Source of the DNA: Asticcacaulis excentricus
GTDB lineage: Bacteria > Pseudomonadota > Alphaproteobacteria > Caulobacterales > Caulobacteraceae
Direction of reading: 5' to 3'
DNA: 64,000 nt
Assembly: GCF_003966695.1 (NCBI RefSeq)
Contig: NZ_AP018827.1
Span: forward strand, 1,716,501-1,780,500
Positions 1 through 64,000 of this stretch are shown one piece after another (positions within the stretch are counted from its first letter, which is position 1; every line of letters begins with the position of its first letter). Below the pieces are notes generated by a model. The model was not told where the DNA came from, ran no database searches, and saw nothing but the letters and a program-made list of their open reading frames with translations. The position numbers and the translations under genes are program-made.

Positions 1-64
1 GCCCACATGCCGAAGAAAGTAAGATACCCCACCACCACATCTCACCGCCTTCGGCGGCTCGTGC

Positions 65-96
65 GGTCCCCCTCCCCACCAGAGGTGGGGAGGTAT
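65..96. repeat. CCTCCCC palindromic repeat, copy 1
   Basis: The core at 71-93 is CCTCCCCACC-AGA-GGTGGGGAGG, a perfect 10-bp stem. Upstream bases (GGTCCC and a CCACCACC run near 30) and downstream bases (TATAAAA) match other copies at 3741-3886 and 57756-57784. The two bases next to the loop differ between copies but always stay paired, which suggests selection for the hairpin. It is a REP-like element lying downstream of acnA. Confidence 0.8.
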
Positions 97-145
97 AAAA
101 AGACAAAGAACCCCGCCGGTGACGACGGAGCTCCTCAATCGGGGT

Positions 146-165
146 GCAGGGGGCAAGCCCCCTGC
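146..165 (-). terminator. hairpin downstream of acnA
   Basis: GCAGGGGGC-AA-GCCCCCTGC is a perfect 9-bp stem beginning 15 bases past the acnA stop codon. There is no clear U-run on the minus strand, so intrinsic termination is plausible but not certain; it may act as a 3'-end stabilising hairpin. Confidence 0.45.
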
Positions 166-179
166 CTGCTTTACCAAAC

Positions 180-2858
180 CTAGCCGCGGGCCAGATTGCG
201 CAGCACGTAGGGCATGACGCCGCCGTTTTTGAAATATTCAAGCTCGGTCGGGGTGTCGATGCGGCAGCGGACCGGGAAACGGGCCACCTTGCCGTCCGAG
301 GCGCGGAACAGCTCAACGATCAGTTCCTGACGCGGCTGGACGTTTTCGAGGCCGCGAATGGTGACGATTTCCTCACCCGTCAGGCCCAGCTTTTGCCAGC
401 CGTCGATCTTGAACTGCAAGGGCAGGACGCCCATGCCGACCAGGTTGGAGCGGTGGATGCGCTCGAACGATTCGGCGATGACGGCGCGCACGCCCTGAAG
501 CTTGGTGCCCTTGGCCGCCCAGTCGCGCGAGGAACCGGTGCCGTATTCCTTACCCGCGAAGATGACCATGCTGCGGCCTTCGGCCTTGTAGCGCATGGCG
601 GCATCATAGATGGCCATGACGTCGCCCGACGGGAAGTGCTTGGTCACCCCGCCTTCGATGTCCGGCGTGATCTTGTTGCGGATGCGGATATTGGCGAAGG
701 TGCCGCGCATCATGACTTCGTGGTGGCCGCGACGCGCGCCGTAGGAGTTGAACTCCGATACCGGCACGTCGTGGTTGGTCAGCCACTGACCGGCGGGCGA
801 GGTCTTCTTGATCGAACCGGCCGGCGAAATGTGGTCGGTGGTGATCGAGTCGCCGAAGATGCCGAGCACGCGGGCTTCGACGATGTCGGTGACCTTTTCC
901 GGCGTCATGGTCATGCCCTCGAAATAGGGCGGGTTGGCGACGTAGGTCGAGGTGGCGTCCCACTGATAGGTCTGACCGCCCGAAACGGAGATGGCCTGCC
1001 AGTGTTCATCGCCCTTGAAGACGTCGGCATAGCGGGCGCTGAACTTGTCATGGGTGACGTTGGCGCGCTGAATCTCGGCGATCTCGGCATTGGTGGGCCA
1101 GATGTCCTTGAGATAGACCGGCTCACCGTTGCTGCCGGTGCCCAGCGGATCGGTCGTCAGATTGACGTTCAGCGACCCGGCCAGCGCGTAAGCCACGACC
1201 AGCGGCGGCGAGGCCAGATAGTTGGCGCGCACGTCGGGGTTCACGCGGCCTTCGAAATTGCGGTTGCCCGACAGGACCGAGCAGGCGACGAGATCGGCTT
1301 CGTTGATGGCTGCCGAAATGGCTTCGGGCAGCGGGCCGGAATTGCCGATGCAGGTGGTGCAGCCATAGCCGGTCAGGTTGAAGCCCAGGGCATCGAGATC
1401 GGCGGTCAGGCCTGCGGCATTGAGGTAATCCGTGACGACCTGAGAACCGGGGGCCAGCGAGGTCTTAACCCACGGCTTGACGCTGAGGCCCAGTGCCTTG
1501 GCCTTACGCGCCACCAGACCGGCGGCGATCAGCACCGACGGGTTGGAGGTGTTGGTGCACGAGGTGATGGCGGCAATGACCACATCGCCGTGCTTGACGC
1601 TGTAGTCGGTGCCGGCGACGGCGGCCGAGCGGGTTTCGTCGCCCGCCTTGTTGAACTCACCGCTCAGGGCCTTGGCAAATTCCGATGCCGCGTCGGTCAG
1701 CAGCACGCGGTCCTGCGGACGCTTGGGACCGGCCAAAGACGGCAGCACGCCACCGAGGTCAAGCTCCAGCGTATCGGTGAAGACCGGATCGTTTTCCGGA
1801 TCGAGCCACAGGCCTTGCTGTTTGGCATAGGCTTCGACCAGGGCGACGCGGGCAGGCCCACGGTTGGTGGCCGTCAGGTAGTCGATGGTGGCCTGCGACA
1901 CCGGGAAGAAGCCGCAGGTGGCGCCATATTCCGGGGCCATATTGGCAATGGTCGCCTGATCTTCGAGCGACAGGGTGGTCAGGCCTTCGCCGAAATATTC
2001 GACGAACTTACCCACCACGCCCTTTTTGCGCAGCATCTGGGTGATGGTCAGGACGAGGTCGGTGGCGGTGGCCCCTTCCGGCAGCTTGCCGGTCAGCTTG
2101 AAGCCGATCACTTCGGGGATCAGCATGGGGATGGGCTGGCCCAGCATGGCGGCTTCGGCCTCGATGCCGCCGACGCCCCAGCCAAGCACGCTCAGGCCGT
2201 TGACCATGGTGGTGTGGGAATCGGTGCCGACCACCGTGTCCGGATAGGCGACGTCGCCGCCCGCCGCGACGCTGGTCCACACGGTCTGTGCCAGATATTC
2301 CAGATTGACCTGATGGCAGATGCCGGTGCCCGGCGGCACGACGCGGAAATTGTTGAAGGCGGACGAGCCCCAGCGCAGGAAGTTATAGCGCTCCATATTG
2401 CGCTCGTATTCGCGGTCCACATTCTTTTTGGCCGCATCCGCCGTGCCGAAATAATCGACCATGACCGAGTGGTCGATGACGAGGTCCACCGGGTTGAGCG
2501 GATTGATCTTGGCCGGATCGGCGCCCAGCTTGACCATGGCGTCGCGCATGGCCGCCAGATCAACCACCGCCGGAACGCCGGTAAAGTCCTGCATCAGGAC
2601 GCGCGCCGGGCGGAAGGCGATTTCGTGTTCGACCGAGCCCTTATTGTCGATCCAGTTGGCCAGCGCCTGAATATCGGCCTTGGTCACCGACACGCCGTCT
2701 TCGTTGCGCAGCAGGTTTTCCAGCAGCACCTTCAGCGAGGCCGGCAGCCGCGAGATGTTGGGCAGGCCGTTGGCTTCGGCGGCCTTCAGGTCAAAATAGG
2801 TGTAGGTGTGGTCGCCGATGGTGAGTTCGGCCTTAGAAATAAAGCTGTCGAGGGACAT
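180..2858 (-). CDS. acnA: Aconitate hydratase A (aconitase)
   Basis: Converts citrate to isocitrate through cis-aconitate in the TCA cycle, in the cytoplasm. The 892-aa product matches the usual AcnA length (about 890). The three [4Fe-4S] ligands are visible as C434 (SCTNTS) and C500/C503 (CTTC), spaced as in E. coli AcnA. The C-terminal swivel domain has the family motif [16 protein letters not shown] chose the ATG at 2858 (MSLDSFIS) because it follows an AAGGAA ribosome-binding site; a 47-residue extension upstream is Arg/Pro rich and unlike the family. It is divergent from ccmA, an arrangement I recall from Caulobacter relatives. Confidence 0.97.
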
Positions 2859-3078
2859 GGTCGCTTTTCCTTCCGACCGCGTAAGGTGGGAACATCGCGG
2901 CCCCCAATGGGCCTGAAAACCGGCGTCGCGCGTTCCGCCCTGACGGACGCACAGGGTCCTGTCCGGGGTCGCACGGTTACCGGCCGATGGCGCGGTCAAT
3001 TGCCTTCTAAACCGCTTCCGGCTACTCGTCTATGAAGAAGCCCCCGCCGTGGGGAATTTGTTCGGAAGTTTTCGCCTG

Positions 3079-3708
3079 ATGGCCCTCTCTCTTGCGGTGG
3101 ACGCGCTGAGCCTGAAAAAAGGCTATCGTCACCTGATCCATGACCTGTCGTTTTCGGTGGCACCGGGGGAATGCGTCGCCCTGACCGGGGCCAATGGGGT
3201 GGGTAAGACGACGCTGCTGCGTACACTGGCCGGATTTATCCGGCCGGACGGCGGACATGTGCGCTATGTGGATGGCGTCGATCCGGAGGGGGCAATGGCG
3301 GCGCAGGCCCATTATCTTGGCCACGCCGAAGCCCTGTCGCCGGGGCGTCTGGCTGGAGCGGAACTGGACTTTCAGCGCGCCTTTCTGGGAGGCACGGCGG
3401 CGGGACAGGCCGAGGCGATCCGGCGGCTGAACCTGTCGCCCCTACTGGAGCTGGAAACACGGATGCTGTCGGCGGGACAGAAGCGGCGACTGTCCTGCGC
3501 GCGGCTGATCCTGGCCAAGCGCCCCGTCTGGCTGCTCGATGAGCCGATGTCGCCGCTCGATGCCGAACACCGGGCGAAGCTGGCCGAGCTGATGCAGGCG
3601 CACCTGAGCGCGGGCGGGCTGATTGTTTGCGCCGTGCACGATCCGCTGCCGTTTGAGGTGCGCGAACTGCGACTGACAGCACCGGCGATGGAGGCGGTCT
3701 ATGGGTGA
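3079..3708 (+). CDS. ccmA: Heme exporter ATP-binding subunit CcmA
   Basis: ATPase of the CcmABCD complex, which releases holo-CcmE and so drives heme delivery to periplasmic apocytochromes c. The product is about 209 aa, normal for CcmA. Visible motifs are Walker A GANGVGKTT, signature LSAGQKRRLS and Walker B WLLDEPMSPLD. I prefer the ATG at 3079 (MALSLAVD) over an in-frame GTG at 3049. First gene of a ccmA-B-C-D-dsbE run, although a palindromic repeat of about 150 bp separates it from ccmB. ccmE, ccmF and ccmH are not in the window. Confidence 0.95.
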   Translation: MALSLAVDALSLKKGYRHLIHDLSFSVAPGECVALTGANGVGKTTLLRTLAGFIRPDGGHVRYVDGVDPEGAMAAQAHYLGHAEALSPGRLAGAELDFQRAFLGGTAAGQAEAIRRLNLSPLLELETRMLSAGQKRRLSCARLILAKRPVWLLDEPMSPLDAEHRAKLAELMQAHLSAGGLIVCAVHDPLPFEVRELRLTAPAMEAVYG

Positions 3709-3740
3709 GTTAAAGGTGCGTAGACTGGTACAGTTAAAGC

Positions 3741-3886
3741 CCCCACCACCACTCGCTACGCTCATGGTCCCCCTCCCCAGCAAGCTGGGGAGGTATGACA
3801 GAAGCAGAATATCTTGTACCTCCCCAGCTTGCTGGGGAGGGGGACCGCACGAGATGACCGCAGGTCAGCGAGATGCGGTGGTGGGG
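3741..3886. repeat. Nested inverted pair of CCTCCCC palindromes between ccmA and ccmB
   Basis: Two head-to-head repeat units form a perfect 30-bp inverted repeat (3766-3795 and 3817-3846). Each arm contains its own small palindrome, CCTCCCCAGC-NN-GCTGGGGAGG. The outer ends CCCCACCACC (3741) and GGTGGTGGGG (3877-3886) also pair. It fills nearly the whole ccmA-ccmB gap and would form a large cruciform or RNA hairpin inside the operon. Related single copies are at 65-96 and 57756-57784. Confidence 0.9.
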
Positions 3887-3894
3887 GGCCTTAA

Positions 3895-4569
3895 ATGACA
3901 ACGCCCTCTCCTTCTCTTGCCCTGTTGAAGCGCGATCTGGGCCTGTCTCTGGCACGCGGTGGCGGACCCGTGCTGGCCGCCGGGTTCTACCTGACTCTGA
4001 TGGCCATGGTGCCGCTCAGCCTAGGCCCGGAGGCGCAAACCCTGTCGAAGATCGCGCCCGGCCTGACCTGGCTGTGTCTGGCGCTGGCCTCACTTTTGTC
4101 GCTGGAACGGCTGTTTGAGCGCGATTACGAAGACGGGGTGTTCGACCTGTTGCGCACCGGGCCACTGGCGCTCGAATGGGTAGCCTTTCTCAAATGTCTG
4201 GCGCAGTGGCTGGGCACCGGCCTGATCCTGTCACTGATGACGCCGGTGGTGATGATCCTGCTGGGCGCGCCCGTGGGCCTGGCTGGTTGGGCGCTGGTGG
4301 CGGCCCTGATCGGCTCGTTCAGCTTTGCCCTGATCGGCGGGGCAGGGGCGTCTCTGACTCTGGGGTCGCGCAAGGGCGGGGTGCTGATCGCCCTGCTGGT
4401 CCTGCCCTTCTATGTGCCGCCGGTCATTTTCGGTGCGGGCCTGATGCAGGCCTTCGTCACCGGCGCGCCCGTGTTTCAGGCGCTTAGCCTTCTCTGCGCC
4501 TACGGTCTGTTTGCGCTGGCGCTGGGCCCCATCGCCATGGGCGCTGCGCTGCGCAGTGCGTTAAATTGA
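3895..4569 (+). CDS. ccmB: Heme exporter membrane subunit CcmB
   Basis: Inner-membrane permease-like partner of CcmA in cytochrome c maturation. The 224-aa length and about six hydrophobic segments fit CcmB. The N-terminal stretch SLALLKRDLGLSL and the RDYEDGVFDLL region after the second segment are family-typical. The start follows immediately on the palindromic repeat, so the native ribosome-binding region may have been rebuilt by the insertion. Confidence 0.93.
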   Translation: MTTPSPSLALLKRDLGLSLARGGGPVLAAGFYLTLMAMVPLSLGPEAQTLSKIAPGLTWLCLALASLLSLERLFERDYEDGVFDLLRTGPLALEWVAFLKCLAQWLGTGLILSLMTPVVMILLGAPVGLAGWALVAALIGSFSFALIGGAGASLTLGSRKGGVLIALLVLPFYVPPVIFGAGLMQAFVTGAPVFQALSLLCAYGLFALALGPIAMGAALRSALN

Positions 4570-4611
4570 CAGACTTGTCGCTCTTCGTGAAACCGCCTAT
4601 GTGAGACACCC

Positions 4612-5346
4612 ATGATCATAAGCTGGCTGGCCAATCCGGACCGTTTCTCGAAGGTGTTTGCCCCCGTGCGCCCGTGGGTGGCGGGGCTGAGCCTCGTGCT
4701 GTTTGCGTGGGGGCTTTACCTCTGCTTCGTCTCGCCCGAAGACTATCAGCAGGGCGACACGGTGCGCATCATGTATATCCACGTCCCGGCGGCGTGGATG
4801 GCGCTGTTTACCTATCTTGTCATGGGCGTGGCCAGCTTCTTCGGCCTGATCTTCCGTCACGCCCTGGCCGATGCCGCTGCCAAGGCCGCCGCCCCCATAG
4901 GCGCAGTGTTCACGGCTCTGGCCCTGATCACCGGCTCCTTGTGGGGCAAACCCATGTGGGGCACGTGGTGGGAATGGGACGGGCGCATGACTTCGGTGCT
5001 GGTGCTGTTCCTCTTCTATATCGGCTATATCGCCCTGCACGCCTCGATCGAAGACGAACAGCGGGCGGCCAAATCGACGGCCATTCTGGCGCTGATTGGC
5101 CTGATCAACCTGCCCATCATCAAGTTTTCGGTCGATTGGTGGAACACTCTGCATCAGGGGGCTTCGGTTTTCCGCGCGGATGGCCCCACCGTCGCCCCGT
5201 CCATGCTGTGGCCGCTGCTGGTGATGGCACTGGCCTATAAGGCGCTGTTCGTGTGGCTGTGGCTGATCCGCATCGACACGGAAATCCTGAGCCGCAAATA
5301 TAACGGGCTGCGGGCGCGTCTCGGCTTCCGCGAAGGAGGGGTGTAA
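4612..5346 (+). CDS. ccmC: Heme lyase/exporter subunit CcmC
   Basis: Inner-membrane protein that presents heme to CcmE. The 244-aa product has six predicted membrane segments and the diagnostic tryptophan-rich periplasmic loop WGTWWEWDGRMTS, with likely heme-ligand histidines in the flanking loops (MYIHVP and NTLHQG). The last base of its TAA stop (5346) is the first base of the ccmD ATG, indicating translational coupling. Confidence 0.96.
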   Translation: MIISWLANPDRFSKVFAPVRPWVAGLSLVLFAWGLYLCFVSPEDYQQGDTVRIMYIHVPAAWMALFTYLVMGVASFFGLIFRHALADAAAKAAAPIGAVFTALALITGSLWGKPMWGTWWEWDGRMTSVLVLFLFYIGYIALHASIEDEQRAAKSTAILALIGLINLPIIKFSVDWWNTLHQGASVFRADGPTVAPSMLWPLLVMALAYKALFVWLWLIRIDTEILSRKYNGLRARLGFREGGV

Positions 5347-5522
5347 TGGATCTGGATATGGGCAAGTACGCCTTTTTCGTCTGGGGCAGCTATGGTGTGA
5401 CGGCGCTGGCCCTGCTCAGCCTCACCGTGCTGAGCGTGCGCGCGCATCGTGACCGCGCGGCGAAGCTCAAGGCGCTGCAAGAGACTCTGGCGGCTGAAAA
5501 GGCGCAAAAGGAGGACGCATGA
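5346..5522 (+). CDS. ccmD: Heme exporter protein CcmD (58 aa)
   Basis: Small single-span subunit of CcmABCD. The 58-aa product has one hydrophobic segment (about residues 10-30, with WGSYGVTALALLS) followed by a basic, helical tail (AHRDRAAKLKAL), the normal CcmD layout. It overlaps the ccmC stop by one base and the dsbE start by four (ATGA at 5519). The position between ccmC and dsbE makes the assignment firm in spite of its size. Confidence 0.93.
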   Translation: MDLDMGKYAFFVWGSYGVTALALLSLTVLSVRAHRDRAAKLKALQETLAAEKAQKEDA

Positions 5523-6058
5523 AGCGCCTTCTGCTGGCCGCGCCTCTGGTCCTGCTTGTAGGGCTTGCGGCCATACTCGGCTGGTACAATTTCCATAAAA
5601 AGACCGACTACGCCCCGGCGGAGCTGGTCGGCAAGCCGCTGCCGGCGCGCCTACTGACCGATCTGCACGACGGGTCGCTGGCCTCCTTGCCGGCGATCGC
5701 GCGGGCGTCGGGCAAGCCGGTACTGGTCAATGTCTTCGCCTCGTGGTGCACGCCGTGTCTGGCCGAGCACCCCTATCTGATGGACCTGAAGGCCAAGGGC
5801 GTCATCATTATCGGCATCGACCACAAAGACACCCCGATCAATGGGCTGAGCTTTATCGAAAAGCACGGCAACCCCTACGCGCGCATACTGTCCGACGAAG
5901 ACGGGCAGATGGGGCTCGATCTGGGGATTTCAGGCGTGCCGGAGACCTTCATCGTCGGGGCGGACGGCGTGGTGATCGACAAGATCACCGGCCCCATCGT
6001 GCCGGAAACCGTGCCTGCGGTGTACAAGGCCGTCAGCGAAGGGACGACGCTGCCTTAA
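5519..6058 (+). CDS. ccmG: Periplasmic thiol:disulfide oxidoreductase DsbE/CcmG
   Basis: Membrane-anchored thioredoxin-like protein that keeps the CXXCH motif of apocytochrome c reduced for heme attachment. The 179-aa product has an N-terminal anchor (residues 4-22) and the redox motif WCTPC in NVFASWCTPC. The cis-proline loop is GVPETF, characteristic of DsbE. It ends the ccm run; the stop codon directly abuts the 129-bp hairpin element. Confidence 0.95.
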   Translation: MKRLLLAAPLVLLVGLAAILGWYNFHKKTDYAPAELVGKPLPARLLTDLHDGSLASLPAIARASGKPVLVNVFASWCTPCLAEHPYLMDLKAKGVIIIGIDHKDTPINGLSFIEKHGNPYARILSDEDGQMGLDLGISGVPETFIVGADGVVIDKITGPIVPETVPAVYKAVSEGTTLP

Positions 6059-6187
6059 TTATACCAACGGCCGAAGATGCTGACCGCATCCGGCCGTTGA
6101 AGACACGAGAATGTCTCATATGTGTCAGTGACATGAGAAATTCTCGAATGGAATACCAAGAGTCATTTTCAATGACCCTTGGTATTA
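6059..6187. repeat. 129-bp three-hairpin element, copy A
   Basis: Three consecutive hairpins: CAACGGCC/GGCCGTTG; CGAGAATGTCTCAT/ATGAGAAATTCTCG; and AATACCAAGAGTCATT/AATGACCCTTGGTATT. A second full copy at 63340-63468 has the same length and about 10 differences, one a compensatory pair (A-T here, C-G there). The element starts one base after the dsbE stop and its last three bases are the pheA stop codon on the minus strand, so it fills the whole convergent intergenic gap. Confidence 0.9.
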
Positions 6188-7039
6188 CACCCCCTGCGAG
6201 GCGCGGAAGGGGTCCATGGCATAGACGCCCAGCAACTCCACCTCTTCGGCGAAAAAGGCCAGTTCCTCAAAGGCCAGTTTTAGCAGGCGGTCGCTGGGGC
6301 GGCCTTCGACCTCAGCATAGAAGAAGGTCGAGGCAAAGATGCCGTCGCGGATATAGCTTTCCAGCCGGATCATATTGATCCCGTTGGTGGCAAAACCACC
6401 CAACGCCTTATACAGCGCCGCCGGGATGTTGCGCACACCGAAGACAAAGCTGGTCAGGACACGCTCGGCCTCTGCGGGGTCGGACACCTCGGCCTGCGCG
6501 CTGAGGACCAGAAAGCGCGTGGTGTTGTTGTGGGCGTCTTCCAGATTGCGACGCAGGATTTTCAGGCCATACAGTTCCGCCGCGATTTCCGGCGCGATGG
6601 CGGCGCGGTCACGCTCCTGCGTCTCGCTGAGGCGGCGGGCCGCACCGGCGGTATCGTGATAGATTTCCGGGCGGATCCCCAGGGCATTCAGCGAGTTGCG
6701 GCACTGCATCAGGGCCATGGTGTGCGAAAAGGCCACCTTGATATCCGACAGTTCGGCGTCCGGCGTCCCCATCAGGGTCATTTCGATGGGCAGGAAGCGC
6801 TCACCGATGATCTTCAGACCTGAATGCGGCAACAGGTGGTGCACGTCGGCCACCCGCCCGGCCAGCGCGTTTTCGACCGGAATCATGCCCAGAGCGCACT
6901 CGCCCGCCGCCACCGCCGCAAAAGCCGCCTCAAAGGACGGGAAAGCGGTCGGCGTATAGTCAGGGAACCAGCGGCGGCAGGCCTGATGGCTGAAGGCGCC
7001 GGGTTCGCCCTGATAGGCGATCTTTTGGGAAGCGGTCAT
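6185..7039 (-). CDS. pheA: Prephenate dehydratase
   Basis: Converts prephenate to phenylpyruvate in phenylalanine synthesis. The 284-aa monofunctional form has no chorismate mutase domain. It opens with the family pattern IAYQGEPGAFSHQA, carries the catalytic NNTTRF motif near residue 185, and ends with an ACT regulatory domain (FVFGVRNIPAALYKAL, then MIRLESYI), implying feedback by phenylalanine. The stop codon lies inside the 129-bp repeat. Confidence 0.96.
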   Translation of the reverse strand: MTASQKIAYQGEPGAFSHQACRRWFPDYTPTAFPSFEAAFAAVAAGECALGMIPVENALAGRVADVHHLLPHSGLKIIGERFLPIEMTLMGTPDAELSDIKVAFSHTMALMQCRNSLNALGIRPEIYHDTAGAARRLSETQERDRAAIAPEIAAELYGLKILRRNLEDAHNNTTRFLVLSAQAEVSDPAEAERVLTSFVFGVRNIPAALYKALGGFATNGINMIRLESYIRDGIFASTFFYAEVEGRPSDRLLKLAFEELAFFAEEVELLGVYAMDPFRASQGV

Positions 7040-7461
7040 GGCAGAGAGACCCTGAACAACAGAAAGCGCCGTCTGTGCCTGTCTTTCCGCCGTTTTTCAA
7101 GGGTTTCGGCGCAAAGCTCTATGCCTAAAGCGAAAGGTAGGTTTTGGAAATACAGGCGGTGAAACAAGAAATTAGAGCGAAATGTCCCCTCACCTCACAG
7201 TCATTTCTATCTAGCGCTGGAAATAGGGCGCGATTTGGCTTAGAGGCAAACAGGTGCGCAGGCGGCTTTCGCGGTTCTGCGACGATTTGACACAGAAGCC
7301 CTGAGGACGCTTTGCCGCGCGAAAGGCGGCTTGCGCAATGAGGCCTTTTCGTGTCAGAGAACAGAGATAAAGAGCCGCTACCCGGCATTGACCCCGAGGG
7401 GATCGTCCGGTCAAATAGGCGGCTGAACGCTGGGATATAGAGTCGGGACGTCAGAGGCGGC
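7040..7461. other. Intergenic region between divergent pheA and cytochrome c gene
   Basis: About 420 bases with no convincing gene on either strand. It must contain the promoters of pheA (-) and the cytochrome gene (+). Visible elements are TTAGAGCGAAATG near 7173, a short motif repeated in the hairpin at 53209-53253, and an inverted pair TTGACC (7389-7394)/GGTCAA (7410-7415), which could be an operator. Nothing else was recognised. Confidence 0.5.
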
Positions 7462-8166
7462 ATGAGCGGTAATCTTCAGTTTAACAAGATCATGGCGGCG
7501 GGCCTCACGGCGGCGCTGGTTATTGTTGTGGCGCGCGTGGGCGTCGATGCCCTTTACCACACAGAACCGCCAGCCAAACCGGGCTACGCCGTCGAAGTGG
7601 CCGAAGCCGAAGCGGGTGGTGGCGCGGCCGCTGTTGAGCTTGATCCGGATTGGGGCACGGTGTTGCCGACCGCCGATCTGGCCGCCGGTGAAAAGGCCTT
7701 CGGCAAGTGCGTCTCGTGCCACAATGTCGATCCGGCCAATGCCAATATGACCGGTCCGGGCCTGTGGGGCGTAGTGGGTCGCGCGACGGCCGGCCATGCG
7801 GGCTTTGCCTATTCCGACGGCATGAAGGCGCACGCCGCCGAAGCGCCGACCTGGACCTATGATGAGCTCTATCATTTCCTCGGCAACCCGGCGAAGTGGG
7901 TCAAGGGCACCAAGATGGGCTTTGCCGGTATCAAGAAGCCGGAAGAACGCATCGCCCTGATCGCCTACCTGCATTCCAAGGGTTCGACCGGCTATCCGAT
8001 CCCCGCCCCCGATCCCTCGCGTCAGCCGGGCGCTGCCCCGGCCGCAGCGGGTGCCGCTCCGGCCCAGCCCGCTGAGGCAGCGGCGGCACCGGCAACAGCG
8101 GCCAGCCCTGCCTCTGCAAAAGCGGCTCCGGCGGCATCGGCTGAGGCTCCGGCCGACGCACAATAA
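7462..8166 (+). CDS. Membrane-anchored class I cytochrome c
   Basis: Mono-heme c-type cytochrome, probably an electron shuttle between the bc1 complex and terminal oxidases. The 234-aa product has an uncleaved N-terminal anchor (about residues 9-28), a linker, a heme site CVSCH (C83, C86, H87) and a likely axial methionine M152 in TKMGFAG. The last 60 residues are an Ala/Pro-rich low-complexity tail of unknown use. It resembles the CycM/cytochrome c552 type. A strong terminator follows. Maturation would depend on the Ccm system nearby. Confidence 0.92.
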   Translation: MSGNLQFNKIMAAGLTAALVIVVARVGVDALYHTEPPAKPGYAVEVAEAEAGGGAAAVELDPDWGTVLPTADLAAGEKAFGKCVSCHNVDPANANMTGPGLWGVVGRATAGHAGFAYSDGMKAHAAEAPTWTYDELYHFLGNPAKWVKGTKMGFAGIKKPEERIALIAYLHSKGSTGYPIPAPDPSRQPGAAPAAAGAAPAQPAEAAAAPATAASPASAKAAPAASAEAPADAQ

Positions 8167-8178
8167 GCCAGACACAGA

Positions 8179-8206
8179 AAAACCCGCCGGAGACGGCGGG
8201 TTTTTT
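8179..8206 (+). terminator. Intrinsic terminator after cytochrome c gene
   Basis: AACCCGCCGG-AGA-CGGCGGGTT followed by a run of T. It ends 20 bases before the 3' end of the convergent NlpC/P60 gene. Confidence 0.9.
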
Positions 8207-8225
8207 GCATCGAAATCTCTGTTTC

Positions 8226-9080
8226 TTAAAGTCGGCGGAAGGCGATCGGTCGCCCGACCCCCGCCGCTTCGATACGGTCCACGGCCTCACGCAGCGGCTC
8301 GATGACCGTCTTCATGTGGTGGCCATTGGCGTGGATGATGTGGTCTTCGTCGCGCATAATGGCGACGTGGCCTTTCCAGAACACCAGATCGCCGCGATAG
8401 AGCCCTTTCAGGTCCGCGCCGATGTCCAGCGCTTCGCCCATATGCGACTGCATGTCCGAGTCGCGCGGGCAGGCCTGACCGACGGCGTAGAGCGCCTGCT
8501 GCACCAGACCAGAGCAATCAAGCCCTTCGCTTTCGCGGCCCCCCCACTGATAGGGGGCGTTGAGATAGGTTTCAGCGACGCTGACATAGTCGTGGTCGAA
8601 ATCCGTAAAATCCGACAGGTGGGCGCGGTAGATCCAGCCCAGATCATTGAGCTGCGCATAATTGCCATCCGTGCCGGTGACACTGACCAGCGCGTTGCGG
8701 CTGAGCGCACAGACGATCTGCGATTTCAGGTTCGGCTCCGAGAAGACGTAGCTGCGCAGGGTCGAAACATAATGGGTCGGCACGTACCAGTCGCGCGACA
8801 GGTCGGATTCGCGCACGTAACCGCAATAGCCGTCGCGCAGGGCCTGACCCCACACATAGTCGCGTGACCGTTCGATAACGCGGAAGCGCTCTCCGAACAG
8901 AACCTGATCCAATTGCTCGGCGCTGTCGCTGGGGGCGGCGCGGATAGCGCTGACCGGTGCGGCGCAGGCGAGGGTTTCGCCAACGACAAAGGTTTCGGCG
9001 CGCATCAGCCCCTGAAGGCGCTGATCGGCCTTGCCGTCCTTGAACGGCGTCATGCGCGGGTCGAAATCGTCGTGGGCCAT
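8226..9080 (-). CDS. NlpC/P60 family cell-wall endopeptidase
   Basis: Predicted cysteine peptidase cleaving peptidoglycan stem peptides. The N-terminal half (residues 30-160) resembles two bacterial SH3-type domains. The C-terminal NlpC/P60 domain has catalytic C189 (LDCSGLV), H238 (GHVAIM) and a third polar residue in HANGHH. No signal peptide is visible, so the site of action is unclear; a cytoplasmic murein-recycling role is possible. It lies about 140 bases downstream of the M17 aminopeptidase on the same strand, a pairing common in alphaproteobacteria and consistent with recycling. Confidence 0.9.
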   Translation of the reverse strand: MAHDDFDPRMTPFKDGKADQRLQGLMRAETFVVGETLACAAPVSAIRAAPSDSAEQLDQVLFGERFRVIERSRDYVWGQALRDGYCGYVRESDLSRDWYVPTHYVSTLRSYVFSEPNLKSQIVCALSRNALVSVTGTDGNYAQLNDLGWIYRAHLSDFTDFDHDYVSVAETYLNAPYQWGGRESEGLDCSGLVQQALYAVGQACPRDSDMQSHMGEALDIGADLKGLYRGDLVFWKGHVAIMRDEDHIIHANGHHMKTVIEPLREAVDRIEAAGVGRPIAFRRL

Positions 9081-9223
9081 TCTGCTGTCTCTAACTCACC
9101 ATCATGCCCTTTTCACCTGCTTAACCTTCGTAAAAAAGTCTTAACAGAGAAAGGCTTAGAGCAAGACCATAACGCAAAGATGCGAATGTGGAGTTAATGG
9201 CACGACCGTCAGGGCGCAGATTG

Positions 9224-10672
9224 TCACAGCCCGCGGATCAGACGGAAGACGGCGCGCAGGGTCTGGGCCTCGGCCCCGACGGGGAAGCCCGGACGGCCGC
9301 GCGGGTTCCAGGCGTAGAGGTCGAAATGCACCCACGCCCCCGTCTGCGGCGCGAATTTTTGCAGGAAGAGGGCCGCCGTCACCGATCCGGCCTGCGCCCA
9401 ACCCTGCGGATCATTGCGCAGATCGGCTATATCGGACTCCAAAGCGTCACGATACCCGGCCCACAGCGGCATCCGCCACAGCGGGTCGTGTTCGGCAATG
9501 GCCGCCACCTCCAGCCGCCGCGCCATCTCTTCATCGTCGGTATAGAAGGGGATGACTTCAGGCCCCAGCGCCACGCGCGCCGCGCCGGTCAGGGTGGCAA
9601 AATCGAGCGTCAGATCGGGCTCCAGCTCCGCCGCGCGCGTCAGGGCATCGGCCAGAATCAACCGCCCTTCGGCATCGGTATTGCCAACCTCGATCGACAG
9701 CCCGGCGCGTGAGGCGATGATGTCGCCGGGGCGGAAGGCGTCGCCGGAAATGGCGTTTTCCACGGCGCTGATCAGCACGTGCAGACGCACACGCAGATTG
9801 GCCCCCATGATCAGGCGCGCCAGCCCCAGCACATGCGCCGCCCCGCCCATATCCTTTTTCATCAGGGCCATACCGGCCCCGCCCTTGATATTCAGGCCGC
9901 CGGTGTCAAACACCACGCCCTTACCCACCAGCACGATCACCGGCTTGCGGACATCGGAAATATCCTCGACCTGCGGGGTCCAGTCGATTTCGATAAAGCG
10001 CGGGGCGCGGGCTTCGACCGTCGCGCGGCCCACAGCGTGCACCGCCGGGAAGTTTTCGCGCAGCAACGCATCCCCGGCAATGACGCTGATCTGTGCATTG
10101 AACTCTGAGGCCAGCGACCTCGCCGCCGATTCGATCTCCGCCGGGCCCATATCATTGGCGGGCGTATTGACCAGATCACGCACCAGATCGTGCGCCGAAA
10201 CCTCCAGCGCCACGGCGTCGCGCGCCTCGGCATCGAGGTCGCTGGTGTCGAGCCGCACCTCATCGCGTAAGGCCTTGCCGGCCTTGTAGCGGTCAAAGAC
10301 GTAAGCCCCCAGTTGGAACGCCACATGGATGGCCTTGCGATCCAGCCCCTCATCGGCTTTCAGCCGCCACACCCCGGTCGGCAACTGCCCCGGCAGGGCG
10401 CGGAAGCCCAGGGGATTATAGGCCCGTCGCACCCCCAGACCGAACCACGCCGCCAGACCGCCATTGAGCGGCAGCACGACCAGCGCTCCCGTCTTACCCG
10501 TAAAGCCCTTCGCCCGCAAAAACGCCGCCTGCGTCGCCTCCAGGGCGGACAGTGCCGCCTCCACCTCGTCTTCAAACAGGCCGAAGATGATGTTTTCCGG
10601 CGTTTTGGCGGGCGGGTTGGGCAAGGGCTTGGGCATGGCAGTCATCTCAGGAACAGCAGAGGGTTTAACCAT
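9224..10672 (-). CDS. Leucyl aminopeptidase (M17 family)
   Basis: Cytoplasmic two-metal aminopeptidase. The 482-aa product has the M17 metal and catalytic motifs VGKGVVFDTGGLNIK, MKKDMGGAA and NTDAEGRL in the C-terminal catalytic domain. The N-terminal domain is divergent, as in the PepB-like subgroup. Three in-frame ATGs occur within the first 13 codons (10672, 10645, 10636) and none has a decisive ribosome-binding site, so the true start may be up to 36 bases inside. Confidence 0.92.
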   Translation of the reverse strand: MVKPSAVPEMTAMPKPLPNPPAKTPENIIFGLFEDEVEAALSALEATQAAFLRAKGFTGKTGALVVLPLNGGLAAWFGLGVRRAYNPLGFRALPGQLPTGVWRLKADEGLDRKAIHVAFQLGAYVFDRYKAGKALRDEVRLDTSDLDAEARDAVALEVSAHDLVRDLVNTPANDMGPAEIESAARSLASEFNAQISVIAGDALLRENFPAVHAVGRATVEARAPRFIEIDWTPQVEDISDVRKPVIVLVGKGVVFDTGGLNIKGGAGMALMKKDMGGAAHVLGLARLIMGANLRVRLHVLISAVENAISGDAFRPGDIIASRAGLSIEVGNTDAEGRLILADALTRAAELEPDLTLDFATLTGAARVALGPEVIPFYTDDEEMARRLEVAAIAEHDPLWRMPLWAGYRDALESDIADLRNDPQGWAQAGSVTAALFLQKFAPQTGAWVHFDLYAWNPRGRPGFPVGAEAQTLRAVFRLIRGL

Positions 10673-10754
10673 ATATTTAGGGGTCTAAATCAAAGCTTAA
10701 AGCCGTATTCGTTTTTGCGAGGCCAGAACGCCTCCGGCCGTCTCAGGGTGTCGC

Positions 10755-11588
10755 ATGACCCGTCTTGCCGTTCTGTTGCTTGCTGGCGGTTTGCTGGCCC
10801 TTCCCGTTCTGGCCGCCGAAGACGCCAAACCGGCCGAAAAATCAGGCCTGAAGTCGGTCAAGCTGGTGGAGACGCCGGCTCCGCCCAAGCCGGTCAAGGC
10901 GACCAGGGCTGAGCGCGAAGCGGCGATGCGCCTCGACCCGCTGGGGCGCGCGGCCTTTTTCAATCGCGAATTTGTCAACGACCCGACCGATATTGAGGCC
11001 GGGCTGGTCCTGTCGGAAGCGCAGCGCGCACTGGGCAACCCCAAGGAAGCCGCCGATACGGCGCACCGCGTGCTGTTGTTCGCGCCGCAAAACTATGAGG
11101 CCCTGCTGGCGGCGGCGCGCGGCCACATCGCCAATAATGACGCCTTCTACGCCATCGACCCGCTGCAAACCGCCACCACACTGAAACCCAATGACTGGCG
11201 CGCCTGGTCGCTTCTGGGCGTGGCCTATGACCAGACCAAGCGTAGCGAAGAGGCGCTGAGCATGTGGGACAAGGCGCTCAGCCTGTCACCCGACAACCCC
11301 GCCGTCCTCACCAATCAGGCCATGTACAAGGCCGGCAATGGCGATCTGGCGCAGGCCGAAACCATCCTGCGCCGCGCCGTCACCCTGCCCGGCGCCACCA
11401 TTCAGGTGCGTCAGAATCTGGCGCTGGTTCTGGGGATGCAGGGCAAGCTGGCCGAGGCGGAAAAACTGCTGCGGCAGGACCTGCCGCCGGATGTGGCGGA
11501 TAAGAACCTCGCCTGGCTTCAGGCCTCGCTGAAACCCGCCGGTTCGGCTACCCCGGCCCGCGACTGGAACAGCCTCAAGGGCGGGTGA
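10755..11588 (+). CDS. tadD: TPR protein, TadD-like pilus assembly factor
   Basis: Exported TPR protein. The 277-aa product has a signal peptide (cleavage near LPVLAA), a Pro/Lys-rich linker and four or so TPR units from about residue 75. The last part (QNLALVLGMQGKLAEAEKLLR) is the pattern I associate with Flp-pilus TadD, a lipoprotein or periplasmic pilotin-like helper for secretin assembly. No lipobox cysteine is seen. It is 8 kb from the cpa cluster, so assignment to that pilus is by family resemblance plus proximity. Confidence 0.7.
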   Translation: MTRLAVLLLAGGLLALPVLAAEDAKPAEKSGLKSVKLVETPAPPKPVKATRAEREAAMRLDPLGRAAFFNREFVNDPTDIEAGLVLSEAQRALGNPKEAADTAHRVLLFAPQNYEALLAAARGHIANNDAFYAIDPLQTATTLKPNDWRAWSLLGVAYDQTKRSEEALSMWDKALSLSPDNPAVLTNQAMYKAGNGDLAQAETILRRAVTLPGATIQVRQNLALVLGMQGKLAEAEKLLRQDLPPDVADKNLAWLQASLKPAGSATPARDWNSLKGG

Positions 11589-11734
11589 TCTGTAAAACCG
11601 CGCCGCCCGTAAGATAGATGCGGGCCAAAACCCCAGAATGGGACTCCTGTCTGCCCCCGCGCCTGTGCTAGGGTGCACGCGCGACGGGCGACTCACCCGC
11701 GCGGCCAATTATCCCCAGACGCGACATTGTGCCC

Positions 11735-11781
11735 ACACAAGATGTAGATATTCATCTGGTGTTAACTACAAAGTGTGGTGA
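11735..11781 (+). promoter_or_regulatory. Candidate tandem NrdR boxes before nrdB
   Basis: Two weak matches to the NrdR consensus acaCwAtATaTwGtgt at 11735-11750 (ACACAAGATGTAGATA, 11 of 16) and 11766-11781. Their starts are 31 bp apart, three helical turns, which is the usual NrdR arrangement. They sit 40-86 bases before the nrdB ATG. Inference only. Confidence 0.35.
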
Positions 11782-11820
11782 TATGGGGCCTCAGTTCAGT
11801 GTCGATTCGGAAGTCATGCC

Positions 11821-12873
11821 ATGAGCCTCATCATCCCCGGTGCCCAGCCCAAGGCGGGCCTGCTTACCCCCTCGATTGCCTATAAGCCGTTCCGCTATCC
11901 GTGGGCCTTCGACTTCTGGCAAAAGCAGCAGCAGGTGCACTGGCTGCCCGAAGAGGTGCCGCTGGGTGAAGACGTCAAGGACTGGGCGTCCAAGCTGAAC
12001 GACAATGAGCGCAACCTGTTGACCCAGATCTTCCGCTTCTTCACGCAGTCGGACATCGAGGTTCAGGACAACTACATGGAAAAATACGGTCGGGTGTTCA
12101 AACCGACCGAGATCAAGATGATGCTGTCGGCCTTCGCCAATATGGAGACCGTGCACATCGCCGCCTACGCCCTGCTGCTTGAAACCATCGGTATGCCCGA
12201 AGCCGAGTTTGGCGCGTTCATGGAATACGAGGCCATGCGCGACAAGCACGACTTCATGCAGAAGTTCGGCGTCGATACCGATGCCGATATCTGCCGCACG
12301 CTGGCCATGTTCGGCGGCTTTACCGAAGGCCTGCAACTGTTTGCCTCCTTCGCCATGCTGATGAACTTCCCGCGCTTCAACAAGATGAAGGGCATGGGGC
12401 AGATCGTCTCGTGGTCGGTGCGCGACGAAAGCCTGCACTGCGAAGGCATCATCAAGCTCTACCACGCCTTCAACAAGGAAACCGGCGCGGTGACCAAGGC
12501 CGTGGCCGACGACATCGTCGATTGCTGCAAAACCGTAGTCAGCCTCGAAGACAAGTTCATCGACCTGTCGTTCGAAATGGGCCCCGTCGAGGGCATGACG
12601 CCGGACGATATCAAACAATATATCCGCTACATCGCCGACTGGCGCCTGCGTCAACTGGAACTGCCCGAAGTGTTCGGCGTGCAGGAAAACCCGCTGCCCT
12701 GGCTTCAGGTGCTGCTGTCGGGCGTCGAACACGCCAACTTCTTCGAAGCCCGCGCCACCGAATACTCCAAGGCCGCGACCAAGGGCTCATGGACCGGCGG
12801 CGAAGGCGTGTGGGACGCTTTCGATACCCTGCTCAAAAAGCGCTCGGAAGCCACCCGCGGCGTGAATGTGTAA
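11821..12873 (+). CDS. nrdB: Ribonucleoside-diphosphate reductase beta subunit
   Basis: Radical-generating subunit of class I ribonucleotide reductase, providing dNTPs. The 350-aa product has the di-iron ligands in QSDIEVQDN, ANMETVHIAAY and VRDESLHCEG. The tyrosine of HIAAY is the likely radical site. No nrdA lies next to it in the window. It has its own terminator and possible NrdR sites upstream. Confidence 0.95.
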   Translation: MSLIIPGAQPKAGLLTPSIAYKPFRYPWAFDFWQKQQQVHWLPEEVPLGEDVKDWASKLNDNERNLLTQIFRFFTQSDIEVQDNYMEKYGRVFKPTEIKMMLSAFANMETVHIAAYALLLETIGMPEAEFGAFMEYEAMRDKHDFMQKFGVDTDADICRTLAMFGGFTEGLQLFASFAMLMNFPRFNKMKGMGQIVSWSVRDESLHCEGIIKLYHAFNKETGAVTKAVADDIVDCCKTVVSLEDKFIDLSFEMGPVEGMTPDDIKQYIRYIADWRLRQLELPEVFGVQENPLPWLQVLLSGVEHANFFEARATEYSKAATKGSWTGGEGVWDAFDTLLKKRSEATRGVNV

Positions 12874-12916
12874 GGGATAAAGATTTGGGGCCGCAGGCCC
12901 CAAACCCCGAATGTTT

Positions 12917-12952
12917 AAAGCGCTCCATTGGTTTCCGATGGAGCGCTTTTTG
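12917..12952 (+). terminator. Intrinsic terminator after nrdB
   Basis: AAAGCGCTCCAT-N9-ATGGAGCGCTTT, a perfect 12-bp stem followed by T5. Confidence 0.92.
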
Positions 12953-13046
12953 TTTCGGGGTATGGGGCCTACGGCCCCATAGTCTTTCCTCTTCTTCGTT
13001 AAGACTTCCTAAGACCGTATTAACCCTCTGCCCTTAGTCTGAGCGG

Positions 13047-14186
13047 ATGACCCTTCGTCCTGCCCTGCTGCGCGCCGCCAAGCCGGTTGCGCTGACGCTG
13101 CTCGTGCTGTTGTGCACGGGCGCAGTGGGGGCGCAGCCTGTTCAAAAACCCTTAAGCAAGCAGGCGCAGACCGAGCTGGACACGCTGGGGGCGGAGTTGC
13201 GCGCCAATGCCCGCAAGCGCGAGCAGAAGCATCAGTCGGCGCGGGAGATCGCGCAGGAGATCGAGCGGCTGCGGGCGCAGATGATCGACATAGCCCGCAC
13301 GCAGGGGGCGTCGGAACAGCGGGCGGCGGTCTATCGCGCACGGCTGGAGACGCTGAGCTTGCTTGAGGCCGATATGACACGGCGGCTGGGGACATTGCGC
13401 AACAAGCAGGCGCGGTTGCTGAGCGCCTTGCAGATCTATTCACGCAACCCGCCACCGACGATTTTCGTTTCGACGCGCAAGGCCAATGATGCGGTGATCG
13501 CGGCCATATTGCTGAAAGAGATTACGCCGGAGCTGAAAAAGCGCGCGGCCGTGCTGTCGGAAGAAAACCGCAACCTGATCCGTGTGCGGCGCGAGGCGGC
13601 CTTACAGAACGAGGCGCTGTTTATTTCCGAAAGCGACGTGTCGGAGCAGCAGAAGCAGTTGGAGACCCTGATGGCCGATCGGGCGGCGCTGGAAGATCAG
13701 CTTTTGCGCGAAGCCGATGCCATTGAAGCGCGCAATCTGGAGCTTGAGGCGCGTCAGCGGACCCTGCTGGGCCTGCCCTCGCCGCTGCGCCCGGCCCAGA
13801 GCCGCACGCTCGACCTGCAACTGCCTGTGGTCGGTGAAAAGGCCGCCAGCTATGGCGAGACGGTGGACGGTCAGACCAGTCGCGGTCTGCGGCTGAAGAC
13901 CACGCCGGGGGCGCAGGTACGCAGTCCCGGCAACGGGCGCGTCGAATATGCCGGGCCGCTGGACGGCTATGGTCAGGTGATCATTCTCGATGTCGGCAAC
14001 GACTATCACGTGGTGATGACCGGGCTGGGGCGGGTCTATGTCGATCCCAACCGCACCGTGGCCAGGGGGGAGCCGCTGGGGCGCACGCCCAATCTGACCG
14101 ACAAGCCGACGGTCTTTTATATGGAGCTGCGCCAAGGCGAGAACCCCGTCAATCCGGCCACCGGCTTCGATCTGAGCAAGCTGTAA
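13047..14186 (+). CDS. envC: Murein hydrolase activator EnvC-like (degenerate LytM)
   Basis: Periplasmic coiled-coil protein with a C-terminal M23/LytM fold that activates amidases at the division septum. The 379-aa product has a signal peptide (cleavage near AVGAQP), long coiled coil at about residues 35-250 and an M23-like domain from about 280. The zinc-binding HxH of active M23 enzymes is replaced (DYHVVMTGLG), consistent with a non-catalytic activator. It directly precedes ctpA. In many alphaproteobacteria this pair continues into a divergent polysaccharide deacetylase and rppH; here those lie at 60.7 kb. Confidence 0.9.
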   Translation: MTLRPALLRAAKPVALTLLVLLCTGAVGAQPVQKPLSKQAQTELDTLGAELRANARKREQKHQSAREIAQEIERLRAQMIDIARTQGASEQRAAVYRARLETLSLLEADMTRRLGTLRNKQARLLSALQIYSRNPPPTIFVSTRKANDAVIAAILLKEITPELKKRAAVLSEENRNLIRVRREAALQNEALFISESDVSEQQKQLETLMADRAALEDQLLREADAIEARNLELEARQRTLLGLPSPLRPAQSRTLDLQLPVVGEKAASYGETVDGQTSRGLRLKTTPGAQVRSPGNGRVEYAGPLDGYGQVIILDVGNDYHVVMTGLGRVYVDPNRTVARGEPLGRTPNLTDKPTVFYMELRQGENPVNPATGFDLSKL

Positions 14187-14296
14187 AGGCCCTGTTTACG
14201 CCACATTAAAAGCCTGTAGTATGGGGAGTGAGCGTCTATGCCACCGCTGGTTTGCAGGTGGCCATTACGGAGCCAAGAAGCTCCAAAGAGGACTAT

Positions 14297-15760
14297 ATGA
14301 GACATTACTTCCTGGGCGGCGTCGCCGCTCTGGCCCTGAGCATCGGTGCGGTGGCCTACGCCAATCAGCCGGCCTTTTCGCCCAAGTCCGATACCTATGA
14401 AATGCTTGAGCTGTTTGGCGACGTCGTGGCGCTGGTCAAGCAGAACTATGTGGTCGAGGTGGACGACAAGAAGCTGATCGAAGCCGCGCTTCAGGGGATG
14501 CTGTCCTCGCTCGATCCGCATTCCAACTACCTGTCGGCGGATGATTTCACCGACCTTCAGGAACGCACCAAGGGCGCCTATGGCGGCATCGGCCTTGAGG
14601 TGCAGTCCGAAGACGGCGCGGTGAAGGTGGTCACTCCGATGGATGACACCCCGGCCATGAAGGCGGGTATCCAGTCGGGCGACTTTATCACCGCCATCGA
14701 CGGCACCTCGATTCTGGGGATGCGCCTGAACGAGGCCGTCTCCAAGATGAAGGGGACGCCGGAGACGGACCTGACGCTCACCATCTACCGCGAAGGCAAG
14801 GACGAGCCGTTCGACGTCAAGCTGAAGCGCGAAATCATCAATGTGAAATCGGTCAGGGCGCGCATGGAAGGCGCTTACGGCTATCTGCGCATTTCGAACT
14901 TCAACGAGAATACGGCGCGCGAATCCTATGAGGCGCTGAGCGATCTGCGCACAAAGAATCCGCAGATGAAGGGGCTGATCCTCGATCTGCGCAACAATCC
15001 CGGCGGTCTGCTTGATCAGTCGGTGGGCGTCGCCGACCTCTTCCTCGAAGGCGGCGAAGTGGTATCTCAGCGTGGACGCAAGCCCGACGACATCACCCGC
15101 TATCAGGCCCATAAGGGCGACATCATGAATGGCAAGCCGATTGTCGTCCTGACCAATCCGGGTACGGCTTCGGCGGCGGAAATCGTTGCGGGCGCGCTTC
15201 AAGATCACAAGCGGGCCTCGACCGTCGGCCTGACCACCTTCGGCAAGGGTTCAGTGCAAAGCGTCATCAATCTGGGCGAAAACCGCGCGGTGAAGATGAC
15301 CATTGCGCGCTATTACACGCCATCAGGCCGCTCGATCCAGAAGACGGGCATCGAGCCCGATCTGGAAGTGGCGCAATCGCGCGATCAGGCCAAGGTGATC
15401 GCCAACCGCGCCTATTCCTTCTCGGAAGCCGATTACAAGAACGCGCTGGATGCCGATGAGGGCAAGAAGCGTCAGGAAGCGCACGTCGTGTCCGAAGTGC
15501 CGCCGGATTCCTACGACGTCAAAACCGGTGACTTCCAACTGGCGCGCGCCATCGACGTGCTGAACTATGGCGGCGACGTGAAGATGGCGGCGGCGCACCC
15601 GCGCGGCCTCAAGCTGGCCATGTCCGATCTGGTCGATGCGCCGAGCGAGCGCTTTGCGGGCAAGACCAAGGCCGGACCGGCCAAACCAGCCCCGGCGGCG
15701 GCCCCCAGCACGGCGACCGCTTCGTCGTCGTCATCCTCAAGCTCGGCGCAACCGAAGTAA
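14297..15760 (+). CDS. ctpA: Carboxy-terminal processing protease (S41)
   Basis: Periplasmic serine protease with a Ser-Lys dyad that trims or degrades envelope proteins. A signal peptide begins at the ATG at 14297, preceded by AAAGAGG; an upstream in-frame start at 14228 would bury it. The PDZ domain is near residues 95-175. The catalytic serine is in NPGTASAAEI and the lysine in TFGKGSVQ. A Ser/Ala/Pro-rich tail of about 45 residues ends the protein. Likely co-transcribed with envC; a terminator follows. Confidence 0.95.
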   Translation: MRHYFLGGVAALALSIGAVAYANQPAFSPKSDTYEMLELFGDVVALVKQNYVVEVDDKKLIEAALQGMLSSLDPHSNYLSADDFTDLQERTKGAYGGIGLEVQSEDGAVKVVTPMDDTPAMKAGIQSGDFITAIDGTSILGMRLNEAVSKMKGTPETDLTLTIYREGKDEPFDVKLKREIINVKSVRARMEGAYGYLRISNFNENTARESYEALSDLRTKNPQMKGLILDLRNNPGGLLDQSVGVADLFLEGGEVVSQRGRKPDDITRYQAHKGDIMNGKPIVVLTNPGTASAAEIVAGALQDHKRASTVGLTTFGKGSVQSVINLGENRAVKMTIARYYTPSGRSIQKTGIEPDLEVAQSRDQAKVIANRAYSFSEADYKNALDADEGKKRQEAHVVSEVPPDSYDVKTGDFQLARAIDVLNYGGDVKMAAAHPRGLKLAMSDLVDAPSERFAGKTKAGPAKPAPAAAPSTATASSSSSSSSAQPK

Positions 15761-15765
15761 GCGAC

Positions 15766-15794
15766 ACCCCCGCATCGTACCTGCGGGGGTTTTT
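15766..15794 (+). terminator. Intrinsic terminator after ctpA
   Basis: ACCCCCGCA-N7-TGCGGGGGT followed by T4. Confidence 0.9.
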
Positions 15795-15828
15795 ACATCC
15801 GCACAGGGGCAGAGCGCGTATAAGACCT

Positions 15829-15980
15829 GAAAAAAACGCCCGATGCGTCGCACCGGGCGTCAGGATACATCTCATGGACCTCCATCCATAGGCCACTCGT
15901 CATACATGCCAGAGAGTGTCTAAAAAGACAGGCTTGTGTGGCGAAACCTGCAATCATAATGATCCTCAATGGCTTAACGG
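15829..15980 (-). ncRNA. Possible minus-strand small RNA ending in a terminator
   Basis: ACGCCCG (15836-15842) pairs with CGGGCGT (15854-15860). On the minus strand the hairpin is followed by seven T, an intrinsic terminator with no minus-strand gene upstream of it: the region up to 16027 has no convincing gene. A second small hairpin, ATGGA-CCTCCA-TCCAT, lies at about 15874-15889. The 5' end is unknown and the extent given is a guess. Confidence 0.3.
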
Positions 15981-16027
15981 GCGAATCAAGTTGCCGTGAG
16001 AGTTGAAGCCGCCCGCCGTGAACACGA

Positions 16028-17425
16028 ATGACGCCCCCGTTTCCTGAGCATCTGCATATAGTGTCGCTGCCCTACAGGCCGCCCGAAGCCTTTTTCGGCA
16101 GCGTGCTGAGGTCGGAGCGTTGCGCCGGTTTCCTGTCCGATGGCGGGGCGCTGGGGCGCTGGTCGTGGCTGTCTGTAACACCCGATGACACAGAGGTGTT
16201 TGCCTTTGACGATGCGCGCCGACCCGAAGAGGTGTTGCGCACGGCCTGCGTAAAGGTGTTGGGTGACACCCATGTCCACGGCGACGACATCACGGATTTA
16301 CCGCCCTTTACGGGCGGGCTGATCGGGCTGGCCGGGTTTGAGCTGGGGCCCCGGCTGGAAAACCTGCCGCTGCGTGCGTTTGAGTTGGGGGGTGAACCGT
16401 GGCCCGAACTGGTGCTGATGCGCTTTTCGGCGGTTCTGGCCTTCGACCTGCATCAGAAGCGGAGGCTGGTACTGGGGCGCGGCGCAACGGCGGACGCGGC
16501 GCGCGAGCAGGCCGAGGCCCTGGCGGCGCAGGTCGAAACCGTGGCGTCCACGCCCCGGCCCTCCACCCTGATGGACGGCCCATTGCTCAGCGAGACGCCG
16601 GACGCCGAGTTTGAGGCGAAGGTGGCGACGCTGGTGGCGCAAATCCATGCCGGTGACCTGTTTCAGGCCAATCTGGCGCGCGGCTGGCGCGGCGCTCTGA
16701 AACCCGGCCTTACGCCCGATCACATTTTACAGGCGCTGGCCGAAGCGGGGGCCAGTCCGTTCGGCGCCTTTATGCGCTTTGGCAACCGCGCCGTCATATC
16801 AAACAGCCCGGAACGCTTCATCCGCCTTAGAGCTGATGGGCGCATGGAAACCCGCCCGATCAAGGGCACACGCCCACGCGGGCACACGCCGCAGGCTGAC
16901 TCGGCGCTGGGGCAGGAGCTGCTCAACAGCGCCAAGGATCGCGCCGAAAACCTGATGATCGTCGATCTGATGCGTCACGACCTGTCGAAGGTCGCCGAGG
17001 TCGGCTCGGTGCGCGTCGAAGCCCTGAATGCGCTGGAATCCTATCCCAACGTGCACCATCTGGTGTCCGTGGTAACGGCGCAGCTCAAGGCGGGATACAC
17101 GGGGGCGGATGTGCTGCTGGCCACCTTCCCGCCCGGCTCGATTTCCGGTGCGCCCAAGGTGCAGGCGATGAAGGTCATTCAGGCGCTGGAGGCCCCGCGA
17201 GGCCCCTATTGCGGCTCGCTGTTCTGGGTCGATGCGTCGGGTGCCATGGACTCGAATGTGCTGATCCGCACGGCCGCCTGTGAACGTAACGAAAGGGGCC
17301 TGTGGCAGTTAAGAGTCAGTGCGGGGGGCGGTATTGTCGCCGACTCCGATCCCGCCGATGAACGCCACGAGACCGAAACCAAGCTGTCTTTGTTCAAAGC
17401 CGTCCTCGAACGCAGAGTTACTTAA
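16028..17425 (+). CDS. pabB: Aminodeoxychorismate synthase component I
   Basis: Makes 4-amino-4-deoxychorismate from chorismate for p-aminobenzoate and folate. The 465-aa product carries the chorismate-binding domain. The diagnostic PIKGTRPRG motif (PabB type, where anthranilate synthase has PIAGT) and the SGAPKVQAM and ETETKLSLFKA segments are all present. The 3' end overlaps the convergent pilus gene by 8 bases. Confidence 0.93.
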   Translation: MTPPFPEHLHIVSLPYRPPEAFFGSVLRSERCAGFLSDGGALGRWSWLSVTPDDTEVFAFDDARRPEEVLRTACVKVLGDTHVHGDDITDLPPFTGGLIGLAGFELGPRLENLPLRAFELGGEPWPELVLMRFSAVLAFDLHQKRRLVLGRGATADAAREQAEALAAQVETVASTPRPSTLMDGPLLSETPDAEFEAKVATLVAQIHAGDLFQANLARGWRGALKPGLTPDHILQALAEAGASPFGAFMRFGNRAVISNSPERFIRLRADGRMETRPIKGTRPRGHTPQADSALGQELLNSAKDRAENLMIVDLMRHDLSKVAEVGSVRVEALNALESYPNVHHLVSVVTAQLKAGYTGADVLLATFPPGSISGAPKVQAMKVIQALEAPRGPYCGSLFWVDASGAMDSNVLIRTAACERNERGLWQLRVSAGGGIVADSDPADERHETETKLSLFKAVLERRVT

Positions 17426-17963
17426 GGAGAATCTTCGCACCCGACCGCGGATGATGATAGGTCTTGTTCTGGAACGTCGTATTAATCGGCAAAAACTTAC
17501 CTATCGGCGGCGTGAAGTCATACACAACTTCGGTAATGATCAGGCTTTCGTCGGCTGGCAACTGAGCGGTGGTCAGGTTGCTGGTTGATACGTCTCCGCT
17601 GCCCTTCCAGTTGCTGCGCTGATCCCAATCCTTGGCGATGACGCCCGTGGTCTTGTTGCGTGTGACGCTGGAAATACGGATTTGCAGCTTGGTGCCCGCG
17701 GGAAAGGGCTCAAGGATGCTGGCGCCGATCTCAAAAATATCGTTCAGATTGGCCGTAGTCACGCTTTCAGATTGCGCCACCAGATCTCCCATCGTTGCGG
17801 CCAGGTGTGCGGTCTTACGGCTGGCCATCATTCCGAGGCTGAGGTCCGCCAGCCCCCAGTAGATGACAATAAGCACCGGCGCGATCAGCGCGAATTCTAC
17901 CGCTGCCGTGCCGTTGCGAGCTCTGAGCCCGATATGAAAGCTTTGGCGCAGACGTCTCAGCAT
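17418..17963 (-). CDS. TadE/TadG-like minor pilus protein
   Basis: 181 aa. A single N-terminal membrane helix preceded by the TadE-type sequence ARNGTAAVEFALIAPVL (residues 16-32), with the pseudopilin-like Gly/Glu arrangement, and then a periplasmic domain. It is the second gene of a minus-strand pair; its ATG shares one base with the upstream TGA, indicating coupling. The family assists Flp-pilus assembly at the inner membrane. It is transcribed away from the cpa genes. Confidence 0.82.
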   Translation of the reverse strand: MLRRLRQSFHIGLRARNGTAAVEFALIAPVLIVIYWGLADLSLGMMASRKTAHLAATMGDLVAQSESVTTANLNDIFEIGASILEPFPAGTKLQIRISSVTRNKTTGVIAKDWDQRSNWKGSGDVSTSNLTTAQLPADESLIITEVVYDFTPPIGKFLPINTTFQNKTYHHPRSGAKILLK

Positions 17964-18541
17964 CAGAAGGGCTCGTTTCTGAAGACGATGATAGAAGAGA
18001 GAACGGTTTCACCGCCGCTCAATGTACCGAAACCGGGCTTCAGAAGCGGCGAGAACACCGGCCAGGTATAATAGACGCGCACCAGCTGTATCTGGCTGCT
18101 ACCGCCCACTGTATATTGCATATTGACGAACTCACCATCCACGATGACTTCGGGGGCTTTGGTCACCATCTGGAAATTGGTAAATGTGCGCACATCAACG
18201 CGCAGCTTGGAGGTACAATCCGCGCCCAGCCATGCCATTTCGTTACACACCTTGGTAATGAAGACGGCGGGCGTGGTGGCCTTGGTGGCCAAACCTGTGC
18301 GCAGTTCCCGTGACACCTTTGCGGTCGCCAGATCGAGGGAGACGCCGGCAAACAACACAATGGCCAGCTCTATGCAGCCCATGATCAAACCAAAGAAAGG
18401 GAATGCGATCAGGGCAAATTCCACCGCCGTCGCGCCCCGGCGGTCACGCCACAGCCCCCTTATCGGACGGGGCGGGGTCTTCCCGATTGTGTTCAGCCGT
18501 GTGCGCACCCTGATGATCCCATTCGCGAAAATCCCGCTCAT
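17963..18541 (-). CDS. TadE-like minor pilus protein
   Basis: 192 aa. The motif DRRGATAVEFALIAFPFF (near residues 33-50) starts the single membrane helix and is the TadE signature. The C-terminal domain has two cysteines (VCNEMAWLGADC) that could form a disulfide. Paralogous to the next gene in their N-terminal helices. Expected to be processed by the CpaA peptidase and to act in pilus assembly. Confidence 0.83.
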   Translation of the reverse strand: MSGIFANGIIRVRTRLNTIGKTPPRPIRGLWRDRRGATAVEFALIAFPFFGLIMGCIELAIVLFAGVSLDLATAKVSRELRTGLATKATTPAVFITKVCNEMAWLGADCTSKLRVDVRTFTNFQMVTKAPEVIVDGEFVNMQYTVGGSSQIQLVRVYYTWPVFSPLLKPGFGTLSGGETVLSSIIVFRNEPF

Positions 18542-18582
18542 TTTAGCTGAAGCGGAGTCAACAGGCGGTTAAGCTGAAGGAA

Positions 18583-19008
18583 TTAACTCGCCGGTGACGG
18601 TGGCGCAGCCGGTGTGGAAGAAGACGACTGCATCCCGTCGGTCTGCTCAATACAGGTGCGGCTACAGATCATCGTGCTGGGTTTCAGTCCCTTATAGACG
18701 GTAACGCCCCCCTCTACCGGGGTGCCGACCATTACATCGGCATCAAAAATATTGCGCCCGGCGCTATCGGTGACCGACACCGAGGACCGCCCAAATCCCC
18801 GCCCTATAATATATATAGTGCGAGAATCGACGACGGTCACATCGGCCACCTCGGGATTGCCGACGATCACCGACCCGGCAGAGGCGGGCAAAACCACCCG
18901 CGTACTGTGGTTTTTTTCGACCACGATCTTGCTGGCGGCCTCGGCGGCACCGGCCGACAAAAGAGCCGTCAGCGCCAGACATCCGGCCATTATCATCTGC
19001 TTCGTCAT
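18583..19008 (-). CDS. Secretin-N-like pilus assembly protein (CpaC N-terminal type)
   Basis: 141 aa with a signal peptide. The mature part (VVLPASAGSVIVGNPEVADVTVVDS, in pieces) resembles the N-terminal domain that precedes secretins such as CpaC, including the SVSVTDSAG strand, but no secretin domain follows. Start at 19008 chosen because GGAG lies six bases before it. A C-terminal pair of cysteines (CSRTC) is followed by a Ser/Pro-rich tail. It may interact with the CpaC ring. Divergent from pilA. Confidence 0.75.
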   Translation of the reverse strand: MTKQMIMAGCLALTALLSAGAAEAASKIVVEKNHSTRVVLPASAGSVIVGNPEVADVTVVDSRTIYIIGRGFGRSSVSVTDSAGRNIFDADVMVGTPVEGGVTVYKGLKPSTMICSRTCIEQTDGMQSSSSTPAAPPSPAS

Positions 19009-19384
19009 CTTTATCTCCGTCTGCAAGGAAACCGGACCCGTTGTGCCCCCGGCGCAACCCCAGCCTGCCTTACGAATATGAGCTTCAGGTTAGGAACACA
19101 GGTAAACAAGATATGTTTAAAAATGCTGAACGCAATATTAATGGAAAAAATTATGGCGATTATTCAATATTCAATATCGTATACAAGAATTAACCTTAAC
19201 GAAAATTTACAGTAAATCATTATTAACTATAGAAAAATTTCAAAAACTTTCCAACATTTACTTCATATTAATTACGGTCGCATATTCTGCATTCGTGTTC
19301 GGGAGCAAGTGAGACAAACAACTCACCACCCCGGTCCGAAGTTAAACCTCACTTGCTTAGCATAATACTCAAATGGAGACTCTC
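19009..19384. other. AT-rich regulatory region upstream of pilA
   Basis: About 375 bases, clearly richer in A+T than the surroundings, with no gene. It contains two CtrA-like sites (listed separately), and must hold the pilA promoter and the minus-strand promoter of the pilus genes at 17.4-19.0 kb. Confidence 0.6.
19196..19227 (+). promoter_or_regulatory. Two candidate CtrA sites upstream of pilA
   Basis: The consensus is TTAA-N7-TTAAC. Site A at 19196-19210 reads TTAA-N7-TTAC; site B at 19212-19227 reads GTAA-N7-TTAAC. Each has one mismatch. They lie about 160-190 bases before the pilin ATG. In Caulobacter crescentus pilA is activated by CtrA, which makes the sites plausible. Confidence 0.5.
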
Positions 19385-19567
19385 ATGACCAACCTCATCA
19401 AGACCTTTGCCAAAGACGAATCGGGCGCCACGGCCATCGAATACGGCCTGATCGCCGCCCTGATCGCCGTCGCTCTCGTGACCATCATGACCACTCTGGG
19501 CGACAAGCTGGAAGGCGCATTCAACAACATCGGCTCGCAACTGGACAAGGCTCCGGCCGCTTCTTAA
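19385..19567 (+). CDS. pilA: Flp/Fap type IVb major pilin
   Basis: 60-aa prepilin. Leader MTNLIKTFAKDESG is cleaved after G14, followed by ATAIEYGLIAALIAVALV, the Flp motif with Glu at +5 and Tyr at +6. Start chosen at 19385 because GGAG precedes it at the right distance. Polymerises into the polar Flp pilus after processing by CpaA. A terminator hairpin separates it from the next pilin, so it can be made in excess of downstream genes. Confidence 0.93.
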   Translation: MTNLIKTFAKDESGATAIEYGLIAALIAVALVTIMTTLGDKLEGAFNNIGSQLDKAPAAS

Positions 19568-19589
19568 GCTCAAAGTTACGATGTGAACG

Positions 19590-19624
19590 TGGCCGCAGAT
19601 ACGAAGTACCTGCGGCCATTTTTT
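19590..19624 (+). terminator. Terminator or attenuator between the two pilin genes
   Basis: TGGCCGCAG-N11-CTGCGGCCA, a perfect 9-bp stem followed by T6. It would give high pilA expression with limited read-through into cpaA onward. Confidence 0.88.
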
Positions 19625-19640
19625 ATTACAGGGTCCCCTC

Positions 19641-19817
19641 ATGCTGAAATTGACCTTGCTTTTCGCGCGTGACGAACGCGGCGCAACCAGCATCGAATAC
19701 GGTTTGATAGCCGGGGCTATCGCCATTGTGCTGGCGACCGTTATGACGACGCTAGGCAATGATCTGACAGCAGCGTTTCAACGCATTATGGCTCTTTTCC
19801 CTGAGACGCAAACTTAG
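19641..19817 (+). CDS. Second Flp-type pilin (58 aa)
   Basis: A short gene directly after the pilA terminator. The 58-aa product has leader MLKLTLLFARDERG, cleavage after G14 and ATSIEYGLIAGAIAIVLA with Glu and Tyr at +5 and +6, aligning position by position with PilA. The C-terminal tail differs (QRIMALFPETQT). It could be a minor pilin or an alternative major subunit. The ribosome-binding site is weak (AGGG at about -10). Confidence 0.85.
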   Translation: MLKLTLLFARDERGATSIEYGLIAGAIAIVLATVMTTLGNDLTAAFQRIMALFPETQT

Positions 19818-19898
19818 CGCCATACGCGCCAGTTTCACGCTTTATTCAGTATATAAGGCTACCGCTGAGAGACACATCTCTCGAAGCCTTGCGGTCCC

Positions 19899-20420
19899 AT
19901 GCCTCTCCTGATCCCCGCCCTCTTCTGCCTTGTCTATCCAGCCTGCCTCGTTTGGGCGGCCATTAGCGACCTGCGTTCGATGACCATACCGAACCGGTTG
20001 AGCCTGATCCTGGCCGGTGTTTTCTTTCCCGCAGCCCTGCTGTTGGGCCTCCCCCCTCTCAGCATCGCCATCCATACCGGGCTGGGGTTCGGCATACTGG
20101 TCGTGGGCTTTGCCGCTTTCGCCTTCAAGGTGCTGGGCGGCGGCGATGCCAAGCTTCTGGCCGCGACGGCCCTGTGGTTTCATCCCGAGGGGGTGCTGGC
20201 CTTTCTGACATATACCGCCCTGGTCGGCGGGGCCTTCACCCTGCTGCTGCTGATGGCGCGGCAATTCCTGCAAATCTATACCCCCACCCTGCCTCAGTGG
20301 CTGCAAACCCTGCTCAAGCCCAAAGGCGACATCCCCTATGGCGTGGCCATCTGTGCGGGTGGCCTGCTGGCCATACCCTACAGCGATCTGTGGCCGTTAC
20401 TGAACAGGCTGGCCGGATAG
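19899..20420 (+). CDS. cpaA: Prepilin peptidase CpaA
   Basis: Inner-membrane aspartic peptidase (A24 family) that cleaves Flp prepilins and TadE-like pseudopilins. The 173-aa product has several membrane segments and both catalytic aspartates: D24 (ISDLRSMTIPN) and D83 (GGGDAKL). It lacks the N-methylase domain of PilD, as expected for the short CpaA/TadV type. Confidence 0.93.
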   Translation: MPLLIPALFCLVYPACLVWAAISDLRSMTIPNRLSLILAGVFFPAALLLGLPPLSIAIHTGLGFGILVVGFAAFAFKVLGGGDAKLLAATALWFHPEGVLAFLTYTALVGGAFTLLLLMARQFLQIYTPTLPQWLQTLLKPKGDIPYGVAICAGGLLAIPYSDLWPLLNRLAG

Positions 20421-20581
20421 GTAAAAAGGGGATTTCGGGTGTCATTTTCACAAATTCGTCCGCCCGTTAGCTTTCTTTAGGCTCCCGTTAACCACCGTTA
20501 AGCCAAGATTCGTCGCAACTGCCAATTGACTGGCTATCCGCGCGCGCCAGAACGCCGCCGGGGCTTTGAAGGGGAACCTCC

Positions 20582-21496
20582 ATGAAGGCGTCACGTTTTG
20601 TCGTAATCGGCATCGCCGCGGTCGCAGCGCTTTTGCTGGCGCTGGTCGTGCGCGGCATGATCGGCGGCAATGGCGCATCCAACGCCAATGCGTCGCAAAA
20701 GGTCGCGGTCGAAGCACCGACAGTCAAGGTGCTGGTTGCAGCGCGTCACCTGAAGGTCGGCGAGCGCATCGCCGAGGCGGACCTGGCGTGGAAGGCCTGG
20801 CCCGAAGACGGCATTACCGAATCCTATTTTACCGACAAGCCGGTGACCCCTGTGGCCCCGGCCGAGGCCAAGTCCGCCGAAGACAAGGCTCTGGAAAAAA
20901 ACGTCAAGAATGGTGCGGCTCAGGTCGCCGAGGTGGCTGACAAGGCCATGAACCCGACACGCGGCATGGACGCCGTGCTGGGCGGCGTGGTGCGCGAGGA
21001 AATACTGGCCAATGAGCCGATCGTGGCGCGCAAGGTCGTGCGCGCCGATGCTGGCGGCTTCATGGCCGTCATGCTGGCCCCCGGTATGCGCGCCATGGCC
21101 GTGCCGGTGACCGTCGAAAGCACGGCGGGTGGCTTTATCCTGCCCGGCGACCGCGTCGATATCGTGGTTTCGACAGAACTTCAGTCCAACGGTCAGTCCA
21201 CCCACGTGGCCAAGCCGGTCCTGCGTAACGTCAAGGTTCTGGCCGTCGATCAGACGGTGGAGGCCAAATCCGATCAGCCCTCGGTCATTGGAGCCACCGC
21301 CACGCTGGAGGTTCGCCCCGAAGAGGGTGAAGCTCTGGCGCAGGCCAAGGCTCAGGGGCCTTTGTCGCTGATGCTGCGTTCCTATGCCGATGTCGGCGGC
21401 CCCTCAGGCCGCGTCGGTCCTTCCACCACCGGCGCCGGCAACAAGGTGGTCGTCTATCGCAACGGTCAGGGCACGGACGTGCCGGTATCCCGATGA
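20582..21496 (+). CDS. cpaB: Flp pilus assembly protein CpaB (RcpC)
   Basis: Periplasmic, membrane-anchored component with an N-terminal helix (residues 6-26) and an SAF domain beginning near VLVAARHLKVGERI. It is thought to gate or stabilise the secretin. An unusual Ala/Lys-rich insertion (about residues 95-122) precedes the RcpC domain with VTVESTAGGFILPGDRVDI. Stop and cpaC start overlap by four bases (ATGA). Confidence 0.92.
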   Translation: MKASRFVVIGIAAVAALLLALVVRGMIGGNGASNANASQKVAVEAPTVKVLVAARHLKVGERIAEADLAWKAWPEDGITESYFTDKPVTPVAPAEAKSAEDKALEKNVKNGAAQVAEVADKAMNPTRGMDAVLGGVVREEILANEPIVARKVVRADAGGFMAVMLAPGMRAMAVPVTVESTAGGFILPGDRVDIVVSTELQSNGQSTHVAKPVLRNVKVLAVDQTVEAKSDQPSVIGATATLEVRPEEGEALAQAKAQGPLSLMLRSYADVGGPSGRVGPSTTGAGNKVVVYRNGQGTDVPVSR

Positions 21497-22953
21497 GAGT
21501 TTCGATGAAGAGACGTTTTGATATGGCACGGCCCTATCCCCTTCTTGCCGCTTTTGCCGCTGGCCTGCTGATGAGCAGTCTGGCGGTCAGCGGCGTTCAG
21601 GCGGCCCCCAAGCCCTACAGCGCACCGGTCAGCCCCATGACCGTGCAAACCCAGACCTCTGGCGCCCGCACGCAGGTGCTCAATCTGGCCAAGGGGCGCT
21701 CGGCCGTGGTGGACCTGCCGGTGGATGCCGCCGATGTCTTCGTTTCCAACCCGGCCGTGGCTGATGCCGTATTGCGCACGCCGCGCCGCATCTTCGTTCT
21801 GGGCGTCGCCGCCGGTCAGTCGGACGCCATATTCTTTGACGCAGCGGGACGTCAGATCCTGAACCTTCAGATCCGCGTGGGCGTCTCCACCGATCAGTTA
21901 TCGGACACGGTGCGCAAGCTCTATCCGCAATCGGATGTGCAGGTGCAGAGCGTCAATGGCTATGTCATCCTGTCAGGTGTGGTGGCGAACGCCAGCGAAT
22001 CCGAAGCGATCCAACGCCTGTCCGTCGCCTTCGCCGAAAAGCCGGAAAACATCATCAATATGCTGGCCATTGCCGGTAAGGATCAGGTCAGCCTGAAGGT
22101 TCGCATTGTCGAGGTTCAGAAATCCTCGATCAAGCAGATGGGTTTCAACTTCAGCGGCCTGTCCGGGCAGACCGGCGAAGTGCAGTACGCCCTTCAGAAT
22201 ACACCCACCTATGGCACCAATGGCAAGGCGCTGGGCGGCATGAAGATCGGCTATGGCGACAAGTTGCTCTCAGCCTCGCTTCAGGCCTTTGAGCGCGTCG
22301 GCCTGATACGCACCCTGGCTGAACCCAATCTGGCCGCCGTATCGGGTGAGTCGGCCAAGTTCCTCGCCGGCGGGGAATTTCCTGTGCCGGTGGCCAAGGA
22401 TACGCAGGGCCGTGTTACCGTCGAATTCAAGACCTATGGCGTGGGGCTGGGCTTTACGCCGGTCGTGCTGTCCAACGGCACCATCTCGCTAAAACTTTCG
22501 ACCGAAGTCTCGGAAATCGTCAATACCGGTGCCTTCTCGCTCGACGACACCTTCACCATCCCCGGCCTGTCGGTGCGTCGCGCCGAAACCACGGTCGAGC
22601 TGCCGTCGGGCGGTTCGCTGATGATCGCCGGCCTGCTGCAATCGAAGTACAAGCAGAGCATCGACGCCCTGCCCGGCATGACCACCATTCCGGTGCTGGG
22701 GGCCCTGTTCCGCTCTCGCGACTTCCTTGATGAGCAGACGGAAATGGTGGTCATTGTCACCCCCTATATCGTTTCGGCCAAGTCGCCGGACGCCTTCCAG
22801 ACGCCCGCCGACAACTTCCAAGTCGCCTCCGACCTCGAATCCGTCTTCCTCGGACGCCTGAACAAATCCGTGCGTGCCAAGCGCGGTGAAGTCGCCGAAG
22901 CGCCGCCTCCGGCTGGCAGCTATCAGGCCCCCATCGGCTATGTGATCGAATAG
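21493..22953 (+). CDS. cpaC: Flp pilus outer-membrane secretin CpaC
   Basis: Forms the outer-membrane channel of the Flp pilus. The 486-aa product has a signal peptide, an N-terminal pilus domain (SAVVDLPVDAADVFVSNPAVAD), a BON-like domain (VNGYVILSGVV) and a C-terminal secretin domain ending in the family pattern TEMVVIVTPYIV. The start may be 21493 or the ATG at 21505 (MKRRFDM), which gives a shorter n-region; the signal peptide is intact either way. Confidence 0.94.
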   Translation: MRVSMKRRFDMARPYPLLAAFAAGLLMSSLAVSGVQAAPKPYSAPVSPMTVQTQTSGARTQVLNLAKGRSAVVDLPVDAADVFVSNPAVADAVLRTPRRIFVLGVAAGQSDAIFFDAAGRQILNLQIRVGVSTDQLSDTVRKLYPQSDVQVQSVNGYVILSGVVANASESEAIQRLSVAFAEKPENIINMLAIAGKDQVSLKVRIVEVQKSSIKQMGFNFSGLSGQTGEVQYALQNTPTYGTNGKALGGMKIGYGDKLLSASLQAFERVGLIRTLAEPNLAAVSGESAKFLAGGEFPVPVAKDTQGRVTVEFKTYGVGLGFTPVVLSNGTISLKLSTEVSEIVNTGAFSLDDTFTIPGLSVRRAETTVELPSGGSLMIAGLLQSKYKQSIDALPGMTTIPVLGALFRSRDFLDEQTEMVVIVTPYIVSAKSPDAFQTPADNFQVASDLESVFLGRLNKSVRAKRGEVAEAPPPAGSYQAPIGYVIE

Positions 22954-22964
22954 GAACCTGCGAC

Positions 22965-23651
22965 ATGACCATGAACCGCCCGGCCCCCTTCCGATTCACC
23001 GCGCTGCTTCTCGGCGCATCCCTGTTGTCGGCCTGCGCCACTGACGCACCACCCGCGCTTCAGGCCCACGCGCCGACGCCGCTTGACCACTATCCGCTCC
23101 AGGCCCAGTCGCGCACCGATGCCCTGCATTTCAAAATCCACCCCAAGAGCGGCCTGTCCGACAATCAGCGCCGCGCCCTCGACCAGGTGGCCCGCAAGGC
23201 GAGTTGGAACGGGGGGCAGGCCGTGGACATCACCATCCTGACCGCCAATACGCCCGATGCCCTGCGCGCCGGGGCCGCCATTCGCGCCTATCTCAATGAC
23301 CATCAGATCAGTCTTCACGCCGTCTCGCAAACGACCGCCGAAGGCCAGCCCGCCGACGTAGTGAGCCTGATCACGCGCGAATACCGCGCAGTGGTCAACG
23401 ACTGTAATCAGGCATGGGAAAATCTGGCGGCCTCTCGTCACAATGCCGCACCGCAGAATATGGGCTGCGCCATCAATGCCAATCTGGCGGCACAGATTGA
23501 CGATCCGCGCGATATCGCCGCGCCGCAGCCTGCGACACCCGGCGATGCCGGCCGTCGTACCGTTATCATCGACAAATATCGCAAGGGCGAGGTTACCTCG
23601 GCAGCCAAAGATGATGCTGCCAAGGCGAATGTCTCCCAGGTCATCAAGTGA
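22965..23651 (+). CDS. cpaD: Pilus assembly lipoprotein CpaD
   Basis: 228-aa lipoprotein with lipobox LLSACA (acylated cysteine near residue 23). The body matches CpaD-type proteins, with RDYRAVVNDC-like text (EYRAVVNDCNQAWENLA) and the conserved NMGCAINANLAAQIDDPRD segment. It is required for secretin and pilus assembly in Caulobacter-type systems. Eleven bases follow the cpaC stop. Confidence 0.92.
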   Translation: MTMNRPAPFRFTALLLGASLLSACATDAPPALQAHAPTPLDHYPLQAQSRTDALHFKIHPKSGLSDNQRRALDQVARKASWNGGQAVDITILTANTPDALRAGAAIRAYLNDHQISLHAVSQTTAEGQPADVVSLITREYRAVVNDCNQAWENLAASRHNAAPQNMGCAINANLAAQIDDPRDIAAPQPATPGDAGRRTVIIDKYRKGEVTSAAKDDAAKANVSQVIK

Positions 23652-23673
23652 GTCCGTTACAGTGAGCCCACCT

Positions 23674-25101
23674 ATGTCCTCCCCCGCCAGACATATCGAT
23701 CCGTTCGACAGCTTCGACGATGCTGACGACAGCTTCACGCAGAATTACGAAGCGGCAGACACCCTTGATCTGGGTGACCCTTTTGAGGACCTACCCGATG
23801 CGGACCTGCAACCGCTGACGCCTGAACCCGGCCTGCCGCGTCAGGCTCTGACAGCGGCCAGCTTTGCGGCCATCGAGCCCACGGACGATCTGGGCGCGGT
23901 GTCCATTCCGCGCATCGGTATCCACTTCTTCCCACAAAACGACGCCACGCTTCAGGCCTGCGACACGGCAGCTCTCGATCGCCGCATGGCGCGTGCCCAG
24001 TCGCTGGTTCGCCGCGGCGGCATAGAAGAAGCCATCGCGGCCTATCAGCACGAACCGACTCCGTCGCTGCTGATCGTCGAATCGAGCGAGGCCGCGCATG
24101 GCCTCTTGGAACAACTCGGTCGTCTGGCCGAGGTGTGTGACACGAACACCAAGGTGGTGGTCATCGGGGCGCACAACGACATTTCGCTATATCGTGAACT
24201 GATCCGTCAGGGCGTGTCGGAATACATGGTAGCACCGGTCAAGCCGCTGCAACTGATCAAGTCCATCGCCACCCTGTTCAACGATCCGGAAACACCGTTC
24301 GTCGGCCGCGCCATCGCCTTTATCGGCGCACGCGGCGGCGCAGGTTCGTCCGTACTGGCGCACAATTTCGCGCACAGCCTGTCAGAAGCCATGCAGGCCA
24401 ATACGGTCATTGCCGACTATGATCTGCCGTTCGGCACCGCCGGTCTCGACTTCAATCAGGACCCGCTGCAAGGCATGGCCGACGCCCTTAACGAACCGGA
24501 TCGCCTTGATCAGGTGCTGCTGGACCGCATGCTGACGCGCTGCACCGAACGTCTGTCGCTGTTCTCGGCTCCGGCCTCGCTCGATCAGGACTATCTGGCC
24601 GATGAGCACGCCTTTGAGGAAGTGACGCGCAAGGTGCGTTCGGTCGCACCGTTCATCGTCATGGATCTGCCGCACGTGTGGACGCCGTGGCTGAAAAAAT
24701 GCCTGATCGCCGCCGATGAGGTGGTGATCGTCGCCACCCCGGACCTCGCCAGCCTGCGCAATGCCAAAAACCTGATTGAGCTGCTGAAATCCTTCCGCCC
24801 GAACGACAATCCGCCGCGCATCGTCCTCAATCAGGTCGATATGCCGGGTCGTCCGGAAATCCCGGTCAAGGATTTCACGGCCGCCCTGGGGGTTGCCCCG
24901 GCCTGCACCATCAGTTTCGATGCCAAGACCTTTGGTCAGGCCGCCAATAACGGTCAGATGATCGCCGAATGCGCCCCGGCCTCCAAGGCACATGAAGCGC
25001 TTCTGGCGCTTACCGCCACGATTACGGGCCGGACGCCGGAAACGAAGAAGAAGGCGGCATCGACGTCTCTGATCGGGAAATTCTTCCCGAAGAAGAAGTG
25101 A
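23674..25101 (+). CDS. cpaE: Pilus assembly ATPase-like protein CpaE (TadZ)
   Basis: Places the pilus machine at the cell pole. The 475-aa product has an acidic N-terminal region, a receiver-like domain (about residues 90-200) and a MinD/ParA-like domain from about 210. The P-loop reads GARGGAGSS, lacking the usual lysine, as in other CpaE/TadZ proteins. The ATG at 23674 is my choice; an in-frame GTG at 23662 is the alternative. Sequence further upstream in this frame overlaps cpaD and is not protein-like. Confidence 0.92.
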   Translation: MSSPARHIDPFDSFDDADDSFTQNYEAADTLDLGDPFEDLPDADLQPLTPEPGLPRQALTAASFAAIEPTDDLGAVSIPRIGIHFFPQNDATLQACDTAALDRRMARAQSLVRRGGIEEAIAAYQHEPTPSLLIVESSEAAHGLLEQLGRLAEVCDTNTKVVVIGAHNDISLYRELIRQGVSEYMVAPVKPLQLIKSIATLFNDPETPFVGRAIAFIGARGGAGSSVLAHNFAHSLSEAMQANTVIADYDLPFGTAGLDFNQDPLQGMADALNEPDRLDQVLLDRMLTRCTERLSLFSAPASLDQDYLADEHAFEEVTRKVRSVAPFIVMDLPHVWTPWLKKCLIAADEVVIVATPDLASLRNAKNLIELLKSFRPNDNPPRIVLNQVDMPGRPEIPVKDFTAALGVAPACTISFDAKTFGQAANNGQMIAECAPASKAHEALLALTATITGRTPETKKKAASTSLIGKFFPKKK

Positions 25102-25110
25102 GGCCCATAG

Positions 25111-26727
25111 GTGTTCGGAAAGCGCCCCACGGATTCATCGGGTAAGCCCGCCGGCTTCGGCGCTGCGCGCGCGGCCGCCCCGTCACCTGGCGCTCAGGCC
25201 GCCGCGCAGATGCGCCCGCAGGCGCTGAGCGGAGGCAATACCTCTGCCGAAAAGCCCAAGGATATCAAGGGCGCACCGCCTCCGGCCAAGCCTGCCGGGG
25301 ATATCGCTACGCGTCCGCAAGGTGTCGCTGAGACCTCGCCTGCGGCCGAAGATCGCCGCAGTACGGACAAGCCAGCCCCCAAGGCCGGCAAGATGGCCGC
25401 CGGTCTCGACCAGATGCACAAGGCGCAGACGGTCACCGAGATCGTGCGCGAGCAGTCGGACTATTACCACGCGACCAAGACGGCGATCTTCAACGCGCTT
25501 CTGAACACCATCGACCTGTCGCAACTGGCGCAACTGGACCAGAAGGCCGCGTCGGAGGAAATTCGCGACATCGTCTCGGAACTGGTGACGATCAAGAACG
25601 TCTCCATGTCCATCGCCGAACAGGACGCGCTGGTTCAGGACATTATCAACGATGTTCTGGGCTATGGGCCGCTGGAACCGCTGCTGGCGCGCGACGACAT
25701 CGCCGACATCATGGTCAATGGCGCGGGCCGCGTCTTCATCGAAGTCTCGGGCAAGGTGCAACTGACCAATGTGCGCTTCCGCGACAATGCGCAACTGATG
25801 AATATTTGTCAGCGCATCGTGTCGCAGGTCGGGCGTCGCGTCGATGAAAGCTCACCCATCTGTGACGCCCGCCTGCCGGACGGTTCGCGCGTTAACGTGA
25901 TCGCGCCGCCTTTGGCGCTCGACGGCCCGACGCTCACCATCCGGAAGTTCAAAAAAGACAAGCTCACCATGCGCAATCTGGTGGAGTTCGGCTCCATCAG
26001 TCCGGAAGGGGCGCGCGTGCTGGGGGTCATCGGGGCGTCGCGCTGTAACGTGCTGATCTCCGGCGGTACGGGTTCGGGCAAGACGACGCTGCTCAACACC
26101 ATGACGGCCTTTATCGACCCGACCGAGCGCGTCATCACCTGCGAAGACGCCGCCGAACTGCAACTCCAGCAGCCGCACGTCGTGCGTCTGGAAACCCGTC
26201 CGCCCAACCTCGAAGGCCAGGGCGCGATCACCATGCGTGATCTGGTCAAGAACTGTCTGCGGATGCGCCCCGAACGCATCATCGTCGGCGAAGTCCGCGG
26301 CCCGGAGGCCTTCGACCTCCTGCAGGCCATGAACACCGGCCACGACGGCTCTATGGGCACGCTGCACGCCAACTCCCCACGCGAAGCCATTTCGCGTCTG
26401 GAATCCATGATCACCATGGGCGGCTATGGCCTGCCTTCGCGCACCATTCGTGAAATGATCGTCGGCTCGGTAGATATCATCGTTCAGGCCGCCCGCCTGC
26501 GCGACGGCTCACGCCGCATCACCCACATCACCGAAGTTCTCGGCCTTGAAGGCGACGTCATCATCACGCAGGACCTGTTCCTGTACGAAATCGAAGGTGA
26601 AAACAAGGAAGGCAAGATTATCGGTCGCCACCGTTCGACCGGGATCGGTCGTCCGCGCTTCTGGGACCGCGCGCGTTATTACGGACTGGAGCGCGAACTG
26701 GCGGAGGCGCTCGATGCAGCCGAATAA
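25111..26727 (+). CDS. cpaF: Pilus assembly/secretion ATPase CpaF (TadA)
   Basis: Hexameric ATPase powering pilus extension and retraction. The 538-aa product has a low-complexity N-terminal part (residues 1-90), then the type II/IV secretion ATPase core with Walker A SGGTGSGKTT, Asp box residues near ITCEDAAELQL, and Walker B RPERIIVGEVRG. The start codon is GTG at 25111, nine bases after the cpaE stop. Confidence 0.95.
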   Translation: MFGKRPTDSSGKPAGFGAARAAAPSPGAQAAAQMRPQALSGGNTSAEKPKDIKGAPPPAKPAGDIATRPQGVAETSPAAEDRRSTDKPAPKAGKMAAGLDQMHKAQTVTEIVREQSDYYHATKTAIFNALLNTIDLSQLAQLDQKAASEEIRDIVSELVTIKNVSMSIAEQDALVQDIINDVLGYGPLEPLLARDDIADIMVNGAGRVFIEVSGKVQLTNVRFRDNAQLMNICQRIVSQVGRRVDESSPICDARLPDGSRVNVIAPPLALDGPTLTIRKFKKDKLTMRNLVEFGSISPEGARVLGVIGASRCNVLISGGTGSGKTTLLNTMTAFIDPTERVITCEDAAELQLQQPHVVRLETRPPNLEGQGAITMRDLVKNCLRMRPERIIVGEVRGPEAFDLLQAMNTGHDGSMGTLHANSPREAISRLESMITMGGYGLPSRTIREMIVGSVDIIVQAARLRDGSRRITHITEVLGLEGDVIITQDLFLYEIEGENKEGKIIGRHRSTGIGRPRFWDRARYYGLERELAEALDAAE

Positions 26728-26760
26728 AACGGTTCTTCCGGCCTGCGCGGGTGACCGGCC

Positions 26761-27741
26761 ATGATGATCTTCCTCATCGCCTTTCTGAGCTTCGTTATCC
26801 TCGCTTCGGTCGGTTTCGTCCTGACCGGCGGCGGGACCTCTGAGGTTGCGGCCAAACGCGCTCAGGCCATCGGGATGGGTGCCACCACGGCGGCCAAACG
26901 CAAAAGTCAGCGAACCGCCGCCAGCCGCACCCCTGAGGAACGCCGTAAGCAAATTTTGCTGCAACTCAAGGAATCCGAGCAGCGCGAACGCAAGGCGCGT
27001 CTGTCACTGACGGCGCGTTTGCAACACGCTGGCCTTACCCCCAATGTGAAGACCTTCTGGATATGGTCTGTGGCGCTGGGCATAGTCGCGGCGGTGATCG
27101 TTCTCATCCTCAGCCGCATCCCTCTGGCGGCGCTGGGTGCCGGTTTTGCCTTTGGCTACGGCGCGCCACGCTGGTGGCTGTCGTTTCTGGCTAATCGCCG
27201 CACGGCGAAATTCACCGCCAATTTCGCCGATGCGATCGACATTCTGGTGCGCGGCATCAAGTCGGGCCTGCCCGTACATGACGGCCTGAAGATCATCGCT
27301 AAGGAACTACCGGCGCCTCTGGGCCCGGAATTTCAACGCCTGAACGAAAACATCGCCATCGGCATGGGGCTGGACATGGCGCTCGAAAAAATGTGCGAGC
27401 GTATGCCGACTCCGGAACTGCGTTTCTTCACCATCGTCATTGCCATCCAGCAAAAGACGGGTGGTAACCTCGCCGAAGCGCTCGGCAACCTGTCGCACGT
27501 GCTGCGTTCACGGCGCATGATGCGCGAAAAGATCAAGGCCCTGTCGTCCGAAGCCATCGCCTCGGCCTGTATTATCGGCGTCCTGCCGCCGGGTGTGGGG
27601 ATGATCATCTATGTGACCAATCCCGGTTACATGGGCACGCTGGTCAGTGACCCGCGCGGCAATATTATGCTTCTGGGGGGCGCCATCTGGATGACCTTCG
27701 GCGTCCTGATGATGCGTAAAATGATCAACTTCAAATTCTAG
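26761..27741 (+). CDS. tadB: Flp pilus inner-membrane protein TadB (CpaG)
   Basis: Platform protein of the pilus motor. 326 aa with N-terminal helix, a cytoplasmic region, two helices near residue 105-140, the T2SSF domain (FADAIDILVRGIKSG, IAIQQKTGGNLAEAL) and two C-terminal helices. Followed after 16 bases by tadC, its expected partner. Confidence 0.94.
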   Translation: MMIFLIAFLSFVILASVGFVLTGGGTSEVAAKRAQAIGMGATTAAKRKSQRTAASRTPEERRKQILLQLKESEQRERKARLSLTARLQHAGLTPNVKTFWIWSVALGIVAAVIVLILSRIPLAALGAGFAFGYGAPRWWLSFLANRRTAKFTANFADAIDILVRGIKSGLPVHDGLKIIAKELPAPLGPEFQRLNENIAIGMGLDMALEKMCERMPTPELRFFTIVIAIQQKTGGNLAEALGNLSHVLRSRRMMREKIKALSSEAIASACIIGVLPPGVGMIIYVTNPGYMGTLVSDPRGNIMLLGGAIWMTFGVLMMRKMINFKF

Positions 27742-27757
27742 GGTAGGGCATTTTCAT

Positions 27758-28738
27758 ATGAAAGACTTAGCCTATGCCCTGATACAGCCCGCCAATATGA
27801 TCGCCATTGCGGTGGCGGTGCTGTCCTTTTTTGCGGTGCTGACGCTGATGCGCTCGTCCCTGTCGGGGGAACAGTTGGACAAGCGGATGAAGGCTGTGGC
27901 GCAACGGCGCGAGGAACTGCGCCGACAGTCACGTCAATCCATGGTTCAAACCAGCAACAGCGGCCTGCGCCAGACCGACGAAAGCCTGTACAAGCGGATC
28001 GTTGATCGCCTGAACCTGAAGACCCTGCTCGAAGACCCCAAGGTGGTGGACAAGCTGGCCATGGCCGGTTTCCGCGGGCCCAAACCCATTACCACCTTCT
28101 ACTTCTTCCGCTTCCTGATGCCTTTTGTGCTGGGGGCGTTTGCGACCTTCTACATCTATGTGGTCAACGATTTCGGACAGCCGCCGAACATCAAGATCCT
28201 GATCTGCGTCGCCATGTTCGTCGCCGGCTACTACGCCCCAAACATCTATATCAGCAACATCGCCTCCAAGCGTCGCGCCACAATTGTGTCGGCCTTTCCC
28301 GACGCGCTCGACCTGCTTCTGATCTGCGTCGAAGCGGGTATGTCGATCGAAGCCGCCCTGCAAAAGGTGTCGCAGGAAATCGGCTCGGCCTCCATCGAAC
28401 TGGCCGAAGAACTGTCGCTGCTAGTAGCTGAACTGTCCTATCTGCCCGAACGCCGCATGGCCTATGAGGGGCTGGCGCGCCGCACCAACTATCCGGGGAT
28501 CAAGTCGGTTTGTACGGCGATGATTCAGGCCGAAAAGTACGGCACTCCGCTCGGCACGGCCCTGCGTGTTATGGCCAAGGAAAACCGCGAACTGCGTCTG
28601 TCGGCGGCGGAAAAGAAGGCGGCCGCCCTGCCCGCGCAGCTCACCGTGCCGATGATCGTCTTCTTCCTGCCGGTGCTGTTCGTGGTCATCCTGGGCCCGG
28701 CCGCCCTCAACATCATGGATATGATGGGCAAGAAGTAG
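27758..28738 (+). CDS. tadC: Flp pilus inner-membrane protein TadC (CpaH)
   Basis: Second platform protein; 326 aa with the T2SSF domain (FPDALDLLLICVEAGMSIEAAL) between paired membrane helices, ending in PLPV-like FFLPVLFVVILGPAALNI. Last gene of the cpa run. The next gene begins 68 bases later behind its own LexA box, so the pilus transcript likely ends here. Confidence 0.93.
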   Translation: MKDLAYALIQPANMIAIAVAVLSFFAVLTLMRSSLSGEQLDKRMKAVAQRREELRRQSRQSMVQTSNSGLRQTDESLYKRIVDRLNLKTLLEDPKVVDKLAMAGFRGPKPITTFYFFRFLMPFVLGAFATFYIYVVNDFGQPPNIKILICVAMFVAGYYAPNIYISNIASKRRATIVSAFPDALDLLLICVEAGMSIEAALQKVSQEIGSASIELAEELSLLVAELSYLPERRMAYEGLARRTNYPGIKSVCTAMIQAEKYGTPLGTALRVMAKENRELRLSAAEKKAAALPAQLTVPMIVFFLPVLFVVILGPAALNIMDMMGKK

Positions 28739-28766
28739 CGTCGGTCAGACTTGCACCGCACACTCG

Positions 28767-28781
28767 GAACATATAAAGAAC
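28767..28781 (+). promoter_or_regulatory. LexA (SOS) box before the FAN1-exonuclease gene
   Basis: GAAC-N7-GAAC, the exact reverse complement of the alphaproteobacterial LexA box GTTC-N7-GTTC. The box ends 25 bases before the ATG, where it would overlap a promoter. Supports DNA-damage induction of the nuclease gene. Confidence 0.8.
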
Positions 28782-28806
28782 ATGATGACACGCCAGAAGG
28801 TCGATC

Positions 28807-30951
28807 ATGTCGCGTTTTCCTGTCCTGCCGCCGACCTATTACCATGCGCATTTCAGTGAAATGCTAGCCTTTGTGCGCGACGTCTATGCCAGTGTTCTGG
28901 GGGAGGCGGAGCACGCCTTTATTACGGATTTTGCAGGTCTAAGCCTTGAGGCCCAATGCCTGTTTATCCGCATGTCGAATCGCAAACGGCCGGTGTTTAC
29001 CATTGCTGACCTCGTCTATGCCGAGATCGGTGAGATCGAATGGCGGCTGGAGGAGCTGGTCGAGGCCGGGTTCGCGCGTCGCGCTTGCGCCGAAGATTAC
29101 CGGTCGTGGCTCGATACCCTGACGCGGCCCGTACTTGAGCAGATAGCGCGTGACCACGACATCGCCCTGTCGCGCCAGTGGTCGAAGGCGCAGGTGGCAC
29201 GGGCGGTCGAACAGACCCTGCCGTTCGCGGATTTCGCCACCGGTTTTTCGCACACCACCTGGGTGCCGGGGCATCGGGAGACGGTGGGCTTCCTGCTCTA
29301 CCTCTATTTCGGCAAGCTGAGCGACAATCTGACGGCCTTTACCCTGCGGGATCTGGGCGTCGTCTCGGTGCGCGGCGAGACGGCCTATCAGGCGCGCTTC
29401 GTCAGCCGTGAGGAGGCGCTGGGCGGCCATGCCTATACGCAGGCGCTACGGTCGTTAAAGGGGGCAACACCAGAGGATTATCAGCGACTGGCCGAACACG
29501 CCAGCACCCTCCCCTCCCCCGCCACGCCGTTTGTCGAAGGCCTGCGTGACCGGCTGATGCATGATCTGGGGCGCTTCTTTGAACGCCAGAAGGACACGGA
29601 TCAGGCCATTGGTTTTTACGCGCAATCGGGCCTGTTCGAGAGTCAGGAACGCACCATCCGTTTGCTGCACGGGCGGGGCGAGACAGAGCACGTGCTGGGC
29701 CTGCTGGAGTTCATGCTCGACGCCCCGGCGCACGATGAGGCCTTCCTGTTCGCCGACGACTTCTACCGTCGCAAGTTCGGCAAGAAACGCACCAGTGCGT
29801 TTACCGACCTGCTGCGCGACGGCGAAGAGATCAATGCCGACGACCTCTATCGCGGCCTTCCGGAACTGGCGGCCATCCGCCATTACGAGGCGCAGGGCTG
29901 GACGGCGCACCACGTTGAAAACGGCCTGTGGCCGGCCCTGTTCGGCCTGCTGTTCTGGGACGAGCTGTTTGAGCAGCCCGGATCACTGGCCTCGGAATTC
30001 GACTGGATGCCGCAGGCCCTGAAAGACAATCGCTTCGCCGCCCTGTTCCCGCACGCCGTGACAGAGCGTCTAGATGCGCTCGAAACGGGTCGTGGCTGGC
30101 CGCTGATTGCCGATACCCTCGCCCGCCACGAAGGCCGTGAGAATGGCGTCTTCGGCTGGTGGCCGGGTTTAGGGGACCTGCTGCGTGACTTTCTGAACGT
30201 TGCACCGCCTAAGGCCGTGCGCGACATAATGGCGGCCCTGTGCAGCGATTTTCAGGGCTTACGCGACGGCTTTCCCGACCTGCTGCTGATCGGTCCGGGC
30301 GGTGTCAAATTTATCGAGGTCAAGGGCGAAGGCGATCAGGTGCGCCGGCATCAACTCGCCCGGCTCAACCTGCTGCGGCAGGCGGGATTTGAGGCCGGTA
30401 TACTGCGCGTCGCCTTCCGCCCCGACCCGGATCAGGTCTATGCGGTGGTCGATATCGAGACGACCGGCGGACAGGCGGCCTATGAGCGCGTCACAGAGAT
30501 CGGCGCGGTCAAAATCCGCAATGGTGAGATCATCGACACCTGGCAAAGCCTGATCAATCCCGAAAGGCGCATCCCTCCGTTCATCACCGAACTGACCGGC
30601 ATCAGCAATGCGATGGTCCGCGACGCTCCGCGCTTTGCCGACATTGCCGACGATTTCGAGGCCTTCCTGAAAGGCACGGTCTTCGTCGCCCACAATGTCA
30701 ATTTCGACTACGGCTTCCTGTCGGCGGAATACCGGCGACTGGAACGGCCCTTCCGCTATCCCAAACTGTGTACCGTGGCGTCGATGCGGCGGCACTTTCC
30801 CGGGCTGGCGGCCTACGGACTGGGGCCGTTGTCGCGTGAGTTTGGCATTGAACTAAAACATCACCACCGCGCCCTGTCGGACGCGATGGCGGCAGCGGAA
30901 TTGCTGAAAATGGTCAATGAGAAGCGGCTGTCTGCCGTTACGGCTTTTTGA
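28807..30951 (+). CDS. FAN1-type VRR-NUC nuclease fused to a DnaQ-like 3'-5' exonuclease
   Basis: 714 aa. Residues 1-540 follow bacterial FAN1: a SAP-like region (about 110-145), a helical middle, the conserved ENGLW...LLFWDELF segment with E371, and a VRR-NUC site with D491, E504 and K506 (FPDLLLI, FIEVKGEGDQVRRHQ). FAN1 incises flaps and unhooks interstrand crosslinks. Residues 545-705 form a complete DEDDh exonuclease: D549/E551 (VVDIETTG), D634 (AHNVNFDYGF), H687 and D692 (HRALSDA). Both active sites look intact. The two domains are in one frame with no internal stop. An exact LexA box lies just upstream. Its 3' end overlaps the convergent gene by 14 bases. Bacterial FAN1 is usually about 550 aa without the exonuclease. 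Confidence 0.88.
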   Translation: MSRFPVLPPTYYHAHFSEMLAFVRDVYASVLGEAEHAFITDFAGLSLEAQCLFIRMSNRKRPVFTIADLVYAEIGEIEWRLEELVEAGFARRACAEDYRSWLDTLTRPVLEQIARDHDIALSRQWSKAQVARAVEQTLPFADFATGFSHTTWVPGHRETVGFLLYLYFGKLSDNLTAFTLRDLGVVSVRGETAYQARFVSREEALGGHAYTQALRSLKGATPEDYQRLAEHASTLPSPATPFVEGLRDRLMHDLGRFFERQKDTDQAIGFYAQSGLFESQERTIRLLHGRGETEHVLGLLEFMLDAPAHDEAFLFADDFYRRKFGKKRTSAFTDLLRDGEEINADDLYRGLPELAAIRHYEAQGWTAHHVENGLWPALFGLLFWDELFEQPGSLASEFDWMPQALKDNRFAALFPHAVTERLDALETGRGWPLIADTLARHEGRENGVFGWWPGLGDLLRDFLNVAPPKAVRDIMAALCSDFQGLRDGFPDLLLIGPGGVKFIEVKGEGDQVRRHQLARLNLLRQAGFEAGILRVAFRPDPDQVYAVVDIETTGGQAAYERVTEIGAVKIRNGEIIDTWQSLINPERRIPPFITELTGISNAMVRDAPRFADIADDFEAFLKGTVFVAHNVNFDYGFLSAEYRRLERPFRYPKLCTVASMRRHFPGLAAYGLGPLSREFGIELKHHHRALSDAMAAAELLKMVNEKRLSAVTAF

Positions 30952-31762
30952 ACTTCAGCGTCATGCGGTCGGATTCGCCAATCGCGTCAAACTCCGCGCG
31001 TTGTTCGGGGGTCAGGGCGGCGTCGCCCTTGCCACTACTGCGGATGGGCTTCAGCGTCCACACACCGAACGGATGGTCATGGTCGTCCTTCGGATTGGCG
31101 TTGATCTCGCTTTTGCCGACCAGCACGAAGCCCGCCTTTTTCGCCGCCTCAATGACATAGCTTTCCGGCACATAGCCCGTCCCGGCCTTGGGGTCTGAGC
31201 CTTCCGGCGCGCGATGCTGCTCGACCGCCAGAATGCCGCCGGGCTTCAGCGCCTTGAACGCGGCCTCCAGATGGCGCTCGGTCGCCCCGTCCTGACGCGC
31301 CCAGTTGTGGAAGGCGCGCGCGATCAGCACCAGATCGGCCTGACCCGCCGGCAGCGCATCGAGCGTGGAGGCACTGACCTCGCCATAGATCGACTTGTCC
31401 GCCACCTCGGCCCAGAAGGCGGCATCATTGGTGTTGTTCATCACACCGGTGTAGCGCCCCTTGGTCTTATGGGCGTAGGGGGCCAGGATTTCCGTCCACC
31501 AGCCTTTGGCACCCGGATAGAATTCGACAATATCGGCACCCGGCTTGAGACCCCAGAAGGCCAGCGCCTCCACCGGGTGGCGGTACTGATCGCGCGCCTT
31601 GTTTTCCGGTGTACGCCACGCACCGTCGATGGCGGCTTTTAGCGCGGCATCCGGGGCCTTGGCGTGGGCTTCGTGATGGTCGTGGCCTTCGTGGGCGACC
31701 GCCTGACCGGTGAGGCTCAGGGTCAGGGCGGCGGCAGCAAGCAGAGCGGTGCGGGTCAGCAT
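30938..31762 (-). CDS. Exported class I methyltransferase-like protein
   Basis: 274 aa starting at the ATG at 31762 behind GGAG. A clear signal peptide ends near GQAVAHEG, followed by a His-rich stretch (HEGHDHHEAH) that could bind metal. The body resembles SAM-dependent methyltransferases of the COG4798 type: GADIVEFYPGAKGWWTEILAPY for motif I, then LKPGGILAVEQHRA. SAM is not expected in the periplasm, so the true activity is unclear. No partner gene is obvious. Confidence 0.75.
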   Translation of the reverse strand: MLTRTALLAAAALTLSLTGQAVAHEGHDHHEAHAKAPDAALKAAIDGAWRTPENKARDQYRHPVEALAFWGLKPGADIVEFYPGAKGWWTEILAPYAHKTKGRYTGVMNNTNDAAFWAEVADKSIYGEVSASTLDALPAGQADLVLIARAFHNWARQDGATERHLEAAFKALKPGGILAVEQHRAPEGSDPKAGTGYVPESYVIEAAKKAGFVLVGKSEINANPKDDHDHPFGVWTLKPIRSSGKGDAALTPEQRAEFDAIGESDRMTLKFKKP

Positions 31763-31917
31763 AGGTGTCTCCTCAGATACTGGGCGCAAGGGTGGGGCGA
31801 ATTGTGGCCTTTTTGCGGCCAGATTCACCGCCGCGCGAACGCTATCGTTTGCAGATCGGTTGCCCGATCCCGCCCCTGCGCCTATAGGGGAAGGGCATAG
31901 CTTCGGAGTCCCGCCTC

Positions 31918-33054
31918 ATGACCGAAATCCACGGCACCGCCCCCGCCCGCTTCGCCGCCGTCAAAGACCGCTTTGCCCGGCATTTCGCCGAAGGCCCGGA
32001 CGGTCTGAGCGAAAAGGGCGCACGGTTTACCGTGGTGCAGGCCGATGAGGTCATTCTCGACCTGTGGGGCGGGGTGAAAAACCGCGAAGGCACCGAAGCC
32101 TTCACCGAATCCACCCTGACACCGGTCTTTTCCTCAACCAAGGCCGTGACCGCTCTGATGATCGCCCGGCTGGTCGATCAGGGAAAGCTCGACTACGCCT
32201 ATAAGGTCTCGGTGCTGTGGCCGGAATTCGGCCGTAAGGGCAAGGAGAACATCACGCTGGGGCAGTTGATCTCGCATCAGGGCGGCCTGTCGGGATTCAG
32301 CCCACCGATTGATCCGACCACCTGGTTCGACATTCCGGCCCTGCTGGAGGCCCTGTGTGATCAGGCCCCCTTGTGGACGCCGGGTGAAGGCTCCGGTTAT
32401 CACCCCATCACCATCGGCTATCTGCTGGGGGAAATCTTCCGGCGCGCCGATGGGCGCACGCTGGGGACGGCGCTGCGCGAAGACATCGCCACGCCGTTCG
32501 GGCTTGACCTGATGATTGGCACGCCGGACAGCGAGTTTTCCCGTATCTCGGAAATGTGGAAACCCACGCGCGCCCCGGACCTCGGCCCGCTTGATGCGAT
32601 CAAACAGGCCGCCTTCCTCGACAAGGGCTCCTCACCGGCCGGGCGCGGCTCAGCCGACTGGCGGCGCATGGAAATTCCGTCGGCCAATGGCCATGCTACG
32701 GCCGAGGCTCTGGCCCTGCTGATGCAGGTGGTGGCCAATGGCGGCACGCTGATGGGGCAGCCGCTGCTGTCGGAAAAGACGCTGAACGACGCCACTAAGG
32801 AGCGCGTGTTCGGGCGCGATCGCGTCCTGCCGTTCGACCTGTCGTGGGGAGCGGGTTTCCTGCGCAATCGCGGCATCGGCATCTATGGCCCCAATGCCCG
32901 CGCCGTCGGCCATTCGGGCTGGGGCGGGTCGTGCGTGATGGCCGACCCGGACAAGCGCCTGAGCATCGCCTATGTGATGAACCGTCAGTCGCACTACCTG
33001 ATCGGCGATCCCCGTCCTGTCGGGCTGATCAATGAGGTGTACGCAGCACTGTAA
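31918..33054 (+). CDS. Serine hydrolase, class C beta-lactamase/esterase family
   Basis: 378 aa without a signal peptide. The penicillin-binding-type motifs are SSTK (SxxK, near residue 73), a tyrosine in GYHPIT near 165 and HSGWGG near 335 in place of KTG. This combination is typical of family VIII esterases and EstB-like proteins, so an ester substrate is likelier than a beta-lactam. Its last 13 codons including the stop are duplicated downstream with only synonymous changes. Confidence 0.85.
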   Translation: MTEIHGTAPARFAAVKDRFARHFAEGPDGLSEKGARFTVVQADEVILDLWGGVKNREGTEAFTESTLTPVFSSTKAVTALMIARLVDQGKLDYAYKVSVLWPEFGRKGKENITLGQLISHQGGLSGFSPPIDPTTWFDIPALLEALCDQAPLWTPGEGSGYHPITIGYLLGEIFRRADGRTLGTALREDIATPFGLDLMIGTPDSEFSRISEMWKPTRAPDLGPLDAIKQAAFLDKGSSPAGRGSADWRRMEIPSANGHATAEALALLMQVVANGGTLMGQPLLSEKTLNDATKERVFGRDRVLPFDLSWGAGFLRNRGIGIYGPNARAVGHSGWGGSCVMADPDKRLSIAYVMNRQSHYLIGDPRPVGLINEVYAAL

Positions 33055-33119
33055 GCCCGACAGGACAAAGCACAGAAAGTCCTGTCGGGTTGATTAATGA
33101 GGTGTACGCGGCGCTGTAA
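33015..33119 (+). repeat. Duplicated 3' tail of the serine hydrolase gene
   Basis: The 40 bases at 33015-33054, encoding PVGLINEVYAAL plus stop, recur at 33080-33119. The four differences are all third-position or synonymous (Leu, Ile, Ala, Ala), so the peptide and stop codon are unchanged. The 25 bases between include an inverted copy of part of the repeat (CCCGACAGGAC). Confidence 0.9.
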
Positions 33120-33121
33120 TT

Positions 33122-33152
33122 CACCTCCCTGTCGCATAGCGACAGGGAGGTG
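33122..33152. terminator. Palindrome between convergent genes
   Basis: CACCTCCCTGTCGC-ATA-GCGACAGGGAGGTG, a perfect 14-bp stem. It lies between the serine hydrolase (+) and rarD (-) and may act as a bidirectional terminator. The CCTCCC ends recall the CCTCCCC repeat family but the inner stem differs. Confidence 0.6.
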
Positions 33153-33156
33153 TTGG

Positions 33157-34074
33157 CTACTCCACCCGCATCTGCCTGGCGCGCCGCCACGCCCCAAAGG
33201 CAAACACCCCTGCGCCGAACCAGATAAAGGCGAACGACAGCGCCCGCAGCGGCGTGAACGGCTCGCCCTGAAACAGGCCGATCATGAAGGCGATGGTCGG
33301 GGCCATGAACTGAATAAAGCCCATGGTCGAAAGCGGCAGACGACGCGCCACGTAGGAAAACAGGAACAGCGGCAGGACCGTCACCGGCCCGGTCAGGGCG
33401 AACCAGAAGGCGTGCGACAGGCCGCCGAGGAAGTGCCCCTGCCCCGTCCCTTCGAACCACACCAGATAGAGGATCGACGGCACAAACAGGAAGATGCATT
33501 CGACAAACAACCCGGCCAGAGCCGACACAGCCAGTTGCTTGCGGATGATGCCATAGGTGGCAAAGGACAGGGCCAGAGTGAGCGCGATGTAGGGAATATG
33601 CCCCAGCGCCAGCGCCTGAATCCCTACCCCGACAATGGCCAGACCGATGGCCGCCTTGCCCCAGTTATCGAGGCGCTCCTTGAACAGAATCGCCCCCGCC
33701 GCCATGTTCAGCAACGGGTTGAGATAGTAGCCCAGCGCCGACTCGATGGTGTGGTGGTTGGTCACGGCCCACACAAAGACGCCCCAGTTAATGGCGATCA
33801 TGAGCGCCGCTACCAGCAGGGTGAGGGCCACCTTCGGCGTGCGGAAGATGGTCAGAACTTCCGGAAACTGCCGGGTGATCAGCACCAGCCCGCCCGACCA
33901 GATCAGCGCCCATACCGATCGGTGCGCCATGATCTCCAACGCGCCCGCGCCAAAGTCTTTCATCGGCAGATAGACGAGCGGCGCAAAGCCCCACACGGCA
34001 TAGCACAGTATGGCCAGACCGATAGGCGAAGTGAAAAACGAAGGTGACGGGGCCGCGGGCTGAGCGGTGGACAT
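33157..34074 (-). CDS. rarD: RarD-type EamA family transporter
   Basis: About 305 aa with ten hydrophobic segments of the drug/metabolite transporter type. N-terminal GLAILCYAVWGFAPLVY and the HHTIESALGYYLNPLL segment are strongly RarD-like (chloramphenicol-sensitive protein family). The substrate is not known. I use the ATG at 34074; a TTG five codons upstream is an alternative. Confidence 0.85.
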   Translation of the reverse strand: MSTAQPAAPSPSFFTSPIGLAILCYAVWGFAPLVYLPMKDFGAGALEIMAHRSVWALIWSGGLVLITRQFPEVLTIFRTPKVALTLLVAALMIAINWGVFVWAVTNHHTIESALGYYLNPLLNMAAGAILFKERLDNWGKAAIGLAIVGVGIQALALGHIPYIALTLALSFATYGIIRKQLAVSALAGLFVECIFLFVPSILYLVWFEGTGQGHFLGGLSHAFWFALTGPVTVLPLFLFSYVARRLPLSTMGFIQFMAPTIAFMIGLFQGEPFTPLRALSFAFIWFGAGVFAFGAWRRARQMRVE

Positions 34075-34147
34075 GATATATCCGATCAAAAAGATGTTTC
34101 GTGCGAAACAGGTAGGGAGATAGAGGCGACAGGGCGTGTCAGCAACG

Positions 34148-34180
34148 AAAAAACCGGCGGAACCCTGGGGGTCCGCCGGT
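34148..34180 (-). terminator. Intrinsic terminator after asd
   Basis: ACCGGCGGAACC pairs with GGTCCGCCGGT; on the minus strand the hairpin is followed by T6. A second hairpin (GATCACT/AGTGATC, 34186-34206) lies between it and the asd stop. Confidence 0.88.
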
Positions 34181-34208
34181 CTAAAGGATCACTTTGCGTT
34201 AGTGATCT

Positions 34209-35237
34209 TTAGGCTGTGACTGGCGTGATAACCCCGCGTTCGTCGAGAAGCTGTGCGATCTGCACGGCATTAAGCGCCGCGCCTTTGCGCAGATTGTCCG
34301 ATACGCACCAGAAGGCGAGACCGTTCGGCACGGACGGATCGTTGCGCAGGCGCGAAATAAAGGTATCGAATTCCCCGACACACTCCTTGGGCGTCACGTA
34401 ACCGCCGTTTTCGCGCTTATCGACCACGGCGATGCCGGGGGCTTCGCGCAGGATTTCGCGGGCTTCGGCCTCATCCAGCGGGTTTTCAAACTCGACATTG
34501 ATGGACTCGGAGTGACCGACAAACACCGGCACGCGCACGCAGGTGGCGAAGACTTCGATATTCGGATCGAGAATCTTCTTCGTCTCGACCTTCATCTTCC
34601 ACTCTTCCTTGGTCTGACCGTCTTCCATGAAGACGTCGATGTGCGGAATGACGTTGAAGGCGATGGGCTTGGTGAACTTTTTGGGCTCGGTTTCACCCAG
34701 GCCATAAACGGCCTTGGTCTGATCCCACAACTCATCCATACCCGCCTTGCCGGCCCCGGCCACCGACTGATAGGTCGAGACGACGACGCGCTTGATGCGC
34801 GCGGCATCGTGCAGCGGCTTCAGCGCCACCACCATCTGGATGGTCGAGCAGTTGGGGTTGGCGATAATGTTCTTCTTTTTGCAGTCCCAGACGGCGTCCG
34901 GATTCACTTCCGGCACGATCAGCGGCACATCCGGGTCCATGCGCCAGGCCGACGAATTGTCGATAACGATCGGACCTTGCTTGCCGATCTTTTCCGACCA
35001 CGCCTTCGACACGTCACCACCGGCCGACATCAGCACGATATCGACCTTGGAGAAGTCGAACTGCTCAAGGTCTTCGCAACGCAGGGTGCGGTTGGCAAAG
35101 CTCACCTCAACGCCCAGCGATTTGCGCGACGCCACGGCGTAGATGTCCTTGATCGGAAAATCCACCTCTTCGAGCGTGGCAAGCATCTCACGGCCAACAG
35201 CGCCGGTGGCGCCGACAACGGCGACACGATAGGTCAT
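34209..35237 (-). CDS. asd: Aspartate-semialdehyde dehydrogenase
   Basis: Reduces aspartyl phosphate to the semialdehyde for lysine/diaminopimelate, threonine and methionine synthesis. The 342-aa product starts at MTYRVAVVGATGAVG, with the NADP-binding GATGAVG, the catalytic cysteine in NPNCSTIQMV and the substrate motif SYQSVAGAGKAG-like STYQSVAGAGKAG. Stands alone with a terminator. Confidence 0.96.
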   Translation of the reverse strand: MTYRVAVVGATGAVGREMLATLEEVDFPIKDIYAVASRKSLGVEVSFANRTLRCEDLEQFDFSKVDIVLMSAGGDVSKAWSEKIGKQGPIVIDNSSAWRMDPDVPLIVPEVNPDAVWDCKKKNIIANPNCSTIQMVVALKPLHDAARIKRVVVSTYQSVAGAGKAGMDELWDQTKAVYGLGETEPKKFTKPIAFNVIPHIDVFMEDGQTKEEWKMKVETKKILDPNIEVFATCVRVPVFVGHSESINVEFENPLDEAEAREILREAPGIAVVDKRENGGYVTPKECVGEFDTFISRLRNDPSVPNGLAFWCVSDNLRKGAALNAVQIAQLLDERGVITPVTA

Positions 35238-35351
35238 CGGAAAACTCCAAAACTGAGTGAGGTTGGCGCAAATAAACAAAAAGGCATCGCGCCGGTGGCG
35301 CGTGCCTTATCAGAGAAAGCCAGAGGGGAAAACGTCTTTTTTCTGTGCCCT

Positions 35352-35388
35352 CAACTCAGTCAGACTTATGTGACACCTGACTGAGTTG
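35352..35388. other. Perfect 12-bp inverted repeat downstream of response regulator
   Basis: CAACTCAGTCAG (35352-35363) and CTGACTGAGTTG (35377-35388) separated by 13 bases. It is between the stop of the response-regulator gene and the asd promoter region. No U-run on the minus strand; on the plus strand a T-rich stretch follows. It could be a terminator, or an operator for asd. Confidence 0.5.
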
Positions 35389-35409
35389 CTGGTTTCTTTT
35401 GAGATTATT

Positions 35410-35823
35410 TCAGGCGTGCGCCGCCATGCCGCCCGGATAGGAGGGCGTGGTCGGCATGTGGCGGATACGATCCAGTGCCGATAACAGGGCTTCGCGGGTA
35501 AAGGGCTTGGGCAACAGGCCATCGCCGCCAACGGTCTGGCTGACTTCGCGCAGACGTGCCTGTTCTTTGCTGGTGAGAAACAAGATGGGGGTATGGCCCA
35601 GATTATGACCCTGCTCGATCTGACGGATTTCACGAACCGCCTCGATACCGGACATGACGGGCATTTCAACGTCCATCAGAATGGCGTCGTATTCGGAGGT
35701 TTCATAGGCTTCGACGGCTTCGCGCCCATTGGCGGCAAAATCCACATCCATACCTGTGGGGGACAGGACGCAATCCATCATCTTACGCAGTGCGGAATTG
35801 TCCTCAACGCATAACAGTCTCAT
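35410..35823 (-). CDS. Single-domain response regulator
   Basis: 137 aa consisting only of a receiver domain. Acidic pocket in LLCVEDN, phosphoacceptor Asp in ILMDVEMPVMSG, conserved Thr/Ser in LFLTSKE and Lys in LPKPFT. The extra short tail ends in Ala/His. No output domain, so it should act by protein contact, like CheY- or DivK-type proteins. No kinase is adjacent. Confidence 0.9.
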   Translation of the reverse strand: MRLLCVEDNSALRKMMDCVLSPTGMDVDFAANGREAVEAYETSEYDAILMDVEMPVMSGIEAVREIRQIEQGHNLGHTPILFLTSKEQARLREVSQTVGGDGLLPKPFTREALLSALDRIRHMPTTPSYPGGMAAHA

Positions 35824-35976
35824 CTGGGTACGCTCCTCCGGAACTGTCTCTTCTCACGAAACATGCTCCCATGTTACAGTTTATTTCATACAAGTCCTAT
35901 CAATTCCCTAACGGGTACTGATAAATTTATCGGCAAAATCCTTGCCAGATAAGTGATTTCGCCGCTTTATAGCCGC

Positions 35977-36894
35977 ATGACCGCCGCATTCCCGTCCTTC
36001 ACGAATTCTTCCGATGTCGGAGCCTTCGAAGCCATTGTCATTGGCGGCGGTCCGGCGGGTTGCGCCTGCGCCCTTTGGCTGCATAAGCTGGGGGTTCGTG
36101 CACTGCTGGTTGAGGCCAGCGACGCGCTGGGCGGTCTGCAGAGACGCAGCCCCTACGAAAATTTGTGGATTCCCGGCCTTATGGGCCACACCGGGGAAGA
36201 GGTGGCCGGTGCCCTGCATCGCCATGTCCATGCCATCGGCGTGACCTGTCAGCTCAACAGCCGCGTAAGACGCATCGAAGCCGCCGATGGCGGGTTCAGC
36301 CTTCGGGTCGAAGGCGAGACTGTACGCGGACACTACAGGACACAACATCTGGTAATCGCTACGGGGACGCAACCGGTGAGAGGGCACTTCCGTCCGGCAC
36401 ACAATGTCGCCGTCGGACCCGGTTATCCTATGGAAAACCTGGAGGTGCGCAATTGTAAAATTGCGATACTGGGCGGCGGCGATAACGCCTTCGATCAGGC
36501 GCGTTTTGTGCTGCAACGCGGCGCAAAATCGGTGACGATCTATTCCCGCACGCCCCCGCGGGCTCAGCCCGGACTTCAGGCACTGATCCCGCAGGCCAAG
36601 GTATGCATTGGCCCGTACACCGCCGATCAGGCACGCATGACCGTCAATGGAGAGGTCTTCGATGCCTTTGGCGTCATGTATGGCTTTGCGGCGCAACTGC
36701 CTGACGGCCTGCCTCAAGACCTTGAGTTGAAAAATGAAAACGGTTACATCGCCGTGAACCGGCAGGGCGAGACGGTCCTTTCCGGTCTGTGGGCCTGTGG
36801 CGAGGTGACCGACTACTGGCACCCGTGCGTGACCACCTCGGCGGCGCATGGCATTCAGGTCGCCAAGCAGATTTCATTGCGCCTTGGGCGCTAA
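35977..36894 (+). CDS. Thioredoxin-reductase-like FAD/NAD(P) oxidoreductase
   Basis: 305 aa. FAD-binding VIGGGPAGCACALW near the N terminus, NAD(P)-binding ILGGGDNAFDQARF near residue 170, and a C-terminal FAD motif GLWACGEVTDYWHP. The overall plan is that of TrxR and ferredoxin:NADP reductases. The redox CxxC of thioredoxin reductase is missing, so a ferredoxin/flavodoxin reductase or an unknown dehydrogenase role is more likely. ATG at 35977 preferred to a GTG at 35953. Confidence 0.82.
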   Translation: MTAAFPSFTNSSDVGAFEAIVIGGGPAGCACALWLHKLGVRALLVEASDALGGLQRRSPYENLWIPGLMGHTGEEVAGALHRHVHAIGVTCQLNSRVRRIEAADGGFSLRVEGETVRGHYRTQHLVIATGTQPVRGHFRPAHNVAVGPGYPMENLEVRNCKIAILGGGDNAFDQARFVLQRGAKSVTIYSRTPPRAQPGLQALIPQAKVCIGPYTADQARMTVNGEVFDAFGVMYGFAAQLPDGLPQDLELKNENGYIAVNRQGETVLSGLWACGEVTDYWHPCVTTSAAHGIQVAKQISLRLGR

Positions 36895-37007
36895 AGGGCT
36901 CCGGCGTCATTTACGCTTATGCAGCATTTTTTTAACCGCAAACCCACACTTGTCTGCTAGTTTGGGCGCCACATCCGTTTATCACAATTTCGTGACACTT
37001 TCGCCTG

Positions 37008-38120
37008 ATGCCCGGTTCCGTCAAATCCGCCTACAAGCAACTGATCAAATCGGGTCAGATCGCCGCCGATCCGGGGCAGGCCGAGGCCGTGGATGTGTTG
37101 TCGAAGCTGGAGCGCACCTTGCGTGACAGTGCCGGCTTCTGGCAGGGCCTGTTTGGCGGCGCGCAGTGTTACGGTCTGTACCTGTGGGGGCAGCCGGGGC
37201 GTGGCAAGTCCATGCTGATGGACCTCTTTTACGAACACGTCGCCTTTGAGCCCAAGCGCCGCATCCACTTCCACGCCTTTATGGCCAAGGTGCATGAACT
37301 GGTGCAGGTGTGGCGTCAGGGCGATGCGAAAGAACGCCAGTCGGTTTTCGGCACGTCGAAGGGCGATGACCCGGTGGCCCCGGTCGCCCGACTGATCGCC
37401 AGAGAGTCGAAGCTGCTCTGTTTCGATGAGCTTCAGGTGACCGATATCGCCGACGCCATGATTCTGGGGCGACTGTTTGAGGCCCTATTCGCGCAGAAGG
37501 TCACCATCGTCATCACCTCCAACCGCGCGCCCGAAGCCCTGTACAAGAACGGCCTCAACCGCGACCTGTTCGTGCCCTTCATCGACATGATCCGCCGCCA
37601 GATGACGGTACACGAGGTCAGGGGGCCAAAAGATTTCCGTCTGGATCGCCTGAGAGGGGCGCGCGTTTACTTCACGCCGGATGATGCGGCGTCAGAAGCC
37701 GCCTATGACGTCCTGTGGCGCGACATGGTCGGGCCGGGCAAGGCGGTCGCCACCACGCTGAGCGTCAATGAACGCAAGCTGACGCTGAAACGCACCTGCG
37801 GGCCGCTGTTGCGCGCCAGCTTTGCCGAGCTGTGCGCCGAAAATAACGGTCCGGCGGACTATCTGGCCATTGCCGAGCGCTTCACCACCGTCTTTATCGA
37901 CCACATCCCGCAACTGGGACCGGAAAAGCGCAACGAAGCCAAACGCTTCGTCACCCTGATCGACGCGCTCTATGAGGCCAATACCAAGCTGGTGGTGCTG
38001 GCCGCTGCCGAACCGGCCGCCCTTTATCCGGTGGGCGATGGTGCATTTGAGTTTGAGCGCACCGTGTCCCGCCTTGAGGAAATGCGCTCGCAGACCTATC
38101 TCGAAAAAGTCGCCGACTGA
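37008..38120 (+). CDS. zapE: Cell division protein ZapE (AFG1-like ATPase)
   Basis: 370-aa AFG1-family P-loop ATPase. Walker A LWGQPGRGKSMLMDLFY, Walker B LLCFDELQVTDIADAMIL and the sensor segment VITSNRAPEALYKNGLNRDLF are all family-specific. Proposed role: modulating FtsZ ring stability under stress, or mitochondrial-type AFG1 quality control. Last ordinary gene before the small island at 38.1-40.3 kb. Confidence 0.93.
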   Translation: MPGSVKSAYKQLIKSGQIAADPGQAEAVDVLSKLERTLRDSAGFWQGLFGGAQCYGLYLWGQPGRGKSMLMDLFYEHVAFEPKRRIHFHAFMAKVHELVQVWRQGDAKERQSVFGTSKGDDPVAPVARLIARESKLLCFDELQVTDIADAMILGRLFEALFAQKVTIVITSNRAPEALYKNGLNRDLFVPFIDMIRRQMTVHEVRGPKDFRLDRLRGARVYFTPDDAASEAAYDVLWRDMVGPGKAVATTLSVNERKLTLKRTCGPLLRASFAELCAENNGPADYLAIAERFTTVFIDHIPQLGPEKRNEAKRFVTLIDALYEANTKLVVLAAAEPAALYPVGDGAFEFERTVSRLEEMRSQTYLEKVAD

Positions 38121-38197
38121 CCTTTTTCCGGTATTATGTAGCAAACACACCAAGCGGAATCTTTTATCTCGTAGGGCTTTCCGGCAAATTTTCGGGC

Positions 38198-38617
38198 ATG
38201 GAAAGACCGGACACTGTAGAGGGCCTCGTAGCCAAACGAGACGAGCGTTTAAAGCTGCGTAAGGCGCTTGAAAAAGACCTTCACAAAGTCACCTGTGACA
38301 TTGACCACCTCGACGCGGCAATCGCCCTGTTCGATCCAGAACAGACACCAAGGGCCATACAGCGCTATGTGACCAAGCACAGGGCAAAGAAGGGCAAGCT
38401 AAAGCAATTCGTTCTGGACAGGCTCAGGACAGCCACAGCGCCCATTACAAGCCGGGACATCACAGAGGCTTGGATTGCCGACAGGGGCCTTAACGCAGAC
38501 GAGGCGACGTTCGTTATCCTGCGTAAGCGGACAGGAGCCGTTCTGACAAAACTGCGCGTTGAGGGCGTTGTGTCAGAGGTCGCGCAATTGGGGGATTATA
38601 AGGGGTGGGTGCTATGA
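38198..38617 (+). CDS. Hypothetical protein, coiled coil plus winged-helix-like end
   Basis: 139 aa, not assigned to a family. The first 60 residues look helical and charged (VAKRDERLKLRKALEKDL, then CDIDHLDAAIALFD). Residues 80-139 (LKQFVLDRLRTATAPITSRDITEAW) read like a winged helix with ASSITRD-type wing and a final GVV...GWVL strand. I recall similar proteins scattered in alphaproteobacterial accessory regions. Its last codons overlap the convergent toxin candidate by 6 bases, so the two share a 3' boundary. Confidence 0.65.
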   Translation: MERPDTVEGLVAKRDERLKLRKALEKDLHKVTCDIDHLDAAIALFDPEQTPRAIQRYVTKHRAKKGKLKQFVLDRLRTATAPITSRDITEAWIADRGLNADEATFVILRKRTGAVLTKLRVEGVVSEVAQLGDYKGWVL

Positions 38618-39148
38618 GTCTTTCCCTAAATAGATTTTATGCTCCCTGTCGTACCATAGGTAGTAGAAAATCTTCCGCACCCTAAACCCATAGAGCCTCA
38701 GTTTCCCGCCGAGACGAAACCGATAAATCCTATCGGCGAAATCATCCTTTTTTATTTCGACTAACCGATTATATGCCTCGGTTATGATTTGGCTGAAATT
38801 ATAGTGGCAGTGCTTTTGTCTGCGCTTCTTTTTATTTCCAGTGCCTTCGCTGTCAATTTCACCCCATTTCTTGCGACTGTATTCTGTCAAGAACGGTAGC
38901 GCCTCTTCAAACCAGTGCTCATCAGCACACTTACGAGGAGCGCCCCAAGACCATGTTCCCTCGGTATCGGCCTCTTCGGTACTGTACGACATAAATGTCT
39001 GAGGCTCAGAGATATCCTCAATAGCAATGGCAGAAGTAGACACTGTCTTTTCTGCGCGCACCTTCTCGACAATCGTCGCGTTCTTCTTCAAGCTTTTCTC
39101 TAGTTTTAACTGCTTTGCCAGCAGTCGTTTTTGCGCTTTTGCGCTCAT
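38612..39148 (-). CDS. Putative toxin partner of the Panacea protein (SocB-like candidate)
   Basis: 178 aa. The ATG directly follows the TAA of the Panacea gene with no gap, so the two are one operon. Basic N terminus, a middle with WSWGAPRK and EYSRKKWGEI, and a conserved-looking end with RIYRFRLGGKLRLYGF and FYYLWYDREHKIY. I do not recognise the domain by name. Q50-T-F-M-S-Y55 fits the loose hexapeptide used to bind the DNA polymerase sliding clamp. In Caulobacter the SocA antitoxin has the same domain as the upstream gene, and its partner SocB binds the clamp. That makes SocB-like function the best guess, by inference. Base composition is lower in GC than neighbours. Confidence 0.6.
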   Translation of the reverse strand: MSAKAQKRLLAKQLKLEKSLKKNATIVEKVRAEKTVSTSAIAIEDISEPQTFMSYSTEEADTEGTWSWGAPRKCADEHWFEEALPFLTEYSRKKWGEIDSEGTGNKKKRRQKHCHYNFSQIITEAYNRLVEIKKDDFADRIYRFRLGGKLRLYGFRVRKIFYYLWYDREHKIYLGKDS

Positions 39149-39598
39149 TTACAGACCGCCATAATATTCGGCCATATCTGCGTGAGATATAGGCTTTTCA
39201 CTTCGCTCGCCGTCCTTCACACCCTTGCGCGCGCGTTTCCACGGCGCCTCTTGATGTGTAAGCTCGCTTAGGTAATGAGCGGTTTTCTTCCCGTAGCGAC
39301 GCACGACCGCCTCAACCGTTTCACGCTCTGCTTTGGTCAGAGCCCTGTGATCACCTGCGTCAAGACTATTCGCCGTAATCTTGAATTGCCCCTTATGGCG
39401 CTGGTAAAGGTCTGGACACACTGGTCCGTTAGCCCACGCTTGGATTTGCTCTTCAAATATTGGCTGATCATCCCATACCAACGACCAAGCTTGGGAGTAA
39501 TAAACTAGCTTTTGCAATTTCCAGGTTGTCATCTCCGGCTCGCCTTTCTCAGCTGCAAGCCGCAGAACATATTTTGCTACATCAAAAACGTTTGCCAT
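39149..39598 (-). CDS. Panacea-domain (DUF4065) antitoxin, SocA/GepA-like
   Basis: 149 aa. Typical Panacea text: VAKYVLRLAAEKGEPEMTTWKLQKLVYYSQAWSLVW (in part), then IQAWANGPVCPDLYQRHKG and a C-terminal AEYYGG. The ATG at 39598 follows GGGGGAACTC. Panacea proteins neutralise unrelated toxins encoded next to them; the gene fused end to start downstream is the obvious partner. An exact LexA box lies 28 bases upstream. Confidence 0.88.
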   Translation of the reverse strand: MANVFDVAKYVLRLAAEKGEPEMTTWKLQKLVYYSQAWSLVWDDQPIFEEQIQAWANGPVCPDLYQRHKGQFKITANSLDAGDHRALTKAERETVEAVVRRYGKKTAHYLSELTHQEAPWKRARKGVKDGERSEKPISHADMAEYYGGL

Positions 39599-39625
39599 GA
39601 GTTCCCCCGAATTTAGTTTACCTTT

Positions 39626-39640
39626 GTTCACCATGTGTTC
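39626..39640 (-). promoter_or_regulatory. LexA (SOS) box before the Panacea toxin-antitoxin operon
   Basis: GTTC-N7-GTTC, an exact alphaproteobacterial LexA box. It lies 28-42 bases before the antitoxin ATG on the minus strand, where LexA would block the promoter. Implies that the operon is derepressed by DNA damage. Confidence 0.78.
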
Positions 39641-39719
39641 GCATATTACACTGATTTGTGAAAAAAAACAGTATGCCTCTTGATATTTCTCGCGAACTGA
39701 GTCCGCGATTCATTGCCGC

Positions 39720-40299
39720 TTAACGCTGCCAATAGCCCTTCCATTGACGCGAAACCGGATGCGCAGCCGCTGCACCAACGATCATCATAAATTGCTCGCC
39801 ATTGGACACGCGGCGGAAGTTCTCGCGCCACGCCATTTCGTTCGCATAGGCCGACGGGTACTTACCGGCGATATGGTGGTGAGTGCCCGTCTCAGCGCGA
39901 CGGATGCGGCTGAAATAGCTTTCGGCTTGGTTGGTGCAAGCGCCGTGCAGTGAATAGGCTTAGCTGTGATTGATACGCTTCGTCATGAAGCGAGCAGACA
40001 GGTTATCCCAATGGCTCGCCTCGTCGGCATGAACCGTAGCGCCTTGATCCACATTGGCAGCCACCAGAGCCACGCCCTGCGCCTCTGATTTATTGACGAG
40101 CGGCATGGTGCGACCATCACGCTCGGGCATGATAACGACGACTTGACGCTTGCCAGATTGGTTAGCGGTCTTGCGACGGTCGCGGCGGTTTTCCTTCTCA
40201 TTGGCGGGCTTCACGTAGCCACCAAAGTACGCGCCGTCCACTTCGACTTCACCGTCCAGCTTATACCACCGGCCGAAGATGCTGACCGCATCCGGGCGT
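39720..40299 (-). pseudogene. IS1595-family transposase remnant
   Basis: Reading from 40299 down, GEVEVDGAYFGGYVKP carries the first catalytic Asp, VHADEASHWD the second and CTNQAESYFSRIRRAE the third acidic region, followed by the family ending RQWKGYWQR and a TAA at 39720-39722. An in-frame TAA at 39960-39962 interrupts it between RINHS and AYSLHG, and the N-terminal part is missing, replaced by the citE 3' end at about 40300. It cannot encode an active enzyme. No clear terminal inverted repeats were found. Confidence 0.88.
40261..40299. repeat. Partial copy of the 129-bp hairpin element
   Basis: Bases 40261-40299 match the first 40 bases of copies A and C with about four differences, then stop exactly at the citE stop codon. 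The same bases are read as transposase-like codons (VSIFGRWY) in the adjoining IS1595 remnant. Hairpins 2 and 3 are absent. Confidence 0.8.
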
Positions 40300-41118
40300 C
40301 TAAGGCAAAGCCGTAGCCGCCAACCAGCGCCGCGCCGTGGCAAGGTGCATCCGTTCGACCATCTCGCCATTGACCGACACCACACCGCGGTCGGCGTTTT
40401 CAGGCTGCGCAAAGGCCGCCACCACGGCCCGGGCCCAGTCGAGCTGATCCGCCGTCGCCGCAAACACCGCATTGGCGACGGCGACCTGCACCGGATGGAT
40501 CAGCGTCTTGCCGTCAAAGCCCAGAGCGCGGCCATTTTCGCATTCGCGCCGCAGCCCCTCCTCATCGCGGAAGGCATTATAGACGCCGTCGATGACGCTG
40601 AGGCCGAAGGCGCGGCCATGTAGCACGATGTGGGACAGGGCCAGTTGCAACTCTGTGCGCTCCGACGTTGCCGAGACGCGCAGATCAGCGCGCAGATCAT
40701 TCGGCCCGGCGATCAGGCCCTGAAGCCCCGGCGCTGTACAGATCTCACGCAGGTTCAACACGCCCTTCGCCGTCTCGATCATCGCCCAGACCGGCGCTTC
40801 GTAGCCGTGCAGGTGCACCGGCAAACCCACCTTGGGCACGACATAGCCGTGCAGTCCGTGCCCGACAAAGCGCGTCAGGGCCTGCAAAATCGGCGTCTTC
40901 AGCGCCGGATCGACGCGCACCAGAACCACCGGCGCGGCAAACCCACCGGCCTCAAGCGCGCGAACGACACGCTTCAGCGCCTCGGCCTTCTCCGCCTCAC
41001 CAGCAGAGTCCTCCAGATCGAGGATGAGGGCGTCGGCCGCCAGCGTCGCCACCTTGGACATGGCCTTGTCATTGGCAGCGGGGACAAACAGGACGGAACG
41101 GAGCGGCAAATGCATCAT
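40300..41118 (-). CDS. HpcH/HpaI aldolase/citrate lyase beta family protein
   Basis: 272-aa CitE-like TIM-barrel protein. N-terminal RSVLFVPAANDKAMSK, DALILDLEDS (metal-site Asp/Glu), AMIETAKGVLN and AGPNDLRADL are family motifs, and KTLIHPVQV ends the barrel. Likely a CoA-ester lyase (malyl-CoA, citramalyl-CoA or similar); no citrate lyase alpha or gamma genes are nearby, so it is not a citrate lyase subunit. The stop TAG abuts the repeat/transposase junction. Confidence 0.88.
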   Translation of the reverse strand: MMHLPLRSVLFVPAANDKAMSKVATLAADALILDLEDSAGEAEKAEALKRVVRALEAGGFAAPVVLVRVDPALKTPILQALTRFVGHGLHGYVVPKVGLPVHLHGYEAPVWAMIETAKGVLNLREICTAPGLQGLIAGPNDLRADLRVSATSERTELQLALSHIVLHGRAFGLSVIDGVYNAFRDEEGLRRECENGRALGFDGKTLIHPVQVAVANAVFAATADQLDWARAVVAAFAQPENADRGVVSVNGEMVERMHLATARRWLAATALP

Positions 41119-41321
41119 GCGCGCATTTTACGCCGCTTTGGCCACGCCTGAAACCTCAATCCGGTGAGCGCCGTCCAAAACCTCAGATTATGCAATCTTT
41201 TGCATGAATTAAATCGATTGTCGCTCGGTCTCCGGCCATGGCCTCACCCTTGTCATAATGGGGGTTTAGCCTCATATTAGGTCTCAACAGGCCATACCGG
41301 CCCAACCCACAGGGATTTACA

Positions 41322-42071
41322 ATGAACGACTTTCGCAGTCACAATCCGGCCAATGCGACCGTACAGGACATGTCGGTCGATGCGGGCCTGCGCAGCTTCA
41401 TGCTGGGCGTCTATAACAAGATGGCTCTGGGCCTTCTGCTGACCGGCGCGCTCGCCTGGGCTGCCGCCAACGTCCCGGAAATCACCAACCTCATGTTCCG
41501 GGTCACGGCGGATGGTCGTCTGGCCGGCTATACGATCATGGGTTATGTCATCTCATTCGCACCGGTGGTCATCCTGCTGGGGTCAGGCTTTGTGATGCGT
41601 CAGCCGACGGTGGCCTCGACCAGCATCCTGTACTGGCTGGTTGTGGCTCTGATCGGTCTGTCCACCGGGGCTAACTTCCTTGTCTATACGGGCGGTTCTC
41701 TGGCCTCGACCTTCTTCGTCACCGCCGCCGCCTTCGGTGCGCTGAGCCTTTACGGCTATACCACCAAGCGCGACATGAGCGGCTGGGGCAAGTTCCTGTT
41801 CATGGCAGTCATCGGCCTGATTATCGCCAGTCTGGTAAACCTGTTCCTGCAAAGCTCGATGCTCTACTTCATCGTCAGCGGTCTGGGCGTGCTGATCTTC
41901 TCGGCCCTGATCGCCTTCGAGACGCAGAACCTCAAGCACACCTATTACGAACTGGGTGGCAATGAAGCAGGTATGGCTATGGCCACAAACTATGGTGCGC
42001 TGAGCCTCTACATCAGCTTCGTCAACCTGTTCCAGTTCCTGCTGGCCTTTATGGGCGTACGTCGCGACTAA
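41322..42071 (+). CDS. Bax inhibitor-1/YccA family membrane protein
   Basis: 249 aa with seven hydrophobic segments. N-terminal SVDAGLRSFMLGVYNKMALGLLLTGALAW and the C-terminal ALSLYISFVNLFQFLL are typical of bacterial Bax1-I proteins. Related proteins form calcium-leak channels or bind FtsH; no specific role can be read here. Followed by a strong terminator. Confidence 0.92.
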   Translation: MNDFRSHNPANATVQDMSVDAGLRSFMLGVYNKMALGLLLTGALAWAAANVPEITNLMFRVTADGRLAGYTIMGYVISFAPVVILLGSGFVMRQPTVASTSILYWLVVALIGLSTGANFLVYTGGSLASTFFVTAAAFGALSLYGYTTKRDMSGWGKFLFMAVIGLIIASLVNLFLQSSMLYFIVSGLGVLIFSALIAFETQNLKHTYYELGGNEAGMAMATNYGALSLYISFVNLFQFLLAFMGVRRD

Positions 42072-42093
42072 GTCTGGCTCAGGCCTAAACACG

Positions 42094-42125
42094 AAACCCC
42101 GCCGAAGCGTTCCGGCGGGGTTTTT
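42094..42125 (+). terminator. Intrinsic terminator after Bax1-I gene
   Basis: AAACCCCGCCG-N8-CGGCGGGGTTT followed by further T. It may also serve the convergent DUF2794 gene on the minus strand. Confidence 0.92.
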
Positions 42126-42127
42126 AT

Positions 42128-42472
42128 TTACCCGATCACATCCAGCTTCGTCTTGTCGAGCACGCTCAACACCGGCTCCAGCTCACGCCCGCGTTTGAGC
42201 ACCATGCCGTTCTGATTGAACACCGCAAACGCCCCCTGCTTGCGCGCCAGCGACGGGCGCTTTTCGATGCGATAGACGGGGGCTTCGCCGCTACGGCGGA
42301 AGATGTTGAAGGCCACGACGTCGGCCAGGCTGTCTATACCATAGTCGCGCCAATCGCCCGACGCCACCTTACGTCCATACAGTCTGAGGATCAGCTCCAG
42401 TTCGCGGCGTTCAAAGAAAACCGGCCCTTTCGGCGCGGCAACAAACCCTGTGCCCTGATCCTGAAAGCTCAT
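42128..42472 (-). CDS. DUF2794 family protein
   Basis: 114-aa alphaproteobacterial protein of unknown function. FFERRELELILRLYGRKVASGDWRDYGID (in part) and RIEKRPSLARKQGAFAVFN are the family's conserved blocks. Soluble, no signal peptide. The gene stands alone with a convergent neighbour. Confidence 0.85.
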   Translation of the reverse strand: MSFQDQGTGFVAAPKGPVFFERRELELILRLYGRKVASGDWRDYGIDSLADVVAFNIFRRSGEAPVYRIEKRPSLARKQGAFAVFNQNGMVLKRGRELEPVLSVLDKTKLDVIG

Positions 42473-42654
42473 GCGGCGAACCTCTCATCAATCTAGGTTT
42501 TATAGTCGCCCGATCCTGTAAAAAGACAAGAGGTTTGAAGCACCGCTCCATGCAAACGGTGGCATCACGATCACGTTTCCAAAAGAAATGAACCCACCCT
42601 AAAATGACCTCATTTCAGCCGTTTAGGCGCCCATATTGGCCTATACAAGATGAG

Positions 42655-42748
42655 TGTCGGCCGGATCGGTTCGTCGGGTCCACCCCCTGAACAGCCCCCC
42701 AGCCCAGGACTTGACCGCCAGTCAATGGCAGTTCCCCTCCGGCCGACA
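42655..42748 (+). ncRNA. Candidate structured RNA
   Basis: TGTCGGCCGGA (42655-42665) and TCCGGCCGACA (42738-42748) form a perfect 11-bp closing stem around about 72 bases. A small internal hairpin TTGAC-CGCCA-GTCAA lies at 42711-42725 and C-rich runs could stay single stranded. A terminator on the plus strand follows 33 bases later. Possible promoter elements (TATACA near 42641) precede it. It does not carry the conserved core of SRP RNA and I could not match it to 6S RNA. It could instead be part of the 3' untranslated region of the minus-strand lyase gene. Confidence 0.45.
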
Positions 42749-42780
42749 TGCCCTCTTTGTCCCCCCCTGAAGACGAGGCA

Positions 42781-42818
42781 AAAACGCACCGCTCCCTCCC
42801 CGGTCGGTGCGTTTTTTT
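42781..42818. terminator. Bidirectional intrinsic terminator
   Basis: AACGCACCG (42783-42791) and CGGTGCGTT (42805-42813) with a C-rich loop. T7 follows on the plus strand and T5 on the minus strand. It can end both the minus-strand lyase gene and a plus-strand RNA. Confidence 0.88.
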
Positions 42819-42834
42819 ATGCTGGCTTCCGTCT

Positions 42835-45558
42835 CTACAAAAGTCCGGCCGCTTTGGCCGCCTCATCCAGACTGTCGCCGATCAGGGCCATATTCTGGAT
42901 GGCCGCCAGCCCCCACTGCGCCGTGCCGTTGGTCGAGAGGGTCGGGTCTTCGTCCAACGGACGCAGCACTGCCGGGCCGTCGATGCGTCGCGTACCGCGT
43001 TTCAGCCCGCCATCGGATTCGCGCCCGTCCTTGCCGAAGAACTCGCTCCACGCCCGCAGCGCCAATGCCTTGTCCTTCTCATGGAAGGCGGCATAGGCCG
43101 TCAGACGCGAATGGGCATCACGCAGATTGCGCCCACCAGGCACACTTCCCAACAAGGCCTTAAGCTCATCATTGGGTGCGTTATAATAGCGGCAATATTC
43201 CAGCCACGCTTTGCGGTACAGCGGTTCGTCGATCAGGCTCAGCAGTTCCGAACTCATCTCGACCACGCCGAACACGCCATTGAGGTGCGAGATGGCAACA
43301 TAATCGCCTTCACCCAGGAACTTACCCGTCTTGAGATCATAAGGGGCTGAAGAGGCGAACCAGCGTCGCTTGAGTTTGCCGATTGTCGTCATGCCGTTGA
43401 CGATCCGGTCGCGCCATTTGGTATCCCCCGTGCGCTCCCACTCCGTCAGCCAGGCCGAAATGAACGAGCCCCATGACGTGCCGAAGGAGGAGTTAACCAC
43501 GCCTTCCGGCGTTTCGCGTTCCGGCGACGGCGGCAGCTTACGCGAGATGTCCACATTTTTCAGTGAGAAGTCCGACTCATTGAGGTCGCGCATCAGATCA
43601 CCCACGCGCTCATCGGCGGTCAGGTAATAGTAGATGCGGCGATAGGCGGCATTCGACACGCGGGGCTGCTTGGACGAATCCGACCATGGCTGCACGCCAT
43701 GGCGCGTGCCGAAGCCCTTGAAGCGGCCAAGGTGATAGACATCAACCTCACCCGTCTGCCGCGTCATGGCCTCGGCGAATTTGAACACGTCGGCGCGACC
43801 CGTGCGCAGATAGGTGTACCAGATCCACAGATCGGTCGAGAGTTCGGAATTATCCCAGGCATAGCCGCCGATGTCATAGCGCCACATGTGACGCTCCGCA
43901 TCATAGGTGTGCATCACATCGCCATAGGTCCAAAAGCCATACCAGCGGCGCTGATCGACCTCCTTCATGTAGTAGTCGATCTGATAGGTCAGGCGGTCTT
44001 CGAGGATTTTGCGCGCCGGCGTCGATGAATTGGCCACGTCCCAGTCGCCAAAGACGCCGCATTGGTGGATGCGTTCCGGCGACAGCACCAGACGCGCCGG
44101 ATTGGCGACCTGCTCGGCCATATCCGAGAACACCTGATGCGAGGGCGTCGCCCCCAGCACCCACAGGTTCAGTTCCGAGGTACGCGCCACGCCGGTCGCC
44201 GTGTCCCAGCCCTTTTCGTAGTCCTCATAGGTGATGTTGAGGCCTTCGATCTCTTCCGGGTGCGTGTCCATGCCGTCAGCCGAGCGATAGGGGCGCACAT
44301 CCATGGCCGGGGCGTCCGGCGACCACAGCCAAGCGGTGATCTCGGCCAGTTCCGTATGGGCATTGCGCACATCAAGCTGCGTCGGCGAGCGCTGCCAGAA
44401 GTCCTTGAAGCCCAGCGCCACGCCGCCGCTCGCCCCACCGACATAGGCCAGACCCTTGGTGCGCGTCCCGGCATTCGAGTCGATCCAGGCGTGACCCGCG
44501 CGCGTACGCTTTTTGATGGTGTAGCCATCGGGCGTCAGTTGCGACAGCGTGAAATCGCCCCACTCCGGGATCCATTTCAGCCCGTCCTGCACCGGCTTGG
44601 CCATGTCGGCGACGGCCACGGCCTTGCCTTCGACCTGAGCGACGCCCAGCCCCTTGCCCACCGGACGACGCAGACCGGTCAGCGGCCGCACCGCCTCACC
44701 CCACACGCCCACACCATCACCGGTCAGGCGGATATGGCGGTTGTGCGTCTCTTCGGTCATGGGGGTTTTGGCGGTGACGCCCAGACCGCGGATGAAGTCC
44801 TTGAACGGGTCACCGTCATAGATGAAGGAGTGCACGATGCGCACGCTTTCGGAACCGGCGTAGAAATAGAGCCGCAGCGAGAAGGGCAGCCAGTCGCGGC
44901 CATTCCCCGAATGCACGCCCTCGATCCTGAGCACCGCGCGCACAGGACCGGTCTGTTCGACCGTGACCTTGCTGATCTTGCTGCTGAAGCTCTGCTGGCT
45001 GACACTGCCTGTGGCGTCAAGATCGGGCGCATTCTGCCACAAGGCGACCAGCTTCATCTCCTTGAGCGTCAGGCGGCCCGCACGGGTAGCCGTGGCGATC
45101 AGATGCTCACCCGAGGTCGGCACCACCCACACCAGATCGCCGGAGGTGACAGTAACAGCGGCGGCCTCCTGTTTGACGCTGACGGCCTTAGCAGGCGGAG
45201 CCGCCTTGCCCGGCGCGAGCGATAAGCCTGCGGGTTTGGTTCCGGCGGGAACGGCGTGCGCGGTCCATTTCAGCGACCCGTCGGGCCAGTAGGCCAGCGG
45301 CCACGACTGCACCGGCAGCTCACCCAGCTTGAAGTCCGGCACCTTGCCCTTGGCAGGCTTCACCGTACCGCGCGGCCACGGTACCCCCAACGTCGCCCCT
45401 TCAAAGGCCGCCGGCGTCCCGTCCAGCCATCTGAGATCGGTCGAAGCCACCGGCGTGGCCTTGGCCGAAGCTGCGGCCTGCGCCACGGCGGGCAGGGCGC
45501 TCAGGGCCGACATAGCCACGGCGGATTGCAGAAGATGGCGGCGCGAGAGAGAGGTCAT
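42835..45558 (-). CDS. Exo-rhamnogalacturonan lyase-like protein (PcRGLX/YetA type, PL26)
   Basis: 907 aa with a Tat-type signal (SRRHLLQS, cleavage near AVAQAAA). An N-terminal barrel-like domain (LRWLDGTPAAFEGATLGVPWPRG), a central beta domain and a long C-terminal alpha/alpha toroid (YGFWTYGDVMHTYD, YAWDNSELSTDLWIWYTYLRTGR) match, from memory, the three-domain PcRGLX/YetA family. Those enzymes release unsaturated disaccharides from the ends of rhamnogalacturonan I. Family PL42 rhamnose-glucuronate lyases share a similar toroid and remain an alternative. The neighbouring receptor and PL11 lyase support a pectin role. Confidence 0.75.
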   Translation of the reverse strand: MTSLSRRHLLQSAVAMSALSALPAVAQAAASAKATPVASTDLRWLDGTPAAFEGATLGVPWPRGTVKPAKGKVPDFKLGELPVQSWPLAYWPDGSLKWTAHAVPAGTKPAGLSLAPGKAAPPAKAVSVKQEAAAVTVTSGDLVWVVPTSGEHLIATATRAGRLTLKEMKLVALWQNAPDLDATGSVSQQSFSSKISKVTVEQTGPVRAVLRIEGVHSGNGRDWLPFSLRLYFYAGSESVRIVHSFIYDGDPFKDFIRGLGVTAKTPMTEETHNRHIRLTGDGVGVWGEAVRPLTGLRRPVGKGLGVAQVEGKAVAVADMAKPVQDGLKWIPEWGDFTLSQLTPDGYTIKKRTRAGHAWIDSNAGTRTKGLAYVGGASGGVALGFKDFWQRSPTQLDVRNAHTELAEITAWLWSPDAPAMDVRPYRSADGMDTHPEEIEGLNITYEDYEKGWDTATGVARTSELNLWVLGATPSHQVFSDMAEQVANPARLVLSPERIHQCGVFGDWDVANSSTPARKILEDRLTYQIDYYMKEVDQRRWYGFWTYGDVMHTYDAERHMWRYDIGGYAWDNSELSTDLWIWYTYLRTGRADVFKFAEAMTRQTGEVDVYHLGRFKGFGTRHGVQPWSDSSKQPRVSNAAYRRIYYYLTADERVGDLMRDLNESDFSLKNVDISRKLPPSPERETPEGVVNSSFGTSWGSFISAWLTEWERTGDTKWRDRIVNGMTTIGKLKRRWFASSAPYDLKTGKFLGEGDYVAISHLNGVFGVVEMSSELLSLIDEPLYRKAWLEYCRYYNAPNDELKALLGSVPGGRNLRDAHSRLTAYAAFHEKDKALALRAWSEFFGKDGRESDGGLKRGTRRIDGPAVLRPLDEDPTLSTNGTAQWGLAAIQNMALIGDSLDEAAKAAGLL

Positions 45559-45668
45559 GGTTCCCAGCCCTTAAATAAAGTCAACGACTTGAACGCTGAC
45601 GGCGGTGGTTTCCGGCGCACTATCGCTCAATTTTGTCCAAAATTGATCACGCAACCCGGTCCGTCAAT

Positions 45669-45700
45669 AAAAAACCGCCGCCCGGAACCCCGGACGGCGG
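45669..45700 (-). terminator. Intrinsic terminator after TonB-dependent receptor
   Basis: CCGCCGCCCGG-AACC-CCGGACGGCGG, followed on the minus strand by T6. It separates the receptor from the downstream lyase gene, which thus needs read-through or its own promoter in the 226-base gap. Confidence 0.9.
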
Positions 45701-45784
45701 TGTCAAACATAAGTTTAATTCTGCTTAGTAACTGCGAATTCTCCCAGCCCTTATGCGGAGGAGGTTCGAAGTTGTAATTTTCAT

Positions 45785-48700
45785 TTAGTTCATTCTGTAA
45801 GTCAGACCGAATGTAAAGCGGCGTCCACCATACACCACCGACCATGCGTAGTCATTGGCCGCAAATCCGCGGTCATCCGAGCCGATGACGACGTTCGCTT
45901 CTCTGAGAAGGTTACGACCTTCCCAGTACAACTCGACATTCGGCGACAGCTTATGCGTAAGCTTGGCGTCCAGATAGCCATACTCTTGTGTGTAGTAAGG
46001 CTCTCCAGGGTTGTATGGCAGACGGACGAAGTTCCGTGGGTTCTGGTTCGGGAAGGCGAAGGCGTTGTCTGAATTGAATCCACACGCCGAGACGCAGTTT
46101 AAGACGCGCGAGCGGGCCTGATAAGCGATACGTGCGTTCGTCTTGCCATCATCGTACCACACCGTCAGGTTAGAGAAGTAATCTGCGCGACCAGGAATGC
46201 CCACATTGGCCCCGGTAATCGGGTCGATATAGCCAGATGCGCCCTTGGATTCGTTCGTCGAGATGTTGAAGTCCATCCCCGTGTAACGCAGCTTCCATGG
46301 CAGGAAGGTGAACGCCGTTTTGCTGGCAAACTCCCATCCCGATTGGGTGTAACCTGGCCCGTTTAAGAAGGTATTGTACGAAAACAGGAAGTCAGAAAGC
46401 GGACGGCCGGTAACAGGGTCTACTTCACCTGTGCCACCAAACAGAGGCTGATCGGTTACTCGGACCTGCTCCGGGCCGCCAACCTTTACCTTCTGGCGAT
46501 AATAGGCCAGCGACATTGTGGTGTCCTTATTAGGATACCATTCAAGTGAGGTGTTGTTCTTTGTGGCCGTATAGGGCTTCAGGTCCGGGTTGCCGAAGGT
46601 GGTGCAGTTCATATCCAGATCTTCTTGACCTGCGTCAATAAGATCTTCGATGCGCTCATCGACCGTACAGGTGCCGCCCGGCCACATCCGTGCGATTGGG
46701 GGGCGCGCAACTGTTTTCGACCAGTTGTAACGAAGAACGACCTTGTCCGGAACAACCCACAGATTGGCGTTATAGCTGGGCAGCCAATCCGTATACTCTC
46801 TCGCGATGTCCACCGCCTTGATGATGTTCGTCGTGGTTACACGATTAACGCCTTCATTAGGGTTCCATTCCGTTGCCGGAACTCCCGTAATGTTTTTGCG
46901 TGTAGACGCGAGCGTCACAAAACCGGACGCCGCAACCTTCGACTGGACCATGCGGACGCCAAAGTTACCGTCAAAAAGCATATCGAACGGCAGCTTCTGC
47001 TCGAAGTCAAACATGTAGTAGGCGGCAGTAACCTGCTCGTCTGATTTGCCGACCGGCTGCTCATACACATTACCGTCACTGCCCGTGCAGACTTTAATAC
47101 AGTCGAAATTGTAATTCACAGTCCCGGCGAGCTGCGAGAAGGCCTTATCAATATCGATAGAGTTCCAAAGGCTCAAACCGTCAACGCCTTCATAATCAGG
47201 CATGAAGGGCCCGTCTTTGTATTCGATACTGTTCTGATAAAGCGCAACCAGTTGGGCGCGGGTCAGGGTTTCTGTGCCATGGCGGAACGACGTGCCAGTG
47301 GTGGCATTCGGAACATAACCGTATACACAGGCATTAGCCGCTGACGTTGTAGCTTGATTTTCACAGGCGCGCAGTATGCCTCTCAGATTATTCGTGGGAA
47401 CAAAAACACCGGCCTTCGGCGAATAGCCGCCACCGCCCCAAGAGTCATTGAGAATTTTACGATAGCTCACACCGGTCTTGAAACGCTTCAACACCGGGAA
47501 GTCTGGCATTTGATAGGTTACATCGAACTTCGCTTGATCTTCTGACGACTCCACGAGCCGTGGCGAATAGTCGAAACCGACATTGCTTGAATAACGTGCC
47601 GAAAGAGCCTGCGCGGCCGGCGTAGTTCCAGCAGGCGGATTTAGCACCACGGAGTTTTCCATATTGTCAGGATCGAATCCCGCCGGGAAATCAACGGTCC
47701 ATAGCCCGCTCGGCAGGACGCGCATCTTCCCGGTTCCGTATAAGGCATTCCGACGGAAGCGCTTATCGTAGCGGCTGTAGGTCGACTCGCTGCGGCTCGC
47801 CATAAAGTTCGCCCGCAGATTCCCGTTCCGATAATCACCACCTACTTGCAGGTATTGGTTATCCCAAATCTGATCATTACGGATATTATCGTAGTTTATA
47901 CCGGCATTGGTTATATCGAGTTCGGTGACGTAGTGGTTCGCGTCAACCTTAACACTACCGGGGACAACATTGGCCCCAAGTCCCATATTGGCGAAAGCGT
48001 TGTTTACTATGGACCCGCCAAGTGTACTGTCAAAAGTGGTGGAGCCCGTCGGCGTACCGGCGTTGTAGATGTAATATCCACTGTTGGCCACTTGCGTCAG
48101 AACGTTGGCCGTACCAACGGCGATGTTGGTATTGTTCAGTAACGACGGAGTCACATTGGGCGCTACGGTCGTGCGGAGGATTTCACCGCGCGTGCGGTTA
48201 CGACGGATGTCTTCCTGATCGCGATTTGTGACGGCATACTTGGCGAACACGCTCAGATTGTCGTTGACCCGGTAGTCGAAGCGCACGTCCCAGGCGAGAC
48301 GGTTTTCATACTGCGTCAGATTGATATCGCGCCACAGGTTCGGCGCATAATCGTTCCATTGATTGAGACAGGTAACCTGTTCGCTGATCCGGGTTGCCTG
48401 AGCGGCCTGCCGGTTGCCATTGTTGCTCCCCGGCGCAATCGTGTTGAGTTCCGTGGCCGTGTAAAGCGGGAAGGCTGCCAAGCAGTCTGCTTTCGTCTTA
48501 GCATTGGCCGATCGCGTTACGATTTCAAGCGGGCTGAGGGTGTTGAAATTACCCGTCCCTGATGCCAGCGCCCAGCTTGAAACCGGGTCCGTTGCACCGA
48601 CACCGGAAACCAAAGACGGATTGAACTGGAACGTTTTTTCGGGCGAATTGTCAAAATCTATAAAGCGGCTGTAACCGGCAGCGCTATTGGCACCTGCACC

Positions 48701-49432
48701 ATTGAGCTGATGGCTGTCGTTCAGACGCCGCGTCGCCGTAACGTTGAAAACCACACCTAAGCGGCCGTCCAGGAACTTTCGCGATGCCACAATGTTGATA
48801 TCGGGCGACCAGCGCTGGCTAAGCGAGTTGCGATCACCTGCAACGCGCATAGAGAGATAGGGCTTTTTGAAATCAAGGCCCGTGCGTGTCTGAATTTGTA
48901 CAGTGCCACCGAGGCCACCTTCGGTCATGTCCGGGGTGTTGCCCTTAACCACATCGACGCTCTTTATGAGGTCAGCCGGAAGTTCACGCAAATCCGACGC
49001 ACGACCAGACGTGCCATTCGTCGCCAAGTCAAACCCCGAAGACGCAACGGACATGCCGTCCATTTCCACCCGGGTCAGATCAGGCCCATTACCACGCAGG
49101 CTCAGCGACTCACCCTCACCGGTTTCGCCACGGGTGATGCCCATACCGGCAATGCGCGAGATAGCCTCGTTGAGGTTACGGTCCGGGAAGGAGCCCACGT
49201 CTTCAGCCACAAGCGAGTCCGTCGCCGTCCGAGCTTTCTTTTTGCGGTCGATCGCGGATTGCTGCGATGCGCGCGAGCCGACAACGATAACGGTTTCAAC
49301 ATCGTCCGTCGCGGCAGGCGCGGCCTGCTGCGCGTAGGCAGCGCCAGAGACGGCCAGCATGGCGAGGCCCGAACCGGCCATCAGATACTTCGCAAAAGAC
49401 GACTTGGGTGACTTTGAGGGTGGTTTCTGCAT
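45785..49432 (-). CDS. TonB-dependent receptor, probable oligosaccharide transporter
   Basis: 1215 aa. Signal peptide (cleavage near AAYAQQ), TonB box region ETVIVVGSRASQQSAIDRK, plug domain with SVGSFPDRNLNEAISRI-like text and ELPADLIKSVDVVKGNTPDMTEGGLGG, then a long beta barrel ending in the aromatic outer-membrane signature RRFTFGLTYRMN. This is the large proteobacterial carbohydrate-receptor type. Position between two rhamnogalacturonan lyases suggests uptake of rhamnogalacturonan oligosaccharides. No SusD is present, as expected for this group. Confidence 0.92.
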   Translation of the reverse strand: MQKPPSKSPKSSFAKYLMAGSGLAMLAVSGAAYAQQAAPAATDDVETVIVVGSRASQQSAIDRKKKARTATDSLVAEDVGSFPDRNLNEAISRIAGMGITRGETGEGESLSLRGNGPDLTRVEMDGMSVASSGFDLATNGTSGRASDLRELPADLIKSVDVVKGNTPDMTEGGLGGTVQIQTRTGLDFKKPYLSMRVAGDRNSLSQRWSPDINIVASRKFLDGRLGVVFNVTATRRLNDSHQLNGAGANSAAGYSRFIDFDNSPEKTFQFNPSLVSGVGATDPVSSWALASGTGNFNTLSPLEIVTRSANAKTKADCLAAFPLYTATELNTIAPGSNNGNRQAAQATRISEQVTCLNQWNDYAPNLWRDINLTQYENRLAWDVRFDYRVNDNLSVFAKYAVTNRDQEDIRRNRTRGEILRTTVAPNVTPSLLNNTNIAVGTANVLTQVANSGYYIYNAGTPTGSTTFDSTLGGSIVNNAFANMGLGANVVPGSVKVDANHYVTELDITNAGINYDNIRNDQIWDNQYLQVGGDYRNGNLRANFMASRSESTYSRYDKRFRRNALYGTGKMRVLPSGLWTVDFPAGFDPDNMENSVVLNPPAGTTPAAQALSARYSSNVGFDYSPRLVESSEDQAKFDVTYQMPDFPVLKRFKTGVSYRKILNDSWGGGGYSPKAGVFVPTNNLRGILRACENQATTSAANACVYGYVPNATTGTSFRHGTETLTRAQLVALYQNSIEYKDGPFMPDYEGVDGLSLWNSIDIDKAFSQLAGTVNYNFDCIKVCTGSDGNVYEQPVGKSDEQVTAAYYMFDFEQKLPFDMLFDGNFGVRMVQSKVAASGFVTLASTRKNITGVPATEWNPNEGVNRVTTTNIIKAVDIAREYTDWLPSYNANLWVVPDKVVLRYNWSKTVARPPIARMWPGGTCTVDERIEDLIDAGQEDLDMNCTTFGNPDLKPYTATKNNTSLEWYPNKDTTMSLAYYRQKVKVGGPEQVRVTDQPLFGGTGEVDPVTGRPLSDFLFSYNTFLNGPGYTQSGWEFASKTAFTFLPWKLRYTGMDFNISTNESKGASGYIDPITGANVGIPGRADYFSNLTVWYDDGKTNARIAYQARSRVLNCVSACGFNSDNAFAFPNQNPRNFVRLPYNPGEPYYTQEYGYLDAKLTHKLSPNVELYWEGRNLLREANVVIGSDDRGFAANDYAWSVVYGGRRFTFGLTYRMN

Positions 49433-50152
49433 TTATTCCTCCGATATGCCGCCGAAACGACATGCCCCTTGAGAACTGTGTTGGTTCCTAGACTGCACGG
49501 GGAATAAAGGTGCGGACGCACACGACGGCGCGCCGCATTACGGAAAAAACGGCTCCAGACGACAGAACAGACTCCGCCTTTATCTTGAGGCGAAGGCACA
49601 CACACATATCCTGTCAGTTCGGAAACGCCTTCCGGCTTTTCACTCCCCTGCCAGGGCCCTTTGTTTTTGTGCGGGCCTCTGACGCAACAACCTGTTGGAT
49701 AACCTGATCCTCATTGATCGAAGCTGATAAGTCAAGCCACAATATGATCATAATTGGCCTTAGGTCGGACAATTGCGACACATTGCAGCGAATAAGTAAC
49801 ACAAATGTCACACAATTGCGGCCATTTGGACAAATTTTTCAAATATTACAATTATTTAAGCACCTCACACAAGGGGAGCAAGCGGCGTTTAGCTGGTTAG
49901 CTTTTTCATATTTAGTTGTTTTGTTTCAATGCGCTGCATAGGCAATAAGGCAATGGCCGCATTCCGGCCCGCCGGGCTGAGCGCTCCGCTTTTGAAGGGC
50001 CCCTTAAGCCACTCAAAAAATCAAATTCGATCAATTTCGATTGGAAGGGCACAAATTTGTGCTATCGCTGGCGACAGATCAGCCTGACTGGCGCGTAAAA
50101 CGTCCCGGAAAGCGGCGGCACGCTTGAACAAGGCCACGCATCGGAGGAATAT
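49433..50152. promoter_or_regulatory. Long divergent regulatory region between receptor and PL11 lyase
   Basis: 720 bases with no convincing gene and an AT-rich centre (49730-49940). It must hold both divergent promoters. Visible elements: direct repeats ACAATTGCG at 49769-49777 and 49812-49820 (43 bp apart), CAACA-ACC-TGTTG near 49687, and tandem CAAATTCGAT/CAATTTCGAT near 50022-50042. These are candidate regulator sites, none assigned to a named factor. Confidence 0.5.
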
Positions 50153-52111
50153 ATGACAATCCCGACACTCAAAGTCTCTCTTCTGGCTGGCGTCGCCCTG
50201 ATGCTGGGCGCAGCGCACGCGATGGCGACCGACGCACCGAAAGCCAGGGTCGAATATCTGGATCGTGGCGCGGTCGCGGTGACGGCGGAAAAGGGCGTAC
50301 TGATCAGTTGGCGGGCGCTGGTGACGGATGACGCCAGACTGGGTTTCAATGTTTATCGCGACGGTCGCAAGCTAAACACCAAGCCCATCACCACAACGAC
50401 CAGCTTCAAGGACGAGTCGGGTTCAAAATTGGCGACCTATGAGGTGCGCGAGGTCTTGGCCGGTAAGGAGGGACCCGCCTCCAAAGCCCTGCGGATCGAC
50501 GGTTATCTGTCCATTCCGCTGAATAAACCCGCCGACGGCACGACGCCGGACGGACAGGCCTATAGCTACACCGCCAATGACGCCTCGGTCGGTGATCTCG
50601 ATGGCGATGGGCGCTATGAGATCATCCTGAAATGGGACCCGACCAACGCCAAGGACAACAGTCAGGGCGGCCACACGGGGCCGGTGCTGCTCGATGCCTA
50701 TAGGCTGGACGGCAAGCAACTGTGGCGCATCAATCTGGGGCGCAATATCCGCGCCGGGGCGCACTACACGCAGTTTCAGGTGGCCGACTATGACGGTGAC
50801 GGCAAGGCTGAGCTGATCGTCAAGACGGCGGACGGTACCACCGACGCGCAGGGCAAGGTGATCGGCGACGCCACTGTGGACTGGGTCACGCCTTCGGGTG
50901 AGATCGAGAACAAGGACCGCACCGGCTCGCGTCAGACCGAAGACGGCAAGCTGATGGCGCGCCTGACCGGGCGCGTGCTCAAGGGGCCGGAATATCTGAG
51001 CGTCTTCGAAGGCGCGACGGGCAAGGTGGTCGATACCATCCCCTATCCGTCACCGCGGGGCCCAAACGGCGACAATCCGACCGATGCCGAAGCGACGGCG
51101 CGCTGGGGGGATGCCTATGGCAACCGCAGCGACCGCTTTCTGGCCGGGACGGCGTGGCTGGACGGGCAACACCCCAGCGCCATCTTCGCGCGCGGCTACT
51201 ATGCCCGCACCACCATTGCCGCTGTTGATTACAAAAACGGAAAGCTGACCAATCGCTGGTACTTCGACTCCGAAGCCGCTGGCGTGCCGTCCGGCTATTC
51301 CGGGCAGGGCAATCACCAGTTCAGCGTCGCCGATGTCGATGGCGACGGTAAGCAGGAAATCCTCTATGGCGCCATGGCACTCGATGACACGGGCAAGCCG
51401 CTGTGGACCACCGGCATGGGCCACGGCGACGCCATGCACGTGTCTGACCTTGACCCCAGCCGACCGGGGCTCGAAAAGTGGGGCGTGCATGAGAATATGA
51501 AGATGTCCGGCAATACCGGTGCGGCGCTGCTCGATGCCCGGACCGGCGAAGCGATCTTCAAGGTGCCTGCGGAAAAAGACACTGGCCGGGGTGCCGCCGG
51601 CGATATCGACCCGCGCCATCCGGGGGTCGAATTCTGGGCCTCGAACAGCGGTAATCTGTACGACGTCAAGGGCAATGTTATATCTGAAAAGCGCCCCCGT
51701 CAGATGAACTTCATGGTGTGGTGGGACGGTGATCTGCTGCGCGAGCTGCTGGACGGCAACAAGGTCTCTAAGTGGGACTGGAACACATCTGAGTCGAAGG
51801 TGATCCTCGACGCGCAGGGTGCCACCTCGAACAACGGCACCAAAGCGACACCGGCCCTGTCGGCGGACCTGTTCGGCGACTGGCGCGAAGAGGTGATGCT
51901 GCGTAGCGAGGACAACACGTCCCTGCGCATCTATTCGACCAATATTCCGACGACCTACAAATTCACCACCCTGATGCAGGACCCGCAATACCGCGCCGCT
52001 ATCGCCTGGCAGAACACCGCCTATAATCAACCGCCCTGGCCGTCCTTCTTTATCGGCGAAGGCATGAAGGCGCCGCCGAAGCCGCAGGTCAGCATGGCAA
52101 AGGCCCAATAG
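50153..52111 (+). CDS. Rhamnogalacturonan lyase, PL11 family
   Basis: 652 aa, exported (signal peptide to about AHAMATD). Cleaves the rhamnogalacturonan I backbone by beta-elimination. An N-terminal beta domain is followed by an eight-bladed propeller with repeated calcium motifs such as DLDGDGRYEI, DYDGDGKAEL and DVDGDGKQEI, the hallmark of YesW/YesX-type PL11. Key text GNHQFSVADVDGDGK, HGDAMHVSDLDP and WDWNTSESK fits the catalytic face. GGAGGA precedes the ATG. Divergent from the receptor gene and likely co-regulated. Confidence 0.93.
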   Translation: MTIPTLKVSLLAGVALMLGAAHAMATDAPKARVEYLDRGAVAVTAEKGVLISWRALVTDDARLGFNVYRDGRKLNTKPITTTTSFKDESGSKLATYEVREVLAGKEGPASKALRIDGYLSIPLNKPADGTTPDGQAYSYTANDASVGDLDGDGRYEIILKWDPTNAKDNSQGGHTGPVLLDAYRLDGKQLWRINLGRNIRAGAHYTQFQVADYDGDGKAELIVKTADGTTDAQGKVIGDATVDWVTPSGEIENKDRTGSRQTEDGKLMARLTGRVLKGPEYLSVFEGATGKVVDTIPYPSPRGPNGDNPTDAEATARWGDAYGNRSDRFLAGTAWLDGQHPSAIFARGYYARTTIAAVDYKNGKLTNRWYFDSEAAGVPSGYSGQGNHQFSVADVDGDGKQEILYGAMALDDTGKPLWTTGMGHGDAMHVSDLDPSRPGLEKWGVHENMKMSGNTGAALLDARTGEAIFKVPAEKDTGRGAAGDIDPRHPGVEFWASNSGNLYDVKGNVISEKRPRQMNFMVWWDGDLLRELLDGNKVSKWDWNTSESKVILDAQGATSNNGTKATPALSADLFGDWREEVMLRSEDNTSLRIYSTNIPTTYKFTTLMQDPQYRAAIAWQNTAYNQPPWPSFFIGEGMKAPPKPQVSMAKAQ

Positions 52112-52141
52112 AATTTCTATTTCACTCTGGTGCAAGCTATG

Positions 52142-52172
52142 AGCCCCGTCGTCACAGGCGGGGCTTTTTTTT
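52142..52172 (+). terminator. Intrinsic terminator after PL11 lyase
   Basis: AGCCCCG-N10-CGGGGCT followed by T7 or more. Confidence 0.9.
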
Positions 52173-52273
52173 GCCTCACAAACGCGAATGAAAAGCAATA
52201 ACCATAACAAAAACAATCAAATTTATGTGCTTTCAGTTTGCGTTTAAATCTCTGTAAGGTTGTGAGAGCGTAT

Positions 52274-52288
52274 ATGTAACCGGTTCAT
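52274..52288 (+). promoter_or_regulatory. Candidate LacI-family operator
   Basis: ATGTAACCGGTTCAT is palindromic apart from one base pair, with the central AACCGGTT typical of LacI-family sites. No LacI-type gene lies in the window. It is 222 bases before the kinase gene and 163 after the lyase stop, so its target is uncertain. Confidence 0.45.
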
Positions 52289-52325
52289 GGGATTGCAAAA
52301 GCCCCCCATGAGCCTAAAGCGCAAC

Positions 52326-52370
52326 CCGATAAAGTGGACACCACTTTTCGGAAAAATTGCGCGACCAAAT
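52326..52370. repeat. GTGGACACC palindromic repeat, copy 1
   Basis: CCGATAAAGTGG-ACA-CCACTTTTCGG, followed by a GCGCGAC-A-rich tail that also follows the copy at 60641-60690. Repeats of this form are widespread between genes in alphaproteobacteria. Confidence 0.7.
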
Positions 52371-52495
52371 AAAAACTTAGAGCCATTCGGCGGCTCAACT
52401 TAGCCGACGAATGCTCTAGTTCAGGCGTATTGAAGGGCCACAACAGGTAGCGAAGCGTAAGCGGTATAATTTTCCACACAGGCACGGAACCCGAC

Positions 52496-53206
52496 ATGCA
52501 AAAATATCAGATAAGGAGCATGACCGAGATGGACCCGGCGGAGGAATTCAAGGACTTCGCCTACATCGTGTCGCACGATCTGGCCGGACCTGTGCGGTCC
52601 CTGGTCGAGTTTTCGCGGCTGCTGGTCGAACAGGCCCCGGTGCCCGAAACGGACGACGCGCGCACCAACCTGTCCATGGTTCTGGAAAGTGGTGAGAAAC
52701 TACAGGAAATCCTGCACGGCCTGCTTCAGTTCTCACGCCTCAACACCGTGCCGCGTCTGGATCAGAAGGTCGATGTGGAAGAGATCGTCGCGCGCGTGCA
52801 TATGAACCGTCAGACCGATCTCGACATGATTCGCGGTACGCTGAACGCGGGCAATCTGCCGGAGGTCACGGGCGACCCCAATCGCCTGTATCAGTTGTTC
52901 TACATGCTGATCGACAATGCCATCAAATTCCGCCGTCGCAATCAGCCGCTGATCATCGACATCGCTTGCGAAGAGACCGAGCAGGCCTACTGGATTTCGA
53001 TCACCGACAACGGCATCGGTATCGACCCAATGTTCCATGACGACGTATTCCGGCCCTTGCGCAAACTGCACAATGACGATGTCTATGACGGCGCCGGCAT
53101 GGGCCTGACCCTGGCCCGCAAGATCGTCCTGATGCACGGTGGCCAGATCGGTATCGGCTCATCGGATGACGGCACGGCCATCTCGTTCAGCCTGCCCAAG
53201 GCCTGA
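52496..53206 (+). CDS. Short sensor-less histidine kinase
   Basis: 236 aa consisting only of a dimerisation/phosphotransfer domain and an ATPase domain. H27 in YIVSHDLAGPVRSL is the phospho-acceptor; N box MLIDNAIKF, G1 DNGIGID and G2 GAGMGLTLARKIV are intact. The type resembles kinases downstream of phytochromes, but no sensor domain is present, so the signal may come from a partner protein. The start is uncertain: AGGAG at 52514 favours the ATG at 52529. A response regulator lies convergently 105 bases away. Confidence 0.87.
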   Translation: MQKYQIRSMTEMDPAEEFKDFAYIVSHDLAGPVRSLVEFSRLLVEQAPVPETDDARTNLSMVLESGEKLQEILHGLLQFSRLNTVPRLDQKVDVEEIVARVHMNRQTDLDMIRGTLNAGNLPEVTGDPNRLYQLFYMLIDNAIKFRRRNQPLIIDIACEETEQAYWISITDNGIGIDPMFHDDVFRPLRKLHNDDVYDGAGMGLTLARKIVLMHGGQIGIGSSDDGTAISFSLPKA

Positions 53207-53208
53207 GT

Positions 53209-53310
53209 TTTAGAGCGAAATGACTTTAGGTAGAAACGCCATTTCGCTCTAAATTTTTGTTTTGTCGCGATGTTTTTGCGGAAAACCGCTCACACTTTTC
53301 CGCACATCGC
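53209..53310. repeat. Two palindromic hairpins between kinase and response regulator
   Basis: Hairpin 1: TTTAGAGCGAAATG (53209-53222) and CATTTCGCTCTAAA (53240-53253), a perfect 14-bp stem followed by T5. Hairpin 2: GCGATG/CATCGC outside TGCGGAAAA/TTTTCCGCA (53267-53310). TTAGAGCGAAATG recurs near 7173 and a related pair near 62779-62812. They fill the convergent gap and may terminate both genes. Confidence 0.8.
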
Positions 53311-53311
53311 T

Positions 53312-53779
53312 TTAGAGACTGTTCGGCAGGCCGTCCGGGAAGCGAAAAGGCGCGCCGCGACCGGAGGCGTCCATCGTTAATCCGCGTAAAGCCTGAGCCA
53401 GATCGTCGAAGGCGTGCGGGGTGTCGGGCTTTTCGATATGGCCGTCCGAACCGCAGCGCTCGCCTTCGGCCACATGCTCCGGCGTGACCAGACCGGACAT
53501 CAGCAAAATACGCACCTGTGTCAAAGCCGGATCGGTGCGGACCTTTTCCAGCACCTGAAACCCGCTGAGGCGCGGCAGATGGCAATCGAGCAGAACCAGA
53601 ACAGGTACAGGTTTTCCGCTATATTCCCCTTCACCCCGCAGACGCTGCAAGGCTTGCTCGCCCGATGGGGCCGTCTCAATGACCGCCTCGCGCAACACCG
53701 ACTTCAAAGCACGGGTAAGCAGCACCGCGTCGCCGCGATTGTCATCGACAATCAGGATGTGCAGCTCAGGCGGTATCAT
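53312..53779 (-). CDS. Response regulator, receiver-only (Rcp1-like)
   Basis: About 155 aa. The receiver domain starts ELHILIVDDNRGDAVLLTRAL, with phosphoacceptor Asp in VLLDCHLPRLSG, LLMSGLV and IEKPDTP. The VDDNRGDA opening is typical of regulators that pair with phytochrome-type kinases, matching the neighbouring kinase. No output domain. The ATG at 53779 gives a start close to the domain; in-frame alternatives at 53848 (ATG) and 53878 (GTG) would add up to 33 residues. Confidence 0.85.
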   Translation of the reverse strand: MIPPELHILIVDDNRGDAVLLTRALKSVLREAVIETAPSGEQALQRLRGEGEYSGKPVPVLVLLDCHLPRLSGFQVLEKVRTDPALTQVRILLMSGLVTPEHVAEGERCGSDGHIEKPDTPHAFDDLAQALRGLTMDASGRGAPFRFPDGLPNSL

Positions 53780-53906
53780 CCGGCGGGGCCCTGAGGGTAT
53801 GTTCAGGCTTCGCAATATGCTGTTATTCCGACGGTTTAGCAAATCCATTTCATTTGACACCCCGCGAAAGCTTGACACGGCTTAACCGCCCGCACAGGTT
53901 CGTCCG

Positions 53907-55142
53907 ATGCGTTTGCCCGATCCGTCTGCTGCCGATCCCGCCCTCTTCGATCCCTTGGGGCCCGAATTCACCCGCACCCCCTATCCGGCCTATGCGCGTC
54001 TGCGGGCTTTGAGCGCGCCCTATTACTTTGCGCCGTTTGATATCTGGCTGTTCTCGCGCTTTGCCGACGTACAGGCCGCCGCCCTCAATCCCCTGTCACT
54101 TCGATCGCTCGACCATCGTCTGAGCGCCGAAGAGATCGCCGCCGATCGCCGCGCCCAGAACTGGCACGACATGCCTTACCACGCGCGCTTTGTGCAGTTT
54201 TCCCTGCTCAATTCCGATGGTGACGTGCATCAGCGCCTGCGACGGCTGGTGTTCGGTGAATTCACCCCGTCTCAGGTCGAGCGCCTGAAAGCCGGGGTCG
54301 AGGCCTATGTATCGGAACTGTTCGACGCGGTGGGCTCAGAGTTCGACTTTATCAACGATCTGGCCGTGCATGTGCCGGGGCGCGTCATCGGGCGCTTTCT
54401 GGGCGTGCCGGACGCAGACTGCGCGCAGTTGCGCGAGTGGTCTGAGGACATCGTGCAGTATTTTGATATCGACCGCACCGATAAGCGCAAGGCGCTGGCC
54501 GAACGCACCACGAAGACCTTTTATGACTACCTGATCGACCTGTCTGATGAGCGACGTAAACGCCCGCAGGACGACCTGATTTCGCGGCTGCTGAGACGCT
54601 GGGACGCGGGCGAACTGAGCGAGGATGAATATATCTCGACCTGTATGCTGATCCTGATGGCCGGGCACGGCTCGACCATCGACGCCATGGGTAACGGCCT
54701 GACGGCGCTCTTGACCCACCCGGATCAGCTTCAGCGCCTGCGCGCCGATCCCGGCCTGATGCCAACGGCCATTCAGGAGATGTTTCGTTACGACGCGCCG
54801 CTGCCCTTCTTCCATCGCCTTGCGGCAGAGGACATGGAAATCAACGGCTGGGAGATACCCAAGGGCACGAAGATCGGTCTGCTCTACGCCTCAGCCAACC
54901 GCGACCCGGAGGCCTTCGCCGACGCCGACCGCTTCGACATCGCGCGCACACCCAACCGCCATCTGGCCTTTGCCGCCGGGCCGCACTTCTGCCTGGGTAA
55001 CCACCTGTCGCGCATGAATATGGAGGCGACCTTTGCGACGCTTCTGTCGCGCTTCAAAAAACTCGAACTGACCGCCGAGCCACAGTTCAAGCCCAGCCTG
55101 TCGCTGCGTGGGCCGAAAGCCCTGCCTTTGCGCGTCGGTTAA
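53907..55142 (+). CDS. Cytochrome P450
   Basis: 411-aa soluble bacterial P450. I-helix AGHGSTIDAM with the acid-alcohol pair region, ExxR in EMFR, and the heme loop FAAGPHFCLGNHL with the proximal cysteine. The His-Gly in place of the usual Gly-x-Glu/Asp before Ser-Thr is a mild variation. No ferredoxin or ferredoxin reductase is adjacent; the flavoprotein at 35977 is too far to link. Substrate unknown. Confidence 0.95.
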   Translation: MRLPDPSAADPALFDPLGPEFTRTPYPAYARLRALSAPYYFAPFDIWLFSRFADVQAAALNPLSLRSLDHRLSAEEIAADRRAQNWHDMPYHARFVQFSLLNSDGDVHQRLRRLVFGEFTPSQVERLKAGVEAYVSELFDAVGSEFDFINDLAVHVPGRVIGRFLGVPDADCAQLREWSEDIVQYFDIDRTDKRKALAERTTKTFYDYLIDLSDERRKRPQDDLISRLLRRWDAGELSEDEYISTCMLILMAGHGSTIDAMGNGLTALLTHPDQLQRLRADPGLMPTAIQEMFRYDAPLPFFHRLAAEDMEINGWEIPKGTKIGLLYASANRDPEAFADADRFDIARTPNRHLAFAAGPHFCLGNHLSRMNMEATFATLLSRFKKLELTAEPQFKPSLSLRGPKALPLRVG

Positions 55143-55189
55143 CCCGGCATTAACCCTGATCGTTCACGGTTTGTGCAGGGAGTGCGTCC

Positions 55190-55414
55190 ATGCGTAAATC
55201 GAAGTTTTCCGGCCTTAAGCTCTATGACCGCGCGCTGGTCGAAATCGTCGGGCAGGTACGCCCGCAGACGGCGCAGCGCGATGAGACCCAGGCCGGCATC
55301 TATCGCATCGGCGGCTTTGCCTATCGCGAAAACGGCACGCCCCTGCCCTCGACACCCCCGGCGCCGTCTCTGCTGCTGGTCTATTCCGCCGGGTGCACGC
55401 TGGTCCGGGGGTAG
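55190..55414 (+). CDS. Small hypothetical protein
   Basis: 74 aa beginning 47 bases after the P450 stop, with GGGAG before the ATG. Contains IVGQVRPQTAQRDETQAGIYR (in part) and ends near VYSAGCTLVRG. No family recognised and no membrane segment. Its stop codon is one base from the convergent ogl stop. Plausible but could be a chance frame. Confidence 0.5.
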   Translation: MRKSKFSGLKLYDRALVEIVGQVRPQTAQRDETQAGIYRIGGFAYRENGTPLPSTPPAPSLLLVYSAGCTLVRG

Positions 55415-55415
55415 A

Positions 55416-56738
55416 TCACCCCTTCGCCACCTGCACCGCATAGACGTGGATGGGACCGTGCATATTGGAGCGGAAGACGATCCATTTGCCGTCCGGTGTG
55501 AATTGCAGGTTCGGCTCGGTGCTATAATTATGCGTCTTGAGGTTCACCAGCTTGGTGGCGCGCAGCACGCCCGGCCGCACCAGTTCCGCCGCATTGGGGG
55601 CTGAGACGCCGAGGTCGTCGATAATCTCCGGCTGGAACAGATAGAGCCATTTGCCATCCGGCGCACGCGCGACCATATCCGCATCACCCCCGTCACCGGC
55701 GAACCGCTTACCGTCACGGCTGATCTGGAAGTGCACCGACCATTCGTTGCGCTCCATATGATACCAGATGCGCTTGTGCGTTTTGAGATCATAGCTGGCC
55801 AGCCAGAAGTCCTCACCGCGCGGCGTTTGCAGATCATACAGGATGCGTTCGCCGTCAAACGCGAAGAATTCGTGCCCGGCGATCTCCATATTCATCATGC
55901 GCTTATGGACGTTTTCCTTGCCCGTGCCGTCGGTCCTGATCGTCCAGATGCGATCGACGCTGTGCCACGGCCCTTCGTGGCAATACATAAGGCGGTGCGG
56001 ATCGGTCGGCGAAAACTGCACATGGTTGAGCCAGTCGGTCGAGGCGGTGACCACCTTGCGTTCGCCGGTCTGGATATCCAGCGTGAAAATCTCCATCGGG
56101 ATGTTCTGCGCCAGCCGCTCGGCCATGCGCACCTCCTTGGCCGCCTGAAAGCTCAGCGGCTTACCGTCAGGGCCAATGGCGTTATAGCCGCCATCCGTAT
56201 TGGCGACCTTCGGCCCCGGTTGAAGCTGATATTCGCGCTCGGCCCAGGTGCCCGCCAGCAAGGTATCGTCGGCATTGACCGTCGTCACATAGCCCTTGAT
56301 GTCCTTGGCGATGGTGCGGATCTTACCCGTATCCATGTCGATGGCGACGATCTCGATACCGGCACGGCCCTTGTCGTCGGCGCTCTTCTTTTCGCCGCCG
56401 GGGAATTTGCGCGCGTAGCAGATGTTCTTCGTGCGCGACACCATCAGGCTGCCATAGCCTTTCGGCGTCAGTTGGCGCAGTTTGCGCGTCGCCAGTTCGA
56501 CCATCTGGATGCCGGACGGGCTGTCGAAAATCATCCACTTGCCATCCGCCGTAAAGGCGTTGTCATGGAAGTACAGGGATTTGGAATTGTCCTCGTCCGA
56601 CAGGCGCACAAGGCGGTGGCCCGTGTCGGCGTCTATCCATTCCCGCGGGATGTCGGCTTTCGCCGCAGGGGTTTGCGCCAGCGCAGGGGCCGCAAAGGCC
56701 GCTGCCGCGGCGCCCAGAAGAAAGTCTCGCTTATGCAC
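55416..56738 (-). CDS. ogl: Oligogalacturonate lyase (PL22)
   Basis: 440 aa starting at a GTG (56738) behind GGGAGC, with a Tat- or Sec-like signal (HKRDFLLGAAAAAFAAPALAQ). Seven-bladed propeller with the PL22 blocks LYFHDNAFTADGKWMIFDS-type text, CHEGPWHSVDRIW, FFAFDGERILYD, HFQISRDGKRFAGDGGD and YSTEPNLQFTPDGKWIVF; the conserved histidines for Mn binding and catalysis lie in these. Degrades unsaturated digalacturonate to the keto-uronate. An exported form suggests periplasmic action after receptor-mediated uptake. Confidence 0.93.
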   Translation of the reverse strand: MHKRDFLLGAAAAAFAAPALAQTPAAKADIPREWIDADTGHRLVRLSDEDNSKSLYFHDNAFTADGKWMIFDSPSGIQMVELATRKLRQLTPKGYGSLMVSRTKNICYARKFPGGEKKSADDKGRAGIEIVAIDMDTGKIRTIAKDIKGYVTTVNADDTLLAGTWAEREYQLQPGPKVANTDGGYNAIGPDGKPLSFQAAKEVRMAERLAQNIPMEIFTLDIQTGERKVVTASTDWLNHVQFSPTDPHRLMYCHEGPWHSVDRIWTIRTDGTGKENVHKRMMNMEIAGHEFFAFDGERILYDLQTPRGEDFWLASYDLKTHKRIWYHMERNEWSVHFQISRDGKRFAGDGGDADMVARAPDGKWLYLFQPEIIDDLGVSAPNAAELVRPGVLRATKLVNLKTHNYSTEPNLQFTPDGKWIVFRSNMHGPIHVYAVQVAKG

Positions 56739-56760
56739 GTCCAAAGCTCCCTGAAATCCG

Positions 56761-56781
56761 TATGGTCTATTTAGGGCCATA
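56761..56781 (-). promoter_or_regulatory. Candidate operator upstream of ogl
   Basis: TATGGTC-N7-GGCCATA, an inverted repeat with one mismatch, 22-43 bases before the ogl GTG. Position fits a repressor site over the promoter. The regulator is not in the window. Confidence 0.4.
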
Positions 56782-56863
56782 CTAGGATAGTGTTGGTCAC
56801 ACTCAATGTCACAATTTGGCATCTTCACGCAACTGTGCGCAAAATCCGTCGCAAAGGTTCCGC

Positions 56864-57748
56864 ATGATCCTCAACAAACGTCGGCTGCTGGGCGGCCTTG
56901 TCATCGGTAGCGGTCTGGGCCTGCTGTTGTCGGGCTGTTCCACCCTGTCGGCCTTCAACACCCTGACGCCCAAGGATGGCGGCTCCCGCCGGGTGGCGCA
57001 GGATGTCGCCTATGGCGATAAGGTGCGCCAGCGCTACGACGTCTATGCCCCGACTTCCGGAACGAAGCCGCCGAAGGGCTGGCCCGTTCTGGTCTTCTTC
57101 TACGGCGGCAACTGGGATTCGGGCAGCAAGACCGATTATGCGTGGATGGGCCGCTCGCTGGCCTCGCTGGGCTATCTGGTGGTCGTCGCCGATTATCGCC
57201 TCTATCCGGAAGTCGTCTTCCCGGACTTCATGCAGGACGCCGCAGCCGCTGTGCGCCATGTGCAAAAGCAGGCCGTTACCTGGGGCGGCGATGCAGCGCG
57301 TCTGGGCGTCATGGGCCATTCCGCCGGGGCCTATATTGCCATCATGCTGGCGCTGGATGAGCAGTTCCTGCGGTTCGATCCGCTGGCCTCCAATCCCATC
57401 CGGGTGGCCATCGGCGTATCTGGGCCCTATGACTTTTATCCCTTCGATGTGGATGCCACCCGCAACAGCTTCGGCACTTTTCCGCGCCCGCTGGAAACGC
57501 AGCCGATCCAGCACGCCACCAAAAGCACGACCCGCTTCCTGCTTCAGCACAGCCGCGCCGATACGGTGTGCCGCCTGAGCAATTCGGTCAATCTCGACGC
57601 GGCGCTGACAAAGGTCGGTACGTCGTCGCAACTGATCGTCTATGAGGGATTGAGCCATTCGGATTGCGCCGCGGCCTATTCTATTCCGTTTCGCGGCAAG
57701 GGCCCGCTGCGCGCCGATTGCGACACCTTTCTGAAAGCGAATCTGTAA
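56864..57748 (+). CDS. Lipoprotein alpha/beta hydrolase (esterase)
   Basis: 294 aa starting at the ATG at 56864. Lipobox LLLSGCST places it in the envelope. Oxyanion-hole region VFFYGGNWDSGSK, nucleophile GHSAGAYIA, and late Asp (HSRADTV) and His (LSHSD) give a complete triad of the carboxylesterase/BD-FAE type. Next to ogl and in the pectin region, it may remove acetyl or other esters from pectin fragments; that is inference from context. Confidence 0.85.
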   Translation: MILNKRRLLGGLVIGSGLGLLLSGCSTLSAFNTLTPKDGGSRRVAQDVAYGDKVRQRYDVYAPTSGTKPPKGWPVLVFFYGGNWDSGSKTDYAWMGRSLASLGYLVVVADYRLYPEVVFPDFMQDAAAAVRHVQKQAVTWGGDAARLGVMGHSAGAYIAIMLALDEQFLRFDPLASNPIRVAIGVSGPYDFYPFDVDATRNSFGTFPRPLETQPIQHATKSTTRFLLQHSRADTVCRLSNSVNLDAALTKVGTSSQLIVYEGLSHSDCAAAYSIPFRGKGPLRADCDTFLKANL

Positions 57749-57755
57749 CGCCTTG

Positions 57756-57784
57756 TACCTCCCCAACAAGTTGGGGAGGTATAA
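57756..57784. repeat. CCTCCCC palindromic repeat, copy 3
   Basis: CCTCCCCAAC-AA-GTTGGGGAGG at 57758-57779. CTTGTA before it matches the copy at 3813 and TATAAAAA after it matches the copy at 94. The inner pair is AC/GT here, GC/GC at 3772 and CC/GG at 71. Confidence 0.85.
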
Positions 57785-57884
57785 AAAAGAACGACCCATA
57801 TCTTCCTCACGCCGCCTGTAACCGGATTACAAAATGTGTGGGCCATGGTCTTTTCACAGGGAAAAAGGCGTGGCACAATGGAAT

Positions 57885-59408
57885 ATGGAAAAGCAAAGAA
57901 AAGCGGCTCGTGGCGCCGAAAGCCACCGTTTCGAAAATCTGACCGCCGCCGAGGCCGTCGCCCGCCTGAGAGAAATCTACGTCGCCGCCGTCAAGGCGCT
58001 GCAAACCGATCTTCAGGCCTATCTCACTGACCGCAGCAAACCGTCGAAAGCCGCCCGTGAACAGGGCCGATACTGTTACCCGCGCCTGATCGTTGTGTGG
58101 AAGGGCGTCGATGAAGAAGACGACGACGCGCCGCTGCACCTGCGCCACCCGGTCGTCAACCGCGCCTTTGCCCGCTTCTCGCGGCCCGGCACCTATTCCT
58201 CCTCGATCACCCGCCCGGACCTGTTCGGCGAAGAGATCCGAACGCAGCTTGAGCTGCTGCAGACCGACTACAATGCCGAAATCAGCGTCGGCGTCTCGGA
58301 TCAGGAAATCCCTTACCCTTACGTGCTGGATGGCGCGGGCCTTGACCTCAACAGCGTCTCGGCCTTCGATCTGGCGCGGCACTTCCCGACCACCGAACTG
58401 GCCCTGATCGGCAACGAAGTCGCCGACGGCATGGAGCTTCTGGATGCCGAAGGGCATCGTCCTCTCGCCCTATTCGATGGCCTGCGCACCGATTTTTCGC
58501 TGGCCCGCCTGAAACACTATACGGGCACCCCGGCCGAGCATATCCAGTCCTACATCCTGATGACCAACTATCATCGCTATGTCGATGTGTTCGTCGCCTA
58601 CGCGCTGGAGCAGCTCAAGCGCCCGGACAGCCCCTATACGGCCCTGTCCTGCTGCGGCGGCATCGTCATCACCAAGGACACGCCGAACCCGCTGGAGCTG
58701 ATCGCCAATTCGCCCTGGCGGAAATTCCAGATGCCGTCCTATCACCTGCTGTCGCCCGACCGTCAGGGCATCAGTCTGGTCAATATCGGCGTCGGCCCGG
58801 CCAATGCCAAGAACATCACCGACCACCTCGCCGTCATGCGCCCGCATGTGTGGCTGATGATCGGTCACTGCGGCGGCCTGCGTCCGTCGCAAAGTATCGG
58901 CGACTACGTGCTGGCTCACGCTTACCTTCGCGACGATCACGTGATGGATAACGTGCTGCCGCGCGAAATCCCCATCCCACCCATCGCCGAAGTGCAGGTC
59001 GCCCTGCAACAGGCAGCGGTCAACATCACCGGTCAGGACGGCGACGCCCTCAAAAAGCGCCTGCGCACCGGCACGGTGGTCACCACCGACGACCGCAACT
59101 GGGAGCTTCGCTATTCGTCTTCAGCGCTTTTGTTCTCACAAAGCCGCGCCGTGGCCATCGACATGGAATCGGCGACACTGGCCGCTCAGGGCTATCGCTT
59201 CCGCGTGCCCTACGGGACGCTGCTCTGCGTATCGGATAAGCCGCTGCACGGCGAACTGAAACTGCCGGGTCAGGCCAATCACTTCTATGAACGCGCCATT
59301 GCCGAGCATATCGACATCGGTTTTGAGACGATCAACCTGCTGCGTCAGGCCGGCTCAAAGCTGCACTCGCGCAAGCTCCGCGCGTTTGATGAGCCGCCGT
59401 TCAGGTGA
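57885..59408 (+). CDS. amn: AMP nucleosidase
   Basis: Hydrolyses AMP to adenine and ribose 5-phosphate. About 507 aa. N-terminal AMP-nucleosidase domain (ARLREIYVAAVKAL, RYCYPRLIV) and a C-terminal nucleoside-phosphorylase fold with IGHCGGLRPSQSIGDYVLAHAYLRDDHV, AIDMESATLAAQGYRFRVPYGTLLCVSDKPLHGE (in part). The ATG at 57885 is my choice; an in-frame GTG at 57870 and ATG at 57834 are possible. Downstream lies the low-GC ImmA module. Confidence 0.93.
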   Translation: MEKQRKAARGAESHRFENLTAAEAVARLREIYVAAVKALQTDLQAYLTDRSKPSKAAREQGRYCYPRLIVVWKGVDEEDDDAPLHLRHPVVNRAFARFSRPGTYSSSITRPDLFGEEIRTQLELLQTDYNAEISVGVSDQEIPYPYVLDGAGLDLNSVSAFDLARHFPTTELALIGNEVADGMELLDAEGHRPLALFDGLRTDFSLARLKHYTGTPAEHIQSYILMTNYHRYVDVFVAYALEQLKRPDSPYTALSCCGGIVITKDTPNPLELIANSPWRKFQMPSYHLLSPDRQGISLVNIGVGPANAKNITDHLAVMRPHVWLMIGHCGGLRPSQSIGDYVLAHAYLRDDHVMDNVLPREIPIPPIAEVQVALQQAAVNITGQDGDALKKRLRTGTVVTTDDRNWELRYSSSALLFSQSRAVAIDMESATLAAQGYRFRVPYGTLLCVSDKPLHGELKLPGQANHFYERAIAEHIDIGFETINLLRQAGSKLHSRKLRAFDEPPFR

Positions 59409-59479
59409 GTTATCCCCGCATTCGGGGAAGAAGGTACAATTCGCTTGAGTCGAGGTAGAAATTTGCACATACCTCAAAT

Positions 59480-59494
59480 GTTCGTTATTTGTTC
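59480..59494 (+). promoter_or_regulatory. LexA (SOS) box before the ImmA/IrrE module
   Basis: GTTC-N7-GTTC, an exact alphaproteobacterial LexA box, in the AT-rich gap after amn, about 150 bases before the ImmA/IrrE ATG. A one-mismatch copy (GAAC-N7-TAAC) lies near 59560. The distance is larger than at the other two boxes, so the transcript start would have to be well upstream of the gene. Confidence 0.65.
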
Positions 59495-59524
59495 ACAAAA
59501 ATTGATCCAAACTTCACATTCCCA

Positions 59525-59540
59525 CAACACTTAAGTGTTG
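59525..59540. promoter_or_regulatory. Perfect 16-bp palindrome upstream of ImmA/IrrE
   Basis: CAACACTTAAGTGTTG, with no spacer. Length and symmetry suit a dimeric helix-turn-helix repressor; no such gene is adjacent. About 100 bases before the ImmA/IrrE start. Confidence 0.5.
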
Positions 59541-59642
59541 CGGGTTGCCCCAAATGCGAACATATAGGTAACGTCAAGTGAATTTTAAGGTTGACACCAA
59601 AAGATTCACCCTCGCAGTCACGACTCATGAAAGGAGGTTTCA

Positions 59643-60134
59643 ATGGCTTATGAATTTGACATTCGGCGAGCAAAGAACTCCGCCAAAGAGATCATTGAGC
59701 GCTTTGACATAAAAGAGCCCCCTGTTGACCCTGTTGAAATAGCCCGTCAACTGGGGTTACGGGTTTATTTTGCACGTTTTGACGCCGCTAATTCTCGCAT
59801 CTCTGGTTTTTATGATTGTGACGATAACGCCATTTACGTCAATGAAGAGGAATTCCCTCTGCGACAGACGTTTACAGTAGCACATGAACTTGGCCATTAC
59901 ATTTTACATCGGGAATGGGCCAAGTCGAACGACTATAAAGTTTTGATGCGCGATGAAATGTCGTCTCGCGATCCATACGAAATTGAGGCGAATGAGTTCG
60001 CTGGCAATTTGCTTGCTCCCAGATTTATGCTGGACAAGTATTGGAAAGAGCTATCGGTAACGCAACTCTCCAAGCTCTTTGCAATGTCCGTACCTGCTAT
60101 CAACGTCAGGCTATCAAAAGAATATGGTGTCTGA
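59643..60134 (+). CDS. ImmA/IrrE family metallopeptidase
   Basis: 163 aa. Zinc site H81-E82-x-x-H85 in VAHELGHYILHRE; upstream VDPVEIARQLGLRVYFA and downstream EANEFAGNLLAPRFML are the COG2856 pattern, the last containing the third ligand. A strong AAAGGAGG ribosome-binding site precedes the ATG. Such enzymes cut a partner repressor, as ImmA does for ImmR or IrrE for DdrO. No HTH repressor gene is next to it. Lower GC than neighbours suggests transfer. The next gene overlaps its end. Confidence 0.9.
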   Translation: MAYEFDIRRAKNSAKEIIERFDIKEPPVDPVEIARQLGLRVYFARFDAANSRISGFYDCDDNAIYVNEEEFPLRQTFTVAHELGHYILHREWAKSNDYKVLMRDEMSSRDPYEIEANEFAGNLLAPRFMLDKYWKELSVTQLSKLFAMSVPAINVRLSKEYGV

Positions 60135-60501
60135 ACGGACTAGAGCAAAATCTGGGATCGTTGCTAAAGTTGAAAGTGACGATGAGCTTGCTGACACTAT
60201 GGGGCAAGCTCATCAATTTCAGCTAGATTTAGCCCGTGAGAACAACTCTCACCAGCGTGAAATGCTAAAAATTTCTAAAGGTTGGCTAGGTCAATTTTTT
60301 GGAAATGATGGATTAGCTTCAACATTTGCAGCAATGAGCGCTCTATTTCTAGCGTTGGTCTTCGCAGGCGTGTGCGCATATTTAGCATCTAAAGGTGGCG
60401 ATAACGTCGAGCTTTGGAAGCAAATGATCGATAAATGCCTTACATTGGCCACCGCCGCTCTAGGTTTCATATTCGGGCGAGGTATCGGTGGAAACAAATA
60501 A
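60124..60501 (+). CDS. Small two-helix membrane protein paired with ImmA/IrrE
   Basis: 125 aa from the ATG at 60124, which overlaps the ImmA/IrrE stop by 11 bases, so the two are coupled. A charged, helical N-terminal 75 residues (LADTMGQAHQFQLDLAREN, HQREMLKISKGW) precedes two hydrophobic segments (MSALFLALVFAGVCAYLA, and LTLATAALGFIFGRGIG). No family recognised. It could anchor a complex, form a pore, or be the function controlled by the peptidase. Overlap direction and shared low GC point to co-inheritance. Confidence 0.75.
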   Translation: MVSERTRAKSGIVAKVESDDELADTMGQAHQFQLDLARENNSHQREMLKISKGWLGQFFGNDGLASTFAAMSALFLALVFAGVCAYLASKGGDNVELWKQMIDKCLTLATAALGFIFGRGIGGNK

Positions 60502-60599
60502 CCTGCCATTCAAGCTAGTCGTCCACAATTTCGATTTCCTAGTTAAACGCACAAAGTTCACCCCTCGTTAGGCTTTGTTAACCGCCGTTAGCGCATATT

Positions 60600-60634
60600 A
60601 ACCCTGTCCGCCGTGGGTGCGGGCAGGGTTTTTC
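60600..60634 (+). terminator. Intrinsic terminator after ImmA/membrane-protein module
   Basis: AACCCTGTCCGC pairs with GCGGGCAGGGTT, one mismatch, followed by T3-5. Together with the upstream LexA box it makes the two genes a self-contained unit. Confidence 0.82.
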
Positions 60635-60640
60635 GTGCTT

Positions 60641-60690
60641 CCCGAAAAGTGGACACCGGTTTTCGGACCCAAGAAGCGCGACAAAAAATT
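60641..60690. repeat. GTGGACACC palindromic repeat, copy 2
   Basis: CCCGAAAAGTGG-ACACC-GGTTTTCGG followed by AAGCGCGACAAAAAA, which parallels the tail of the copy at 52326-52370. Same orientation as that copy. Confidence 0.7.
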
Positions 60691-60707
60691 TGGGTCACAC
60701 ACGCTCC

Positions 60708-61940
60708 ATGTTCGCCAAACCAAAGCTCCCGTCCCTGTCCAATTCGCCGCTGTTCCGCAAGGACGGCGGGCTGATGAGCCGCGTCAAGGGCTTAGGTCCC
60801 GCCGCGCTCGACGTACTGAAAAAGCCCTATACCGCGCCGCTGATGGCGCTGGGGCTGTTTATCGGCGGCGGCGCGCTGTTTTTGAGCCTGTCCGATCCGG
60901 AAGCCGGCAACCCGACCATTCAGATCGCGGCGGCGACCACCGCAGCCCCTAAGGCCGACGCCCATGCGCCCGCTGCGGCCACCGCTGATGACGCGGCCTC
61001 CGGGCTTCAGGCCTTCACGCTCGATTCGCTGGGCCTGTTCAAGGACGCCTCCGCCGATCAGTTCAACGCCAATGGCGAGGCCGGGCCCGCCGACGGCACA
61101 GCGGTCATCACCCTGCCCAATGACGGCGCGCCGGTAACGGTCGGCAGCGCCAATAAGCTGCCCGCTTCGCCGCTCGCCCCCGCCCCGATTGCCGGTCTGT
61201 CGCAAAATGGCCCCAACGGTCCATTGCCCGCCATTGCCTCGGACGGTCGCGTTCCGGCTTCGGCCTATGCGCGCCCGTTCAAGTCGAATGGCAAGCCGAT
61301 GGTGTCGCTGATCGTCGGCGGGCTGGGGCTCAACCCGACCACCACCAAGGCCGCCATCGAGCAACTGCCCGCCGAAGTCACCCTGTCCTTCGTGCCGCAC
61401 GCCGAAGGGCTGCAAGGCTGGATCGACGCCGCCCGCGCGCAGGGCCATGAGGTGCTGATCGAAATTCCGATGGAGCCGACCAACTATCCCGACACCGATC
61501 CCGGCCCGCGCACGTTGCTGGTCGGGCAGCGTCCTGACGATATGAACGCCAGCCTCAACTGGCTGATGGGGCGCGCCACCGGTTATTTCGGCGTGATGAA
61601 CTATCAGGGCAGCGCTTACTTACGCGACAAAGGCTCGATGACGGCCTTTCTCAATGTGATGAAGGCGCGCGGCGTGGCCTTTATTGACGACGGTCAGGCG
61701 CGCGATGTCGGCGGCGGCTGGACGCGCGCTTCGGCCGATCGGGTGATCGACGCCCAGATCAATTCGCAGAGCATCAATGCGCAACTGGCGGCCATCGAAG
61801 CGCAGGCCAAGGCGCGCGGCCGTGCGCTGGGGTCGGGCTTTGCCTATCCGGTGACGCTGGCCGTGGCGATCAAATGGACGCAGAGCCTTGAACAAAAAGG
61901 GCTTCAACTGGCCCCCGCTTCCGCTATTATGAGGCGATGA
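60708..61940 (+). CDS. Divergent polysaccharide deacetylase family protein
   Basis: About 410 aa. Membrane helix near residues 45-65, a long Ala/Pro/Asp-rich periplasmic linker, then the divergent deacetylase domain (PF04748 type) from about residue 195: VSLIVGGLGLNPTTTKAAIEQLP, LSFVPHAEGLQGWIDAARAQGHEVLIEIPMEP, VMNYQGSAYLRD. Metal-binding residues of normal NodB enzymes are partly missing, as usual here. In many alphaproteobacteria it follows envC and ctpA; here only rppH remains beside it. It overlaps rppH by four bases. Confidence 0.85.
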   Translation: MFAKPKLPSLSNSPLFRKDGGLMSRVKGLGPAALDVLKKPYTAPLMALGLFIGGGALFLSLSDPEAGNPTIQIAAATTAAPKADAHAPAAATADDAASGLQAFTLDSLGLFKDASADQFNANGEAGPADGTAVITLPNDGAPVTVGSANKLPASPLAPAPIAGLSQNGPNGPLPAIASDGRVPASAYARPFKSNGKPMVSLIVGGLGLNPTTTKAAIEQLPAEVTLSFVPHAEGLQGWIDAARAQGHEVLIEIPMEPTNYPDTDPGPRTLLVGQRPDDMNASLNWLMGRATGYFGVMNYQGSAYLRDKGSMTAFLNVMKARGVAFIDDGQARDVGGGWTRASADRVIDAQINSQSINAQLAAIEAQAKARGRALGSGFAYPVTLAVAIKWTQSLEQKGLQLAPASAIMRR

Positions 61941-62422
61941 GCAAGGATTTATCTGAGTACCGCCCCAATGTGGGCATCGTCGTCCTCAATGCGCAGGACA
62001 AGGTGTGGATCGGCCACCGTTTCGGTATGAGCGGCGACTACGCCTGGCAGTTTCCGCAAGGCGGCGTCGATGCCGGCGAAGACCTTGAAGCCGCCGCCCG
62101 GCGTGAGCTTTATGAGGAAACCGGCCTGAGCACCATCGACATTCTGGGCTGTACCTCAGACTGGATCGTCTATGACTTCCCGCCCGAAGTGCTGGCGCAG
62201 AAGAAGATCGGTCGCAATTTCAAGGGCCAGAAGCAAATCTGGTACTTTGTGCGCTTTAATGGCCCCGACAGCGAAGTGAACCTGCAGGCGCACGGCGAGC
62301 AGGAATTTGACCGCTGGGAATGGTGTGACCTCGATCAGGTGATCGAGCGCGTGGTGCATTTCAAACGCGACTCCTACCGCAGCGTTATTGCCGAACTGAA
62401 AACCCTGCTGGGAAAGGCCTGA
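61937..62422 (+). CDS. rppH: RNA pyrophosphohydrolase RppH
   Basis: 161-aa Nudix hydrolase that removes pyrophosphate from mRNA 5' ends to trigger decay. Nudix box GGVDAGEDLEAAARRELYEETGL matches GX5EX7REUXEEXGU exactly. YRPNVGIVVLN and WQFPQGGVD at the start and DSYRSVIAEL near the end are RppH-specific. Confidence 0.95.
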   Translation: MSKDLSEYRPNVGIVVLNAQDKVWIGHRFGMSGDYAWQFPQGGVDAGEDLEAAARRELYEETGLSTIDILGCTSDWIVYDFPPEVLAQKKIGRNFKGQKQIWYFVRFNGPDSEVNLQAHGEQEFDRWEWCDLDQVIERVVHFKRDSYRSVIAELKTLLGKA

Positions 62423-62424
62423 GC

Positions 62425-62787
62425 ATGTCCTATGTCGATGGATTCCTGATCCCGGTTCCGAAGGAAAACCGCGCCGCCTATAAGAAGATGGCCGAAACCG
62501 CCGCCGAAGTGTTCAAGGAATATGGCGCGCTTCAGGTGGTGGAATGCTGGGGCGACGACCTGCCCGAAGGCGACGAAGGCGTCTCCTTCCGCAATGCGGC
62601 GCGCGGCAAGCTGTCGGACAGCGTGGTCTTTTCGTGGGTGATGTGGCCCTCCAAAGAGGCGCGCGACGAAGCCAATGAAAAGATCATGGACGACCCGCGG
62701 ATGCAGCCCAGCGAAGACATGCCCTTTGACGGGGCCAAGCTGGTCTATGGCGGGTTTCAGGTGCTGGTCGAAAATAGAGCGGAATGA
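62425..62787 (+). CDS. DUF1428 family protein, first copy
   Basis: 120 aa, dimeric alpha/beta barrel type. MSYVDGFLIPVPKENRAAYKKMAE, VVECWGDDLPEG, VVFSWVMWPSKEARDEANEKIMDDPRM and MPFDGAKLVYGGFQVLVE are the family blocks. Function unknown. Two bases separate it from rppH. A paralogue lies 190 bases downstream. Confidence 0.9.
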   Translation: MSYVDGFLIPVPKENRAAYKKMAETAAEVFKEYGALQVVECWGDDLPEGDEGVSFRNAARGKLSDSVVFSWVMWPSKEARDEANEKIMDDPRMQPSEDMPFDGAKLVYGGFQVLVENRAE

Positions 62788-62872
62788 TTTCTTAGTAATC
62801 CTTCCGCTCAAGCCGCCATTGAGGCGGCGGCCAAGGTGGCAAAGCCACCGCCCGGCGAGGGGCGAAATAGAA

Positions 62873-62914
62873 TCTGGATCATTATGTTTCTACCAGAAAT
62901 CATAATGATCCAGA
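62873..62914. repeat. 14-bp perfect inverted repeat between the DUF1428 genes
   Basis: TCTGGATCATTATG (62873-62886) and CATAATGATCCAGA (62901-62914). AATCATAATGATCC also occurs once at about 15953-15966. Could be a REP-like element or an operator for the second DUF1428 gene. Confidence 0.7.
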
Positions 62915-62976
62915 CCCATTGGCATTTTATCCACAGAGCCTTAGGCTGGTGCCTCCCAACAGAGGAGACGCCCCCC

Positions 62977-63339
62977 ATGTCTGAGACCCCCACCACCTAT
63001 GTCGATGGCTTTGTCTGTCCGATCAAAGTCGGAAACCGCGACGCCTATCTGAAATCCGCGCAGGTCACCGCCACCCTGTTCAAGGAACTGGGCGCGCTGG
63101 CCGTGGTCGAAAACTGGGGCGATGACGTGCCGGACGGCAAGCTGACCTCGCTGCCCATGGCCGTAAAGCTCGAAGCGGGCGAGGTCGTGGTCTTTTCGTG
63201 GGTCGTCTGGCCGTCAAAAGAGGTCCGCAATATCGCCTGGGAAAAGGCGCAGGCCGATCCGCGCATGGCCGAGATGGACATGCCGTTTGATGGCAAGCGC
63301 CTGATTTATGGCGGCTTTCAGACGATTTTTACGGCTTGA
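62977..63339 (+). CDS. DUF1428 family protein, second copy
   Basis: 120 aa starting at the ATG at 62977 behind GGAG. Aligns throughout with the first copy: TYVDGFVCPIKVGNRDAYLKSA, VVENWGDDVPDG, VVFSWVVWPSKEVRNIAWEKA and MPFDGKRLIYGGFQTIF. Roughly half the residues are shared, so the duplication is not recent. Its stop directly abuts the 129-bp hairpin element. Confidence 0.9.
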   Translation: MSETPTTYVDGFVCPIKVGNRDAYLKSAQVTATLFKELGALAVVENWGDDVPDGKLTSLPMAVKLEAGEVVVFSWVVWPSKEVRNIAWEKAQADPRMAEMDMPFDGKRLIYGGFQTIFTA

Positions 63340-63468
63340 TTTTACCAACGGCCGAAGATGCTGACCGCATCCGGCCGTTGAAGAGACGAGACTGTCTCAT
63401 ATGTATTAGCGACATGAGACAGTCTCGAATGAAATACCAAGAGTCATTTTCAATGACTCTTGGTATTA
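63340..63468. repeat. 129-bp three-hairpin element, copy C
   Basis: Same length, order and orientation as copy A. Hairpins: CAACGGCC/GGCCGTTG; CGAGACTGTCTCAT/ATGAGACAGTCTCG (perfect); AATACCAAGAGTCATT/AATGACTCTTGGTATT (perfect). It begins at the base after the DUF1428 stop, and its last three bases form the fbp stop codon on the minus strand. Confidence 0.92.
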
Positions 63469-64000
63469 ACCGTTAAGATATTCCGCCACACGCTCAACCT
63501 CTTCGGCCGAGCCCAGCACCACGCCCGTGCGCTGATGCAGGCCGGTCGGCTGAAGGTCGAGGATGCGCGTGGTGCCGTTGGTGGCCTTGCCGCCCGCCTG
63601 CTCGATCAGGAAGCCGATAGGGTTGGCTTCGTACATCAGGCGCAGCTTGCCCTCGGCGCGCTTGGTATCGCCCGGATACATGAAAATACCCCCGCGCGTG
63701 AGAATGCGGTGCACGTCGCCGACCATAGACGCCAGCCAGCGCATGTTGAAATCGGCGCCGCGCGGGCCGTCCTTACCGGCCACGCATTCGTCGATATAGC
63801 GCTGAATGCCGGGGAACCAATGGCGGTGATTGGACATGTTGATGGCAAATTCGCGCGCCGAAGCCGGAACCGTCATGGCAGTCTTGGTCTGTATCCACAC
63901 GCCGTCGGCATCCGGCGTAAAGGCTACGACGCCCTTGCCCACAGTGAGGACGAGAATGGTCTGCGGGCCATAGGCTGCGTAGCCCGCCGCCACCTGATCG
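63466..64000 (-). CDS. fbp: Class I fructose-1,6-bisphosphatase (C-terminal part; runs off the window)
   Basis: Gluconeogenic enzyme. The 178 codons visible cover the C-terminal half: [16 protein letters not shown], the substrate-binding [20 protein letters not shown] segment, [14 protein letters not shown], [22 protein letters not shown] [24 protein letters not shown] and [25 protein letters not shown]. The start lies beyond base 64000. Its TAA comes from the hairpin element. Confidence 0.94.

Follow-up and report, generated by a model that had tools for sequence, protein, structure and literature searches.

A bacterial FAN1 nuclease fused to a DEDDh exonuclease and apparently placed under LexA control

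We found that a single 714-aa frame in the window, that is, the whole stretch of 64,000 nucleotides analysed here, encodes a bacterial FAN1 nuclease followed by a DEDDh exonuclease, and that the gene is apparently under LexA (SOS) control, as supported in silico by a conserved upstream box of the type found in its lineage. The protein belongs to the known FAN1 family, and the added DEDDh domain is the variant. The reading that we favour, and consider probable, is that of a LexA-controlled repair enzyme in which a single polypeptide unites two nucleases of opposite polarity. The features are the following:

28767..28781, + strand: predicted LexA box GAACATATAAAGAAC, of the form GAAC-N7-GAAC, 25 bases before the ATG
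28807..30951, + strand: fused FAN1-exonuclease gene, 714 aa plus stop
28837..29076, + strand: FAN1_HTH domain (PF21315), residues 11-90; Pfam 9.7e-19, 67.5 bits against a cut-off of 27
29917..29919, + strand: codon of E371, the FAN1 catalytic glutamate, in a VENG motif; kept in 93/93 fused rows
30109..30414, + strand: VRR_NUC domain (PF08774), residues 435-536, with D491, E504 and K506; Pfam 6.1e-14, 52.5 bits against a cut-off of 23.8
30418..30438, + strand: linker of about 7 residues (538-544), from the last VRR-NUC strand to the first exonuclease strand in the predicted model
30445..30906, + strand: DEDDh exonuclease domain (PF00929, RNase_T), residues 547-700, with D549, E551, D634, H687 and D692; Pfam 3.2e-38, 132 bits against a cut-off of 24

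The frame opens with an ATG and contains zero internal stops, and its start is fixed, since an in-frame stop lies 18 nt upstream of the ATG and the interval between them is free of start codons. The first-pass annotation had described one chain made of a FAN1/VRR-NUC nuclease and a DEDDh exonuclease; all three Pfam domains scored over their cut-offs, and the catalytic residues that it had named (E371, D491, E504 and K506 for the nuclease, D549, E551, D634, H687 and D692 for the exonuclease) stand exactly where it had placed them. The first part is assigned to FAN1 (the KIAA1018 subfamily of VRR-NUC) by the HTH domain, the VRR-NUC domain with its E, D, E and K, and the overall fold, and the second to the DEDDh family (RNase_T, DnaQ-like) by a domain with D, E, D, H and D in place. 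It is not an equivalog of Pol III epsilon (DnaQ), as TIGR01406 gave 89.8 bits against a whole-protein cut-off of 222.7. The fused protein is the sole VRR_NUC match in its own genome; a Pfam match to TPR_7 at residues 251-273 lies below its own cut-off.

Searching the solved structures by sequence, we obtained alignments with Pseudomonas aeruginosa FAN1 (PaFAN1) over residues 5-535 (4e-34) and with S. aureus DinG over residues 544-706 (4.8e-28). A structure prediction of the full length, which had been put forward as a check of the proposed architecture, agreed with it: the AlphaFold model, built with 20 fused relatives (mean pLDDT 89.5, pTM 0.77), has a predicted FAN1 fold and then a DinG/DnaQ-like exonuclease fold, with the last VRR-NUC strand ending at residue 537 and the first exonuclease strand starting at 545. 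Within the linker, D540-P541 is kept in 20/20 aligned fused rows. When the model was used as a Foldseek query, the top matches were complexes of PaFAN1 with a 5'-flap (E 5e-27, TM 0.76-0.78 by target length), followed by human FAN1, the DinG exonuclease domain (rmsd 1.8, 37% identity) and DnaQ-type exonucleases including Pol III epsilon.

PaFAN1 (PDB 4R89, 5Y7G, 5Y7Q) shares with the fused protein the FAN1_HTH and VRR-NUC domains and, taking its residues from excerpts of PMC9635880, the same catalytic D, E and K; it stops after VRR-NUC, whereas the fused family adds the DEDDh domain, and it has Q-D where the fused family has R513-R514. Human FAN1 (KIAA1018) has in common the VRR-NUC catalytic core and the overall fold, but its aligned structures are without a DEDDh domain, and it differs also by the UBZ domain reported in the same excerpts (PMC9635880). 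For the exonuclease, the best-scoring NCBIfam domains are those of the PRK07883-type (NF005906) and DinG-type exonuclease-helicase proteins, in which the partner domain is another one; the whole-protein scores were 181 bits against a cut-off of 495 and 176.5 against 547.7, respectively. The closest parallel in design is the Bacteroidetes GIY-YIG domain exonuclease (COG0847), for which excerpts of PMC8565304 give a DnaQ-type exonuclease and an endonuclease domain on one chain together with LexA-type regulation; it carries GIY-YIG in place of FAN1 and is unrelated to the FAN1 part. By analogy, this suggests that SOS-controlled proteins joining a DnaQ-type exonuclease with an endonuclease domain may have arisen more than once.

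The spread of the fusion was followed in genome samples that overlap partly. Near relatives were represented by 25 genomes of the genus (own included), 35 genomes of other genera of the family and 40 of the order. The fusion is present in 23/25 genus genomes and absent from the other two (G005 and G020), which means that the gene is not essential; two of the genus copies are imperfect, one being split at contig ends (G001) and one frameshifted near residue 60 (G018). No fused gene was found in the 35 family genomes of other genera, and the order sample held it in 3/40 genomes, all of one genus. At the level of the class, the FAN1 half occurred in 4/385 genomes as five genes, 5/5 of them fused. 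In the phylum sample, FAN1_HTH was found in 55/398 genomes at 56 places: 12 of these, spread over 11 genomes, are fused, an insert breaking one of the 12; another 33 proved on checking to be without the exonuclease, and 11 more count as unfused by frame length only. The order sample around a FAN1-bearing rhizobial genome gave 4/249 genomes and six places, five of fused length, with the exonuclease in all five, and a sixth that is a fragment. In the class sample around the gammaproteobacterial-type genome G726, FAN1 was present in 10/229 genomes, one below the cut-off, with two places of fused length, one of which was checked; in the phylum sample around Luteolibacter both of the two hits (2/194) have the exonuclease.

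We also scanned one genome per species with an alignment of the FAN1 half and took the best 80 of 259 relatives, a set that favours fused forms because the search patterns came from fused proteins. The exonuclease follows in frame in 79 of these best 80 of 259, the remaining locus (L081) ending at a contig edge; among the 79, one is cut within the exonuclease (L089) and three are broken or truncated (L093, L095, L149). Fused genes among the best 80 of 259 belong, among others, to Asticcacaulis, Bradyrhizobium, Rhodomicrobium, Mesorhizobium, Hellea, Robiginitomaculum and Neomegalonema, and further to Woeseiaceae, Thalassolituus, Alteromonadaceae, Luteolibacter and other Verrucomicrobiales. The fusion recurs in Alphaproteobacteria, some Gammaproteobacteria and Verrucomicrobiales. 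Among plasmid records, 6/72,556 matched at 1e-30, five of these covering 80% of the query or more, and the FAN1 half had no match at 1e-5 in 50,697 phage records. The 8.0-Mb alphaproteobacterial genome G456 carries two fused FAN1-exonuclease genes (L034, L036). At L072 (G491), the fused gene is split by about 1.3 kb with an opposite-strand frame that by eye resembles an IS3-type transposase.

In order to place the fused form, the FAN1 parts of 93 fused and 33 unfused proteins were reduced, at an identity threshold of 80%, to 62 and 24 sequences, respectively; the unfused rows are all from non-alphaproteobacterial Pseudomonadota, eukaryotic FAN1 was left out and the tree is unrooted. A quick IQ-TREE run gave one branch that parts the 62 fused from the 24 unfused rows (SH-aLRT 100), so that one joining event suffices. 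As far as sequences place it, the fused form is an old clade of Alphaproteobacteria, some Gammaproteobacteria and Verrucomicrobiales, marked by R513 (91/93 fused rows) and R514 (90/93). The first-pass annotation had called the architecture uncommon, and this holds in the sense that FAN1 is rare per genome (4/385 and 55/398), but the fused form is an established clade and not a local oddity. Among the matches listed by our literature search, which took in few subscription journals, neither a FAN1-exonuclease fusion nor LexA control of FAN1 was found.

The predicted LexA box lies where it had been reported, 25 bases before the start codon, and is kept in place and sequence upstream of the relatives: it was found in 23/23 genus loci and in 3/3 loci of the next genus, whereas the DNA on either side of it differs. 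The complement of the box, with one flanking base added on each 5' side, reads ATGTTC-TTTATA-TGTTC and fits exactly the Caulobacter LexA consensus (T/A)TGTTC(N6)TGTTC given in excerpts of PMC13384398. The bare pattern occurs three times in the 64-kb window against 1.9 expected, and 73 times genome-wide against 50 for the reversed pattern; it is too common to count alone and conservation was therefore used as evidence. A scan of 28650-28850 for sigma-70-like promoters gave no hit. In the own genome we surveyed 15 of these 73 sites, most of which had been selected because their spacers are AT-rich. By Pfam, the genes beside them include recA, lexA (two boxes), a Y-family polymerase and rarA (MgsA_C), as well as a Mg-chelatase-like protein, two radical SAM proteins and an IrrE-like peptidase; among the rest no SOS gene was recognised.

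Boxes of the type proper to each lineage accompany the fusion elsewhere. Within 300 bp upstream of the alphaproteobacterial fused loci, the alpha box is present in 54/59 (shuffle mean 0.56; 24/1647 in other windows), although these are not independent cases since many alpha loci are near relatives; the five without an exact box are L089, L093, L121, L123 and L156. The fused loci of Verrucomicrobiales have an exact TGTTC-N4-GAACA, which we take to be the LexA motif of Verrucomicrobia, in 5/7 cases, with a one-mismatch version in L131 and none in L142. In two Verrucomicrobiales genomes this motif occurs at only 7 and 4 sites (reversed control, 2 and 2), and in both one copy stands before lexA and one before the fused gene. 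Among 19 gammaproteobacterial fused loci, CTGT-N8-ACAG at ≤1 mismatch was found in 11 (shuffle mean 1.06, largest 4), of which 3/19 are exact and eight more have one mismatch, three of those lying >170 bases upstream; in an Alteromonadales-like/Oceanospirillales-like subset, picked after looking, it is present in 8/9 at ≤1 mismatch.

The unfused gammaproteobacterial FAN1 genes (L037-L066, L077-L079) carry boxes too: 22/33 have one within 200 bases at ≤1 mismatch, eight of them exact, against a shuffle mean of 2.09 (largest 7), and many of these loci are near relatives. SOS control would hence go with FAN1 and not with the fusion, and FAN1 at large may be an SOS gene that has been overlooked. 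The first-pass description of an SOS-controlled fusion thus stands for the conserved box but needs correction where it would make SOS control special to the fusion.

Both active sites are conserved. E371, D491, E504 and K506 are each present in 93/93 fused rows, and in the same 93 rows, which contain at least three genes twice (L073/L096, L075/L110, L035/L106), the exonuclease residues are kept in 93 (D549), 91 (E551), 90 (D634), 89 (H687) and 89 (D692). In comparison with five relatives, the FAN1 part gave dN/dS values of 0.10-0.26 and the exonuclease values of 0.06-0.09, which indicates purifying selection on both parts. In one Bradyrhizobium gene (L073 = L096), whose FAN1 part is intact, G replaces E551, and in three other Bradyrhizobium genes (L093, L095, L149) the exonuclease is broken or truncated and the FAN1 part whole. 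These altered exonucleases may be draft errors, or they may reflect a dispensable exonuclease or a natural separation of the two functions.

Exonucleases of the DEDDh family work in the 3'-5' direction. According to excerpts of PMC9635880, both PaFAN1 and its human counterpart incise 5' flaps a few nucleotides beyond the junction, possess a 5'-3' exonuclease activity and play a role in crosslink repair. In the working that we propose, RecA-driven cleavage of LexA would free the promoter and the protein would be made; the FAN1 part would, by homology, bind a 5'-flap or a stalled fork, for example at an interstrand crosslink, and cut the strand past the junction. The DEDDh domain, kept near by the short linker, would then trim the 3' end of the incision or a nearby 3' end, and this trimming would open a larger gap, leading away from the lesion, on which RecA or a polymerase could act. 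For the fused protein, a role in crosslink repair and a joint action of both nucleases are inferred; the short, kept linker together with the stronger constraint on the exonuclease suggests that the two parts would work in a coupled way. More tentatively, and with slightly less than even confidence, we propose that FAN1 could be a general SOS gene which in one old clade has become a self-contained, dual-polarity crosslink processor, combining unhooking from the 5' side with tethered 3'-end resection in one binding event, so that one protein would correspond to what separate nucleases do in eukaryotic crosslink repair. Bacterial crosslink repair is usually described as UvrABC plus recombination. 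A damage-inducible FAN1-exonuclease kept across distant lineages would, if true, represent a dedicated nuclease for crosslinks and offer a compact model of FAN1 incision coupled to end trimming; with boxes of three LexA types before FAN1 genes, a damage role is directly testable in common laboratory strains.

Other explanations place the two activities differently. The FAN1 part could repair crosslinks or flaps under SOS control while the exonuclease is a passenger, such as an in-trans proofreader behind the SOS polymerases that gains co-regulation and targeting from the fusion. The nearest sequence relatives of the exonuclease, which are DinG, PolC and epsilon-type domains, would fit such a role, as would the box type shared with SOS polymerase genes and the three Bradyrhizobium genes in which FAN1 is kept and a portion of the exonuclease is lost; the linker, however, is short and kept, and the exonuclease is the more constrained of the two parts by dN/dS, so that we regard a passenger as unlikely. 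Somewhat less likely again is a nuclease of broad use in the SOS response, acting on stalled forks, extrahelical loops or recombination intermediates, for which interstrand crosslinks would be only a minor substrate. SOS genes serve many lesions, and human FAN1 is tied, in published abstracts, to triplet-repeat extrusions and fork protection besides crosslinks, but the FAN1 role given in excerpts of PMC9635880 is crosslink repair.

An anti-phage or anti-plasmid nuclease, in place of a repair enzyme, could be imagined from the patchy distribution, the presence of some copies on large secondary replicons and the single copy disrupted by an IS3-type transposase gene. Against this stand the LexA boxes of three lineage-specific types, the conservation of the gene through one genus and the lack of matches to the FAN1 half in 50,697 phage records, and we consider such a function very improbable. 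The joining of two adjacent genes by a sequencing error has a practically negligible probability and was ruled out as a candidate: nothing spoke in its favour, and the frame is single in 23/25 genus genomes (with one copy split at contig ends and one frameshifted) as well as in 79 out of the 80 best-scoring of 259 relatives.

As for the surroundings of the gene, clustering of the flanking ORFs at 80 loci gave no usable conserved neighbour among the 12 largest clusters, several of which are frames overlapping the gene itself. In the window, two genes with Pfam T2SSF domains, TadB/TadC-like by position, lie immediately upstream on the same strand at 26761-28738. A similar radical SAM protein stands behind a LexA-type box both in the own genome (L168, C1:2193540) and in one Verrucomicrobiales genome (L182). 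Another LexA-type box, GAACAAATAACGAAC, is located in the window at 59480-59494 on the minus strand, and the gene that starts 149 bases past it matches the IrrE-like peptidase family.
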